DNA from: Minisyncoccota bacterium
GTDB lineage: Bacteria; Patescibacteriota; Minisyncoccia; Phycocordibacterales; UBA9973
Reading direction: 5' to 3'
DNA: 40,644 bases
Assembly (NCBI GenBank): GCA_018063015.1
Contig: JAGORC010000004.1
Location: forward strand, 1 to 40,644
Shown here piece by piece: positions 1 through 40,644 of the stretch (position 1 is its first letter; each line of letters opens with the position of its first letter). The translations under genes were made by a program, and so were the position numbers. The notes beneath the pieces were generated by a model. It saw only the letters and a program-made list of their open reading frames with translations. It ran no database searches and had not been told where the DNA came from.

Positions 1-9
1 GGTAAACTT

Positions 10-38
10 TTGCATTACCTCTAATTTATTGGTATAAC
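10..38 (+). promoter_or_regulatory. Promoter of tRNA-His
   Basis: TTGCAT (10-15) and TATAAC (33-38) are separated by 17 bases. The predicted start near 45 leaves a 5' leader of about 8 bases before the tRNA. Confidence 0.7.
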
Positions 39-52
39 TTAAAGGCATATAT

Positions 53-128
53 GGTGCCTATGGTGTAATGGTTAGCACTAGGGTTTGTGGAACCCTCAGT
101 TCGGGTTCGAATCCCGATAGGCACCCCA
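53..128 (+). tRNA. tRNA-His (anticodon GTG)
   Basis: The cloverleaf is complete. Acceptor arm 54-60 pairs perfectly with 118-124. The anticodon stem AGGGT/ACCCT encloses the loop TTGTGGA with anticodon GTG, and the T arm is TCGGG-TTCGAAT-CCCGA. A G at 53 sits at position -1 opposite the discriminator C at 125, the usual identity feature of tRNA-His. CCA is encoded at 126-128. It decodes CAC/CAU. It lies alone, directly before the promoter of the next gene. Confidence 0.97.
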
Positions 129-137
129 AGAATAAGT

Positions 138-146
138 TGCTATAAT
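138..146 (+). promoter_or_regulatory. Extended -10 promoter of the putative zinc peptidase gene
   Basis: TG-C-TATAAT ends exactly 6 bases before the ATG at 153. No good -35 is seen; its place would fall in the 3' end of the tRNA. The position predicts an mRNA starting at or next to the start codon. Confidence 0.6.
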
Positions 147-152
147 TTAGTT

Positions 153-1385
153 ATGGAGAATTTCCCTAACAAAAATGAAAACAATAAAAAAGAGCTTTTA
201 AACGGAAGAAATTGGCTGAGTTTTTTGCGTAACTTAGGGATAGCTTCTGTTGTTTACGGCACCTTTTTAGCTTCTAAAACTAATGAGGATAAACAACCGT
301 TATCTAACAAAGAGGTAAAGCTACAAGAGCATGGATTAGTAAAGAATATAACTTTCGATCAAGATTTAAACGAAGCAGACATTAAAAGAAGAACAAGTAA
401 TATAAGTGAGTATTTATTAGATAGTGCAGACATAAAGGCACACATAGTAGAAGATAGTGTTTTAAATAAGGAGATTGGCTCCCATATAAAACATGCAGAT
501 AGATTTATAAAAGACTGCAAACCCATACTTGATTCTTTATTGCTAATAAAAAATCCATCGAAATCCGATAAAGAATTTATGCAGATTCTAAAAAACAGTA
601 TTCAAAATCAAGAGGAATTTATAAGAGAGCTACCGAACCAAATACAAGAAATTAAATCCAGGAATCAAGAATACTTAATTAAAAGAGACAGCTTGAGGCT
701 TTTAGAAATGATTAATTCATATAAACAATTTGATGAACAAAAAGATGCCTTAAGAAAACAAGTAGGAAGTGATGATTATTTAAATCGTCTAATTATAGAG
801 TTTAATGGTAATAGAGTGGAGGCAAAGGAAGAACAACAAAGAAGACTTAATTCTTTGAGAACAGACTACCTCCTGGAAAGCCTAGAGAAAATACAAAAAA
901 GAGTAGAAGGCGCTCTTGGATTTTACGATCACTCCAGATCCCATTTACCTATAGTTAATAAAAGAAATGTAGAAGATAATATTAGAGTAGGTACTCATGA
1001 ATTTGAGCATCAAATCACACAAGGACATTCTTCTATGTCTGATTATGCTATCGACTTATACAATAAGGCTTTTGACTCAACAAAAACGTCTAAAGATCAA
1101 ATTATTTCAAATAATATGAGTGAAGAAGAATACTTAAGCAAACCAACCGAGCTTGATGCTAGAAAGAAAGTACTAGAAATGGAAATGGAAAGTTTAGGAA
1201 TAAAGAAATATGAAGAAGAATTTACCGACGGACATTATAAAAAATTAATTAAACTGAATAAAGAAGGCAAATTAAGCAATGACGCACATGATTTTCTGCG
1301 AGTGATAAAACCAGAATATATAAAACAAATAATGAATTCCATAGCTCTCGAAGATAGTCTTATTAAGAATTCTGAAAATGTTTAG
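153..1385 (+). CDS. Putative membrane-anchored zinc metallopeptidase (HExxH), family not recognised
   Basis: This 410-residue protein is mostly charged and helical, with coiled-coil-like stretches over about residues 100-250. One hydrophobic segment near residues 21-42 suggests an N-terminal membrane anchor with the bulk outside or facing the membrane. HEFEH at 282-286 fits the zincin HExxH motif, and PTELDAR at 331-337 supplies acidic residues (E333, D335) that could be the third zinc ligand. The reading frame is open back into the tRNA, but the ATG at 153, 6 bases after a TATAAT box, is the better start. It is followed 5 bases later by tsaC. I do not recognise the family. The peptidase role is inferred from the motif alone; the rest of the chain could be a structural or adaptor region. 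Confidence 0.6.
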   Translation: MENFPNKNENNKKELLNGRNWLSFLRNLGIASVVYGTFLASKTNEDKQPLSNKEVKLQEHGLVKNITFDQDLNEADIKRRTSNISEYLLDSADIKAHIVEDSVLNKEIGSHIKHADRFIKDCKPILDSLLLIKNPSKSDKEFMQILKNSIQNQEEFIRELPNQIQEIKSRNQEYLIKRDSLRLLEMINSYKQFDEQKDALRKQVGSDDYLNRLIIEFNGNRVEAKEEQQRRLNSLRTDYLLESLEKIQKRVEGALGFYDHSRSHLPIVNKRNVEDNIRVGTHEFEHQITQGHSSMSDYAIDLYNKAFDSTKTSKDQIISNNMSEEEYLSKPTELDARKKVLEMEMESLGIKKYEEEFTDGHYKKLIKLNKEGKLSNDAHDFLRVIKPEYIKQIMNSIALEDSLIKNSENV

Positions 1386-1390
1386 AATTT

Positions 1391-1957
1391 ATGACTAAAG
1401 AAAATATCTGGCAGGATGGTTTACTAAAAAAGACTATTAAAACGTCAGGTGTTGCTGTGATTCCTACAGATACTGTGTATGGGATAGTTGGTAGAGCCGA
1501 TAATAAAAATACAGTAGAAAGAATCTACGAAACTCGAAGAAGAAACCCAGATAGGCCGTGCATAATACTTATTGGTGATATTAGTGATATGAATAATTTC
1601 TCAATCAAGCTCACTCCTTCACAGGCCGAAGAGGTGAAGAAATATTGGCCCGGACCTGTGAGTATAATATTTGATTGTTTTGATGAAAAATTTACATATT
1701 TGCATAGAGGAACAAATACGCTAGCTTTTAGATTACCAGAAGATGAAGGGTTAAGAGAGTTTTTAAAAGAATCTGGTCCAATCATAGCTCCGTCTGCTAA
1801 CCCAGAAGGATATCCAACAGCCAAGAGTTCTGAAGAAGCCATGGGGTATTTTGGAGATGCCGTAGATTGTTACGTTGATGGGGGTGTTATAGAAGGTAAG
1901 CCTTCCAAGGTAATAAAGTTAAACGAAGACGGGAGTGTGTTAATTATCAGAGAATAA
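1391..1957 (+). CDS. tsaC: Threonylcarbamoyl-AMP synthase (Sua5/YrdC/YciO family)
   Basis: The 188-residue protein is a single YrdC-like domain of normal TsaC length. The N-terminal VAVIPTDTVYGIVGRA, the conserved basic stretch ETRRRNPDRPCIILI and the later IIAPSANPEGYPTA are family hallmarks that form the basic substrate pocket. TsaC makes threonylcarbamoyl-adenylate from threonine, bicarbonate and ATP. This is the first step of the universal t6A37 modification of ANN-decoding tRNAs. It lacks the C-terminal Sua5 domain. The 5-base gap to the upstream peptidase gene suggests cotranscription. The start follows the local AT-rich pattern (AATTTATG) with no Shine-Dalgarno. YciO-type proteins of other function share the fold, so the assignment is strong at family level. 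Confidence 0.88.
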   Translation: MTKENIWQDGLLKKTIKTSGVAVIPTDTVYGIVGRADNKNTVERIYETRRRNPDRPCIILIGDISDMNNFSIKLTPSQAEEVKKYWPGPVSIIFDCFDEKFTYLHRGTNTLAFRLPEDEGLREFLKESGPIIAPSANPEGYPTAKSSEEAMGYFGDAVDCYVDGGVIEGKPSKVIKLNEDGSVLIIRE

Positions 1958-1958
1958 A

Positions 1959-1967
1959 TGATATAAT
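1959..1967 (+). promoter_or_regulatory. Extended -10 promoter of the DUF1003 gene
   Basis: TG-A-TATAAT starts just after the tsaC stop codon and ends 6 bases before ATG 1974. This is the same leaderless arrangement as at 138-153. Confidence 0.6.
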
Positions 1968-1973
1968 CTCATT

Positions 1974-2504
1974 ATGAATAAGGAACATATGGCATTTATA
2001 AATTTACTACTTGGTGATAGTAGTGAATCAAGAAAGAAGATTTTTCGTAGTATCAGGGCTCGCTCTGCAGCCAAGAGAACTAAAGTAGAAAAGGTTGCTG
2101 ATTGGATGACCGAATTTTTTGGGGGTATTAATTTCTTAATATTAAACCTAATAGTTTTCGTGTTTTGGATATTTATCAATACAGGACAAATAACTTCTAT
2201 ATCAATATTCGATCCATTCCCATTTAATCTGCTAACCATGATTGTCTCCTTAGAAGCCATAATACTTTCAGTGTTCGTGCTTATTTCTCAGAATCGTAGT
2301 TCTAAGGTAGGAGAATTAAGAGAAGAAACTCATTTACAGCTTAATCTAATTTCTGAAAGAGAAGTTACAAAACTAATAAAAATGACTGCTCTTCTGTTAG
2401 ATAAACACGGAGTAGATTTGTCTAAAGACCCAGAATTACAGAAGATGATACGTCCAGTAAGTGAAGAAGATATTGAAAGAAGGCTAGAGAAAGAAATTTT
2501 ATAA
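1974..2504 (+). CDS. DUF1003 family membrane protein
   Basis: The 176-residue protein has two membrane segments (about 52-69 and 84-104) joined by a short loop. The second follows the family signature FDPFPFNLLTMIVSLEA and is followed by SQNR. The charged C-terminal tail (about 110-176) is probably cytoplasmic. This layout is typical of the DUF1003 family, whose function is unknown. A well-placed -10 box 6 bases upstream supports ATG 1974 as start and suggests independent transcription. A second TATAAT overlaps the stop codon (2500-2505) and might serve murB. Confidence 0.8.
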   Translation: MNKEHMAFINLLLGDSSESRKKIFRSIRARSAAKRTKVEKVADWMTEFFGGINFLILNLIVFVFWIFINTGQITSISIFDPFPFNLLTMIVSLEAIILSVFVLISQNRSSKVGELREETHLQLNLISEREVTKLIKMTALLLDKHGVDLSKDPELQKMIRPVSEEDIERRLEKEIL

Positions 2505-2536
2505 TCTAAGCACAATCAGTAACCCTTATTTATTCT

Positions 2537-3550
2537 ATGAAGATAGAACAAAATTATGATTTAACAAAAATAAACACCTTCGGCATAAGAGCAGAGGCTC
2601 AATTTTTTGTTGAGATAAACAAAGAAGAAGAAATATACGAATTGTTTTCAACGGATGAATTTAAGAAAAACCCTAAACTATTTATGGGCGGTGGAAGTAA
2701 TATTTTGTTTACCGATAATTTCAAGGGGATTGTTATCCAAAATAAGTTAAAAGGCATACAGACCATAAAGGAAGATGAAAATAATACCTGGGTCAGGTCT
2801 CTAAGTGGTGAGGTGTGGCATGACTTAGTGCTTTTCGCTGTGGAGAAGAATTTATGGGGAGTAGAAAATCTATCTTTGGTTCCAGGCACAGTAGGAGGAA
2901 CTCCTATGCAGAATATAGGTGCTTATGGTGTTGAGGTCAAAGAGACGATAGATAGTGTAGAAGTTATTGACATAGATACAGGAGAAAAGAAAACTTTAAG
3001 CAATCAAGAATGCAATTTCGGTTACAGGGATAGTATCTTTAAAAAAGAAGCGAAAGGAAAATATTTTATAATAGCTGTTACTTTCAAGCTATCAAAGGTT
3101 CCTAAACCCAATCTCTCTTATAAAATCTTATCTCAATATATGGAGGAAAGGAATATTTCTCCTACGATTCCCAAGAACATAAGTGATTCTGTAAGTGAGA
3201 TAAGAAGGAGTAAATTACCAGATCCCAAATTACTCGGTAATGCCGGAAGCTTCTTTAAGAATGTTTTCTTAGATAAAGATAAGTTACTTACATTAAGAGA
3301 ATCATACCCAGACCTACCTTCTTTTGAAGAGGATGGAGTGATAAAGGTTCCATCCGGCTGGCTCATAGAGAAGTGTGGCTGGAAGGGGAAGAGAGTAGGC
3401 AATGTTGGAGTCCATGAAAAGCAGGCTCTTGTTCTAGTAAACTATGGGGGAGCTACGGGTAAAGATATATTAAACCTAGCCAATAGTATAATCGATTCGG
3501 TAAAGGAGAAATTCAACCTAGTTTTAACTCCAGAGGTGAATATTGTGTAA
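2537..3550 (+). CDS. murB: UDP-N-acetylenolpyruvoylglucosamine reductase MurB
   Basis: The protein has 337 residues, close to the length of E. coli MurB. It reduces UDP-GlcNAc-enolpyruvate to UDP-MurNAc with NADPH and FAD in the cytoplasm, the second committed step of peptidoglycan synthesis. The N-terminal TFGI, the FAD-binding segment LFMGGGSNILF and PGTVGGTPMQNIGAYGVEV are typical. GYRDSIFK, with the catalytic-region tyrosine/arginine/serine, marks the type I (E. coli-like) enzyme, as does the C-terminal PSGWLIEKCGWKG block. The gene stands 32 bases after DUF1003. A cell wall is therefore likely, consistent with RodA and UppP further on. Confidence 0.95.
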   Translation: MKIEQNYDLTKINTFGIRAEAQFFVEINKEEEIYELFSTDEFKKNPKLFMGGGSNILFTDNFKGIVIQNKLKGIQTIKEDENNTWVRSLSGEVWHDLVLFAVEKNLWGVENLSLVPGTVGGTPMQNIGAYGVEVKETIDSVEVIDIDTGEKKTLSNQECNFGYRDSIFKKEAKGKYFIIAVTFKLSKVPKPNLSYKILSQYMEERNISPTIPKNISDSVSEIRRSKLPDPKLLGNAGSFFKNVFLDKDKLLTLRESYPDLPSFEEDGVIKVPSGWLIEKCGWKGKRVGNVGVHEKQALVLVNYGGATGKDILNLANSIIDSVKEKFNLVLTPEVNIV

Positions 3551-3571
3551 ATTCCCAAGTCAGTTTATAAT
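3543..3571 (+). promoter_or_regulatory. Promoter of the FKBP gene
   Basis: TTGTGT (3543-3548, overlapping the end of murB) and TATAAT (3566-3571) are 17 bases apart. The predicted leader is about 25 bases. Confidence 0.55.
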
Positions 3572-3602
3572 CAGGTCTATATTAGAATAATTTAACAAAT
3601 TT

Positions 3603-4022
3603 ATGAAAAAGAATACATTTTTATGGGTTTTAGTATGTCTTCTAGTCGTTGGAGGACTTGTGTTTATTACAAATAAAAACAAAAATAACATGGAAGAAGA
3701 GACAATCGTACAAGTGGCAAAGGCAGGGGACAAGGTATCTATGAATTATACTGGTCGTCTTGAGGATGGGACAGTATTTGATTCAAACGTTGATCCAAAG
3801 TTTAACCACGTAGAACCATTCGTATTTAAACTAGGCGCAGGCCAAGTTATAGCTGGATGGGACAAAGGTATAGTAGGTATGAAGGTTGGAGAAAAGAAAA
3901 CATTAGAGATCGAACCAGCTGATGGTTATGGAGCAACTGGAGTTCCGGGAGTTATCCCTGCAAATGCTAAATTAATATTTGATGTCGAATTAGTAGGTAT
4001 AGTAAATAATGTAAATGAATAA
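3603..4022 (+). CDS. FKBP-type peptidyl-prolyl isomerase, membrane-anchored
   Basis: The 139-residue protein has an N-terminal hydrophobic segment (about 6-22) that acts as signal or membrane anchor. One FKBP domain follows (about 40-137). The domain shows MNYTGRLEDGTVFDSN, FKLGAGQVIAGWDKGIVGM and the end strand LIFDVELVGI, which carry the usual aromatic and aspartate residues of the active pocket. It should catalyse cis-trans isomerisation of prolyl bonds in exported proteins. Its stop overlaps the start of the SIMPL gene, so the two are probably coexpressed. No lipobox cysteine is evident, so a transmembrane anchor is more likely than a lipoprotein. Confidence 0.9.
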   Translation: MKKNTFLWVLVCLLVVGGLVFITNKNKNNMEEETIVQVAKAGDKVSMNYTGRLEDGTVFDSNVDPKFNHVEPFVFKLGAGQVIAGWDKGIVGMKVGEKKTLEIEPADGYGATGVPGVIPANAKLIFDVELVGIVNNVNE

Positions 4023-4836
4023 AAATATGGAAATACCACAGGAAAACAAAAAGAGAATTTATAAAGTTGTATCTATCTTAGGGATAATCCTTTGCTTCTA
4101 TTTCGGAGTGAAGTTTCTATCTGAACTAAGGTCTTACAACATGATGGGAAGTAATGGAGCAAACATCATAACCGTTACAGGTGAAGGTGAAGTAAGTGCT
4201 GTCCCAGATATAGCTGGAGTTAACTTCACTATTAGAAAGGAAGCTAAGACTGTTAAAGAAGCTCAAGATGCTGTAGCAGAAATAGAGAAGAAGGCACTTG
4301 AATTTATAAGATCAAAGAATGTACAAGACAAGGACATAAAGGTTGTTAACGCATCTTTCAATCCTAAGTATGAATACAGATATGATTACAAGACATTGTA
4401 CCCTTGCTCAGGATATAACTGTCCAGCAGGAAAGAACATAATTGTTGGATATGAAGCTTACGAAAGCATTAACCTAAAAATAAGAAATACAGATTCAGTT
4501 GGTGAGGTTATGCAGGGGATAGGAGCACTAGGAGTTGAAGAATTAAGCGGTCCTAATTTCATGATAGACGATGAAGATGGATTAAAGGCAGAAGCTAGAA
4601 AAGAAGCTATAGCTGATGCAAAAGCAAAGGCTAAAGTCCTTGCAAAAGACCTAGGAGTAAAACTAGTTAGAATCGTTAACTTTAGTGAAGATGGAGGTTA
4701 CCCATACCCTATGATGTATGCTAAGGCTGAAATGGCAATGGACTCTGCTGGTGGCGTAAGTTCTGCCCCTGCTGAGCTTCCAAAGGGAGAAAATACCATA
4801 TATTCTAACGTAACCGTAACTTACGAAATCCGCTAG
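4015..4836 (+). CDS. SIMPL domain (DUF541) protein, membrane-anchored
   Basis: The 273-residue protein has a short cytoplasmic start, a membrane segment (about 18-37) and an extracytoplasmic SIMPL domain. The domain opens with IITVTGEGEVSAVPDIAGVNFTI and contains the repeat-like alanine/lysine helix EARKEAIADAKAKAKVLAKDLGV. The molecular function of SIMPL proteins is not settled; some relate to envelope stress. A second family member lies at 37378-38103. The start at 4015 overlaps the FKBP stop by 8 bases. The in-frame ATG at 4027, right after that stop and preceded by AAAAAT, fits the local start pattern equally well. Confidence 0.82.
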   Translation: MNKNMEIPQENKKRIYKVVSILGIILCFYFGVKFLSELRSYNMMGSNGANIITVTGEGEVSAVPDIAGVNFTIRKEAKTVKEAQDAVAEIEKKALEFIRSKNVQDKDIKVVNASFNPKYEYRYDYKTLYPCSGYNCPAGKNIIVGYEAYESINLKIRNTDSVGEVMQGIGALGVEELSGPNFMIDDEDGLKAEARKEAIADAKAKAKVLAKDLGVKLVRIVNFSEDGGYPYPMMYAKAEMAMDSAGGVSSAPAELPKGENTIYSNVTVTYEIR

Positions 4837-4842
4837 CTTTAT

Positions 4843-4871
4843 TTGACTATTTTGGGTAAATAGAGTAGTAT
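4843..4871 (+). promoter_or_regulatory. Promoter of secE-nusG-rplK
   Basis: TTGACT (4843-4848) and TAGTAT (4866-4871) are spaced by 17 bases. The same two hexamers with the same spacing precede rpsN (28614-28642). The predicted start is near 4878, inside the following hairpin. Confidence 0.75.
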
Positions 4872-4873
4872 TT

Positions 4874-4897
4874 AAAAAGCCCCTCGAGGGGCTTTTT
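4874..4897 (+). terminator. Terminator-like hairpin at the 5' end of the secE transcript
   Basis: AAAAAGCCCC-TCGA-GGGGCTTTTT is a perfect 10-bp stem with tetraloop. It would stop transcription from the upstream SIMPL gene, but it lies downstream of the secE promoter, so secE transcripts must also pass it. It may be an attenuator or a 5' stabiliser. No second promoter is visible between it and secE. Confidence 0.75.
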
Positions 4898-4924
4898 AAA
4901 AATAAGGAACAAATAAACCTAAAT

Positions 4925-5110
4925 ATGTCAAAAGTTACTGAGTATTTTAAAGAAACAAAAACAGAACTTAAGCACGTAATATGGCCTGGAAGACTTAAGA
5001 CAATACATTACACACTGATGGTGATAGTACTTTCAGCTTTTATTGCCTACATGCTTGGTCTTTTTGATTTTATATTCTCTAAAGGTTTAGGAAAAATAAT
5101 TTCTTTTTAA
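4925..5110 (+). CDS. secE: Protein translocase subunit SecE
   Basis: The 61-residue, single-span SecE is of the short bacterial type. The amphipathic N-terminal helix ends in the conserved EL.HVIWPGR block, followed by one membrane segment (about 28-50). It clamps SecY in the SecYEG channel. It sits in the classical secE-nusG-rplK order, 4 bases before nusG. Confidence 0.93.
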   Translation: MSKVTEYFKETKTELKHVIWPGRLKTIHYTLMVIVLSAFIAYMLGLFDFIFSKGLGKIISF

Positions 5111-5114
5111 ATTT

Positions 5115-5660
5115 ATGGCAAAACAAGAAGCACAAGGCACAAGAAACTGGTACGCAATTCATACCTATGCTGGTTATGAAAATGTCGTCCTACGAAACTT
5201 GAAACAGCGTATTGATTCCTTAGGAATGAATGACAAAATATTTAATGTTATTGTTCCCGTAGAAAAGAAAATAAAAATCAAAGGAGGTAAGCGTGCAGAA
5301 GTAGAAGAGAAAATATATCCTGGATATGTCTTGGTAGATATGATAGTAACTGATGATTCTTGGTATGTTGTAAGAAATACTCCTAGAGTTACAGGATTCG
5401 TAGGTGCAGGAGTTAACCCAGTTCCACTAAGAAAAGAAGAAGTTGATTATTTATTTAAGAAAATGGATGGTGGAAGCGCAAAGCACAATATAGACATAGC
5501 GATAGGCGAGACTGTGCTTATAACAGATGGACCATTTAAGGACTTAGAAGGTAAGGTAAACACCGTTGATCAAGAAAGAGGTAAGATAAAGGTTTTCGTT
5601 TCTATGTTCGGAAGAGAAACACCAGTCGAATTGGACTTCTTGCAAGTTAAGAAGATTTAA
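5115..5660 (+). CDS. nusG: Transcription termination/antitermination factor NusG
   Basis: The 181 residues match normal NusG. The NGN domain starts with NWYAIHTYAGYENVV and carries YPGYVLVDM and VRNTPRVTGFVG. The C-terminal KOW domain begins near residue 127 (ETVLITDGPFKDLEGKV). NusG binds RNA polymerase, suppresses pausing, and links it to Rho or to the ribosome through S10. The gene is close behind secE and ahead of rplK. It may be relevant that several operons here carry hairpins at their predicted 5' ends, where elongation factors could act. Confidence 0.97.
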   Translation: MAKQEAQGTRNWYAIHTYAGYENVVLRNLKQRIDSLGMNDKIFNVIVPVEKKIKIKGGKRAEVEEKIYPGYVLVDMIVTDDSWYVVRNTPRVTGFVGAGVNPVPLRKEEVDYLFKKMDGGSAKHNIDIAIGETVLITDGPFKDLEGKVNTVDQERGKIKVFVSMFGRETPVELDFLQVKKI

Positions 5661-5681
5661 GGTAAATTACGTAAATAATAT

Positions 5682-6104
5682 ATGGCAAAGAAAATAACAA
5701 AGAAAATTAAATTACAGATTGAGGCAGCTAAGGCAACACCTGCGCCACCTCTAGGTCCCGCACTTGGACAGGCTGGTATAAACATTGGAGACTTCGTAAC
5801 CAAGTTTAATGCCGCTACTTCTAAGATGGCAGGGGACAAGGTTTCTGTATTAATCACAGTTTACGAAGACAGAAGTTATGATTTCATAATTAAGACTCCA
5901 CCAGTTACAGGATTAATACTAAAGGCTGCTGGCATTGCGAAAGGTTCTGGAAAGAACGCAACAACCAAAGTAGGAAAGATAACTCGCGCTCAAGCTGAAG
6001 AAATCGCTACTAAGAAGATGTCTGACTTAAATGCAAAAGACATGGAAGGAGCTGTAAGGATCGTTGCAGGAAGTGCTCGATCTATGGGGATTGAAGTAAA
6101 ATAA
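5682..6104 (+). CDS. rplK: 50S ribosomal protein L11
   Basis: The 140-residue uL11 has normal length. The N-terminal domain has the proline-rich [18 protein letters not shown], and the C-terminal rRNA-binding domain has [15 protein letters not shown] and [15 protein letters not shown]. It forms the GTPase-associated region that EF-G and EF-Tu contact. In most bacteria rplA (L1) follows directly; here a transporter gene follows instead, in line with the reported lack of L1 in some Parcubacteria. Confidence 0.97.
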
Positions 6105-6120
6105 TTTAATCTAAAAATTA

Positions 6121-6798
6121 ATGCAAACATTAACTGAAAAGGATTACAAAAAGATTCTTGTTTGTTTAACCCTTTATCTTACTTCACTTTTTGCAGCAAA
6201 TACCTTAGGTATAAAGATTATGCCTTTTCTCTTCGGAACACACCTATCTGTAGGTGTGTTTTGTTTTCCAATTGTTTTTATAATGACAGATTTGATTGGA
6301 GAAGTTTATGGTAAAAAAATGGCAAAGAATTTTGTGTTAGCAGGAGTCACATCTATTGCTCTTTTTCTAGTGTACTCACTTATTTCTACTGTTGTTCCTT
6401 GGGCAGAAGAAGGACTATGGGTTAAAGATGGATATAATCAGATTTTTGGATTAACAGCTCGCATTTCTATAGCATCTCTTGTTGCATTCTTTGTCGGTGA
6501 ATATCAGGATGTAATATCTTTTTTCTTTCTTAAGAAGAAAATAGGAGAAAAAAATTTTTGGCTTCGCTCTAACCTTTCTAATATTTGGTCACAGTTTTTG
6601 GATACTGTTATATTTATGATAATTGCTTTCTTGGGAGTTTATCCTATTTCAACCCTAGTATCTATCATTTTTACTTGGTGGTTATTTAAAGTCTTAATGG
6701 GTTTTCTATATACACCACTTTCTTATCTTGGAATTTACATTTTAAGAGGTAGCAATAAAGATAATGCAAATCAAAACCTTCAAAACCAGAGTATTTAA
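6121..6798 (+). CDS. VUT family (YhhQ-like) transporter, probable queuosine precursor importer
   Basis: The 225-residue protein has about six membrane segments. The motif DLIGEVYGKKMA and the later RSNLSNIWSQFLDTVIFMIIAF match the VUT/DUF165 family. E. coli YhhQ of this family imports queuosine precursors (preQ0/preQ1) for tRNA wobble modification. The substrate here is inferred from that family only. It lies 16 bases after rplK with no terminator, so it may be read with the ribosomal operon. Its 3' end overlaps the next gene by 35 bases. Confidence 0.8.
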   Translation: MQTLTEKDYKKILVCLTLYLTSLFAANTLGIKIMPFLFGTHLSVGVFCFPIVFIMTDLIGEVYGKKMAKNFVLAGVTSIALFLVYSLISTVVPWAEEGLWVKDGYNQIFGLTARISIASLVAFFVGEYQDVISFFFLKKKIGEKNFWLRSNLSNIWSQFLDTVIFMIIAFLGVYPISTLVSIIFTWWLFKVLMGFLYTPLSYLGIYILRGSNKDNANQNLQNQSI

Positions 6799-7474
6799 AG
6801 AACGTGAGGATTTAATAAAGTTTATTTTAGACTATGTAAAAAAAATTCCAGAGAAATCTGTTTTAGTTATTACTTCTAAAATAGTTGCTTTATCAGAAGG
6901 AAGAACTAAGGTGATAAAAGATCAGAAAGAAAAGATCGAGATTATAAAACAAGAGAGTGACTTTATGTTTAGAACTAAATATACTTGGCTTACCATTAAA
7001 GATGGTATGGTTATGGCTTCTGCTGGAGTGGATGAATCTAATGCAAAAGGTAAATTAATACTTTTACCCAAAGATAGTTTTAAATCAGCTGAATATATTC
7101 GTAAAGAATTAAAGAAACATTTCAAGATAAAAAATCTTGGGATATTAATAACCGATAGTAGAATTTTTCCTTTGCGTGCAGGTATTGTAGGTGTTGCCTT
7201 AGGTTATTCTGGGTTTAAGGGTGTTCGTGACTATAGAGGTAAAAAAGATATTTTTGGTAGAATTTTGAAGTTTTCTCGTACTGATGTTGCTGATAGTTTA
7301 GCCACTGCAGCAGTACTTCCTATGGGGGAAGGTGACGAAAGACAGCCAATAGCACTAGTGACGGATTCTAATGTTGAATTTAGAGACAAGGTAGATAAAA
7401 AGGAATTAAAAATAAATATAAAAGAAGATTTATACATGCCTTTTTTTCAGGGATTTTTAAGAAAAAATAACTAA
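6764..7474 (+). CDS. CofE-like (F420-0:gamma-glutamyl ligase family) protein
   Basis: The 236-residue protein resembles the F420_ligase domain: VLVITSKIVALSEGR near the start, VMASAGVDESNAKGK in the middle, then LGILITDSRIFPLRAGIVGVALGYSGFKGVRDYRG. In methanogens and actinobacteria this family adds glutamate to coenzyme F420-0. No other F420 gene is visible here and CPR bacteria are not known for F420, so the substrate is open. The domain with its metal and nucleotide-binding acidic residues seems complete. The start overlaps the transporter gene by 35 bases. The stop shares bases with a 20-codon ORF. Confidence 0.7.
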   Translation: MQIKTFKTRVFKEREDLIKFILDYVKKIPEKSVLVITSKIVALSEGRTKVIKDQKEKIEIIKQESDFMFRTKYTWLTIKDGMVMASAGVDESNAKGKLILLPKDSFKSAEYIRKELKKHFKIKNLGILITDSRIFPLRAGIVGVALGYSGFKGVRDYRGKKDIFGRILKFSRTDVADSLATAAVLPMGEGDERQPIALVTDSNVEFRDKVDKKELKINIKEDLYMPFFQGFLRKNN

Positions 7475-7536
7475 TGAGAATATTAATTGTAAACAATAAA
7501 ATTAAACATATTAAAGAAGTTAAAAAACTTTTTTAA
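7474..7536 (+). pseudogene. 20-codon ORF, possible remnant of a class I glutamine amidotransferase
   Basis: ATG 7474 overlaps the stop of the CofE-like gene (TAATG), as in translationally coupled genes. The 20 residues begin MRILIVNN and end in KHIKEVKKLF, which looks like the first strand and helix of class I glutamine amidotransferases. A hairpin and the stop codon end it at once. It may be a gene remnant, a tiny coupled peptide, or chance. Confidence 0.35.
7513..7534 (+). terminator. Terminator of the secE-nusG-rplK-VUT-CofE unit
   Basis: AAAGAAGTT-AAAA-AACTTTTTT forms a 9-bp stem with one G-U pair, ending in six T. It is AT-rich, so strength is uncertain. Confidence 0.55.
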
Positions 7537-7555
7537 AGGAAATAAATTAACAATA

Positions 7556-7584
7556 TTGGCTTTTGTATTGTTTAGGAGTATATT
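7556..7584 (+). promoter_or_regulatory. Promoter of the dCMP deaminase-MazG pair
   Basis: TTGGCT (7556-7561) and TATATT (7579-7584) are 17 bases apart. The -10 ends 6 bases before ATG 7591, so the mRNA is probably leaderless. Confidence 0.65.
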
Positions 7585-7590
7585 AAAGAA

Positions 7591-8067
7591 ATGAAAAAGG
7601 TGAACAAAAATAAAACCTTGCCTAGAAAAGCCATATCTTGGGATGAATGTTTTATGAGAATGGCACATGTGATATCAGAGAGGTCTAAGGATCCTTCTAC
7701 TCAAGCAGGAGCTGTTGTTGTCGATGCTATGAATGTAGTTGTGGGAGTAGGGTACAATGGGTTCCCTAGAGGAATACAAAACGATGACCTGCCTTGGGAT
7801 AAGTCTGGAGAATTAGATGAGACTAAGTATGCGTATGTGTGTCACGCAGAAGAAAATGCAATATACAATGCCAACAATTCTACTAAAGGATGCAAGATTT
7901 ACTGCACACTGTTCCCATGCAATGAATGTGCTAAGACCTTAATACAAAACGGAATAAAAGAAGTAATTTATGAAAGTGATAAATATGCCAATACTCCAAT
8001 AGTAAGAGCTTCCAAGAAAATGTTTCAATTAACAAAAATAAAAGTTAGACAGTTTAAATCTAAATAA
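7591..8067 (+). CDS. dCMP deaminase
   Basis: The 158-residue protein is a zinc-dependent deoxycytidylate deaminase of the cytidine deaminase superfamily. The zinc and catalytic residues appear as H85-A-E87 in VCHAEENAI and as C110/C113 in TLFPCNEC. DPSTQAGAVVVD and GVGYNGFPRG are typical of the dCMP/ComEB group. It converts dCMP to dUMP, the substrate of ThyA encoded 1.2 kb away on the opposite strand. The MazG-like gene follows after 4 bases. The start is fixed by the -10 box 6 bases upstream; no Shine-Dalgarno is present. Confidence 0.92.
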   Translation: MKKVNKNKTLPRKAISWDECFMRMAHVISERSKDPSTQAGAVVVDAMNVVVGVGYNGFPRGIQNDDLPWDKSGELDETKYAYVCHAEENAIYNANNSTKGCKIYCTLFPCNECAKTLIQNGIKEVIYESDKYANTPIVRASKKMFQLTKIKVRQFKSK

Positions 8068-8071
8068 TAAA

Positions 8072-8401
8072 ATGATTGATCTAAAAGAATTACAAAAAGA
8101 AGTAATGCGAAATAAAATAGAGAAAGGGTTTAATACTACCGATATATCTCTAGAATTCTGCAGAGCTCACGAAGAACTATCAGAAGCATTTTCTAAATGG
8201 AACAAGAATCAGGATGGAGTAGCAGAGGAGTTTGCTGATGTTGCTATCTTTGTACTCGGGATGTGCGAACAACTTGGTTATGACCTAGAAACAGAACTTG
8301 TACGCAAGATAGAAATAAACAAAAATCGTAAATATATAAAGACCAAATCCCCAGACGGGAAGGATGTCTTCGTTAGGGTGAAGACAGAAATAGACCCCTA
8401 A
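8072..8401 (+). CDS. MazG-like nucleotide pyrophosphohydrolase
   Basis: This 109-residue all-alpha protein has the NTP-PPase pattern: CRAHEELSEAFSKW in the first metal-binding helix, then EEFADVAIFVLGMCEQLGYDLE in the second, supplying the E/D residues that hold magnesium. Members hydrolyse (d)NTPs to (d)NMPs and pyrophosphate. Next to dCMP deaminase it could supply dCMP or dUMP from triphosphates for thymidylate synthesis, or clean the pool of damaged nucleotides. The exact substrate cannot be read from the sequence. Confidence 0.8.
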   Translation: MIDLKELQKEVMRNKIEKGFNTTDISLEFCRAHEELSEAFSKWNKNQDGVAEEFADVAIFVLGMCEQLGYDLETELVRKIEINKNRKYIKTKSPDGKDVFVRVKTEIDP

Positions 8402-8406
8402 TCTAT

Positions 8407-8435
8407 TTGACTAAAAATGAATATTGATGTATAAT
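8407..8435 (+). promoter_or_regulatory. Promoter of the small orphan gene at 8474
   Basis: TTGACT (8407-8412) and TATAAT (8430-8435), spacer 17. This near-consensus promoter gives a leader of about 32 bases. Confidence 0.75.
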
Positions 8436-8473
8436 ACAAAGGTAAACTAGTTCAAAACCCCTAAATTCATTTT

Positions 8474-8677
8474 ATGAAAAGAGTACAAGTTTTTTTCCAT
8501 TACTCTACATCTGCAGTATGGAATCCCCAACCAATCGATGTAACTGTCGAATATGAAGGGGTGTTCGATAAAATGTTCGAAGAAATCAAAAAGACTGCAG
8601 CAGAGCTGGTAGAAAAGAAAATTGGCAAACATAAGGCCATCATCACAGGTATGGTACACAGAACCTCTATGTATTAA
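8474..8677 (+). CDS. Small protein of unknown function (67 residues)
   Basis: I do not recognise this protein. It has no membrane segment or cysteine. A likely beta-strand pair (residues 2-10 and 20-28) is followed by a helix (about 30-48) and a final strand, an alpha/beta layout. It has its own strong promoter and terminator. Its five Ile codons are four ATC and one ATT with no ATA, unlike neighbouring housekeeping genes where ATA is common. This suggests a separately acquired or unusually expressed gene. Confidence 0.65.
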   Translation: MKRVQVFFHYSTSAVWNPQPIDVTVEYEGVFDKMFEEIKKTAAELVEKKIGKHKAIITGMVHRTSMY

Positions 8678-8699
8678 TTAAACCAGAAAAAAACTAGAA

Positions 8700-8720
8700 A
8701 CCCCGCTCATAAGGCGGGGT
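8700..8720. terminator. Bidirectional terminator between the small gene and dfrA
   Basis: ACCCCGC and GCGGGGT form a 7-bp GC-rich stem. T-rich sequence follows on the + strand (GCTTTTATTT) and, read the other way, on the - strand, so it can end both converging transcripts. Confidence 0.75.
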
Positions 8721-8724
8721 GCTT

Positions 8725-9249
8725 TTATTTCTTCTCGTAAACTACGAAAGAGTAGGGGTAGGTATTCTTCTCATCTTTGTCGTGGTCTTCCCGAGATACT
8801 TCTTTCCATTCAGGGCCGAAGTTAGGGAAGAATACTTCTGCATCTGGGAATGATTCATGAACGTGAGTTATATATAGTCTGTTTGCTTTTTCAAGCATGA
8901 GTTTATAAATCATTCCTCCTCCAATAACGAATGCCTCTTCCTCTTCTCCTGTTGTGCTTTCTAGTAAATTCATAAGTTCATCTATGGAGTGAACTATTTC
9001 TGCCCCTTCTGTTTTAAATGTTTCATCTAGGGTTATTATTATGTTTCTTCTGTTAGGAAGTAGTCGGCCCACTTGTTTACCTGTTTCGTCAGTTTTGAGT
9101 GACTCAAAGGTTTTCTGTCCCATTATGACTATGTGACCAGCAGTTGTTTCTCGGAAATGTTTCATGTCTGCTGGTAGATTCCAGAGAAGATCATTCTTCT
9201 TTCCGATTTCATTATTATTACCTATGGCTGATATTATTGAAATAATCAT
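8725..9249 (-). CDS. folA: Dihydrofolate reductase
   Basis: The 174-residue protein is a typical chromosomal DHFR. It begins MIISIISAIGNNNEIGKKNDLLWNLP, with the substrate-loop tryptophan, and has DMKHFRETTAGHIVIMGQKTFESL and the NADPH segment AFVIGGGMIYKLML. It regenerates tetrahydrofolate from the dihydrofolate made by ThyA. The gene follows thyA with a 2-base gap in one operon. It ends close to a bidirectional terminator. The folate-active-site acid is the D of ADMKHFR. Confidence 0.96.
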   Translation of the reverse strand: MIISIISAIGNNNEIGKKNDLLWNLPADMKHFRETTAGHIVIMGQKTFESLKTDETGKQVGRLLPNRRNIIITLDETFKTEGAEIVHSIDELMNLLESTTGEEEEAFVIGGGMIYKLMLEKANRLYITHVHESFPDAEVFFPNFGPEWKEVSREDHDKDEKNTYPYSFVVYEKK

Positions 9250-9251
9250 AT

Positions 9252-10193
9252 TTAGACGGCTATAGGAGCCTTTATTCCTTCATGAGGATTGTAATCAGTT
9301 AGTTCAAAGTCATCTATTGTGAAATCTTCTATTTTATTTTTGTTAGGATTTATCTTCATTTTAGGTAGTGGACGGATGTCGGCTCTTCTAGAGAGTTGAA
9401 GATTCGCTTGATCTATGTGATTTGAATATAGATGAACGTCTCCTCCTGTCCATACGAACTCTCCTGGTTTGAGTCCTGTGATTTGAGCAAGAATCATTGT
9501 GAATATTGCATACGAGGCAATATTGAAAGGCACTCCTAAGAAAGTATCACAGCTTCTCTGGTACAGCTGACAAGATAATTTGCCATTAGCAACATAAAAT
9601 TGGAAGAAGCAGTGACATGGAGGAAGTCCGGCCTTAGACATTTCTTCTATGTCCGCTACATTCCAAGCAGAAACAATCATTCTTCTGGAGTCCGGAGTGT
9701 TTTTAATTTGGTTTATAACATTTTGAAGTTGATCTATATGACCTCCGTTTGGGGTTGGCCAGCTTCTCCATTGATAACCATAAATAGGTCCCAGGTTTCC
9801 ATATTCTTTTGCGAACTGAGTATCTGTTTTTATTTTTTCTACGAATTCTTTTATACCAGAATCCCATTCAGGGCTACCAACTTCTGGGACGGCAAGTTTA
9901 TTTTTAATGAGATATGCCTTAAAAGGCCATTCGTCCCATATATGGACATTATTATCTGCTAGATATTTGAGATTAGTGTCTCCTCTCATAAACCACAAGA
10001 GTTCATGGATTATAGATTTAATAGGTACTTTCTTGGTTGTTAGAAGAGGGAAGCCGTCCTCAAGGTTAAACCTCATTTGATAACCGAATACACTTTTTGT
10101 TCCAGTACCAGTCCTGTCACTCTTTTCAGTTCCAGTTTTAATAATATGTTCTAGGAGATCTAAGTATTGTTCATCGACGTGTTTACCTTGCAT
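9252..10193 (-). CDS. thyA: Thymidylate synthase ThyA
   Basis: The 313-residue classical (folate-dependent, non-flavin) thymidylate synthase is similar in length to the longer Lactobacillus type. It shows the phosphate-binding [16 protein letters not shown], the catalytic cysteine in [12 protein letters not shown], and [18 protein letters not shown]. It methylates dUMP to dTMP with methylene-tetrahydrofolate. The promoter places the -10 six bases before the ATG, so the mRNA is probably leaderless. dfrA follows in the same operon. Together with dCMP deaminase and FolD in this window it gives a nearly complete thymidylate cycle. Confidence 0.97.
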
Positions 10194-10199
10194 GTTGTT

Positions 10200-10228
10200 A
10201 GTATAACTTTAAAAACTTTCCTTAACAA
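10200..10228 (-). promoter_or_regulatory. Promoter of thyA-dfrA
   Basis: On the - strand TTGTTA (10228-10223) and TATACT (10205-10200) are 17 bases apart, and the -10 ends exactly 6 bases before the ATG at 10193 (leaderless). It lies back to back with the helicase promoter. Confidence 0.7.
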
Positions 10229-10230
10229 AT

Positions 10231-10259
10231 TTGACAAAATTGAATTTAAATGCTAAATT
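10231..10259 (+). promoter_or_regulatory. Promoter of the DEAD-box helicase gene
   Basis: TTGACA (10231-10236) and TAAATT (10254-10259) are 17 bases apart, with TGC before the -10. Only 2 bases separate its -35 from that of thyA on the other strand. Confidence 0.75.
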
Positions 10260-10265
10260 TTAAAA

Positions 10266-10368
10266 ATCATTCTCACTTCCGCCAAAGGCGGACGAGCTTA
10301 TTATAACGAGAACTGACGATTGTGGAAATTAGCATTGTTTGTCAAAGAGCTAGTGTCCATGACAAAAA
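10266..10368 (+). promoter_or_regulatory. Structured 5' leader of the DEAD-box helicase mRNA
   Basis: The leader of about 103 bases is the longest in the window apart from those of tuf and rpsN. It holds TCCGCC-AAA-GGCGGA (10278-10292) and, just before the start codon, TTTGTCA (10338-10344) pairing with TGACAAA (10360-10366) around a 15-base loop. Autoregulation by such leaders is known for some bacterial RNA helicases; here it is inference. Confidence 0.45.
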
Positions 10369-11640
10369 ATGCATATGAAAACATCGTACGGAAGAGGTCC
10401 GAAGAAGTTCGGTCACTCTAAATTTGGCTCTAAGCCTAAACCTCGTTTTGGTTCAAAACCAAGCGGACCTGCTAGCTCAGGTAGATTTAAAAGTAAATTC
10501 AAATCTAGTTCTAAGAGGAGTGGAGGAGGTAGAGGGTCAAGAATAGATTATTCTCGTTTTATAAAGAAAGCAGAACACGTAGAGGAAAAGCCCTATAAGG
10601 CAAAACATAGTTTTATAGACTTTCCCTTCCATCCTCAGCTTCATAAGAATATTGCTAAAGCAGGATATATACACCCTAGGCCAATTCAAGATCAATCAAT
10701 ACCATCTACAATGGAAGGTAAGGATGTTTTTGGTATGGCTAATACTGGTACAGGTAAAACAGCCGCATTCTTACTTCCCCTTATAGATATGGTGATGAAA
10801 GACAGCAGGGAAAAGGTTTTAGTACTTGCACCTACTCGTGAACTAGCACTACAGATTGAAGCAGAGTTACGAACTCTAGCGGGAGGCTCAGGACTCTTTG
10901 GAGTGTCTGTTGTCGGAGGATTGCCAATCAATAAACAAATAAATGAAATAAGAATGGGAGTATCGTTTGTTATAGGAACTCCTGGAAGAGTAACAGACTT
11001 AATAAAAAGAAAAGTTCTAGATTTATCAAATTACAAGAGAGTAGTATTAGATGAAGCAGATAGAATGCTTGATATGGGATTCCGTGATGATATGGTGTTC
11101 ATTATTGGTAAGACTCATGCAGATAGACAAACTCTATTCTTCTCTGCAACACTTTCTCCTGAAATAAAGAAACTAACAACCCAATTCTTAAAGGACCCAG
11201 TATTTATTTCTGTTGTTTCTGGAGAAACAGCAAAGAATATTGATCAAGATGTAATTCATGTTAGAAGTAAAGAAGAGAAGATAGAAAGACTACATGAAGT
11301 ATTAAAGAAAGATGGCTCAGACAAAGTACTTATTTTCCGCGAAAGGAAGCACCATGTAGATGAACTTACTAAAGAACTAAACCATGCTGGATTTAAAGTT
11401 GGCTGTATTCATGGAGACAAAAGAAGTCGTGACAGAATTAGAACTCTTGATCTGTTCAAGCAAGATAAAATAAATATTTTAATTGCAACTGATGTTGCTG
11501 CACGAGGACTAGATATTCCAGATGTAACTCACGTAATAAACTTTGACGTTCCTCAGACTTATGAGACTTATGTTCATCGTATTGGCCGAACAGGACGCTC
11601 AGGCAAGAAGGGAACAGCCCTTACATTTGTAGGAGCATAA
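10369..11640 (+). CDS. DEAD-box ATP-dependent RNA helicase
   Basis: The 423-residue protein carries a basic, Gly/Ser/Lys-rich N-terminal extension (about 1-65) and then the two RecA-like domains. Seen in order: the Q motif (RPIQDQSIPS), ANTGTGKTAA, PTRELA, VLDEADRMLDMGF, FFSATLS, then VLIFRERK, TDVAARGLDIPDV and HRIGRTGRSGKKG. It ends right after motif VI, so there is no C-terminal RNA-binding tail; the basic N-terminus may replace it. Likely roles are ribosome assembly or mRNA unwinding. An in-frame second ATG lies 6 bases downstream of the first. It has its own promoter, structured leader and terminator. Confidence 0.95.
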   Translation: MHMKTSYGRGPKKFGHSKFGSKPKPRFGSKPSGPASSGRFKSKFKSSSKRSGGGRGSRIDYSRFIKKAEHVEEKPYKAKHSFIDFPFHPQLHKNIAKAGYIHPRPIQDQSIPSTMEGKDVFGMANTGTGKTAAFLLPLIDMVMKDSREKVLVLAPTRELALQIEAELRTLAGGSGLFGVSVVGGLPINKQINEIRMGVSFVIGTPGRVTDLIKRKVLDLSNYKRVVLDEADRMLDMGFRDDMVFIIGKTHADRQTLFFSATLSPEIKKLTTQFLKDPVFISVVSGETAKNIDQDVIHVRSKEEKIERLHEVLKKDGSDKVLIFRERKHHVDELTKELNHAGFKVGCIHGDKRSRDRIRTLDLFKQDKINILIATDVAARGLDIPDVTHVINFDVPQTYETYVHRIGRTGRSGKKGTALTFVGA

Positions 11641-11643
11641 AAT

Positions 11644-11671
11644 AAAAAACCCGACAGATGTCGGGTTTTTT
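11644..11671. terminator. Bidirectional terminator between the helicase gene and rpmB
   Basis: AAAAAACCCGACA/TGTCGGGTTTTTT is a long perfect inverted repeat around GA. It overlaps the stop codon of rpmB (11670-11672), so the two converging genes share one terminator with no spare base. Confidence 0.88.
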
Positions 11672-11921
11672 ATTTAGCTTTGATTAATCCGGCTTTTACT
11701 AAGGTTGGATAAGCACCGTTTTTCTTTATAGTTCGCATACCTCTAGCTGAAACTTCTATATTTATAGTTTTACCTAATTCAGGTACGAAAATCTTCTTCT
11801 TTTGAAGGTTTGTGTACTTTCTAGCCTTTCCGGTTGGGTTAAACTTAGTAGCACGAGTACGGTTTGAGTATCCGCCTCCCACAATTGAACCCTTTTTAGT
11901 TATTGCACATGTTTTCGCCAT
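11670..11921 (-). CDS. rpmB: 50S ribosomal protein L28
   Basis: The 83-residue bL28 begins MAKTCAITKKGSIVGGGYSN, with the typical RTRATKFNPT and the C-terminal VSARGMRTIKKNGA. It binds 23S rRNA near the exit-site region. No zinc cysteine pair is present. It is a monocistronic gene, divergent from the site-2 protease. Its stop codon lies in the T-run of the shared terminator. Confidence 0.93.
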   Translation of the reverse strand: MAKTCAITKKGSIVGGGYSNRTRATKFNPTGKARKYTNLQKKKIFVPELGKTINIEVSARGMRTIKKNGAYPTLVKAGLIKAK

Positions 11922-11930
11922 AGGTTTTTC

Positions 11931-11959
11931 ATGCTATCATTAAATTTACATTTATGCAA
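11931..11959 (-). promoter_or_regulatory. Promoter of rpmB
   Basis: On the - strand TTGCAT (11959-11954) and TAGCAT (11936-11931) are 17 bases apart, with TGA before the -10. The -10 ends 9 bases before the ATG. The -35 overlaps the first codons of the divergent protease gene. Confidence 0.6.
11932..11940 (+). promoter_or_regulatory. Extended -10 promoter of the site-2 protease gene
   Basis: TG-C-TATCAT ends 13 bases before ATG 11954. It overlaps the rpmB -10 on the opposite strand, so the two polymerases should exclude each other. Confidence 0.5.
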
Positions 11960-12577
11960 GCGGTAAATACCATATTTTATATAGCCATACTTATTATGTC
12001 TGTTGTAATTCACGAGGTATCTCATGGATTCATGGCAGAACGTTTCGGCGATAAAACAGCTCGGATGGCAGGCAGGCTAACTTTAAATCCATTAAATCAC
12101 CTAGACTTATTTGGTTCCATACTTTTGCCGGCACTTCTTTATATAACTTCTGGATTTGTTTTTGGATGGGCTAAACCAGTTCCTTATAATCCTGATAATT
12201 TGAGTAACAAAAGATGGGGGACAATGTGGGTTGCCTTAGCTGGAGTACTAGCCAATCTTCTGGTAGCTTTGTTCTTTGGTTTGATAATCAGATTTGCTCC
12301 TATGCTAGGAGTGGAGCTTCCTGGGTCTTTTTATTTCATAACATCTTCTATTGTTCTAGTGAATTTAGCATTAATGATATTTAATCTAGTACCTATCCCA
12401 CCACTTGATGGTTCTAAGGTTCTATTCTCTCTTTTGCCAGGATCTTTTTATAGAGTTACATCTTTTATTGAACAATATTCATTACCTTTGCTTTTAGTAT
12501 TTATATTATTCTTCTCAGACATACTCTATCCAGTGCTTTCTCTGCTATTTAGGCTTTTAACAGGTCTTAGCCTGTAG
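11954..12577 (+). CDS. Site-2 protease family (M50) membrane metallopeptidase
   Basis: The 207-residue protein has four or more membrane segments. The zinc motif HEVSH (20-24) lies inside the first, and the second-site motif NLVPIPPLDGSKVL is near residue 140, as in compact S2P proteins without PDZ domain. Such enzymes cut transmembrane segments, for example of anti-sigma factors or leftover signal peptides. The target here is unknown. The very short form is widespread in bacteria with reduced genomes. It is convergent with nothing and is followed 89 bases later by rpsL. Confidence 0.88.
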   Translation: MQAVNTIFYIAILIMSVVIHEVSHGFMAERFGDKTARMAGRLTLNPLNHLDLFGSILLPALLYITSGFVFGWAKPVPYNPDNLSNKRWGTMWVALAGVLANLLVALFFGLIIRFAPMLGVELPGSFYFITSSIVLVNLALMIFNLVPIPPLDGSKVLFSLLPGSFYRVTSFIEQYSLPLLLVFILFFSDILYPVLSLLFRLLTGLSL

Positions 12578-12608
12578 TATTTGCATTTTTTTGATAGTTG
12601 TAGTAGAT

Positions 12609-12614
12609 TATATT
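12609..12614 (+). promoter_or_regulatory. -10 box of the rpsL-rpsG operon
   Basis: TATATT (12609-12614) has no -35 at the usual distance; TTGCAT at 12581 is 22 bases away. The predicted start near 12621 coincides with the base of the next hairpin. Confidence 0.45.
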
Positions 12615-12621
12615 CGAAGCA

Positions 12622-12643
12622 AAAGGAGTCTACGGACTCTTTT
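12622..12643 (+). terminator. Terminator-like hairpin at the 5' end of the rpsL transcript
   Basis: AAAGGAGTC-TACG-GACTCTTTT gives a 9-bp stem with one G-U pair and a UACG (UNCG-type) tetraloop, followed by GTTTT. It begins at the predicted transcription start, as at secE, tuf and rpsS. Confidence 0.65.
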
Positions 12644-12666
12644 GTTTTAAGTGAAATTTATAGAAA

Positions 12667-13080
12667 ATGCCAACAATAAACCAATTAGTTAAAAGAAAAA
12701 GAACAATAACCCGCAAGAAGTCTAAGGCGGTTGCTTTAGCACGTGGATTCAATGTTCTAAAGAATAGACCAGTATTTTACCCAGCACCATTTAAGCGTGG
12801 AGTTTGCACTAAGGTGACTACTACAACCCCTAAGAAGCCTAACTCAGCTCTTCGAAAGATTGCTCGTGTTAGACTTACCAACGGAATGGAAGTTACAGCA
12901 TATATTCCAGGAGAAGGACACAACCTACAAGAACACTCTGTAGTTATGCTACGAGGTGGACGTGTTAAGGACTTGATTGGAGTTAGATATCACATAGTTA
13001 GAGGTGTGCTTGATACTCAAGGAGTAGAGAAGAGAAGACAAGGACGATCACTTTATGGTAATAAGAAACCTAAGAAATAA
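12667..13080 (+). CDS. rpsL: 30S ribosomal protein S12
   Basis: The 137-residue uS12 starts with [11 protein letters not shown] and has an insertion near 20-42, as in several non-E. coli bacteria. The decoding-site loop is [11 protein letters not shown], with the lysine of streptomycin-sensitive ribosomes. The second conserved loop reads [13 protein letters not shown], with Ile104 where most bacteria have Pro. It acts in decoding accuracy at the A site. It is first gene of the str-type operon with rpsG. Confidence 0.96.
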
Positions 13081-13093
13081 TTTTTAAATAGAA

Positions 13094-13564
13094 ATGCGAA
13101 GAAAAATAAAAAATAAAAATATAGTTCAACCTGATTTTATGTACAACTCTCAGAAATTAGAGAAGTTTATAAACTATGTTATGTGGTCAGGTAAGAAAGA
13201 AACTTCAAGAAAAATAGTCTATCAGGCTTTTGAAGTTATAAAGGAAAAAACAGGAAACCCTAATCCTCTTGAGGTTTTCGATCTAGCTATGAAAAACGCA
13301 GGTCCTCTTACAGAAGTAAGATCAAAGAGAATAGGAGGTGCTAACTATCAGGTTCCTCGTGAAGTTCGACCAGAGAGACGACTAGCGCTAGCTATGCGCT
13401 GGATCAGAGATGCTGCTCGAGGCAAGAAAGGAAGCCCTATGCATATTAAACTAGCTGATGAACTTATAGCTGCTTCAAAGAATGAAGGAGTTGCTATTAA
13501 AAAGAGAGAAGATACTCACAAAATGGCCGAAGCAAACAAAGCCTTCGCTCACTTTGCTTGGTAG
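13094..13564 (+). CDS. rpsG: 30S ribosomal protein S7
   Basis: The 156-residue uS7 starts MRRKIKNKNIVQPDFMYNSQ and carries KRIGGANYQVPREVRPERRLALAMRW and the C-terminal KKREDTHKMAEANKAFAHFAW. It organises the 3' domain of 16S rRNA and lies near the E site. It follows rpsL after 13 bases and is ended by a strong terminator, so fusA is a separate unit here. Confidence 0.97.
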   Translation: MRRKIKNKNIVQPDFMYNSQKLEKFINYVMWSGKKETSRKIVYQAFEVIKEKTGNPNPLEVFDLAMKNAGPLTEVRSKRIGGANYQVPREVRPERRLALAMRWIRDAARGKKGSPMHIKLADELIAASKNEGVAIKKREDTHKMAEANKAFAHFAW

Positions 13565-13585
13565 AACTAAAACTAATACAAAAAC

Positions 13586-13609
13586 AAAAATCCCCGAAAG
13601 GGGATTTTT
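13586..13609 (+). terminator. Terminator of rpsL-rpsG
   Basis: AAAAATCCCC-GAAA-GGGGATTTTT is a perfect 10-bp stem with GNRA tetraloop. The same core recurs after rplB (24961-24987). Confidence 0.88.
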
Positions 13610-13611
13610 GT

Positions 13612-13640
13612 TTGACATCAAATACTTTGGTGTGTATTAT
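13612..13640 (+). promoter_or_regulatory. Promoter of the small orphan gene at 13662
   Basis: TTGACA (13612-13617) and TATTAT (13635-13640), spacer 17. The -35 starts 3 bases after the preceding terminator. Confidence 0.78.
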
Positions 13641-13661
13641 CACATCCATAAATTGTACAAC

Positions 13662-13910
13662 ATGGAAGACAAAGAATTCGCCAACTGGCTCATCAAAAAA
13701 ATGGACAAAGAGAAAGACACACAAGACGTAAAGGAGTTTTTACAGGTTCTCAAGGATGATCCTGCTACATTCGAAGCGTCACTGAATAATTCCTTGCGTG
13801 GAATTAGTATGAATGCCACGCTCGAATTAGGGCGTGTTGTGTTGTATGACAATACAACCGCTGCCTATCTCGTCGGCTGTATGCAAAAACATTTTTTTCC
13901 TAACGCCTAA
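13662..13910 (+). CDS. Small protein of unknown function (82 residues)
   Basis: I do not recognise this protein. It begins MEDKEFANWLIKKMDKEKD, is acidic and helical at first, and ends with a more hydrophobic part holding one cysteine. No membrane segment is clear. The frame is open further upstream, but the promoter just before 13662 fixes this ATG. It sits between rpsG and fusA with its own promoter and terminator, which breaks the usual rpsL-rpsG-fusA order. Codon use differs from its neighbours: Leu is often CTC and Ile is ATC/ATT without ATA. This fits a later insertion. Confidence 0.65.
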   Translation: MEDKEFANWLIKKMDKEKDTQDVKEFLQVLKDDPATFEASLNNSLRGISMNATLELGRVVLYDNTTAAYLVGCMQKHFFPNA

Positions 13911-13932
13911 TTTAGTGTTTCTACTCTTTTTC

Positions 13933-13957
13933 ATAGCTGCCTATCTCAGGCAGCTAT
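13933..13957 (+). terminator. Terminator-like hairpin after the small gene
   Basis: ATAGCTGCCT-ATCTC-AGGCAGCTAT is a perfect 10-bp stem followed by TTATTTGC. The T-run is weak. Confidence 0.65.
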
Positions 13958-13961
13958 TTAT

Positions 13962-13990
13962 TTGCAAAAAGGGGTGGTATGTTGTATATT
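13962..13990 (+). promoter_or_regulatory. Promoter of fusA
   Basis: TTGCAA (13962-13967) and TATATT (13985-13990), spacer 17. The predicted start is near 13997 with a leader of about 47 bases. Confidence 0.7.
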
Positions 13991-14000
13991 CTAAATACAT

Positions 14001-14020
14001 AAGACACGAAGGTCTTTTTT
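14001..14020 (+). terminator. Weak terminator-like hairpin at the 5' end of the fusA transcript
   Basis: AAGAC-ACGAAG-GTCTT makes a 5-bp stem followed by more T, then ATTTTT. It begins about 4 bases after the predicted start. It is the weakest example of the pattern seen at secE, rpsL, tuf and rpsS. Confidence 0.4.
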
Positions 14021-14044
14021 ATTTTTATTAATTTATATACATAT

Positions 14045-16192
14045 ATGGAAAGAGATTATCCACTGGAGAAAGTTAGAAATATTGGAATTATTGCTCATAT
14101 TGACGCTGGTAAGACTACAACTACTGAGCGTGTTTTGTATTACACAGGAGTATCACACAAAATAGGAGAAGTTCATGATGGAGAGACAACTACTGACTGG
14201 ATGGAACAAGAGCGTGAAAGAGGTATAACCATTACTTCTGCTGCGGTTACTTGTTTCTGGACTCCTACTTATGCAGGAGGAGATAAATCAAAGAAGCACC
14301 GATTCAACATAATCGACACACCTGGACACATAGACTTTACTGTTGAAGTTAAGAGATCTCTACGAGTTCTAGACGGGGCTGTAGTTGTTTTCGACGGTGT
14401 TGCTGGAGTAGAACCTCAATCAGAAACAAACTGGCGCTATGCTGACGAAGCTAAAGTTCCTCGTATTTGTTTCATCAACAAATTAGACAGAACTGGTGCT
14501 TCATTTGAACATTCATACAAGACAATACTTGAACGTCTTACTAAGAAGGCAGTAAGAATGCAAATTCCAATAGGCCTAGAAGAAAATCACGAGGGTGTTG
14601 TTGACCTACTTAGAATGAAGGCATATTACTTCGAAGGAGACATGGGTAACAAAGTTATAGAAAAAGAAATTCCAGAAAATCTAAAGAAAGAAGCAGAAGG
14701 ATATCACAGTGAATTAATAGAGAAAATTGTTGAACAAGATGAAGTGATGATGACAGAATACCTAGATGGTATTATCCCAGATATTGAAGTTCTCAAGAAG
14801 ACTCTAAGAAAAGCTGTTATCGCTAATGAAATCTTCCCTGTGTACGCAGGAAGCGCACTTAAGAATAAGGGTGTACAGTTGGTACTCGACGCAGTTGTTG
14901 ACTTACTTCCAGCTCCAACAGACATTCCAGCAATAAAGGGAGTAAATCCTAACACTGATGAACACATAGAGAAGCATGCATCAGATGCAGAACCATTTGC
15001 AGCTCTTGCTTTCAAGGTTGCAACAGATCCTTTCGTTGGACAGCTTATATTCTTCCGTGTGTACTCAGGAACACTAACAGCAGGAAGTTATGTTTACAAT
15101 CCTAGAACAAGAAACAAAGAGAGAATAGGACGAATACTTAGAATGCACGCAAACGACAGAGAAGAGGTTAAGAAAGTTTATGCTGGAGAAATTGCAGCAG
15201 CTGTTGGACTAAAAGATACAATAACATCAGACACTATCTGTGATGAAAATAATCCTGTCGAGCTAGACAGAATTGTTTTCCCAGAACCAGTTATCTCACT
15301 TAGAATTGAACCTAAGACAAAAGCAGACCAAGAAAAAATGGGTATGGCTCTTAACAGACTTGCTCAAGAAGACCCAACATTTAAAGTAACAACTGATCAA
15401 GAAACAGGAGAGACAATTATTGCAGGAATGGGAGAGCTTCATCTTGAAATTATCGTTGATCGTATGAAGAGAGAGTTTTCTGTGGAAGCAAACGTTGGTA
15501 AGCCTCAGGTTGCATACAGAGAGACAATAACAGGTTCATCTGAAGCTGAAGGTAAATACATCAAGCAGTCTGGAGGTCGTGGTAACTACGGTCACGTTAG
15601 AATCAAAATCAAACCAATGGCTATGCTTACCAAGGAAGAAGTTGAAGATCTGCCAAAGAATACTAAACGTTCTGAAGGATTTGAATTCGTAAACACAATC
15701 AAAGGAGGAGTTATCCCTCAGGAGTACATACCAGCTTGTGAAAAAGGATTCAAAGAAGGTCTTGATCGTGGAATTCTTGCAGGATTCAAGATGGTAAACG
15801 TTTCTGTTGATCTATGGGATGGAAGTTATCACGAAGTTGACTCAAACGAAATGGCATTCAAAATCGCAGCTTCTATGGCTATTCAAGATGCATGTAAGCG
15901 TGCAAATCCAGTGATACTTGAGCCTATGATGAAAGTTGAAGTTGTAACACCTGATAAGTTCATGGGTGATGTTACAGGAAACCTATCTTCTAAGAGAGGA
16001 TTAATCGAAGGAATGGAAGACAGGGGAATGAATAAAGTTATGAGAGCTGTTGTGCCTCTATCTGAAATGTTCGGATACATGACAGGACTACGTTCAATGA
16101 CAGAAGGAAGAGCAAGCTTCACTATGGAATTCTTACGTTACGACATTGTTCCACAGAACGTTGCTGAAACTATCATTGCTGGAAGAAAATAA
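14045..16192 (+). CDS. fusA: Elongation factor G
   Basis: The 715-residue protein is full-length EF-G. The G domain shows [13 protein letters not shown] (G1), RGITITSAA (G2), DTPGHIDF (G3) and NKLDRTGA (G4). Domain II and the C-terminal domains IV-V follow, with [10 protein letters not shown] and [15 protein letters not shown]. It drives translocation of tRNA and mRNA on the ribosome by GTP hydrolysis. It has its own promoter and a strong terminator; tuf is 4.8 kb away behind the pyr genes rather than adjacent. Confidence 0.98.
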
Positions 16193-16202
16193 TTAGACAC
16201 TA

Positions 16203-16234
16203 AAAAAGGCACTCCTCAGGGAGTGCCTTTTTTT
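16203..16234. terminator. Bidirectional terminator between fusA and the PRTase-like gene
   Basis: AAAAAGGCACTCC-TCAG-GGAGTGCC followed by seven T. Read on the - strand it also ends in a T-run, serving the converging gene that stops at 16248. Confidence 0.9.
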
Positions 16235-16247
16235 GATGGTCCTGGAA

Positions 16248-16856
16248 TTATACCAGGAGCTCCGCTTCTTGTTTGCGGAGCATTGATTTGTTGTGGATGA
16301 GCCATGCCTTTATATCTCGAGAGTATGCACCCAGGTATCCTTCCGAAAGTTGCTCCATTGTTACCAATGGATAAATTTCTTTCAATGGATATCTCGGGCG
16401 TAATCCGAAATCGAAAAGGCATGAAATACCAAGACACTCTCCACCGGCTTTGTTGATAAGCCGGACGGCATCACCACAATCCTCTCCAGTAGTAATTACG
16501 CCGGTTATCAGCATTACTTTTTCGCCTTTTAATGGGTTTTTTTCTTGGAACCCTTCAATGTTGGCGTTGTAGTCTGATTGTACGGGGACGAACCTCTTGT
16601 GTGAATAACCAGCAATGTTCAAAGCCAACGGGATTCCATCGAACCCAATGCCGGCAATAGAGATTACTTCACGGGGGATTTGGGACAGGATTGCCATTGC
16701 AATTGCTTGCAAGGTTTTCCTTTCATTAAACATGTTTTGTAAAAAAACTCCTACGGGAGCCTTAATACTTGTTCCTTTTACAGGGGAGGGTTCAAGTGAA
16801 ATGATTTTTTGTTCAATCAGCAAATTTACGATACCAGTGTGATTTGGAGTTTTCAT
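16248..16856 (-). CDS. Orotate phosphoribosyltransferase-like protein with altered PRPP motif
   Basis: The 202-residue protein has a type I phosphoribosyltransferase layout similar to OPRT: SIAGIGFDGIPLALNIA resembles the IAGVATGGIP block, then KGEKVMLITGVITTGEDCGDAV sits where the PRPP loop lies. The usual acidic pair (ED before VxTTG) is replaced by TG (residues 118-119), so catalysis as PyrE is doubtful; it may be regulatory or use another substrate. A bona fide PyrE is encoded at 19084. Ile codons are almost all ATC/ATT (about 2 ATA in some 21), unlike the pyr genes where roughly half are ATA, suggesting transfer. The TTG at 16877 is a possible earlier start; ATG 16856 is preferred. Confidence 0.65.
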   Translation of the reverse strand: MKTPNHTGIVNLLIEQKIISLEPSPVKGTSIKAPVGVFLQNMFNERKTLQAIAMAILSQIPREVISIAGIGFDGIPLALNIAGYSHKRFVPVQSDYNANIEGFQEKNPLKGEKVMLITGVITTGEDCGDAVRLINKAGGECLGISCLFDFGLRPRYPLKEIYPLVTMEQLSEGYLGAYSRDIKAWLIHNKSMLRKQEAELLV

Positions 16857-16895
16857 GCTAAAACATTTAAAGATCAATAAATTAGATACCGAAAG

Positions 16896-16923
16896 ATTCT
16901 ACATTATTTAAACTTTTTGTCAA
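16896..16923 (-). promoter_or_regulatory. Promoter of the PRTase-like gene
   Basis: On the - strand TTGACA (16923-16918) and TAGAAT (16901-16896), spacer 16. The leader to ATG 16856 is about 33 bases. Confidence 0.65.
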
Positions 16924-16934
16924 ATTAGCCTTTA

Positions 16935-16963
16935 TTTACTACATATCTTCAAAATGTTAAGCT
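16935..16963 (+). promoter_or_regulatory. Possible promoter of pyrC-pyrD-pyrE-pyrF
   Basis: TTTACT (16935-16940) and the poor -10 TAAGCT (16958-16963, preceded by TGT) are 17 bases apart and end 6 bases before ATG 16970. The spacing matches the leaderless class but the -10 is weak. Confidence 0.4.
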
Positions 16964-16969
16964 TTTTAT

Positions 16970-18007
16970 ATGTCTTTGATTAAAATTCCTGGATTAATTG
17001 ATGTTCATGTTCACTTACGTGAGCCAGGAGCAACTCAAAAAGAAGATTTCTACACAGGAAGTAAATCTGCTGTTAAGGGTGGTTTTACTTTCATAATAGA
17101 CATGCCTAACAATCCGACCCCTACATTAACCTTAGATAGATTGAATGAAAAAATAGAACTTTCTAAGAAGGCTGTTTGTGGTATAGGGTTTCATTTTGGT
17201 ACAGATGGTAATAATTTAGAAGAATTTTCTAAGGTTTGGGATAATGACCGAGTTTTCGGTCTTAAGGTTTATTGTAATCACACTACTGGTAATATGTTGA
17301 TAGAAGATGAAGATAAATTGGATAAAATTTTTTCTGCTTGGAATTCAGAGAAGCCAATATTGGTTCACGCAGAAGGGAAGCAGTTAATATTAGCTTTAAG
17401 GCTTGCCAATAAATACGGGAGAAGATTACATGTTTGTCACATAACGGAGAAGATAGAAGTTGATTTTGTAAGAATAGCTAAAATGTCAGGACAGAAAGTT
17501 ACTGGAGGAGTTACTCCACATCATTTGTTCTTTAACAAAGAAGATACCTTCAATCCTAAAGGATATGGAATAATGAAACCTCCTCTAGGATCTAAGGAAG
17601 ATCAAGAAGCATTATGGAGTGGACTTCGGGATGGAACTATTGATTTGGTTGAAACAGATCATGCTCCTCATACTAAAGAAGAAAAGTCAGGAGATAACCA
17701 AAGCTTCGGGGTGCCGGGACTCGAGAGCGCACTAGGGTTAATGTTAAAAGCAGTTCAGGATAAAATAATTTCACAAGAAGATGTAATTAAGTTTATGTAC
17801 GAGAATCCTAAAAAGATTTTCAACATCAAGGAACAACCAGATACTTATGTTGAGATAGATACTGAGAAAGAATACATATTTGGTGTTGATGGTTATGAAT
17901 CTAAGTGCGGATGGTCTCCATTTGAAGGAATGACACTTTTCGGTAAGGTTGAAAATGTTGTTTTTAATGGAGAAAAATTAATAGAGAATGGTACTATATT
18001 GAAATAA
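16970..18007 (+). CDS. pyrC: Dihydroorotase
   Basis: The 345-residue amidohydrolase carries the metal-binding DVHVHLREPG (H13, H15), GFHFGTDG, LVHAEG, HVCHITE and the catalytic aspartate in VETDHAPHT. The pattern and length resemble the dihydroorotase domain of animal CAD more than the roughly 420-residue bacterial PyrC. It cyclises carbamoyl aspartate to dihydroorotate. It is first of a tight four-gene operon, with 1 base to pyrD. No aspartate carbamoyltransferase or carbamoyl-phosphate synthase is in the window. Confidence 0.9.
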   Translation: MSLIKIPGLIDVHVHLREPGATQKEDFYTGSKSAVKGGFTFIIDMPNNPTPTLTLDRLNEKIELSKKAVCGIGFHFGTDGNNLEEFSKVWDNDRVFGLKVYCNHTTGNMLIEDEDKLDKIFSAWNSEKPILVHAEGKQLILALRLANKYGRRLHVCHITEKIEVDFVRIAKMSGQKVTGGVTPHHLFFNKEDTFNPKGYGIMKPPLGSKEDQEALWSGLRDGTIDLVETDHAPHTKEEKSGDNQSFGVPGLESALGLMLKAVQDKIISQEDVIKFMYENPKKIFNIKEQPDTYVEIDTEKEYIFGVDGYESKCGWSPFEGMTLFGKVENVVFNGEKLIENGTILK

Positions 18008-18008
18008 T

Positions 18009-19079
18009 ATGTTAAGTACACCCTTTTACGACCCAAAGAAATCTTATGAAGAGAATTTTGAACTAGGACCATTTGGAGCTTTCGCTGATGGAGAAGATTT
18101 AAGAATTTCAGAAGAAGCTAAATATGATTTTTTCGGAATTAAAGTATCAAGTCCTTTTGGGATTCCAGCAGGGCCACTTATAAATAGTAATTTTTGCAAA
18201 GGCGCATTTCTAAAAGGTTTTGATATTTGTGTGTATAAAACAATAAGATCTGGAGAATTCCCATGTCATCCATTTCCGAATATTTTATCAGTAAAAATAA
18301 AAGGAGATATTACACCAGAAGTAACAAAGCATAAATTATTAGCGGATGATAAATATGAAGAACCACTTTCCATTACTAATTCATTTGGAGTACCTTCAAG
18401 AATGAAAGAAGTTTGGCAAGAGGACGTAAGGCGTGCGATATCTTATGCAAATGAAGGACAAGTTTTAGTTCTTGGATTTATGGGTACGGTAAAGGAGGGT
18501 CAAACTGAAGATGAATTTATAGAAGATTATGTAAACGCAGGCAAGCTAGCTAAAGAAACAGGAGTAAAGGTTCTAGAAGTAAATCTATCTTGTCCTAACA
18601 TAGGCAACGAAGGACTTGTCTGCTACAACTTAGATATGACTGAGAAAGTTTGCAAGAGATTAAGAGAAGCGTTAGGTGATACCCCGCTAATTCTAAAAGT
18701 TGGATACTATTCAGATTTTAATCAAATAAAAAAATTAGCAGAAATCGCAGATAGATACGCAGATGGTGTTTCTGCAATAAATACAATTTCAGCAGAAGTA
18801 GTTAATGATAGTGGAGAACAAGCATTACCTGGTCCAAATAGATTAAGATCAGGCGTGTGTGGGCATGGTATAAAATGGGCGGGTATTGAAATGGTTGAAA
18901 ACCTTAAGAAGGCAAGAGCTGAAATTGGAGGCAAGTTCAAAATAATAGGGGTAGGAGGAGTTATGAATAAAGAAGATTTTGAGAATTATATCAACAAGGG
19001 AGCTGATTATGTCATGAGTGCTACGGGGGCTATGTGGAACCCTTATTTAGCACAAGAAATAAAAGAAACATTAAAATAA
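18009..19079 (+). CDS. pyrD: Dihydroorotate dehydrogenase, class 1 type
   Basis: The 356-residue TIM-barrel flavoprotein oxidises dihydroorotate to orotate. The active-site loop VNLSCPNIGNEG places cysteine at 195, the catalytic base of class 1 enzymes (class 2 has serine). GFMGT, ADGVSAINTISAE and the FMN-phosphate site IIGVGGVMNKEDF with the late ADYVMSATG are also seen. No N-terminal membrane helix is present, which fits a soluble enzyme. The chain is longer than most class 1A enzymes by an N-terminal extension of about 35 residues. No PyrK partner gene is adjacent. Confidence 0.88.
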   Translation: MLSTPFYDPKKSYEENFELGPFGAFADGEDLRISEEAKYDFFGIKVSSPFGIPAGPLINSNFCKGAFLKGFDICVYKTIRSGEFPCHPFPNILSVKIKGDITPEVTKHKLLADDKYEEPLSITNSFGVPSRMKEVWQEDVRRAISYANEGQVLVLGFMGTVKEGQTEDEFIEDYVNAGKLAKETGVKVLEVNLSCPNIGNEGLVCYNLDMTEKVCKRLREALGDTPLILKVGYYSDFNQIKKLAEIADRYADGVSAINTISAEVVNDSGEQALPGPNRLRSGVCGHGIKWAGIEMVENLKKARAEIGGKFKIIGVGGVMNKEDFENYINKGADYVMSATGAMWNPYLAQEIKETLK

Positions 19080-19083
19080 TTTT

Positions 19084-19695
19084 ATGAACGTTATAGAAAT
19101 TTTAGAAAAAGTTGGAGCAATATTAAAGAATGACCACTTCATAGGAACATCTGGTCTTCACTTAGATACTTATTTAAACAAAGACGCGCTATATCCTCAT
19201 ACAGAAGAAACATCCGAGGTTTGTAAAATGTTTGCAGAAAAATACAAAGATAAGAATATAGATACAGTCGTTGCTCCCGCACTTGGTGGAATAATTTTAT
19301 CTCAGTGGACTGCATATCATTTAACGAAAATGTGTGACAGGGAAGTAGTTGGAGTTTACACAGAGAAGACCCCTGAGGGAGGGCAGATTTTCACTAGAGG
19401 ATATGATTCTTATATAAAAGGGAAAAACGTTCTAGTCCTAGAAGACAACGTTTTAACCGGCGGGTCTGTAAAGAAAGTTGTAGATGTAGTTAAAAATGCT
19501 GGAGGTAATATTGTAGGAGTATGCGCAATGGTTAATAGAAATAAAGACGTAGATAGTGATTCAATAGGAGCACCTTTTGATGCATTGGCACATTTTTATT
19601 TACCATCTTACTCGAAAGAAGAGTGTCCTATGTGCAAGAATAGTATTCCTATAAATATGAAAGTTGGTCATGGTAAGAAACTTCTAAACAAATGA
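19084..19695 (+). CDS. pyrE: Orotate phosphoribosyltransferase
   Basis: The 203-residue enzyme has the full PRPP loop VLVLEDNVLTGGS (116-128), including the acidic pair, and the ribose-side APALGGIILSQ. It makes OMP from orotate and PRPP. A C-terminal ECPMC pair (C182, C185) is unusual for PyrE and could bind a metal or be structural. The stop TGA overlaps the pyrF start by 4 bases. Its position between pyrD and pyrF makes it the working PyrE, in contrast to the divergent homologue at 16248. Confidence 0.92.
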   Translation: MNVIEILEKVGAILKNDHFIGTSGLHLDTYLNKDALYPHTEETSEVCKMFAEKYKDKNIDTVVAPALGGIILSQWTAYHLTKMCDREVVGVYTEKTPEGGQIFTRGYDSYIKGKNVLVLEDNVLTGGSVKKVVDVVKNAGGNIVGVCAMVNRNKDVDSDSIGAPFDALAHFYLPSYSKEECPMCKNSIPINMKVGHGKKLLNK

Positions 19696-20507
19696 ATCCC
19701 GTAGAAAAATACAACAAAAGAGTACATAGAATAGATTCACTACTATGTGTTGGTCTTGATTCTGATATAAAAAAAATTCCAGAAAGATTTCAAAAAATGG
19801 AATTTCCACAATTTGAATTTAATAAATGGATTATAGATGAGACACACGAATTTGTATCTGCATATAAACCCAATAGTGCTTTTTATGAAGCAAGAGGATC
19901 TGAGGGGATGAAAGAACTCAAGATGACCATGGATTATTTAGATGAGATGCATCCAGATATTTTTACAATTCTAGATGCTAAGCGAGCGGACATAGGTAAC
20001 ACTAATCATGGTTATGTAACATCAATATTTGATTGGTTAGGGTTTGATTCTGTTACTATCAATCCCTATTTAGGGAAAGAAGCTGTAATGCCTTTCTTGG
20101 AGAGGAAAGATAAAGTTTCAATTATTTTATGTAAGACTTCGAACGTTGGTGGGGGAGAATTCCAAGATTTAAAATTTTCTGATAAACCACTTTGGCAAAT
20201 AGTTGCAGAAACTGTTTCCAAGGATTGGAATACTAACAATAATTGTATGCTAGTTTTAGGTGCTACTTACCCAGAAGAAATGAAAAAGGTAAGAGAAGTG
20301 ACAGGAGATATGACTTTTCTTGTTCCCGGAGTAGGGGCCCAATGTGGAAGTGTAGATGAAGTTGTTAAAAGTGGAACTACAAAAGAAGGACTAGGTTTAA
20401 TCATAAACTCAGGTAGGGCTATAATTTTCTCCGAAAATCCAAAAGAAGAAGCTAAAAAGCTAAGAGATGAGATAAATAGCTCGAGAATAAAAACATCCCA
20501 AACTTAA
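19692..20507 (+). CDS. pyrF: Orotidine 5'-phosphate decarboxylase (type 2)
   Basis: The 271-residue protein fits the longer type 2 OMP decarboxylases. The N-terminal SLLCVGLDSDIKKIPERF and the catalytic Lys/Asp set ILDAKRADIGNTNHGY are plain, and FLVPGVGAQCGSVDEVV with LIINSGRAIIF form the phosphate site. It produces UMP, the end of the de novo route encoded by this operon. Its start overlaps the pyrE stop (ATGA), so translation is probably coupled. A hairpin terminator overlaps its last codons. Confidence 0.94.
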   Translation: MNPVEKYNKRVHRIDSLLCVGLDSDIKKIPERFQKMEFPQFEFNKWIIDETHEFVSAYKPNSAFYEARGSEGMKELKMTMDYLDEMHPDIFTILDAKRADIGNTNHGYVTSIFDWLGFDSVTINPYLGKEAVMPFLERKDKVSIILCKTSNVGGGEFQDLKFSDKPLWQIVAETVSKDWNTNNNCMLVLGATYPEEMKKVREVTGDMTFLVPGVGAQCGSVDEVVKSGTTKEGLGLIINSGRAIIFSENPKEEAKKLRDEINSSRIKTSQT

Positions 20508-20534
20508 GACCAAAGGTCAAAAATTCAGGATGTT
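20492..20534. terminator. Bidirectional terminator between pyrF and a small membrane protein gene
   Basis: AACATCC (20492-20498) pairs with GGATGTT (20528-20534), and an inner GACC-AAA-GGTC makes a second stem. T-rich sequence follows on the + strand, and on the - strand the arm runs into TTTTATT. Confidence 0.6.
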
Positions 20535-20542
20535 ATATTTAT

Positions 20543-20698
20543 TTAGGATTCTTGTTCCTTTTGGGGAGGAGCAGGCTTGACCCCACTCACATCATTTTCC
20601 AGTTGGATTCTCCACCAGGTAAATAACCCCAATGCAAGAATGATAAATATCCTTAAAATCGGTGGGTTAATAACCCACAGGATAGAGTCTTGTACCAT
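20543..20698 (-). CDS. Small single-span membrane protein (51 residues), function unknown
   Basis: I do not recognise this protein. It has one membrane segment (about residues 6-27, ending in TWWR) and a short charged, proline-containing tail. The frame is open to 20740, but that ATG lies inside the predicted -10 box, so ATG 20698 is preferred. It is a single-gene unit with its own promoter, between pyrF and tuf. Its Ile codons are mostly ATC/ATT (1 ATA in 7), like the other orphan genes of this window. Confidence 0.55.
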   Translation of the reverse strand: MVQDSILWVINPPILRIFIILALGLFTWWRIQLENDVSGVKPAPPQKEQES

Positions 20699-20735
20699 AA
20701 AATATGGTTTTAAAAGTTGTGTAATATCTCTCTTA

Positions 20736-20763
20736 AGCATACAACTCAGTTATTAGCTGTCAA
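20736..20763 (-). promoter_or_regulatory. Promoter of the small membrane protein gene
   Basis: On the - strand TTGACA (20763-20758) and TATGCT (20741-20736), spacer 16. It is divergent from the tuf promoter, 15 bases away. Confidence 0.6.
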
Positions 20764-20778
20764 TACCCATAAGGTGAT

Positions 20779-20807
20779 TTGACATTAGATTTTTAATCTG
20801 CTAATAT
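20779..20807 (+). promoter_or_regulatory. Promoter of the tuf-S10 operon
   Basis: TTGACA (20779-20784) and TAATAT (20802-20807), spacer 17. The predicted start near 20814 coincides with the 5' arm of the leader hairpin. Confidence 0.8.
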
Positions 20808-20812
20808 AGCAC

Positions 20813-20854
20813 AAAAGCCCCTTCGGGTTTTTTATATTGGGTGGGAACCCAATA
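20813..20854 (+). promoter_or_regulatory. Tandem hairpins in the tuf leader (first one terminator-like)
   Basis: AAAAGCCC-CTTC-GGGTTTTT (20813-20832, one G-U pair, six T) starts at the predicted transcription start. TATTGGGT-GGGA-ACCCAATA (20835-20854) follows at once with a GNRA loop. About 90 more leader bases lie before tuf. The gene upstream is on the other strand, so hairpin 1 is not its terminator. Confidence 0.7.
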
Positions 20855-20943
20855 AATTATAAATATTATTAATTTTTCTAGTAATTAAGCCTTAGTAACT
20901 GGTTCTCGTATACTGAGTCTTAGTTGGTAGCAACAATAAACAT

Positions 20944-22137
20944 ATGGCAGAAGAATTTAAAAGAGATAAGCCACACGTTAACGTAGGTACTATCGGTCAC
21001 GTTGACCATGGTAAGACCACTTTAACTGCGGCAATCCTTCATGTTTTAAACATGGCAGGAAAGCAAGTTAGACTAAAGGACGTTAGTCAGATTGACAATG
21101 CTCCTGAAGAAAAGGCTCGCGGAATCACTATTAACATCTCCCACAACGAGTACGCAACAGACACAAGACACTACGCACACATCGATGCTCCTGGTCACGC
21201 TGACTACATAAAGAACATGATCACTGGTGCAGCTCAAATGGACGGTGCAATCCTTGTGGTTGCAGCAACAGACGGTGCTATGCCTCAGACAAGAGAGCAC
21301 GTTCTACTTGCACGTCAAGTAGGTGTACCTCGAATTATCGTTTTCTTGAATAAATGCGACATGGTTGATGACAAAGATATGCTTGACCTTGTTGAAGAAG
21401 AAATCCGTGAACTCCTTACAAAACAAGGGTTTGATGGCGCTAATGCTCCAGTTATCCGAGGTTCAGGTCTTAAGGCTCTAGAAGCTAAGTCAATTGACGA
21501 TGAATGGGCAAAGAAGGTTCTTGACCTTACAAACGCTCTTGATACATACATCCCAGTTCCAGAACGTGATGTTTCAAAGCCTTTCCTTATGCCAGTTGAA
21601 GACATCTTCTCTATCGAAGGACGTGGAACAGTTGTTACAGGTAAAATCGAAAGAGGAATTGTTAAGGTTGGTGAGGAAGTAGAAATAGTTGGTATTAAAC
21701 CTACTCAAAAGACTACAGTTACCGGTATTGAAATGTTCAACAAGAACCTTCAAGAAGGTATGGCTGGAGACAATGCAGGAATACTATTAAGAGGTCTTAA
21801 GAAAGAAGACATAACACGCGGACAGGTTCTTTCAAAGATAGGTACAGTTACTCCACATGACAACTTTACTGCTGAAATATACGTATTAAAGAAGGAAGAA
21901 GGAGGAAGACACACTCCATTCTTCAAGGGTTATAAGCCTCAGTTCTACATCAGAACAACAGATGTTACAGGAGATGTGACTCTTGCTGAAGGAACTGAAA
22001 TGGTTATGCCAGGAGATACAGTTAAAATAACAGTTAAACTTGTTACCCCAGTTGCGCTTGAGGAATCACAAAAGTTCGCAATACGAGAAGGAGGTAAGAC
22101 CGTAGGTGCAGGAGTTGTTACAAAGATTCTTGCTTAA
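20944..22137 (+). CDS. tuf: Elongation factor Tu
   Basis: The 397-residue EF-Tu is full length. GTP motifs are [23 protein letters not shown] and NKCDMVD; domains II and III follow, with [13 protein letters not shown] and [24 protein letters not shown]. It carries aminoacyl-tRNA to the ribosome. Ala82 replaces the common Cys in DCPGHADY. It heads the S10 ribosomal operon, 10 bases before rpsJ, as in some other CPR genomes. Codon use is clearly biased toward the presumed optimal set (more GTT, CTT, AAC/ATC), as expected for a very highly expressed gene. Confidence 0.98.
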
Positions 22138-22147
22138 TAAAAATTAA

Positions 22148-22522
22148 ATGGCAACCAAAGAATTAAAAACAAAAAAGCCGAAAACAGCAGCTAAAGCTTC
22201 TAAGAAGGATGACTCAAACGTAGTATTACGTATTAGAGTAAGAGCTTATGAGAGCAAGATATTAGATGCTTCTATAAAGCAAATAATAGACACAGCAATG
22301 CGTCATGATGCAGAGATAGTTGGTCCTGTTCCACTGCCTACTGAGATTAAGAAATATACAGTTAATCGTGCATCTTTTGTCTACAAAAACACACGAGAAC
22401 AATTTGAGATAAGAGTACACAAGAGATTGATAGATATCATTAATCCAAACGCAAAAACAGTGGAAGCACTTACTAACTTGTCCCTTCCATCAGGCGTTGA
22501 TATAGATGTGAAAATGTTATAG
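22148..22522 (+). CDS. rpsJ: 30S ribosomal protein S10
   Basis: The 124-residue uS10 has a Lys/Ala-rich N-terminal extension of about 22 residues before the conserved core LRIRVRAYESKILDASIKQI. GPVPLPTEIKKYTVNR and HKRLIDIINP follow. Besides its ribosomal place it is the NusE antitermination partner of NusG. It follows tuf directly. Confidence 0.95.
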   Translation: MATKELKTKKPKTAAKASKKDDSNVVLRIRVRAYESKILDASIKQIIDTAMRHDAEIVGPVPLPTEIKKYTVNRASFVYKNTREQFEIRVHKRLIDIINPNAKTVEALTNLSLPSGVDIDVKML

Positions 22523-22545
22523 GTTTGTTTTTAGTTTAATCAATT

Positions 22546-23160
22546 ATGAAATTTATTTTAGGAACAAAAGAGAATATGGGAGAGTACTTTGAAGAAGACG
22601 GAAAAGTTGTTCCGGTGACTTTAGTTACTGTTCCTAAAGTAGTAGTTACAAGAGTATTAGAGAAGTCTAAAGATGGCTATGATGCTGTTCAGATTGGATT
22701 CGGTGAGACTAAAGAATCACGACTAACCAAGAGTGAACTAGGACAAAGAAAAGGATTACTATACAGAACTCTAAAAGAATTTAGACTAAGACCAGGAGAA
22801 TCTGTAGCCCTTAAAGAAGGAGACAACATAGATGTATCTGTATTTACCAAGGGAGACAAAATTCAAGTTTCTGGAGTGTCTAAAGGTAAAGGATTCCAAG
22901 GTGTTGTTAAACGCCATGGTTTCGGAGGAGGACCTCGTTCACACGGACAGAAGCACTCAGAGAGAGAACCTGGTTCCATCGGAGGAGGATTAAGAACACA
23001 CGTTCCTAAAGGAATGAGAATGGCGGGACGTATGGGATCTGACAGAATAACACAGAAGAACTTAGAGGTTGTTTTTGTTGATACAGAAAATAACGCCCTT
23101 TTGATAAAGGGAGCATTATCAGGAAGAAAGGGAAGTTTAGTAGAAATAATATCTAGATAA
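22546..23160 (+). CDS. rplC: 50S ribosomal protein L3
   Basis: The 204-residue uL3 has normal length. Typical parts are GTKENMG at the start, SGVSKGKGFQGVVKRHGFGG in the central loop, and GRMGSDRITQKNLEVV. The loop reaches toward the peptidyl transferase centre. It is one base ahead of rplD. Confidence 0.95.
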   Translation: MKFILGTKENMGEYFEEDGKVVPVTLVTVPKVVVTRVLEKSKDGYDAVQIGFGETKESRLTKSELGQRKGLLYRTLKEFRLRPGESVALKEGDNIDVSVFTKGDKIQVSGVSKGKGFQGVVKRHGFGGGPRSHGQKHSEREPGSIGGGLRTHVPKGMRMAGRMGSDRITQKNLEVVFVDTENNALLIKGALSGRKGSLVEIISR

Positions 23161-23161
23161 A

Positions 23162-23821
23162 ATGGAAGCAAAAATTTACAACCAAAAAGGTGAATCAAAA
23201 GGAACTATTTCTCTTCCAGAGAAAGTTTTCGGAGCAAAATGGAGAGCTGACTTGGTACACCAAGTTGTAGAGAGTATGCGCTCAAACAAGCGTGCTGGAA
23301 CAGCAGACACTAAAGATAGAGGGGAAGTGCGTGGTGGAGGAAGAAAGCCTTGGAAACAGAAGGGTACAGGACGAGCTCGACACGGTTCTACAAGATCGCC
23401 TATCTGGGTAGGTGGAGGTGTAACTCATGGACCTCTTTCAGATAAGAACTACAAGAGAAAGATTTCTAAGAAAATGAAAGCACAAGCCCTATTCTCTGTA
23501 TTATCCAAGAAGCTTAAGGATGGAGAAATTGTGTTTGTGGACAATCTTTCACAAGATAAAATAAAGACAAAAAACGCCAAAGATGCAATGGAAAAGATAG
23601 TTAAGGCTCTCGGATGGAAGGTTTCACAATCTTCTAAGCCTAGATTACTTACTGCTTTGTCTGGTAGAGAAGAAAAAACAGAGAAGAGCTTCAGAAATTT
23701 ACCTTTTGCAGAAGTTGTTTTCGTAAAAGATTTGAATCCTCTTACTGTTTTAAATCACAAATATCTTTTGATAGAAAATCCAGAAAAGAGCGTTCTATTT
23801 CTAAGTAATAGAGGAAAATAA
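23162..23821 (+). CDS. rplD: 50S ribosomal protein L4
   Basis: The 219-residue uL4 shows RAGTADTKDRGEVRGGGRKPWKQKGTGRARHGS split over its long loop, then PIWVGGGVTHGP, all diagnostic. The loop lines the exit tunnel. In E. coli L4 represses its own operon through the S10 leader; the tuf leader here has no evident similarity to that target. Confidence 0.95.
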   Translation: MEAKIYNQKGESKGTISLPEKVFGAKWRADLVHQVVESMRSNKRAGTADTKDRGEVRGGGRKPWKQKGTGRARHGSTRSPIWVGGGVTHGPLSDKNYKRKISKKMKAQALFSVLSKKLKDGEIVFVDNLSQDKIKTKNAKDAMEKIVKALGWKVSQSSKPRLLTALSGREEKTEKSFRNLPFAEVVFVKDLNPLTVLNHKYLLIENPEKSVLFLSNRGK

Positions 23822-23825
23822 AAAT

Positions 23826-24098
23826 ATGAAAGATTTAATAATAAAAAATCCAAGAGTAACAGAAAAAGGATCTATGCTAGTAGAAGGCAACGTTTATGCT
23901 TTTGACGTAGCTAAAGATGCCAACAAAAACGAGATAAAGAAAGCTGTTTTCTCTATATATAAAGTTAAACCAGTAAAAGTAAATATCATTCCGATAAAAG
24001 CCAAAAAGATATTTGTTCGTGGTAAAGAAGGAGTAAAGTCAGGAGGTAAAAAGGCCTTAGTTTATTTAAAACAAGGTGACAAGATAGAATTTATATAA
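23826..24098 (+). CDS. rplW: 50S ribosomal protein L23
   Basis: The 90-residue uL23 begins with the IIKNPRVTEKGSMLVE block, with KNEIKKAVFSIYKVKPVKVN and the end GDKIEFI. It sits at the tunnel exit and docks trigger factor and SRP. It is slightly shorter than the E. coli protein. Confidence 0.93.
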   Translation: MKDLIIKNPRVTEKGSMLVEGNVYAFDVAKDANKNEIKKAVFSIYKVKPVKVNIIPIKAKKIFVRGKEGVKSGGKKALVYLKQGDKIEFI

Positions 24099-24101
24099 TT
24101 T

Positions 24102-24950
24102 ATGAAGAAATACAACCCTACAAGTAAATCAAGACGTCAGATGACTCATGTAACATACAGAGGAGTTCTGACTAAGACCAAGAAGGAAAAGTCCCTTGTT
24201 TCTGGATTTAAGCGTTCAGTTGGACGAAATAGCCAAGGTAGAATAACAACCAGACACAAAGGAGGAGGACACAAGAGACTATTTAGAGATGTTGATTTTG
24301 TTTACAAAAAGTTTGACATACCAGCAAAAGTAAAAAGTGTGGAGTATGATCCAAATCGTTCAGGATTTATAGGACTTGCTGTTTATAGAGATGGAGAAAA
24401 GAAATATGTGCTTTTACCTAAATCTTTAAAGCCAGGAGACACATTCGTAGTATCTGAAAAGGCTGAAGTTAAAGTAGGGAACCGCTTACCACTTAGAAAT
24501 ATTCCTGTAGGAACTTTCGTATATAATGTTGAAATCAAACCAAAGGGTGGAGCAAAGATTGCTCGTTCTGCTGGAATATTTGCACAGGTTGTTGCTAACG
24601 CAGACGGATTTACTAACTTAAAAATGCCTTCTACAGAAGTAAGAAAGATAGACGAGAATTCTTGGGCATCTATTGGTTCAGTTTCTAACGAAGAATATCA
24701 CTTACAAAACTTTGGAAAGGCTGGAAGAAGTCGATGGAAGGGTATTAGACCTACAGTTAGAGGTACAGCGATGAACCCAGTTGACCATCCATACGGTGGA
24801 GGTGAAGGAAGACAAGGACGTGGTACAAAAAGACCTAAGACCCTTTGGGGTAAAGTTACAGGAGGACGAAAATCTAGAACTCCTAAAAAATATTCTAATG
24901 TATTTATTGTATCTCGAAGAAAAACAGGTAAAGGAAGAAAATCTTCATAA
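24102..24950 (+). CDS. rplB: 50S ribosomal protein L2
   Basis: The 282-residue uL2 is full length: KSLVSGFKRSVGRNSQGRIT, HKGGGHKRLFRDVDF and the C-terminal GTAMNPVDHPYGGGEGR, whose histidine lies near the peptidyl transferase centre. It closes the first part of the S10 operon; a strong terminator follows. Confidence 0.97.
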   Translation: MKKYNPTSKSRRQMTHVTYRGVLTKTKKEKSLVSGFKRSVGRNSQGRITTRHKGGGHKRLFRDVDFVYKKFDIPAKVKSVEYDPNRSGFIGLAVYRDGEKKYVLLPKSLKPGDTFVVSEKAEVKVGNRLPLRNIPVGTFVYNVEIKPKGGAKIARSAGIFAQVVANADGFTNLKMPSTEVRKIDENSWASIGSVSNEEYHLQNFGKAGRSRWKGIRPTVRGTAMNPVDHPYGGGEGRQGRGTKRPKTLWGKVTGGRKSRTPKKYSNVFIVSRRKTGKGRKSS

Positions 24951-24960
24951 AGAACTATAT

Positions 24961-24987
24961 AAAAAATCCCCGAAAGGGGATTTTTTT
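24961..24987 (+). terminator. Terminator after rplB
   Basis: AAAAAATCCCC-GAAA-GGGGATTTTTT is a perfect 11-bp stem, with the same core as at 13586-13609. It splits the S10 operon, which is continuous in most bacteria. Confidence 0.88.
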
Positions 24988-25065
24988 GTTTTTATTTCAC
25001 AATATATTTATAATTTTGCAACACGATTTTATTTCGACCAATAATTCTAATGCTGGTTTTAAAAT

Positions 25066-25093
25066 TTGACTTTTTTGGCCTATTTGCTAATAT
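25066..25093 (+). promoter_or_regulatory. Promoter of rpsS-rplV-rpsC and onward
   Basis: TTGACT (25066-25071) and TAATAT (25088-25093, preceded by TGC), spacer 16. The predicted start is near 25100. Confidence 0.72.
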
Positions 25094-25099
25094 CGGAGT

Positions 25100-25121
25100 G
25101 AGCTCTTGAGAGCTCGTTTTT
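25100..25121 (+). terminator. Terminator-like hairpin between the rpsS promoter and start codon
   Basis: GAGCTC-TTGA-GAGCTC is followed by GTTTTT and lies wholly between the predicted start (25100) and ATG 25124. The preceding operon already ends at 24987, so this element belongs to rpsS. Confidence 0.65.
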
Positions 25122-25123
25122 AT

Positions 25124-25471
25124 ATGACAAGATCGATTAAAAAAGGAATGTATGTGGACGAAAGGCTACTTAAGAAGATAGCCGGTAAAAGTCCGCTTCA
25201 AACACCAATAATTAAGACCTGGCTTCGTGCCTGTCAGATCTCTCCAGAGATGGTGGGGTTCACTTTTGGTGTGTATAACGGTAAAAGCCACATAGAAGTA
25301 CTGGTTACAGAAGATATGGTAGGTCACAGACTTGGAGAGTTTTCTCCTACAAGGAAATTCGTTAAGCACGGAGGTAAGATGCAGAAGGAACTTGAGGCTA
25401 AGAAGAAAGAAGCTGAAATAGCTCAGGCTAAAGCAGCAACAGAAGCTACCACAGGTGCAGCTAAGAAATAA
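25124..25471 (+). CDS. rpsS: 30S ribosomal protein S19
   Basis: The 115-residue uS19 begins MTRSIKKGMYVDERLLKKI. The frame is open to a TTG at 25106, but that lies in the hairpin. The core ends with MVGHRLGEFSPTRKFVKHGGK, followed by a Lys/Glu/Ala-rich tail of about 25 residues not found in E. coli. It sits in the 30S head with S13. It is the first gene of the second S10-operon segment. Confidence 0.95.
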   Translation: MTRSIKKGMYVDERLLKKIAGKSPLQTPIIKTWLRACQISPEMVGFTFGVYNGKSHIEVLVTEDMVGHRLGEFSPTRKFVKHGGKMQKELEAKKKEAEIAQAKAATEATTGAAKK

Positions 25472-25494
25472 TAGTTCAACAAATTCACTATAAA
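25472..25494 (+). repeat. 23-base intergenic repeat, copy 1 (before rplV)
   Basis: A 23-base element, TAGTTCAACAAATTCACTAT plus AAA, lies right after the rpsS stop. A copy with two A/G differences lies between rpsH and rplF (29340-29362). It contains the internal repeat GTTCA-N4-ATTCA. The function is unknown. Confidence 0.7.
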
Positions 25495-25500
25495 AATATC

Positions 25501-25854
25501 ATGAAAGCATTTTTAAAAAATTACAGACAATCACCAAGAAAAGTTCGTTTAGTTGCAGACCTAATAAAAGGGAAGGGTGTTAGTGAAGCATTACTTGAAC
25601 TTGATTTCTTAGCAAAGAGAGCATCTTCACCAATCAAGAAGTTGCTTGTGTCTGCTATATCTAACGCTAAGAATATGGGTAAAGATCAAGACACTTTGAT
25701 AGTAAAGGAATTAAGAGTTGATAAAGGAATCGTGATGAAGAGAATGATGCCTCGTGCTATGGGTAGAGCATCAAGAATCAACAAAAGAACAAGTCACGTG
25801 ACTCTGCAATTAGGAGAGAAGGTTGTTAAGAAATCAAAAAATAATAAGAAATAA
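25501..25854 (+). CDS. rplV: 50S ribosomal protein L22
   Basis: The 117-residue uL22 starts MKAFLKNYRQSPRKVRLVADLIKGK and keeps the long tunnel loop RMMPRAMGRASRINKRTSH. It forms part of the exit-tunnel constriction with L4. A 23-base intergenic repeat precedes it; rpsC follows after 2 bases. Confidence 0.95.
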   Translation: MKAFLKNYRQSPRKVRLVADLIKGKGVSEALLELDFLAKRASSPIKKLLVSAISNAKNMGKDQDTLIVKELRVDKGIVMKRMMPRAMGRASRINKRTSHVTLQLGEKVVKKSKNNKK

Positions 25855-25856
25855 TT

Positions 25857-26525
25857 ATGTCAAAAATAGTTCATCCATACGCACATAGATTGATAATGTT
25901 AAGAGATTGGAAGTCTCGCTGGTTTGCTGACCCTAAAAAATACAAGGATAACCTAAAAGGCGATGTTCTATTAAGAGAATTCTTAGATAAGAAACTTAGA
26001 GGAATGTATATTTCTTCTATTGAAATAGAGAGAAATCAAAAGGCTACACGTTTCATAATCAAGACTTCTCGCCCAGGTTTAATAATCGGAAGAAGCGGTG
26101 AAGGCGCAACTAAGTTAAAGGAAGAAATAGTAAAGAAAATGGCTAAGTTAGGCCTACCTAAGCTTGAAGATTTCAAACTAGAGATAGTTGAGGTTGGCAA
26201 CCCTGAAGCAGACGCTTCTATCGTTGCTTATATGGTTGCAGAAGGACTAGAAAAGAGAATGCCTTACAGAAGAGTAATGAAACAAGTACTTGAGAAGGTT
26301 ATGGCTACTCGTGGAGTAGAAGGAGCTAGAATAGTTCTAGGTGGCCGTCTAGGAGGTGCTGAAATAGCAAGATCCGAAGAACTAAAGAAAGGATCAATCC
26401 CACTTCAGACATTTAGAGCAGATATTGATTTCAAGAGAGAAAGAGCAACACTTTCATATGGAGTTATCGGTATTAAAGTTTGGATTTATAGAGGGAAAGT
26501 TTTTAATCAGAAAGTAAAGCAATAA
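25857..26525 (+). CDS. rpsC: 30S ribosomal protein S3
   Basis: The 222-residue uS3 begins MSKIVHPYAHRLIM (usually KVHPxGxRLG) and contains the KH domain SRPGLIIGRSGEGATKLKEE. The C-terminal domain has GVEGARIVLGGRLGGAEIARSE. It lies at the mRNA entry tunnel. Confidence 0.95.
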   Translation: MSKIVHPYAHRLIMLRDWKSRWFADPKKYKDNLKGDVLLREFLDKKLRGMYISSIEIERNQKATRFIIKTSRPGLIIGRSGEGATKLKEEIVKKMAKLGLPKLEDFKLEIVEVGNPEADASIVAYMVAEGLEKRMPYRRVMKQVLEKVMATRGVEGARIVLGGRLGGAEIARSEELKKGSIPLQTFRADIDFKRERATLSYGVIGIKVWIYRGKVFNQKVKQ

Positions 26526-26529
26526 AATT

Positions 26530-26952
26530 ATGTTATTACCAAAGAAAGTAAAATTTAGAAAATGGCAGAGTAAGCGTGTAAATATGAAGAAAATTACACC
26601 AGATACACGCGGAAACAAACTTTCGTTTGGATCTTTTGGTCTTAAGTCTGAGTCTTATGCTAGAGTAAAATCAAAACAGATAGAATCAGCAAGAAAGGCA
26701 ATGACTCGAGCACTTGGGAAAAGTGGTAAGTATTGGATTAGAATTTTCCCTGACCGACCTTATACCGCAAAAGCAGCAGAGGTAGGAATGGGAAAGGGAA
26801 AGGGAGATCCACAGGGATACTGTTTTGAAGTATTACCAGGAAGAATAATATTTGAAGTTGACGGAGCAGAAGAAAAGATTGCAAAGGAAGCACTAAGAAA
26901 GGCAGGAACTAAACTTCCAATAAAAGCAAAAGTAATTTCAAGAGTAAAATAA
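26530..26952 (+). CDS. rplP: 50S ribosomal protein L16
   Basis: The 140-residue uL16 begins MLLPKKVKFRKWQ and shows FGSFGLKSESYARVKSKQIESAR, then GMGKGKGDPQGYCFEV where Glu-Tyr-Trp is common. It helps form the A-site region of the 50S subunit. Confidence 0.95.
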   Translation: MLLPKKVKFRKWQSKRVNMKKITPDTRGNKLSFGSFGLKSESYARVKSKQIESARKAMTRALGKSGKYWIRIFPDRPYTAKAAEVGMGKGKGDPQGYCFEVLPGRIIFEVDGAEEKIAKEALRKAGTKLPIKAKVISRVK

Positions 26953-26956
26953 ATAT

Positions 26957-27181
26957 ATGGCAACAAAGGTAAAGAAAGAAAAAGAAAATTTAAAAGGAAT
27001 GGATGGCACAGAATTAACGAAGAAACTCAAGACATTGAGAGAAGATTTAAGAGTTATTAAGTTTAAGGTTGAAGGAGGTAAGGCAGGAAACGTTAAAGAG
27101 TCTCTTATGATAAGAAGAAAAATAGCCCGAGTTTTAACTGAAATGAATAATCCTCTTAATAAAAAAAGTAAAAAGAACTAA
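26957..27181 (+). CDS. rpmC: 50S ribosomal protein L29
   Basis: The 74-residue uL29 has two helices with [21 protein letters not shown] and [18 protein letters not shown]. It binds near L23 at the tunnel exit. The N-terminus is Lys/Glu-rich and slightly extended. Confidence 0.92.
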
Positions 27182-27186
27182 CATTT

Positions 27187-27444
27187 ATGACAAAGAAATT
27201 AAACAAAGAAATTAAAGATGCTGGAGCTATTCTACAAGGAGTAGTAGTAGGCGACAAGATGAATAAGACAATAGTAGTATCTGTTGGTCGTTTTATTAAG
27301 CATCCTAAGTATGGTAAGTACTATAAAGTAAGCAAGAAGTACAAGGCTCACGACGAAGAGAATACTTACAAAATAGGCGATAAGGTAAAAATAATAGAAA
27401 CAAGACCAATATCAAAAGATAAAAAGTTTAAAGTAATGAATTAA
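27187..27444 (+). CDS. rpsQ: 30S ribosomal protein S17
   Basis: The 85-residue uS17 carries the OB fold core [39 protein letters not shown] and [14 protein letters not shown]. It binds the 5' domain of 16S rRNA. Confidence 0.95.
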
Positions 27445-27448
27445 TTAT

Positions 27449-27820
27449 ATGATACAAGTAGGAACATTAGTTAAAATAACAGATAACGCAGGAGGTACAG
27501 TTGGTGGCGTTTTCAAGATTCTAGGTAGCTCTAAGAAGAGATATGCTGGCCTTGGTGAAATCGTTGTGATTTCTGTTAAGGTAGCAAGCCCTAGAAAGGG
27601 AGTAAAGAAAAAGGATGTCCATCAGGCTGTTGTTGTTCGTACAAGAAACGCTCACAGAAGAAAGGACGGTTCTTATATCAGATTTGATGATAACGCTGTA
27701 GTTATACTTGAAAAGGGTAAATTAGATCCAAAGGCTGGACGTGTTTTCGGACCAATACCTAGAGAGCTTGCAGAAAAGGGTTTTCAAAAGATTATTTCAT
27801 TAGCACCAGAAGTAATATAA
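27449..27820 (+). CDS. rplN: 50S ribosomal protein L14
   Basis: The 123-residue uL14 begins MIQVGTLVKITDNAGG and carries VHQAVVVRTRNAHRRKDGSYIRFDDNA and GRVFGPIPRELAEKGFQKI. It contacts 16S rRNA in an intersubunit bridge and is the site of the silencing factor RsfS. Confidence 0.96.
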   Translation: MIQVGTLVKITDNAGGTVGGVFKILGSSKKRYAGLGEIVVISVKVASPRKGVKKKDVHQAVVVRTRNAHRRKDGSYIRFDDNAVVILEKGKLDPKAGRVFGPIPRELAEKGFQKIISLAPEVI

Positions 27821-27824
27821 ATAT

Positions 27825-28043
27825 ATGAAATTAAAAAAAGGAGACAATGTAATAATTTTAACAGGTAAGGATAAAGGAAAGAAAGGCAAGATTGTTCGAT
27901 CCCTTCCTAAGGACAATAAGGTTATAGTTGAAGGCTTAAATATGGTTAGTAAGCATCAACGTCCAAGAAAAACAGGGGAGAAAGGTCAAGTTATAAAGAT
28001 AGCTATGCCAATACATGCTTCAAACGTAAAGAAGGCAGAATAA
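27825..28043 (+). CDS. rplX: 50S ribosomal protein L24
   Basis: This short uL24 (72 residues against about 100) keeps the KOW motif KKGDNVIILTGKDKGKKGKI and VEGLNMVSKHQRP, but the C-terminal strand-rich part is cut. It starts assembly of the 50S subunit. It is one base ahead of rplE. Confidence 0.93.
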   Translation: MKLKKGDNVIILTGKDKGKKGKIVRSLPKDNKVIVEGLNMVSKHQRPRKTGEKGQVIKIAMPIHASNVKKAE

Positions 28044-28044
28044 T

Positions 28045-28611
28045 ATGAAACATCTAACAGTAAAAGAAAAAGAAATAGAAAGTTTTGAAAAAATGAAGGG
28101 AAGCTTTCATTACAAAAATAAAATGGCTGCACCGAAAATGGTGAAGGTTGTTATCAATGTCGGTACTGGAACAATGATGAAGAAGGATAAGAATAAGAAT
28201 ACTTCTATAAGCGACAGACTAGCAAAAATAACAGGACAAAAGACATCACTACGAGGCGCTAAACAATCAATTTCATCTTTCAAAATCCGCCAAGGCGACC
28301 CTGTTGGAGTTTTCGTTACCTTACGAGGTAAGAGAATGTACGCTTTCTTAGAAAAGTTGTTCAATGTTGCTCTACCTAGAACTAAAGACTTCAGAGGAAT
28401 ATCCAAGAAGGCCGTGGACGACATCGGTAATATAACTATCGGAATTAAAGAACATACAATTTTCCCTGAAACAGCAGATGAAGATATCAAAGATGTTTTC
28501 GGACTTTCAATCACATTGGTTTCAACAGCTAAAAGCAAGAATGAAGGCGAAACCTTCTTTACTTTAATCGGTGTTCCTTTCAAGAAAGAGGAAGACAAGA
28601 AAAAGAAGTAA
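28045..28611 (+). CDS. rplE: 50S ribosomal protein L5
   Basis: The 188-residue uL5 shows APKMVKVVINVGTG, AKQSISSFKIRQGDPVGVFV and RTKDFRGISKKAVDDIGNI, with a Lys-rich C-terminus. It binds 5S rRNA and contacts the P-site tRNA. A new promoter follows at once, between this gene and rpsN. Confidence 0.95.
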   Translation: MKHLTVKEKEIESFEKMKGSFHYKNKMAAPKMVKVVINVGTGTMMKKDKNKNTSISDRLAKITGQKTSLRGAKQSISSFKIRQGDPVGVFVTLRGKRMYAFLEKLFNVALPRTKDFRGISKKAVDDIGNITIGIKEHTIFPETADEDIKDVFGLSITLVSTAKSKNEGETFFTLIGVPFKKEEDKKKK

Positions 28612-28613
28612 TA

Positions 28614-28642
28614 TTGACTATTTAGCTTGTGTTTGTTAGTAT
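28614..28642 (+). promoter_or_regulatory. Promoter inside the spc operon, before rpsN
   Basis: TTGACT (28614-28619) and TAGTAT (28637-28642), spacer 17: both hexamers and the spacing equal the secE promoter. The predicted start is near 28649. Confidence 0.75.
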
Positions 28643-28648
28643 GAGTTT

Positions 28649-28762
28649 ACGTTTCCTATAGATCCGTTCTTCTCCTTGAGTACTGAGGAATACGAAGTAT
28701 TTAAGAAAAAGAATGAGATATCATAAGAAATGTAAGGGTAAAAACCCAAATCAATTTTATTT
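28649..28762 (+). promoter_or_regulatory. Leader of the rpsN-rpsH-rplF-...-secY transcript
   Basis: About 114 untranslated bases. Small stems are AATAC-GAA-GTATT and GGGT-AAAA-ACCC (28736-28747), the latter 15 bases before ATG. A 22-codon ORF (28713-28781) overlaps the rpsN start in another frame. No terminator-like T-run is seen, unlike secE, tuf and rpsS. Confidence 0.4.
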
Positions 28763-28948
28763 ATGGCAAAAAAATCAGTAATAGCAAGATCAAATCGAAA
28801 ACCAAAGTTCTCTACTCGACAGAAGAATAGATGTTTTCGTTGTGGAAGAGGCAACGGTTTTATGAGAGATTTCGGTCTTTGCAGAATATGTTTTAGAGAA
28901 TTAGCAAACGAGGGTAATCTTCCTGGAGTTAGGAAGTCTTCTTGGTAA
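28763..28948 (+). CDS. rpsN: 30S ribosomal protein S14, zinc-binding type
   Basis: The 61-residue uS14 is the short, zinc-containing form. CFRCGRGN and the later LCRICF give four cysteines of a zinc ribbon, and it ends in the conserved GVRKSSW. It lies in the 30S head near S3 and S10. It is first after an internal promoter. Confidence 0.96.
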
Positions 28949-28955
28949 TAAATTT

Positions 28956-29342
28956 ATGGATCAAATTTCAAACATGATAATAATGATGAAGAATGCATCT
29001 CTTGCGAAGAAAGAGAGTGTTGCTTTTCCTCATTCAAAAATAAAAGAAGCAATATCAGAATGTCTAAAGAAAGAGGGATATATCAATAGCTTTTCTAAGA
29101 AATCAAAGAAAGGAAGAAATGTAATAGAAGTTGAACTTACTTACATAGGCAAGAGTCCAAAGATAAATGACGTTGAAAGAATTTCTAAGCAGTCTAAGAG
29201 AGTTTATTTTGGAGTTAATGATATTTTCCCTATAAGAAATGGTTCAGGATTATTAGTGTTGTCTACTCCTAAAGGGATACTTTCAGGAAAAGATGCTAAG
29301 GCAAATCAAGTCGGAGGAGAAGCTTTATTTAAGATTTGGTAG
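28956..29342 (+). CDS. rpsH: 30S ribosomal protein S8
   Basis: The 128-residue uS8 begins MDQISNMIIMMKNASLAKK and keeps the KIKEAISECLKKEGYI helix. In the C-terminal rRNA-binding part, GSGLLVLSTPKGILSGKDAK replaces the common GxGxxIxSTxxG form, and it ends VGGEALFKIW, where most S8 proteins end GGExLxxVW. In E. coli S8 represses the spc operon at L5. Confidence 0.93.
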   Translation: MDQISNMIIMMKNASLAKKESVAFPHSKIKEAISECLKKEGYINSFSKKSKKGRNVIEVELTYIGKSPKINDVERISKQSKRVYFGVNDIFPIRNGSGLLVLSTPKGILSGKDAKANQVGGEALFKIW

Positions 29343-29362
29343 TTCAGCAAGTTCACTATAAA
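29340..29362 (+). repeat. 23-base intergenic repeat, copy 2 (before rplF)
   Basis: This copy contains the rpsH stop codon itself (TAG 29340-29342) and matches copy 1 (25472-25494) at 21 of 23 positions. Here the internal repeat is perfect: GTTCA-N4-GTTCA. Confidence 0.7.
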
Positions 29363-29372
29363 TAATAAAAAT

Positions 29373-29906
29373 ATGTCAAGAATAGGAAAACAAATAATAG
29401 AAATACCAGCAGGCGTAACAGTTACAAAGAGTAACGATATTTTGAAAGTTGCTGGACCTAAAGGAACACTAGAAAAGTCATTTAGAGATGATATAACTAT
29501 CAAAATAGAAGGTAATACTATAACCCTAGATAAGAAGAGAAACGACAAGTTTTCTAAAGCTCTTTGGGGGACATACGCATCTCATATAAAAAATATGATT
29601 GCCGGAGTTCAAACACCTTATGTTAAGAAATTAATACTTGAAGGAGTAGGATATAAATCAGAAGTTAAAGGAAAAGAGTTTGTATTTGCACTAGGATTTT
29701 CTCATCCAGTTATCGTACCTATCCCTGAAGGCATAACCGCTACAGCAGAGAAAAATCTTATAACCATAACTGGTATAGACAAAGAGCTAGTTGGAAGTTT
29801 TACTGCTATGGTAAGAGCTCTTAAGAAACCAGAACCATACAAAGGAAAGGGTATGAGATATGAAGGAGAAGTTATAAGACGTAAGCAAGGTAAGAAAACT
29901 GCGTAA
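29373..29906 (+). CDS. rplF: 50S ribosomal protein L6
   Basis: The 177-residue uL6 has the two related domains: SRIGKQIIEIPAGVTV with KVAGPKGTLEKSF, then LEGVGYKSEVKGKEFVFALGFSHPV and the end KPEPYKGKGMRYEGEVIRRKQGK. It lies near the sarcin-ricin loop and the factor site. Confidence 0.97.
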   Translation: MSRIGKQIIEIPAGVTVTKSNDILKVAGPKGTLEKSFRDDITIKIEGNTITLDKKRNDKFSKALWGTYASHIKNMIAGVQTPYVKKLILEGVGYKSEVKGKEFVFALGFSHPVIVPIPEGITATAEKNLITITGIDKELVGSFTAMVRALKKPEPYKGKGMRYEGEVIRRKQGKKTA

Positions 29907-29917
29907 TATTTAAATTT

Positions 29918-30259
29918 ATGACAACAAAACAGGACAAAAGAATAAGACTAAAGAAGAAAATAAGATCAAAAATCTTCGGCACTCAAGCTAAGCCTAGACT
30001 TTCTGTGTTTAGATCAAATAAATTTATTTATGCACAAATTATCGATGATTCTCTAGGTAAGACTATCGTAGAAGCAAGTGACATAAAGATAGCAAAGGGT
30101 ACAAAGATAGAAAGAGCTAAAGAGGTTGGACGAATGATCGCTAAGGCAGCAGTTGCAAAGAATATAGAAAAAGTTATTTTTGATAGAAATGGATTTAAAT
30201 ACACTGGCCGAGTAAAATTAGTAGCAGACGAAGCACGAGCTTCTGGTCTAAAGTTCTAA
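29918..30259 (+). CDS. rplR: 50S ribosomal protein L18
   Basis: The 113-residue uL18 shows PRLSVFRSNKFIYAQIIDD, AKEVGRMIAKAA and VIFDRNGFKYTGRVKLVADEAR. It binds 5S rRNA with L5. Confidence 0.95.
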   Translation: MTTKQDKRIRLKKKIRSKIFGTQAKPRLSVFRSNKFIYAQIIDDSLGKTIVEASDIKIAKGTKIERAKEVGRMIAKAAVAKNIEKVIFDRNGFKYTGRVKLVADEARASGLKF

Positions 30260-30264
30260 AAATT

Positions 30265-30834
30265 ATGGATACTAAAGTAAACGACAAAAGAAATAGCAGA
30301 AGATCTTCTCAGTCATTTGTTAAACCAAAGCCTGAATTTGATCAAAAAATAATAGACATTAGACGTGTTACTCGTGTTGTAGCTGGAGGTAGAAGATTTT
30401 CTTTCAGTGTTGCACTTGCAGCAGGGGATAAGAAGGGAGCAATAGGTCTAGGTCTCGGGAAAGCAGGTGATACTTCATTAGCGATAAATAAAGCATTAAG
30501 AAACGCTAAGAAGAATATGATAAAGCTTAATCTAACTAAGACTATGTCTCTTCCACACGAACTAGAAGCTAAGTTTTCAAGTTCAAAGATAGTAGTGTTC
30601 CCTAACAGGGGACGTGGATTGGTTGCTGGATCTGTTGTTAGAGATATTCTTAAACTAGCAGGAGTTAAAGATGTAACAGGAAAGGTGCTAGGTGGTACAA
30701 AGAACAAATTAAACAATTCTAAAGCAGTAATTCTAGCATTAACACCAATATCTTCTAGATATTCAAAGCCAATTGAACCAGTAGCTGTAACCGGAGAAAA
30801 GCTAAATAGCTCAGATAAAAAAGAAGTAAAATAA
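30265..30834 (+). CDS. rpsE: 30S ribosomal protein S5
   Basis: The 189-residue uS5 has the dsRNA-binding-like VTRVVAGGRRFSFSVALAAGD, GAIGLGLGKAGD and the C-terminal GRGLVAGSVVRDILKLAGVKDVTGKVLGG with a longer tail. It acts in accuracy and mRNA entry. rplO follows after 7 bases, so rpmD (L30) is absent, as reported for CPR bacteria. Confidence 0.95.
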   Translation: MDTKVNDKRNSRRSSQSFVKPKPEFDQKIIDIRRVTRVVAGGRRFSFSVALAAGDKKGAIGLGLGKAGDTSLAINKALRNAKKNMIKLNLTKTMSLPHELEAKFSSSKIVVFPNRGRGLVAGSVVRDILKLAGVKDVTGKVLGGTKNKLNNSKAVILALTPISSRYSKPIEPVAVTGEKLNSSDKKEVK

Positions 30835-30841
30835 TAATTTT

Positions 30842-31144
30842 ATGCAAATACACGAAGTAAAAAGAAAACATAAAAATAAGAGAGACAGATTAGTTGGCCG
30901 TGGTGGTAAGCATGCTAAGACTTCTGGACGTGGAGGAAAGGGACAAACTGCTCGTGCAGGTAACAAGCGCCGACCAGAACTTAGAGATATAATCAAAAAA
31001 TTACCTAAGAATAGAGGTTATAGATTTAAGTCTATAAAGAAGAATGTTAAACTAACTAAAGACAAGCTTGCTACCCCAAAGGAGAGCTTCAAAGAATTGC
31101 GAAAGCGCCTAACGATCAAAGGTGGTAAGATAAGTATTAAGTAA
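30842..31144 (+). CDS. rplO: 50S ribosomal protein L15, short form
   Basis: The 100-residue uL15 keeps the N-terminal extension that threads into 23S rRNA (RLVGRGGKHAKTSGRGGKGQ, then LPKNRGYRFKS). It ends near KRLTIKGGKISIK, about 45 residues before the usual end, so the C-terminal globular part is largely missing. There is no room for a frameshifted remainder: secY starts at the next base. The order S5-L15-SecY supports the call. Confidence 0.9.
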   Translation: MQIHEVKRKHKNKRDRLVGRGGKHAKTSGRGGKGQTARAGNKRRPELRDIIKKLPKNRGYRFKSIKKNVKLTKDKLATPKESFKELRKRLTIKGGKISIK

Positions 31145-32416
31145 ATGCAAAACTTTTTTCGAAAATTAAAGCTGATTTGGACAGATAGAGGACTAAGAAG
31201 GAGAATAATTTTTGTTCTGCTTGCTTTGTTTGTATTTCGATTATTTGCTGCTATTCCTATTCCAGGAGTGGATGCTATGCAGTTGAACAGATTTCTATCA
31301 AGTAATCAGTTTTTTGGAATTTTAAATATATTTTCTGGAGGTGGATTGTCTAACCTGTCTATAATAATGCTTGGTGTCGGTCCTTATATTACAAGTTCCA
31401 TCATAATGCAACTTCTAACTATAATGGTTCCAGCACTAAAAAGACTCTATCACGAAGAAGGAGAAGCTGGACGTAAGAAGTTTTCCCAGTACTCAAGATT
31501 ACTTACTGTGCCTCTAGCTGCTATACAGGGTTACAGTCTATTGGCTATACTTGAAAATCAAAGCATCATAACCGACCTAACAATGTTCGACAGAATAACA
31601 AACTTAATTATTGTTATCGCTGGTTCTATGCTTTTGATGTGGATTGGAGAATTAATTTCTGAATTCGGAATAGGTAACGGCGTATCTATGATAATATTCG
31701 CTGGTATCGTAGCGGCTTTACCAACAGAAATCAATCAACTTATATTTACTTTCGATGTTTCTCAGATACCTCTATATGCAATGTTTATTGTAGTAGGAGC
31801 TCTTATTATTGCTGGTGTTGTAGTTGTTACAGAAGCAGAACGTCCGATACCAGTAACTTATGCTAAGAGAATGCGAGGAATGAAAATGTACGGAGGTGGT
31901 TCAACATACTTACCGCTTAGAGTTAACCAAGCAGGAGTTATTCCTATAATATTTGCTCTATCTATTCTTATGTTCCCACAGATGATAGGAAGCTTCCTTG
32001 CTAACTCAAGCAACCTAACTGTACTTAAAATATCTCAAACATTAGTATCTTTCTCTCAAACATCACTTCTTTATGGGATACTCTACTTTGCCCTTGTTTT
32101 CTTGTTTACTTATTTCTATACAGCAGTTACATTTGACCCAGAAGCACTTTCAACTAATTTACAGAAAAATGGTGCCTTCATCCCAGGTATTCGTCCAGGT
32201 CAATCAACGTCAAGCTATATATCAAAAGTTCTAAGTCGTATAACCCTTCTAGGTGCTATATTCTTAGGATTTATCGCTGTCCTTCCTTTGATTATGCGTG
32301 GGGTTACAGGTATTACTGCTATAGCACTAGGAGGTACTGCTTTATTGATTGCAGTCTCTGTTGTGCTTGATCTAATAAAGAAAATAGACGCTCAACTCTC
32401 AATGCGAGAGTACTAA
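31145..32416 (+). CDS. secY: Protein translocase subunit SecY
   Basis: The 423-residue channel protein has ten membrane segments. Seen are IPIPGVDA, the plug region with GGGLSNLSIIMLGVGPYITSSIIMQLL, GNGVSMIIFAGIVAALP, the cytoplasmic loop YAKRMRGMKMYGGGSTYLPLRVNQAGVIPIIFA, and RPGQSTSSYI. It forms the pore of the Sec system with SecE from 4925. It starts immediately after the rplO stop, with no adk, map or infA following as in many bacteria. Confidence 0.97.
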   Translation: MQNFFRKLKLIWTDRGLRRRIIFVLLALFVFRLFAAIPIPGVDAMQLNRFLSSNQFFGILNIFSGGGLSNLSIIMLGVGPYITSSIIMQLLTIMVPALKRLYHEEGEAGRKKFSQYSRLLTVPLAAIQGYSLLAILENQSIITDLTMFDRITNLIIVIAGSMLLMWIGELISEFGIGNGVSMIIFAGIVAALPTEINQLIFTFDVSQIPLYAMFIVVGALIIAGVVVVTEAERPIPVTYAKRMRGMKMYGGGSTYLPLRVNQAGVIPIIFALSILMFPQMIGSFLANSSNLTVLKISQTLVSFSQTSLLYGILYFALVFLFTYFYTAVTFDPEALSTNLQKNGAFIPGIRPGQSTSSYISKVLSRITLLGAIFLGFIAVLPLIMRGVTGITAIALGGTALLIAVSVVLDLIKKIDAQLSMREY

Positions 32417-32432
32417 AATATATTTATATTTG

Positions 32433-32441
32433 TGATATAAT
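32433..32441 (+). promoter_or_regulatory. Extended -10 promoter of the Cys-motif membrane protein and rodA
   Basis: TG-A-TATAAT ends exactly 6 bases before ATG 32448. No -35 is seen. It has the same layout as at 138 and 1959. Confidence 0.6.
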
Positions 32442-32447
32442 CTCTCC

Positions 32448-33230
32448 ATGAGCTGGGCTTCTAGGAGACAATTTTTCTATACAACTGTGTTCGTACTTTT
32501 TATCCTAATTTTTGGATTTCTTATAATATATCCTTATATAAACAAGGCCCCTTCTTGCGTCGATGGAAGAGAGAATGGAGACGAGACAGGAATTGATTGC
32601 GGTGGGTCTTGTAGTATTGCATGTAATAGTGAGGTTAATGATATAGATGTTATTTGGTCTAGAGCATTTAAGGTTACAGAAGGTAGATATAATGCTGTTT
32701 CTTATTTAGAAAATAAAAATCCTGACGCTGCTGTATATAAGATCAAATATCGTTTTAGATTTGGAGATAAAGATAATATTTATATAGGTAAGAGGGAAGG
32801 AGAAACCTTTATTCCTCCTAAGGGTAAATTCGCTATATTTGAGCCAGCAATTGATGTTGGCAACTCGGTTCCTGTTTATACAACACTTGAATTTACAGAA
32901 GTTCCTGTGTGGGTAAAGGTTCCAGAAGAAAAGGTTAATCAATTAAGAGTTTTCGTATCTAATATACTACTTGAAAACCAAGACACTCAGCCTCGTCTTT
33001 CGGCAAACATAAAAAATAATTCACTATTCTTTATACCAGATATAAAAGTTGTAGCTATTTTATATGACGCCTTAGGTAATGCCATATCAGTCAGTCAGAC
33101 ATACCTAGAATCATTAAAATCAGAAGATTCAGCGAAGCTTTTCTTTACTTGGCCAGAACCTATTTCTAAGGAAGTTGTAGAGAAAGAGCTTATACCTATG
33201 TACAATGTTTTTCTCACTAAACTGAAGTAA
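32448..33230 (+). CDS. Membrane-anchored protein with a CxDGxxNGxETGxDCGGxC motif, function unknown
   Basis: The 260-residue protein has a short basic start, one membrane segment (about 9-31) and a large outer part. Directly after the membrane lies CVDGRENGDETGIDCGG (37-53), followed by C55 and C59. This is the short acidic cysteine motif repeated in many secreted bacterial and eukaryotic proteins, here in one copy; Asp/Asn/Glu suggest calcium binding, and the cysteines disulfides. The rest (about 65-260) looks beta-rich, possibly one or two Ig-like domains, and has no motif I know. It ends 1 base before rodA and shares its promoter, so a role near cell-wall elongation is possible. Confidence 0.65.
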   Translation: MSWASRRQFFYTTVFVLFILIFGFLIIYPYINKAPSCVDGRENGDETGIDCGGSCSIACNSEVNDIDVIWSRAFKVTEGRYNAVSYLENKNPDAAVYKIKYRFRFGDKDNIYIGKREGETFIPPKGKFAIFEPAIDVGNSVPVYTTLEFTEVPVWVKVPEEKVNQLRVFVSNILLENQDTQPRLSANIKNNSLFFIPDIKVVAILYDALGNAISVSQTYLESLKSEDSAKLFFTWPEPISKEVVEKELIPMYNVFLTKLK

Positions 33231-33231
33231 G

Positions 33232-34362
33232 ATGGCCGAGAAAATCACAAAAAAAATAGATTGGATAATGCTTCTAATCATTGCCCCTATATTACTTTCT
33301 GGGTTGGTGACCATGAAATCATTTGTTCCAGAAGAAGGGCAAGTTGCCTTTTTTGATAAACAGATAATCTGGATAAGCGTATCGTTGGTTATTTTTTTCG
33401 TTTTTTCCTTCTTAGATTTTCGTTTCTTAAAGAGAACAGAGGCTCTAGTTTCCATATTTCTATTTTTTTCAGGGATACTACTTCTTCTTTTTATATTAGG
33501 TACTGTAGCCAATGGATCTAAGAGCTGGCTTGATTTCGGCTCCTTTTCTTTTCAGCCAGCAGATATGATGAAACTCGTGTTAGTGTTAATTTTGTCTAAG
33601 TATTTTTCTCGTAGACACGTAGAGATAAAAAACTTCAAACACATTTTTATCTCTGGTTTTTATGCGATAGTACCTTTTGGTCTTATATTACTTCAGCCTG
33701 ATTTCGGTTCAGCTATGATTATATTCTTTATTTGGTTTGGAATGGTTTTAGTGTCAGGCATATCCAAGAGACATCTAGCAATTGTGTTTCTTATAGGGGC
33801 AAGTATTTTTTCTTTATTTTGGAACTTTGCATTTCAGGATTATCAAAGAGATAGAATATCAAATTTTCTAAATCCACTTGCAGATATACATGGGTCAGGA
33901 TATAACGCATTTCAATCTACAATTGCTGTGGGAAGTGGACAGTTAATAGGGAAGGGATTAGGTTTCGGCACTCAATCAAGGCTTCAGTTCTTGCCAGAAT
34001 ACGAAACAGATTTTATTTTTGCGGCTTTTGCTGAAGAATGGGGCTTTATAGGATCAATGATAATAATATTATTATATGTAGCCTTAATATTGAGGATACT
34101 ATATTTCGCTTCTTATGGGGCAACTAATTTCGAAATACTTTTCGGCATGGGGGTTGCTATATACTTTATGAGTCATATAATCATTAACGTTGGTATGAAT
34201 CTCGGGCTAATGCCCGTGACGGGCATACCATTGCCTTTTATGAGTTATGGTGGATCACACCTTTTAACAGAGTTTATGGCTTTGGGTATACTTATGAGCA
34301 TGCGAAGCTATGCTAGGTCAGCACATAAAGATGATATGAAGAATGAGTTTCTGGGGGCATAA
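33232..34362 (+). CDS. rodA: RodA/FtsW family peptidoglycan glycosyltransferase (RodA-like)
   Basis: The 376-residue SEDS protein has about ten membrane segments. It carries SWLDFGSFSFQPADMMKLVLVL, LLQPDFGSAMIIFFIW, and the long outer loop with QSTIAVGSGQLIGKGLGFGTQSRLQFLPEYETDFIFAAFAEEWGF split over it. The C-terminal INVGMNLGLMPVTGIPLPFMSYGGS follows. SEDS proteins polymerise lipid II with a class B PBP. The length and GTQSRLQFLPE form favour RodA over FtsW. It is in an operon with the Cys-motif membrane protein; a hairpin overlaps its stop. Confidence 0.92.
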   Translation: MAEKITKKIDWIMLLIIAPILLSGLVTMKSFVPEEGQVAFFDKQIIWISVSLVIFFVFSFLDFRFLKRTEALVSIFLFFSGILLLLFILGTVANGSKSWLDFGSFSFQPADMMKLVLVLILSKYFSRRHVEIKNFKHIFISGFYAIVPFGLILLQPDFGSAMIIFFIWFGMVLVSGISKRHLAIVFLIGASIFSLFWNFAFQDYQRDRISNFLNPLADIHGSGYNAFQSTIAVGSGQLIGKGLGFGTQSRLQFLPEYETDFIFAAFAEEWGFIGSMIIILLYVALILRILYFASYGATNFEILFGMGVAIYFMSHIIINVGMNLGLMPVTGIPLPFMSYGGSHLLTEFMALGILMSMRSYARSAHKDDMKNEFLGA

Positions 34363-34388
34363 CCCTTAGGCTTCGGTTCAGGGTTATG
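34358..34388 (+). other. Hairpin over the rodA stop codon
   Basis: CATAACCCT (34358-34366) pairs with AGGGTTATG (34380-34388). A C(TTCG)G tetraloop closes an inner part. No T-run follows, so it is more likely an mRNA stabiliser or processing site than a terminator. Confidence 0.5.
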
Positions 34389-34410
34389 GTGTATTAAGTT
34401 GAATTATAAA

Positions 34411-35256
34411 ATGAAAAAAATAGATGGAAGAAAATTAAGAAGTGAAATCTTAGAAACTATAAAAGGCGAAGTTGGGAAGCTACCGTTTCGTCCTGTGTTT
34501 TGCGATGTCTTAGTAGGAGATGATCCTGCTTCTTTTCAATACGTAAAGATGAAAGCTCAGACAGCTGAGTCAGTGGGCATAAGTTTCCATAGTGCTAACT
34601 TTCCTAAAGACATAACCACAGAAAAACTCCAAGAAGAACTAAAAAATATAAATAAAATAAAAAATATGTGTGGAATAATAATACAGCTTCCACTTCCGCC
34701 ACATATAGACAAGAGGGCAGTTTTAGATGCAATAGATCCGAAGTTGGATGTGGATTGTTTGGGATTAGTTGCTAGTGATGAATTCTATCAAGGTAAGGAA
34801 GACAGAATAAAATTAGGATTTCCTACGGCACTGGCTTGTATAAAAATTTTAGATTCACTTAACTTAGAATTAAATAATAAGAAAATCGTTGTCTTAGGCC
34901 AAGGTATGTTAGTAGGGAAGCCTGTGTCCGCCCTTCTGTCTTTTAGAGGGTTAGAAACTTTTGCAATTACAAGTAAAACTGAAAACAAGGAAGAGTTAAT
35001 AAAAAGTGCAGATATTATAATTTCAGGTATAGGACAAGGTCGCTTTATAAAAAGCGACATGGTGAAAGACGGTGTTGTACTGATAGACGCTGGGACATCA
35101 GAGTCTAATGGAGGTATAGTAGGGGATGTTGACCTAGATACATTTGAAAATAAAGAAGCGACCATATCTCCTGTTCCTGGTGGCGTCGGTCCCGTAACTG
35201 TGGCAATGCTTCTCTATAATGTTTTACAAGTAGCAAAGAGTGATAAATGGCAATAA
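34411..35256 (+). CDS. folD: Methylenetetrahydrofolate dehydrogenase/cyclohydrolase FolD
   Basis: The 281-residue bifunctional enzyme shows VGDDPASFQYVKMKAQTAE, with the catalytic Tyr-x3-Lys pair, then CGIIIQLPLPPHID, DPKLDVDCLG, the cofactor loop VVLGQGMLVGKPVSALL and the end SPVPGGVGPVTVAMLLYN. It interconverts methylene-, methenyl- and formyl-tetrahydrofolate, and links to ThyA and DHFR of this window. The frame extends to a TTG at 34399; ATG 34411, preceded by ATTATAAA, is the better start. It overlaps the next gene by 10 bases. Confidence 0.95.
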   Translation: MKKIDGRKLRSEILETIKGEVGKLPFRPVFCDVLVGDDPASFQYVKMKAQTAESVGISFHSANFPKDITTEKLQEELKNINKIKNMCGIIIQLPLPPHIDKRAVLDAIDPKLDVDCLGLVASDEFYQGKEDRIKLGFPTALACIKILDSLNLELNNKKIVVLGQGMLVGKPVSALLSFRGLETFAITSKTENKEELIKSADIIISGIGQGRFIKSDMVKDGVVLIDAGTSESNGGIVGDVDLDTFENKEATISPVPGGVGPVTVAMLLYNVLQVAKSDKWQ

Positions 35257-36095
35257 TATTAAGTTATCTTTTTTATTTTATTGCTTCCAGCTCATCTTCT
35301 TTACAGAGAAGATGGCTTGCAACCAGTAAGGATAAATCTTGGAAAGAACAAACGCATTTTGCATTTGACGTAGTTTTAATTCTATTTATAGGTAGCTTCT
35401 TGTTGCCAATTTTTAGTCCTTTATATTTTGAAGGTAATACCCTTAAGATAATCCTACTTACTTTGATTTGTGGGTTATTTGGTATGGGTTATTTCATATT
35501 TAACTATATAGCTCAAAAGCATGTTGACGCTTCTATAACAACTGTCGTTAGTAATATTTACACCCCTGTTACTATAATATTATCCTTTATCTTACTAAAA
35601 GAAGGTTTAAGCATCCAACAAATTATTGGAACTTGTTTGCTTCTTATGTCTCTTTTTATAATTTCTAAGAAGCACAGAATAGGAAAGTTTAGGTTTGATA
35701 AATATTTTTTAATGATGCTTTTGAGTGGGATATTATTGGGTGTATTACTTGTAGCTGAAAGGTCTCTACAGAAGACTACTGGTCTTAGTGCTAGTACAAT
35801 ACTATCTTGGGGATCCCAATGCTTTTTCTTAGGAATAGCAACCCTAATATCAAACAGCAGACATACCTATACAAAGAAAGAAGTATTTGTAACCGGTGCT
35901 CTAAAGCTATTACAAGGTTTATCTTATGTTACTTTAGTTTTTGTTGTTGGCAATTTAAGCTTAGTATCATCAGTAACCACATTTAAAGTAGTAATAGTAT
36001 TTATTTCAGCTGTTATTTTTCTAAACGAGAGAGAACATCTTAAGAGGAAAATAATAGGTAGCTTTATTGCGCTTGCTGGGCTTCTGCTTATGTGA
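35247..36095 (+). CDS. EamA/DMT family transporter
   Basis: The 282-residue protein has about ten membrane segments arranged as two similar halves, as in EamA (drug/metabolite transporter) permeases. The ends of the halves, YTPVTIILSFILLKEG and TFKVVIVFISAVIFLNE, correspond to each other, the family mark. No substrate can be inferred. It overlaps folD by 10 bases, suggesting coupled translation. Confidence 0.82.
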   Translation: MAIILSYLFYFIASSSSSLQRRWLATSKDKSWKEQTHFAFDVVLILFIGSFLLPIFSPLYFEGNTLKIILLTLICGLFGMGYFIFNYIAQKHVDASITTVVSNIYTPVTIILSFILLKEGLSIQQIIGTCLLLMSLFIISKKHRIGKFRFDKYFLMMLLSGILLGVLLVAERSLQKTTGLSASTILSWGSQCFFLGIATLISNSRHTYTKKEVFVTGALKLLQGLSYVTLVFVVGNLSLVSSVTTFKVVIVFISAVIFLNEREHLKRKIIGSFIALAGLLLM

Positions 36096-36104
36096 TGCTA
36101 TAAT
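36096..36104 (+). promoter_or_regulatory. Extended -10 promoter of the PAP2-uppP pair
   Basis: TG-C-TATAAT follows the EamA stop and ends 11 bases before ATG 36116, giving a leader of only a few bases. Confidence 0.55.
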
Positions 36105-36115
36105 TATTAGAATTT

Positions 36116-36604
36116 ATGAATGAACAATTATTTTTTTCCTTGTTTGGTTTATCTGAAATAGATTTTATTTCACAGATTAGTATTTTTTTACATAATTTTA
36201 CCTACCCCTTACTTTTTCTAATTCTTCTGGCATGTTTCTTCTTAAGAAGAAAATTGTTTAGCATAATTCTTCTTTTTTCTAGCGGGTTTTTGGCATGGCT
36301 TCTAGCCCGATTATTGAAATATATATTCCTAGAACCTAGACCTTTTGTTTCTCTTGATCTAATCCCACTCGTAGCTGAGAATGGATTTTCGTTTCCTTCG
36401 GAGCATGCTTCTGTTTTTTCTGCTTTAGCTTTTAGTATGTTGTTTATAAACAAAAAGTTAGGCTATGTTCTAGTCGCTCTGGCTATAGTTATGGGACTAT
36501 CTAGGGTTGTTATAGGAGTTCATTATCCTATAGATGTATTGGCTGGTTTTATACTGGGTTTTATTGTAAGTTTAACTCTAATAAAGATTTTTAGAAAAAT
36601 ATGA
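36116..36604 (+). CDS. PAP2-family phosphatase, probable undecaprenyl-pyrophosphate phosphatase
   Basis: The 162-residue protein has about five membrane segments. The three PAP2 motifs are complete: KYIFLEPRP (K-x6-RP), PSEHAS (PSGH variant) and SRVVIGVHYPID (SR-x5-H-x3-D). Members of this size, such as BcrC or PgpB types, dephosphorylate undecaprenyl pyrophosphate or phosphatidylglycerol phosphate on the outer face. The 4-base overlap with uppP favours the lipid-carrier role, though phospholipid phosphatase is possible. Confidence 0.87.
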   Translation: MNEQLFFSLFGLSEIDFISQISIFLHNFTYPLLFLILLACFFLRRKLFSIILLFSSGFLAWLLARLLKYIFLEPRPFVSLDLIPLVAENGFSFPSEHASVFSALAFSMLFINKKLGYVLVALAIVMGLSRVVIGVHYPIDVLAGFILGFIVSLTLIKIFRKI

Positions 36605-37377
36605 ATTTTTTAGAAAGTATAATACTAGGAATTATTGAAGGGATAACTGAGTTCTTGCCTATATCTTCAACCTTACATTTAGATATCTCTAGGCTTTTGT
36701 TAGATATTCCAGCGACTAATTTTGTAAAAAGTTTTGAAATAATTATCCAATTTGGAGCTATCCTATCTGTTGTTTATTTATATAGAGGCAAGATGTTCTC
36801 TTCCGTTGTGTATTTCAAACAGATTCTAATTGCTTTTATACCTACTGGCGTTGTAGGTTTCGTACTTTATAAAACTATTAAATATTTCTTCCTCGGTAAT
36901 ACCTTATTATCTGCAATCGTTCTTATTTTAGGCGGTTTGATAATGTTGATTTTTGAGAGAAGACGGAAGAATCAAATAGACGATGCTTCAACAAGAAGTA
37001 TTGAAAACTTAAGTATAAAAGAGCTCATAATACTTGGATTTGCTCAAGCATTAGCTGTGATTCCTGGAGTGTCTCGTTCTGGAGCTGTTATAATTTCTGG
37101 GCGCGCCTTAAGTCTTCCTAAATCTCTCATTACAGAATTTTCTTTTCTTCTTGCTGTGCCTACCATGCTTTCAGCTACTATGTATGATTTATATAAGACT
37201 GGGGCTAGTTTTGAGAATAATGATTGGATGGTTCTCTTAGTGGGGTCAGGTGTGTCGTTTGTCGTTGCGCTTTTTGTTGTTAAATGGCTTATAGAATATG
37301 TAAAAAACAACTCATTCAATATATTTGGATGGTATAGAATTATTATTGGAGTTCTTATACTAGTGTTTCTAGTATAG
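36601..37377 (+). CDS. uppP: Undecaprenyl-diphosphatase UppP (BacA)
   Basis: The 258-residue membrane protein has the two family motifs: GIIEGITEFLPISSTLHL near the N-terminus, with the catalytic glutamates and serine, and AVIPGVSRSGAVIISGRAL with the conserved arginine. It recycles undecaprenyl pyrophosphate to the phosphate for peptidoglycan export and confers bacitracin tolerance. It overlaps the PAP2 gene by 4 bases (ATGA). Its stop directly abuts the stop of the converging SIMPL gene, with no terminator visible between. Confidence 0.96.
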   Translation: MNFLESIILGIIEGITEFLPISSTLHLDISRLLLDIPATNFVKSFEIIIQFGAILSVVYLYRGKMFSSVVYFKQILIAFIPTGVVGFVLYKTIKYFFLGNTLLSAIVLILGGLIMLIFERRRKNQIDDASTRSIENLSIKELIILGFAQALAVIPGVSRSGAVIISGRALSLPKSLITEFSFLLAVPTMLSATMYDLYKTGASFENNDWMVLLVGSGVSFVVALFVVKWLIEYVKNNSFNIFGWYRIIIGVLILVFLV

Positions 37378-38103
37378 TTAATTTACTTCAAAACTAGCTT
37401 TTACAGTTACCATTACTTCTTTTTCTATAGAAGAAGTGTCATACATACCATAATCAGATACTTCTATTGAATTAGGAGACAATACTTGAACAACTCCACT
37501 TGATGCTGATTTTAGTACTCCTATTTTTTTACCACCAGCCTTTGCTAGTTCTCCTGCACGAGCCTTTGCATCTTCAACAGCACTTCCTATAAGCTCTATT
37601 CTTGTTTCTGGAAGTTTGGAGTAATAGTATTCAAGCGAATTTGTAGAGAATAGAACACCTTTGTTTATAATCAAGGCATTTGTATTTTCAGATAGTTGAG
37701 AAATTTTCTCTACATCACTTGATTCAACTTTTATGTTTTGTGAAAGATTGTAATTTTTCTCTGGTCCTGGGTTCGCCTCATATACTTCATTCATATAAAC
37801 AGGGGATACGTCGATATCTTCTGGTGGAATACCATTTAGAGCCAGGAAGCTTCTAACTTCTTTTAAATCTGCATCCATCTTTGCATAACTGTCTTTAATA
37901 TTAGACATACGAGCTCCTCGACTTATTGATGATGTCCATTTTACCTTATCTGACATTACTGCCTTCTTTGCACTTCCGGTAGTAGATATTGAATCCATTG
38001 ATCTTAGTTTATAGAAAGTTAAAGATCCGATTCCTGCACTTAATATTAAAGATAGTCCTAGAATTAGACCGAAAACTACGTAAGTTTTGTTATTATTTTC
38101 CAT
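37378..38103 (-). CDS. SIMPL domain (DUF541) protein, membrane-anchored (second copy)
   Basis: The 241-residue protein has an N-terminal membrane segment (about 7-31) and an outer SIMPL domain, with STTGSAKKAVMSDKVKWTSSI, then the helix GSAVEDAKARAGELAKAGGKKIG and the final VMVTVKASFEV. It differs strongly from the copy at 4015, so it is an old paralogue rather than a recent duplicate. The function is not known for the family. The promoter places the -10 six bases before ATG (leaderless). It is divergent from secD. Confidence 0.82.
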   Translation of the reverse strand: MENNNKTYVVFGLILGLSLILSAGIGSLTFYKLRSMDSISTTGSAKKAVMSDKVKWTSSISRGARMSNIKDSYAKMDADLKEVRSFLALNGIPPEDIDVSPVYMNEVYEANPGPEKNYNLSQNIKVESSDVEKISQLSENTNALIINKGVLFSTNSLEYYYSKLPETRIELIGSAVEDAKARAGELAKAGGKKIGVLKSASSGVVQVLSPNSIEVSDYGMYDTSSIEKEVMVTVKASFEVN

Positions 38104-38109
38104 ACTTTC

Positions 38110-38138
38110 ATTCTATACCTAAAGAATCTTTTAGTAAA
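38110..38138 (-). promoter_or_regulatory. Promoter of the second SIMPL gene
   Basis: On the - strand TTTACT (38138-38133) and TAGAAT (38115-38110), spacer 17. The -10 ends 6 bases before ATG 38103. Confidence 0.6.
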
Positions 38139-38147
38139 TGACGTTCC

Positions 38148-38176
38148 TTGCAAAATATTCCTAAAAAATATAGAAT
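38148..38176 (+). promoter_or_regulatory. Promoter of secD-secF
   Basis: TTGCAA (38148-38153) and TAGAAT (38171-38176), spacer 17. The -10 ends 13 bases before ATG 38190, a leader of about 7 bases. Confidence 0.65.
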
Positions 38177-38189
38177 ACGCATACTTTAT

Positions 38190-39551
38190 ATGAAGAAAAA
38201 AGCAATAGGAGCTTTAATAATACTGGCCTTGGGAACCTATTTAGGGATGTTCGTCTTTAAATCTGAGCCAAGGTTAAACACTAATTTCGATAATGAAAAG
38301 GCGTTTTACAAGAACCATCCATTCCGTTTAGGTTTGGATCTATCAGGGGGGAGTCATTTAGTCTACAAGGCTGATGTCTCAGAAGTAGAAAACGGAGAAG
38401 TTCCAGAATTAATGAATTCTCTTAGAGACGTTATAGAAAGAAGAGTAAATATATTCGGAGTTTCTGAACCAGTTGTTCAGATTCAAGGAGGTAGTTTTAT
38501 ATCAGGAGGTGATGAGCAGCTTATTGTAGACTTACCTGGAGTAACAGACGTAGATAAGGCAATAGAGATGATAGGGCAGACACCTCTTCTTGAATTTAAA
38601 GTTGAAGCACCATTAGAAACCCTACAGAAATTAAAAGTTGATGAAAACGGAGAAGTTTTATTTGATACTGATTCAGCATATACCCCTACACAGCTAACAG
38701 GACGATATTTAAAGAAGGCAACCTTGCAATTTGATCCAAATTCGAGAGAACCAATGGTTAGTCTTTTGTTTGACGATATAGGTAAAGAACTTTTTGCAAA
38801 GATTACTAGAGAGAATGTAGGTAAAACAGTAGCTATATATCTAGATGGCGCTTTGATTTCTAACCCAGTAGTAAGAGAAGAAATACCAAGCGGTGAAGCA
38901 TTTATATCTGGTAATTTTACTCCAGTAGAAGCAAAGCAGTTAGTAGGTAGGTTAAACTCTGGTGCACTTCCTGTTCCTGTAACTTTAGTTTCTAAACAAA
39001 CGATAGGGGCAACCCTAGGCGAGAGTGCTGTGCAAGCCGGAGTCAAAGCTGCGATTATAGGATTTCTTTTAGTCGGTATATTTTTAGTTTTTTGGTACAG
39101 ACTTCCTGGCCTTATAGCAACTCTTGCTCTATCTATCTTTGTGATAATAATGCTATTTTTATTTAAACTTATTCCAGTTACCCTAACAGCAGCTGGCATC
39201 GCAGGGTTTGTGATATCTATAGGAATAGCTGTTGACGCGAATGTTTTGATATTTGAACGAGTAAAAGAGGAATTAAGATCCGGTAAGTCAGTAAAGGAAT
39301 CAGTTAATGCTGGATTTTCTAGAGCTTGGTTTTCCATTAGAGATTCAAATACTTCAAGTATAATCACAGCTATAATACTTTTCTGGTTTGGTACATCTTT
39401 AGTAAAAGGGTTTGCTCTTGTATTCGGTATGGGAGTATTGGTATCGATGCTTTCTGCTATCACAATAACCAAGATCTTTTTAGGTATAGTAAATTTCGGA
39501 CAAGACAACAAGATTATAAGATTTTTGTTTTCTAGCGGATTAAGTAAATAA
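38190..39551 (+). CDS. secD: Protein translocase subunit SecD
   Basis: The 453-residue protein has one N-terminal membrane segment, a large outer domain (about 50-280) and five C-terminal membrane segments. FRLGLDLSGGSHLVYKAD and VIERRVNIFGVSEPVVQ mark the P1 region, and GIAVDANVLIFERVKEELRSGKS is the conserved RND motif with the Asp used in proton-driven work. It pulls exported proteins out of SecYEG. The frame is open to 38148, but the promoter covers that part, so ATG 38190 is chosen. secF follows after 3 bases. Confidence 0.95.
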   Translation: MKKKAIGALIILALGTYLGMFVFKSEPRLNTNFDNEKAFYKNHPFRLGLDLSGGSHLVYKADVSEVENGEVPELMNSLRDVIERRVNIFGVSEPVVQIQGGSFISGGDEQLIVDLPGVTDVDKAIEMIGQTPLLEFKVEAPLETLQKLKVDENGEVLFDTDSAYTPTQLTGRYLKKATLQFDPNSREPMVSLLFDDIGKELFAKITRENVGKTVAIYLDGALISNPVVREEIPSGEAFISGNFTPVEAKQLVGRLNSGALPVPVTLVSKQTIGATLGESAVQAGVKAAIIGFLLVGIFLVFWYRLPGLIATLALSIFVIIMLFLFKLIPVTLTAAGIAGFVISIGIAVDANVLIFERVKEELRSGKSVKESVNAGFSRAWFSIRDSNTSSIITAIILFWFGTSLVKGFALVFGMGVLVSMLSAITITKIFLGIVNFGQDNKIIRFLFSSGLSK

Positions 39552-39554
39552 TTT

Positions 39555-40463
39555 ATGTTTATAATAAAACACAGAAAAATATTTGTAATCATATCCATAG
39601 CACTCGTTGTGGTTTCTATTTTGGCTATATTTGTATTTGGACTTAAGATTGGTATTGATTTCAAAGGGGGAGCACTAACAGAAGTTTCATATGAGAATAA
39701 TAGACCAGAGCAAGTCACAATAGAGGACGCTGTTTCTTCTTTAGGTTTTGGAACTATACTTATTCAACCAGCAGGAGAGAAAGAATACATAATTAAGTCT
39801 AGAGATCTAAATGAGAAAGAGCACAATGATCTTCTTGATGTTCTTTCTATAAATAATTCATATAAATTCGAAGAAAAAAGTTTCAATTCCATAGGTCCTT
39901 CTGTTGGACGGGAACTAACTAGAAGAGCGTTACTATCTATTGTATTAGTGTCTTTAGCGATAATAATATTTATTGCTTACGCCTTTAGAAAGGTTTCTAA
40001 ACCCGTATCTTCTTGGAAATATGGAATTATAGCAATAGTCACACTTCTACATGATGTTTTGATTCCTGTAGGTATATTTACTATTTTGTCTAAATACTAC
40101 GGCGCCGAAGTTGATACTTTGTTTGTGGTGGCGATACTTACTATATTAGGTGTATCTGTATCAGATACTATAGTTATATTCGATAGAATTCGAGAGAACT
40201 TAAGAAATCATGATAGTCATAAGAAGATTGATTTCAAGGAAATAGTAGGTAGAAGCGTGGGGCAATCATTCATCCGTTCCATAAGCACATCACTTACTGT
40301 CATATTAGTGCTTCTAGCGCTTGTATTTTTTGGTCCAATAACTACTAAATACTTTGCTCTAATGATTATGGCTGGAATGTTTTTCGGAACATATTCTTCT
40401 ATATTCCTAGCATCTCCACTTCTAACATACGCTGAAGATTGGCAGTCTGGAGACACTAAATAG
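39555..40463 (+). CDS. secF: Protein translocase subunit SecF
   Basis: The 302-residue protein has six membrane segments and the short outer domain. FGLKIGIDFKGGALTEVSY, SIGPSVGRELTRRAL and VSVSDTIVIFDRIRENLR are diagnostic. It works with SecD as a proton-driven motor. Both are kept as separate genes. Confidence 0.96.
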   Translation: MFIIKHRKIFVIISIALVVVSILAIFVFGLKIGIDFKGGALTEVSYENNRPEQVTIEDAVSSLGFGTILIQPAGEKEYIIKSRDLNEKEHNDLLDVLSINNSYKFEEKSFNSIGPSVGRELTRRALLSIVLVSLAIIIFIAYAFRKVSKPVSSWKYGIIAIVTLLHDVLIPVGIFTILSKYYGAEVDTLFVVAILTILGVSVSDTIVIFDRIRENLRNHDSHKKIDFKEIVGRSVGQSFIRSISTSLTVILVLLALVFFGPITTKYFALMIMAGMFFGTYSSIFLASPLLTYAEDWQSGDTK

Positions 40464-40469
40464 TTAATT

Positions 40470-40478
40470 TGCTATAAT
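40470..40478 (+). promoter_or_regulatory. Extended -10 promoter of the lemA-like gene
   Basis: TG-C-TATAAT lies just after the secF stop. The predicted leader is about 29 bases. No -35 is evident. Confidence 0.5.
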
Positions 40479-40513
40479 AGTATAGTTAGTTTTAATCATT
40501 AATATATATAAAT

Positions 40514-40644
40514 ATGAAATACTTTTTAATTGTTTTAGGAGTCATTGTTTTATGGGTTGTATATGCGTACAACTCCCTTGTGTCTTTAAGAAACAGAACC
40601 CAAGAAGCTTGGGCTGACATAGAAGTTCAGCTTAAGAGACGTTA
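40514..40644 (+). CDS. LemA family protein (N-terminal part, runs off the window)
   Basis: Only 43 codons are inside the window: a membrane segment (about 3-19), then [20 protein letters not shown] and QLKRR. YN.LV..RN...EAWA.I.VQLKRR is the LemA signature. LemA proteins are small, one-span, helical membrane proteins of unclear role, often next to TPM-domain or peptidase genes. The rest lies beyond 40644. Confidence 0.88.

Follow-up and report, generated by a model that had tools for sequence, protein, structure and literature searches.

Hairpins followed by a U-tract lie flush with the predicted transcription start of translation operons in Nomurabacteria-like Paceibacterota

Among translation operons, those of rpsL and of rimP-nusA have leaders predicted to terminate transcription prematurely, their 5' UTR carrying a weak terminator-like hairpin with a U-tract (Naville and Gautheret 2010, PMC2965389). 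The rpsL leader has no common sequence across species and the rimP leader lacks a visible antiterminator; these leaders are longer than those considered below (180 nt in B. subtilis rimP) and were described gene by gene (PMC2965389). A stem-loop at or near the 5' end is also found in abundant mRNAs, such as ompA and papA in E. coli, and in Bacillus, where 5' hairpins stabilize mRNAs and RppH requires at least two unpaired 5' nucleotides (PMC3997798). Finally, in the terminators controlled by AlpA and Q, an intrinsic terminator lies downstream of the controlling promoter and its fate is decided at initiation; as a feature of their own, these systems depend on a nozzle protein bound at the promoter and on a sigma pause (PMC9371919).

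The element described here shares one or another trait with each of these systems, yet we found no description in the literature of a hairpin and U-tract arranged flush with the transcription start. Unlike in the rpsL and rimP-nusA leaders, the hairpin lies at +1, and one architecture spans rRNA, tRNA, ribosomal proteins and elongation factors. To our knowledge, an adjacent U-tract is no part of the ompA, papA and Bacillus stem-loops; unlike these, the present element also occurs on rRNA and tRNA precursors, in genomes where RNase E was not found. The boxB-boxA sites of rrn leaders likewise present a hairpin and then a U-rich stretch near the rRNA start, but here the hairpin begins at +1 and a boxA is at most putative.

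The element was recognized in a stretch of 40,644 nt (hereafter the window), contig 8 of a 619-kb genome that is closest, among named organisms, to Ca. Nomurabacteria and other Paceibacterota. A preliminary description had claimed hairpins at, or within a few bases of, the starts of secE, tuf, rpsS, fusA and rpsL. All five were found at the places given, on the forward strand, beginning at the predicted +1 in secE, tuf and rpsS and at +5 in fusA and rpsL. The secE-nusG promoter (TTGACT-17-TAGTAT, 4843-4871; -35 at 4843-4848, -10 at 4866-4871), kept in 20 of 22 congeneric secE leaders, precedes the stem-loop AGCCCC-TCGA-GGGGCT (4878-4893), which is flush with the predicted +1 at 4878 and runs into a U-tract (4893-4897) whose first U pairs with the +1 A. 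In tuf, a promoter with an extended -10 (TTGACA-17-TAATAT, 20779-20807; -10 at 20802-20807) is followed by the stem-loop AAAGCCC-CTTC-GGGTTTT (20814-20831), flush with the predicted +1 at 20814, and then by a further T. The rpsS promoter, also with an extended -10 (TTGACT-16-TAATAT, 25066-25093; -10 at 25088-25093), precedes GAGCTC-TTGA-GAGCTC (25100-25115), again flush with the predicted +1 (25100); the tail reads GTTTTTAT and the rpsS ATG lies at 25124. The fusA promoter (TTGCAA-17-TATATT, 13962-13990; -10 at 13985-13990; predicted +1 at 13997) is followed by AAGAC-ACGAAG-GTCTT (14001-14016) and a U-tract up to 14020. For rpsL, the earlier reading gave a -10 and no -35; alignment with relatives assigned a TTGCAT-17-TAGATT promoter (12581-12609; -35 at 12581-12586, -10 at 12604-12609), with a predicted +1 at 12616 and a stem-loop at 12620-12644 followed by TTTTA. 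Distinct from these elements are a terminator-like hairpin upstream of the fusA promoter (13933-13957) and a terminator 3' of rplB, upstream of the rpsS promoter (24961-24986). A search of the window against Rfam 15 gave tRNA as the sole match, the hairpins corresponding to no curated family. In the secE promoter of the window (4843-4871) and of congeners, a conserved inverted repeat, ACT.TTTT...AAAAGAGT, surrounds the spacer between -35 and -10.

All transcription starts are predicted, the +1 being taken as the 7th nucleotide after the -10 hexamer, which is the usual sigma-70 distance. Promoter scores are ad hoc and genes were called by simple ORF rules. Since promoter-like sites, as consensus matches, are no commoner than in shuffled sequence, single promoter calls prove nothing, and conservation and register were used instead. 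Independent support for the register came from genes with no leader. Among 494 ORFs of the window's genome (G000; sampled stretches plus the window, 526 kb or 85% of the genome), the first ATG most often lies 6 nt past the -10 of a promoter scoring at least 10.5 (25 genes), distances of 7-9 nt being the next most frequent; about 13 genes fall between 15 and 30 nt, and the control inside genes gave 5 matches in total. An identical 6-nt peak (22 genes) was seen in a second species (G003). Judging from these distances, many mRNAs with recognizable promoters look leaderless, with the AUG at +1, in both species; secA, rplU, rpsO and rplM have short or absent leaders. In other Patescibacteria, too, many of the rpsL mRNAs look leaderless.

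Conservation was assessed in congeners comprising about 24 species of Ca. Nomurabacteria-like Paceibacterota, which are related, so that counts are not independent. For each leader the best promoter in the 250 nt upstream was picked blind to hairpins. The GC core of the hairpin begins 6-9 nt past the -10 in 20/22 secE, 14/16 tuf and 17/19 rpsS leaders, and in 10 of the 13 fusA leaders having both elements; for rpsL, the spacing between hairpin and promoter is looser than in the other genes. When 87 congeneric leaders are aligned on the -10, the mean folding profile (22-nt window) dips only once, at +1, where it reaches -7.4 kcal/mol, the baseline being -0.82 kcal/mol (sd 0.26 across offsets). 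An A occupies +1 in 82% of these leaders, and T, with a frequency of about 0.35 nearby, climbs to 0.67-0.87 around +17 to +22. The predicted +1 is paired, with no unpaired nucleotide before the stem, in 63 of the 76 hairpins detected, stem extension having been halted at +1 by design, so that some stems may pair further upstream in the DNA; the fusA and rpsL hairpins of the window, and those of nusA and typA, have unpaired nucleotides before the stem. In the 76 leaders the U-tract directly follows the GC stem, the geometry of an intrinsic terminator placed in a 5' UTR. The leader beyond the hairpin varies freely in length, from 27 to more than 200 nt. Genome-scale scans found terminator-like hairpins 5 to 11 nt past promoters scoring at least 11 at a rate of three to four per genome, most other offset bins within 50 nt downstream holding 0-2.

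The preliminary description was to be abandoned if related genomes did not conserve a hairpin at these positions; the comparison was run and the hairpin is kept in congeners. In other families of the order the folding minimum persists in weaker form (-3.7 vs -1.0), and 20 of 26 named rpsS loci with a promoter of at least 11 have the hairpin. Outside the S10-promoter group, rpsS has neither its own promoter nor the hairpin, as expected. A phylum-wide distribution was rejected, no clear +1 hairpin being visible in rpsL leaders of 30 other Patescibacteria. The rpsS hairpin sequence itself, GCUC...GAGC, is kept in most, not all, families of the order, which exceeds structural need.

Several observations favour an RNA rather than a DNA element. 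Folding is stronger for the sense strand than for the template (-7.3 vs -5.9, p=2e-7, the leaders not being independent), and G-U pairs are common in stems. In the rpsS stem, 81% of cells are paired, as opposed to 29-53% when the stem is slid. The preliminary description had looked to covarying stems in related leaders, and this was borne out modestly: the rpsS covariation score was reached by 4 of 500 shuffles, in an imperfect MAFFT alignment. Covariation by MAFFT columns is only moderate because loops misalign, and the shuffle z-scores of secE are weak because the segment is blocked into GC and AT. A DNA cruciform is disfavoured by the poorer folding of the template strand. A shared operator is unlikely, given stems that vary in sequence from gene to gene; a copied repeat was rejected on the same ground.

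The earlier suggestion of a shared architecture rather than a copied sequence held, stems varying by gene at a constant position, and it could be extended: the same arrangement precedes nusA, typA, tRNA-Ile, a tRNA-Met cluster and the rRNA operon. The nusA hairpin is conserved in three genomes, and the nusA and typA stems begin several nucleotides past +1. The rRNA operon leader of five congeners has a longer stem with a bulge, after which comes TTTTTGTTT or a similar sequence (also ATTT); the leader in the window's own genome is arranged likewise. Shortly before 16S rRNA there is a recurrent T-rich motif resembling TTTTGTTCCGTTC (L296-L308, L280), possibly boxA-like.

Scans of 526 kb of the window's own genome and 400 kb of a congener returned mainly translation genes at promoters of at least 10; matches below that score were varied, a purH candidate being one of them. 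In 85% of the genome, 94 strong promoters in non-coding sequence were listed; about 50 are leadered and have an assigned gene, and of these just four, namely rpsS, secE, tuf and the tRNA-Met cluster, fold to -5 kcal/mol or lower at +1. The split between translation and other genes gives a Fisher p of about 1.5e-5, with counts made by hand. The claim that genes outside translation do not have the hairpin thus stood for these promoters, bar a contig-end site with no assigned gene (L153:12779; -6.2 at +1). Not every translation gene conforms: rpsO, rplU and rplM lack both leader and element, and a promoter-like site upstream of rpsN (28614-28642, forward strand) has no +1 hairpin.

The machinery for decay and termination was surveyed with one profile per protein in 21 draft genomes. 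RNase J is present in all 21 and NusB in 18. Neither RNase E/G nor Rho was found above cut-off in any of the 21; weak matches to Rho span only the ATPase region and resemble other ATPases. Decay of the RNase E type, part of the preliminary proposal, is thus a poor fit, and with no Rho found, termination must be intrinsic or proceed via other factors.

On comparative sequence grounds, the element is genuine in its existence, register, conservation and gene set, and points to a device, not recognized before, that would control or protect transcripts as soon as their synthesis begins. We tentatively favour a leaky terminator or pause, flush with the start and acting on its own transcript, slightly ahead of protection of the 5' end and with a barrier to upstream read-through third. 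The element itself is a stem-loop of about 15 nt in the sense-strand RNA, directly followed by 4-8 U and flush with the predicted start in operons of the translation apparatus (rRNA, some tRNA, ribosomal proteins, EF-Tu, EF-G, SecE-NusG, NusA and TypA). In this model, a polymerase at about +20 to +25 would have made nothing but a minimal intrinsic terminator, and a fraction of complexes would pause or terminate there. How large a fraction escapes would depend on the state of the polymerase itself, through NTP supply, sigma release and NusA/NusG, rather than on an RNA switch; growth genes would thus share a leaky elongation checkpoint close to the start.

One argument for termination or pausing is the U-tract, which stays flush with the stem in elements of unrelated sequence; it does so on rRNA and tRNA leaders too, for which neither translation nor mRNA stability matters. 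The folding minimum lies exactly past the -10, the gene set is coherent and some 50 other leadered promoters have no element; the better folding of the sense strand, some covariation in rpsS, the failure to find Rho and the presence of NusB in 18/21 genomes agree with it. Weak terminators before rpsL and rimP-nusA also form a recognized class of predicted attenuators (PMC2965389). Against it, only 41 of 76 hairpins pass as terminators by the d score, those of tuf, rpsS and rpsL being mostly weak: with this E. coli-derived score, d>0 was obtained for 19/21 secE, 11/11 fusA, 3/13 tuf, 7/19 rpsS and 1/12 rpsL hairpins. The hairpin cores are weaker than the genome's 3' terminators (median -9.3), in line with what has been reported of 5' terminators (PMC2965389). 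Termination does not need to be flush with +1, an arrangement that it fits merely as being "as early as possible", and several ribosomal-protein mRNAs are leaderless and have no element. Neither an antiterminator nor a ligand site was found in the leaders, and no leader peptide was identified; several leaders are too short, and the length past the hairpin is variable. The AUG lies 0-8 nt past the U-tract in fusA of G001, G002 and G017 and in rpsS of G000 and G003, which leaves no room for an antiterminator. Classical attenuation is thus disfavoured; of the start-proximal attenuation proposed earlier, the ordinary antiterminator type was dropped and early termination or pausing without an antiterminator is retained as the best guess.

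It is doubtful, if conceivable, that such a terminator or pause would act globally, setting the output of the translation apparatus at about nucleotide 22 of rRNA, tRNA and ribosomal-protein RNAs in a Rho-less, largely leaderless lineage, with no regulatory protein or RNA switch, for instance by sensing NTPs. The control of ribosome synthesis in Patescibacteria has been little explored experimentally, and a single position-defined element on rRNA, tRNA, ribosomal-protein and elongation-factor operons offers a concrete, testable entry point, in a setting with RNase J, no detected Rho or RNase E/G and many leaderless mRNAs. A general question raised is how polymerase behaves when the first 22 nt themselves form a terminator.

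Protection of the 5' end is possible, if somewhat unlikely. With the triphosphate-bearing first base held in a blunt stem, an RppH-like pyrophosphohydrolase and the 5'-3' exonuclease RNase J could not start, and the most abundant transcripts would live longer. The paired, predicted +1 in 63/76 hairpins, within the limit of fewer than about 2-4 unpaired nucleotides expected ahead of a stabilizing 5' stem, and the presence of a 5'-end-dependent nuclease, RNase J, in 21/21 genomes with no RNase E/G found are as this model would have them, as are the free length of the leader past the hairpin and the Bacillus precedents for RppH and 5' hairpins (PMC3997798). It leaves the conserved U-tract unexplained, however, and tuf and rpsL have weak stems, with cores of -3 to -5 kcal/mol. 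Likely abundant leadered mRNAs, such as those for type IV pilin and secreted proteins, have no element, whereas rRNA and tRNA precursors do, and the nusA and typA stems begin several nucleotides past +1. Two features thus have to be explained: a shield accounts for the stem being flush with +1, and termination or pausing for the U-tract being flush with the stem. Retention of the U-tract on rRNA and tRNA leaders and behind later-starting stems (nusA, typA and, in the window, fusA and rpsL) is what placed termination or pausing ahead.

Alternatively, a terminator just inside the transcribed region could act as a one-way gate, blocking read-through from upstream while complexes started at +1 would be too young (sigma bound, no NusA) to terminate. 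No separate terminator precedes the promoter in 53 congeneric leaders with a co-directional upstream gene, Rho was not found in the 21 genomes, and in secE an A-tract upstream of +1 would make the hairpin a full terminator for read-through RNA. We nevertheless consider a gate unlikely: the hairpin is kept in 11 leaders with a separate upstream terminator and, small ORFs making some calls unsure, in up to 10 with a divergent neighbour; rpsL, never accompanied by another terminator, has the weakest terminator score; and a gate does not need to be flush with +1. The persistence of hairpins beside separate terminators and divergent genes led us to reject terminators of upstream genes as the sole cause.

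E. coli rrn leaders bear a hairpin and boxA, and by analogy the hairpin and U-rich tail could be a lineage-specific, boxB-boxA-like site for loading a processive, Nus-dependent complex onto rRNA and ribosomal-protein transcripts. The rRNA leaders do show a hairpin followed by TTTTTGTTT or ATTT, and NusB is encoded in 18/21 genomes; the base interrupting the U-tract is not fixed between genes, however, and the stem sequence varies freely, making this quite improbable. It is scarcely credible that the hairpins are ordinary 3' terminators of upstream genes that by chance follow promoter-like sequence, with the true start elsewhere, for although the promoters were called by consensus and such matches are just as common in shuffled sequence, the register is fixed to about 1 nt across many species and several gene families, leaderless starts share it and rRNA leaders carry the hairpin.

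Other features were noted in the leaders. In tuf, a second conserved RNA-like element, GCCTTAGYGACTGGTTCTCGTACGYTRAGT, lies between the +1 hairpin and the ATG (20884-20925 in the window; also L034-L053), and its TTCTCGYRCG core is kept in other families. A related palindromic repeat, TTACCCC.GTGAAAT...ATTTCACRGGGT, occupies the same interval in different genes of several genomes (L022, L024, L083, L089, L103, L123) and appears to have been inserted like a small mobile repeat. Upstream of fusA in G011 (L109), a second fusA-like start, ATGGAACGGGATTATCCACTAGAGG, is found between hairpin and ATG, perhaps through partial duplication. Elsewhere in the window, an ARAGORN call for tRNA-Pyl (10395-10472) within a DEAD-box helicase ORF is probably a false positive. 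The small genome to which the window belongs also contains an AdoCbl-II riboswitch (L280:7075-7175, reverse strand).
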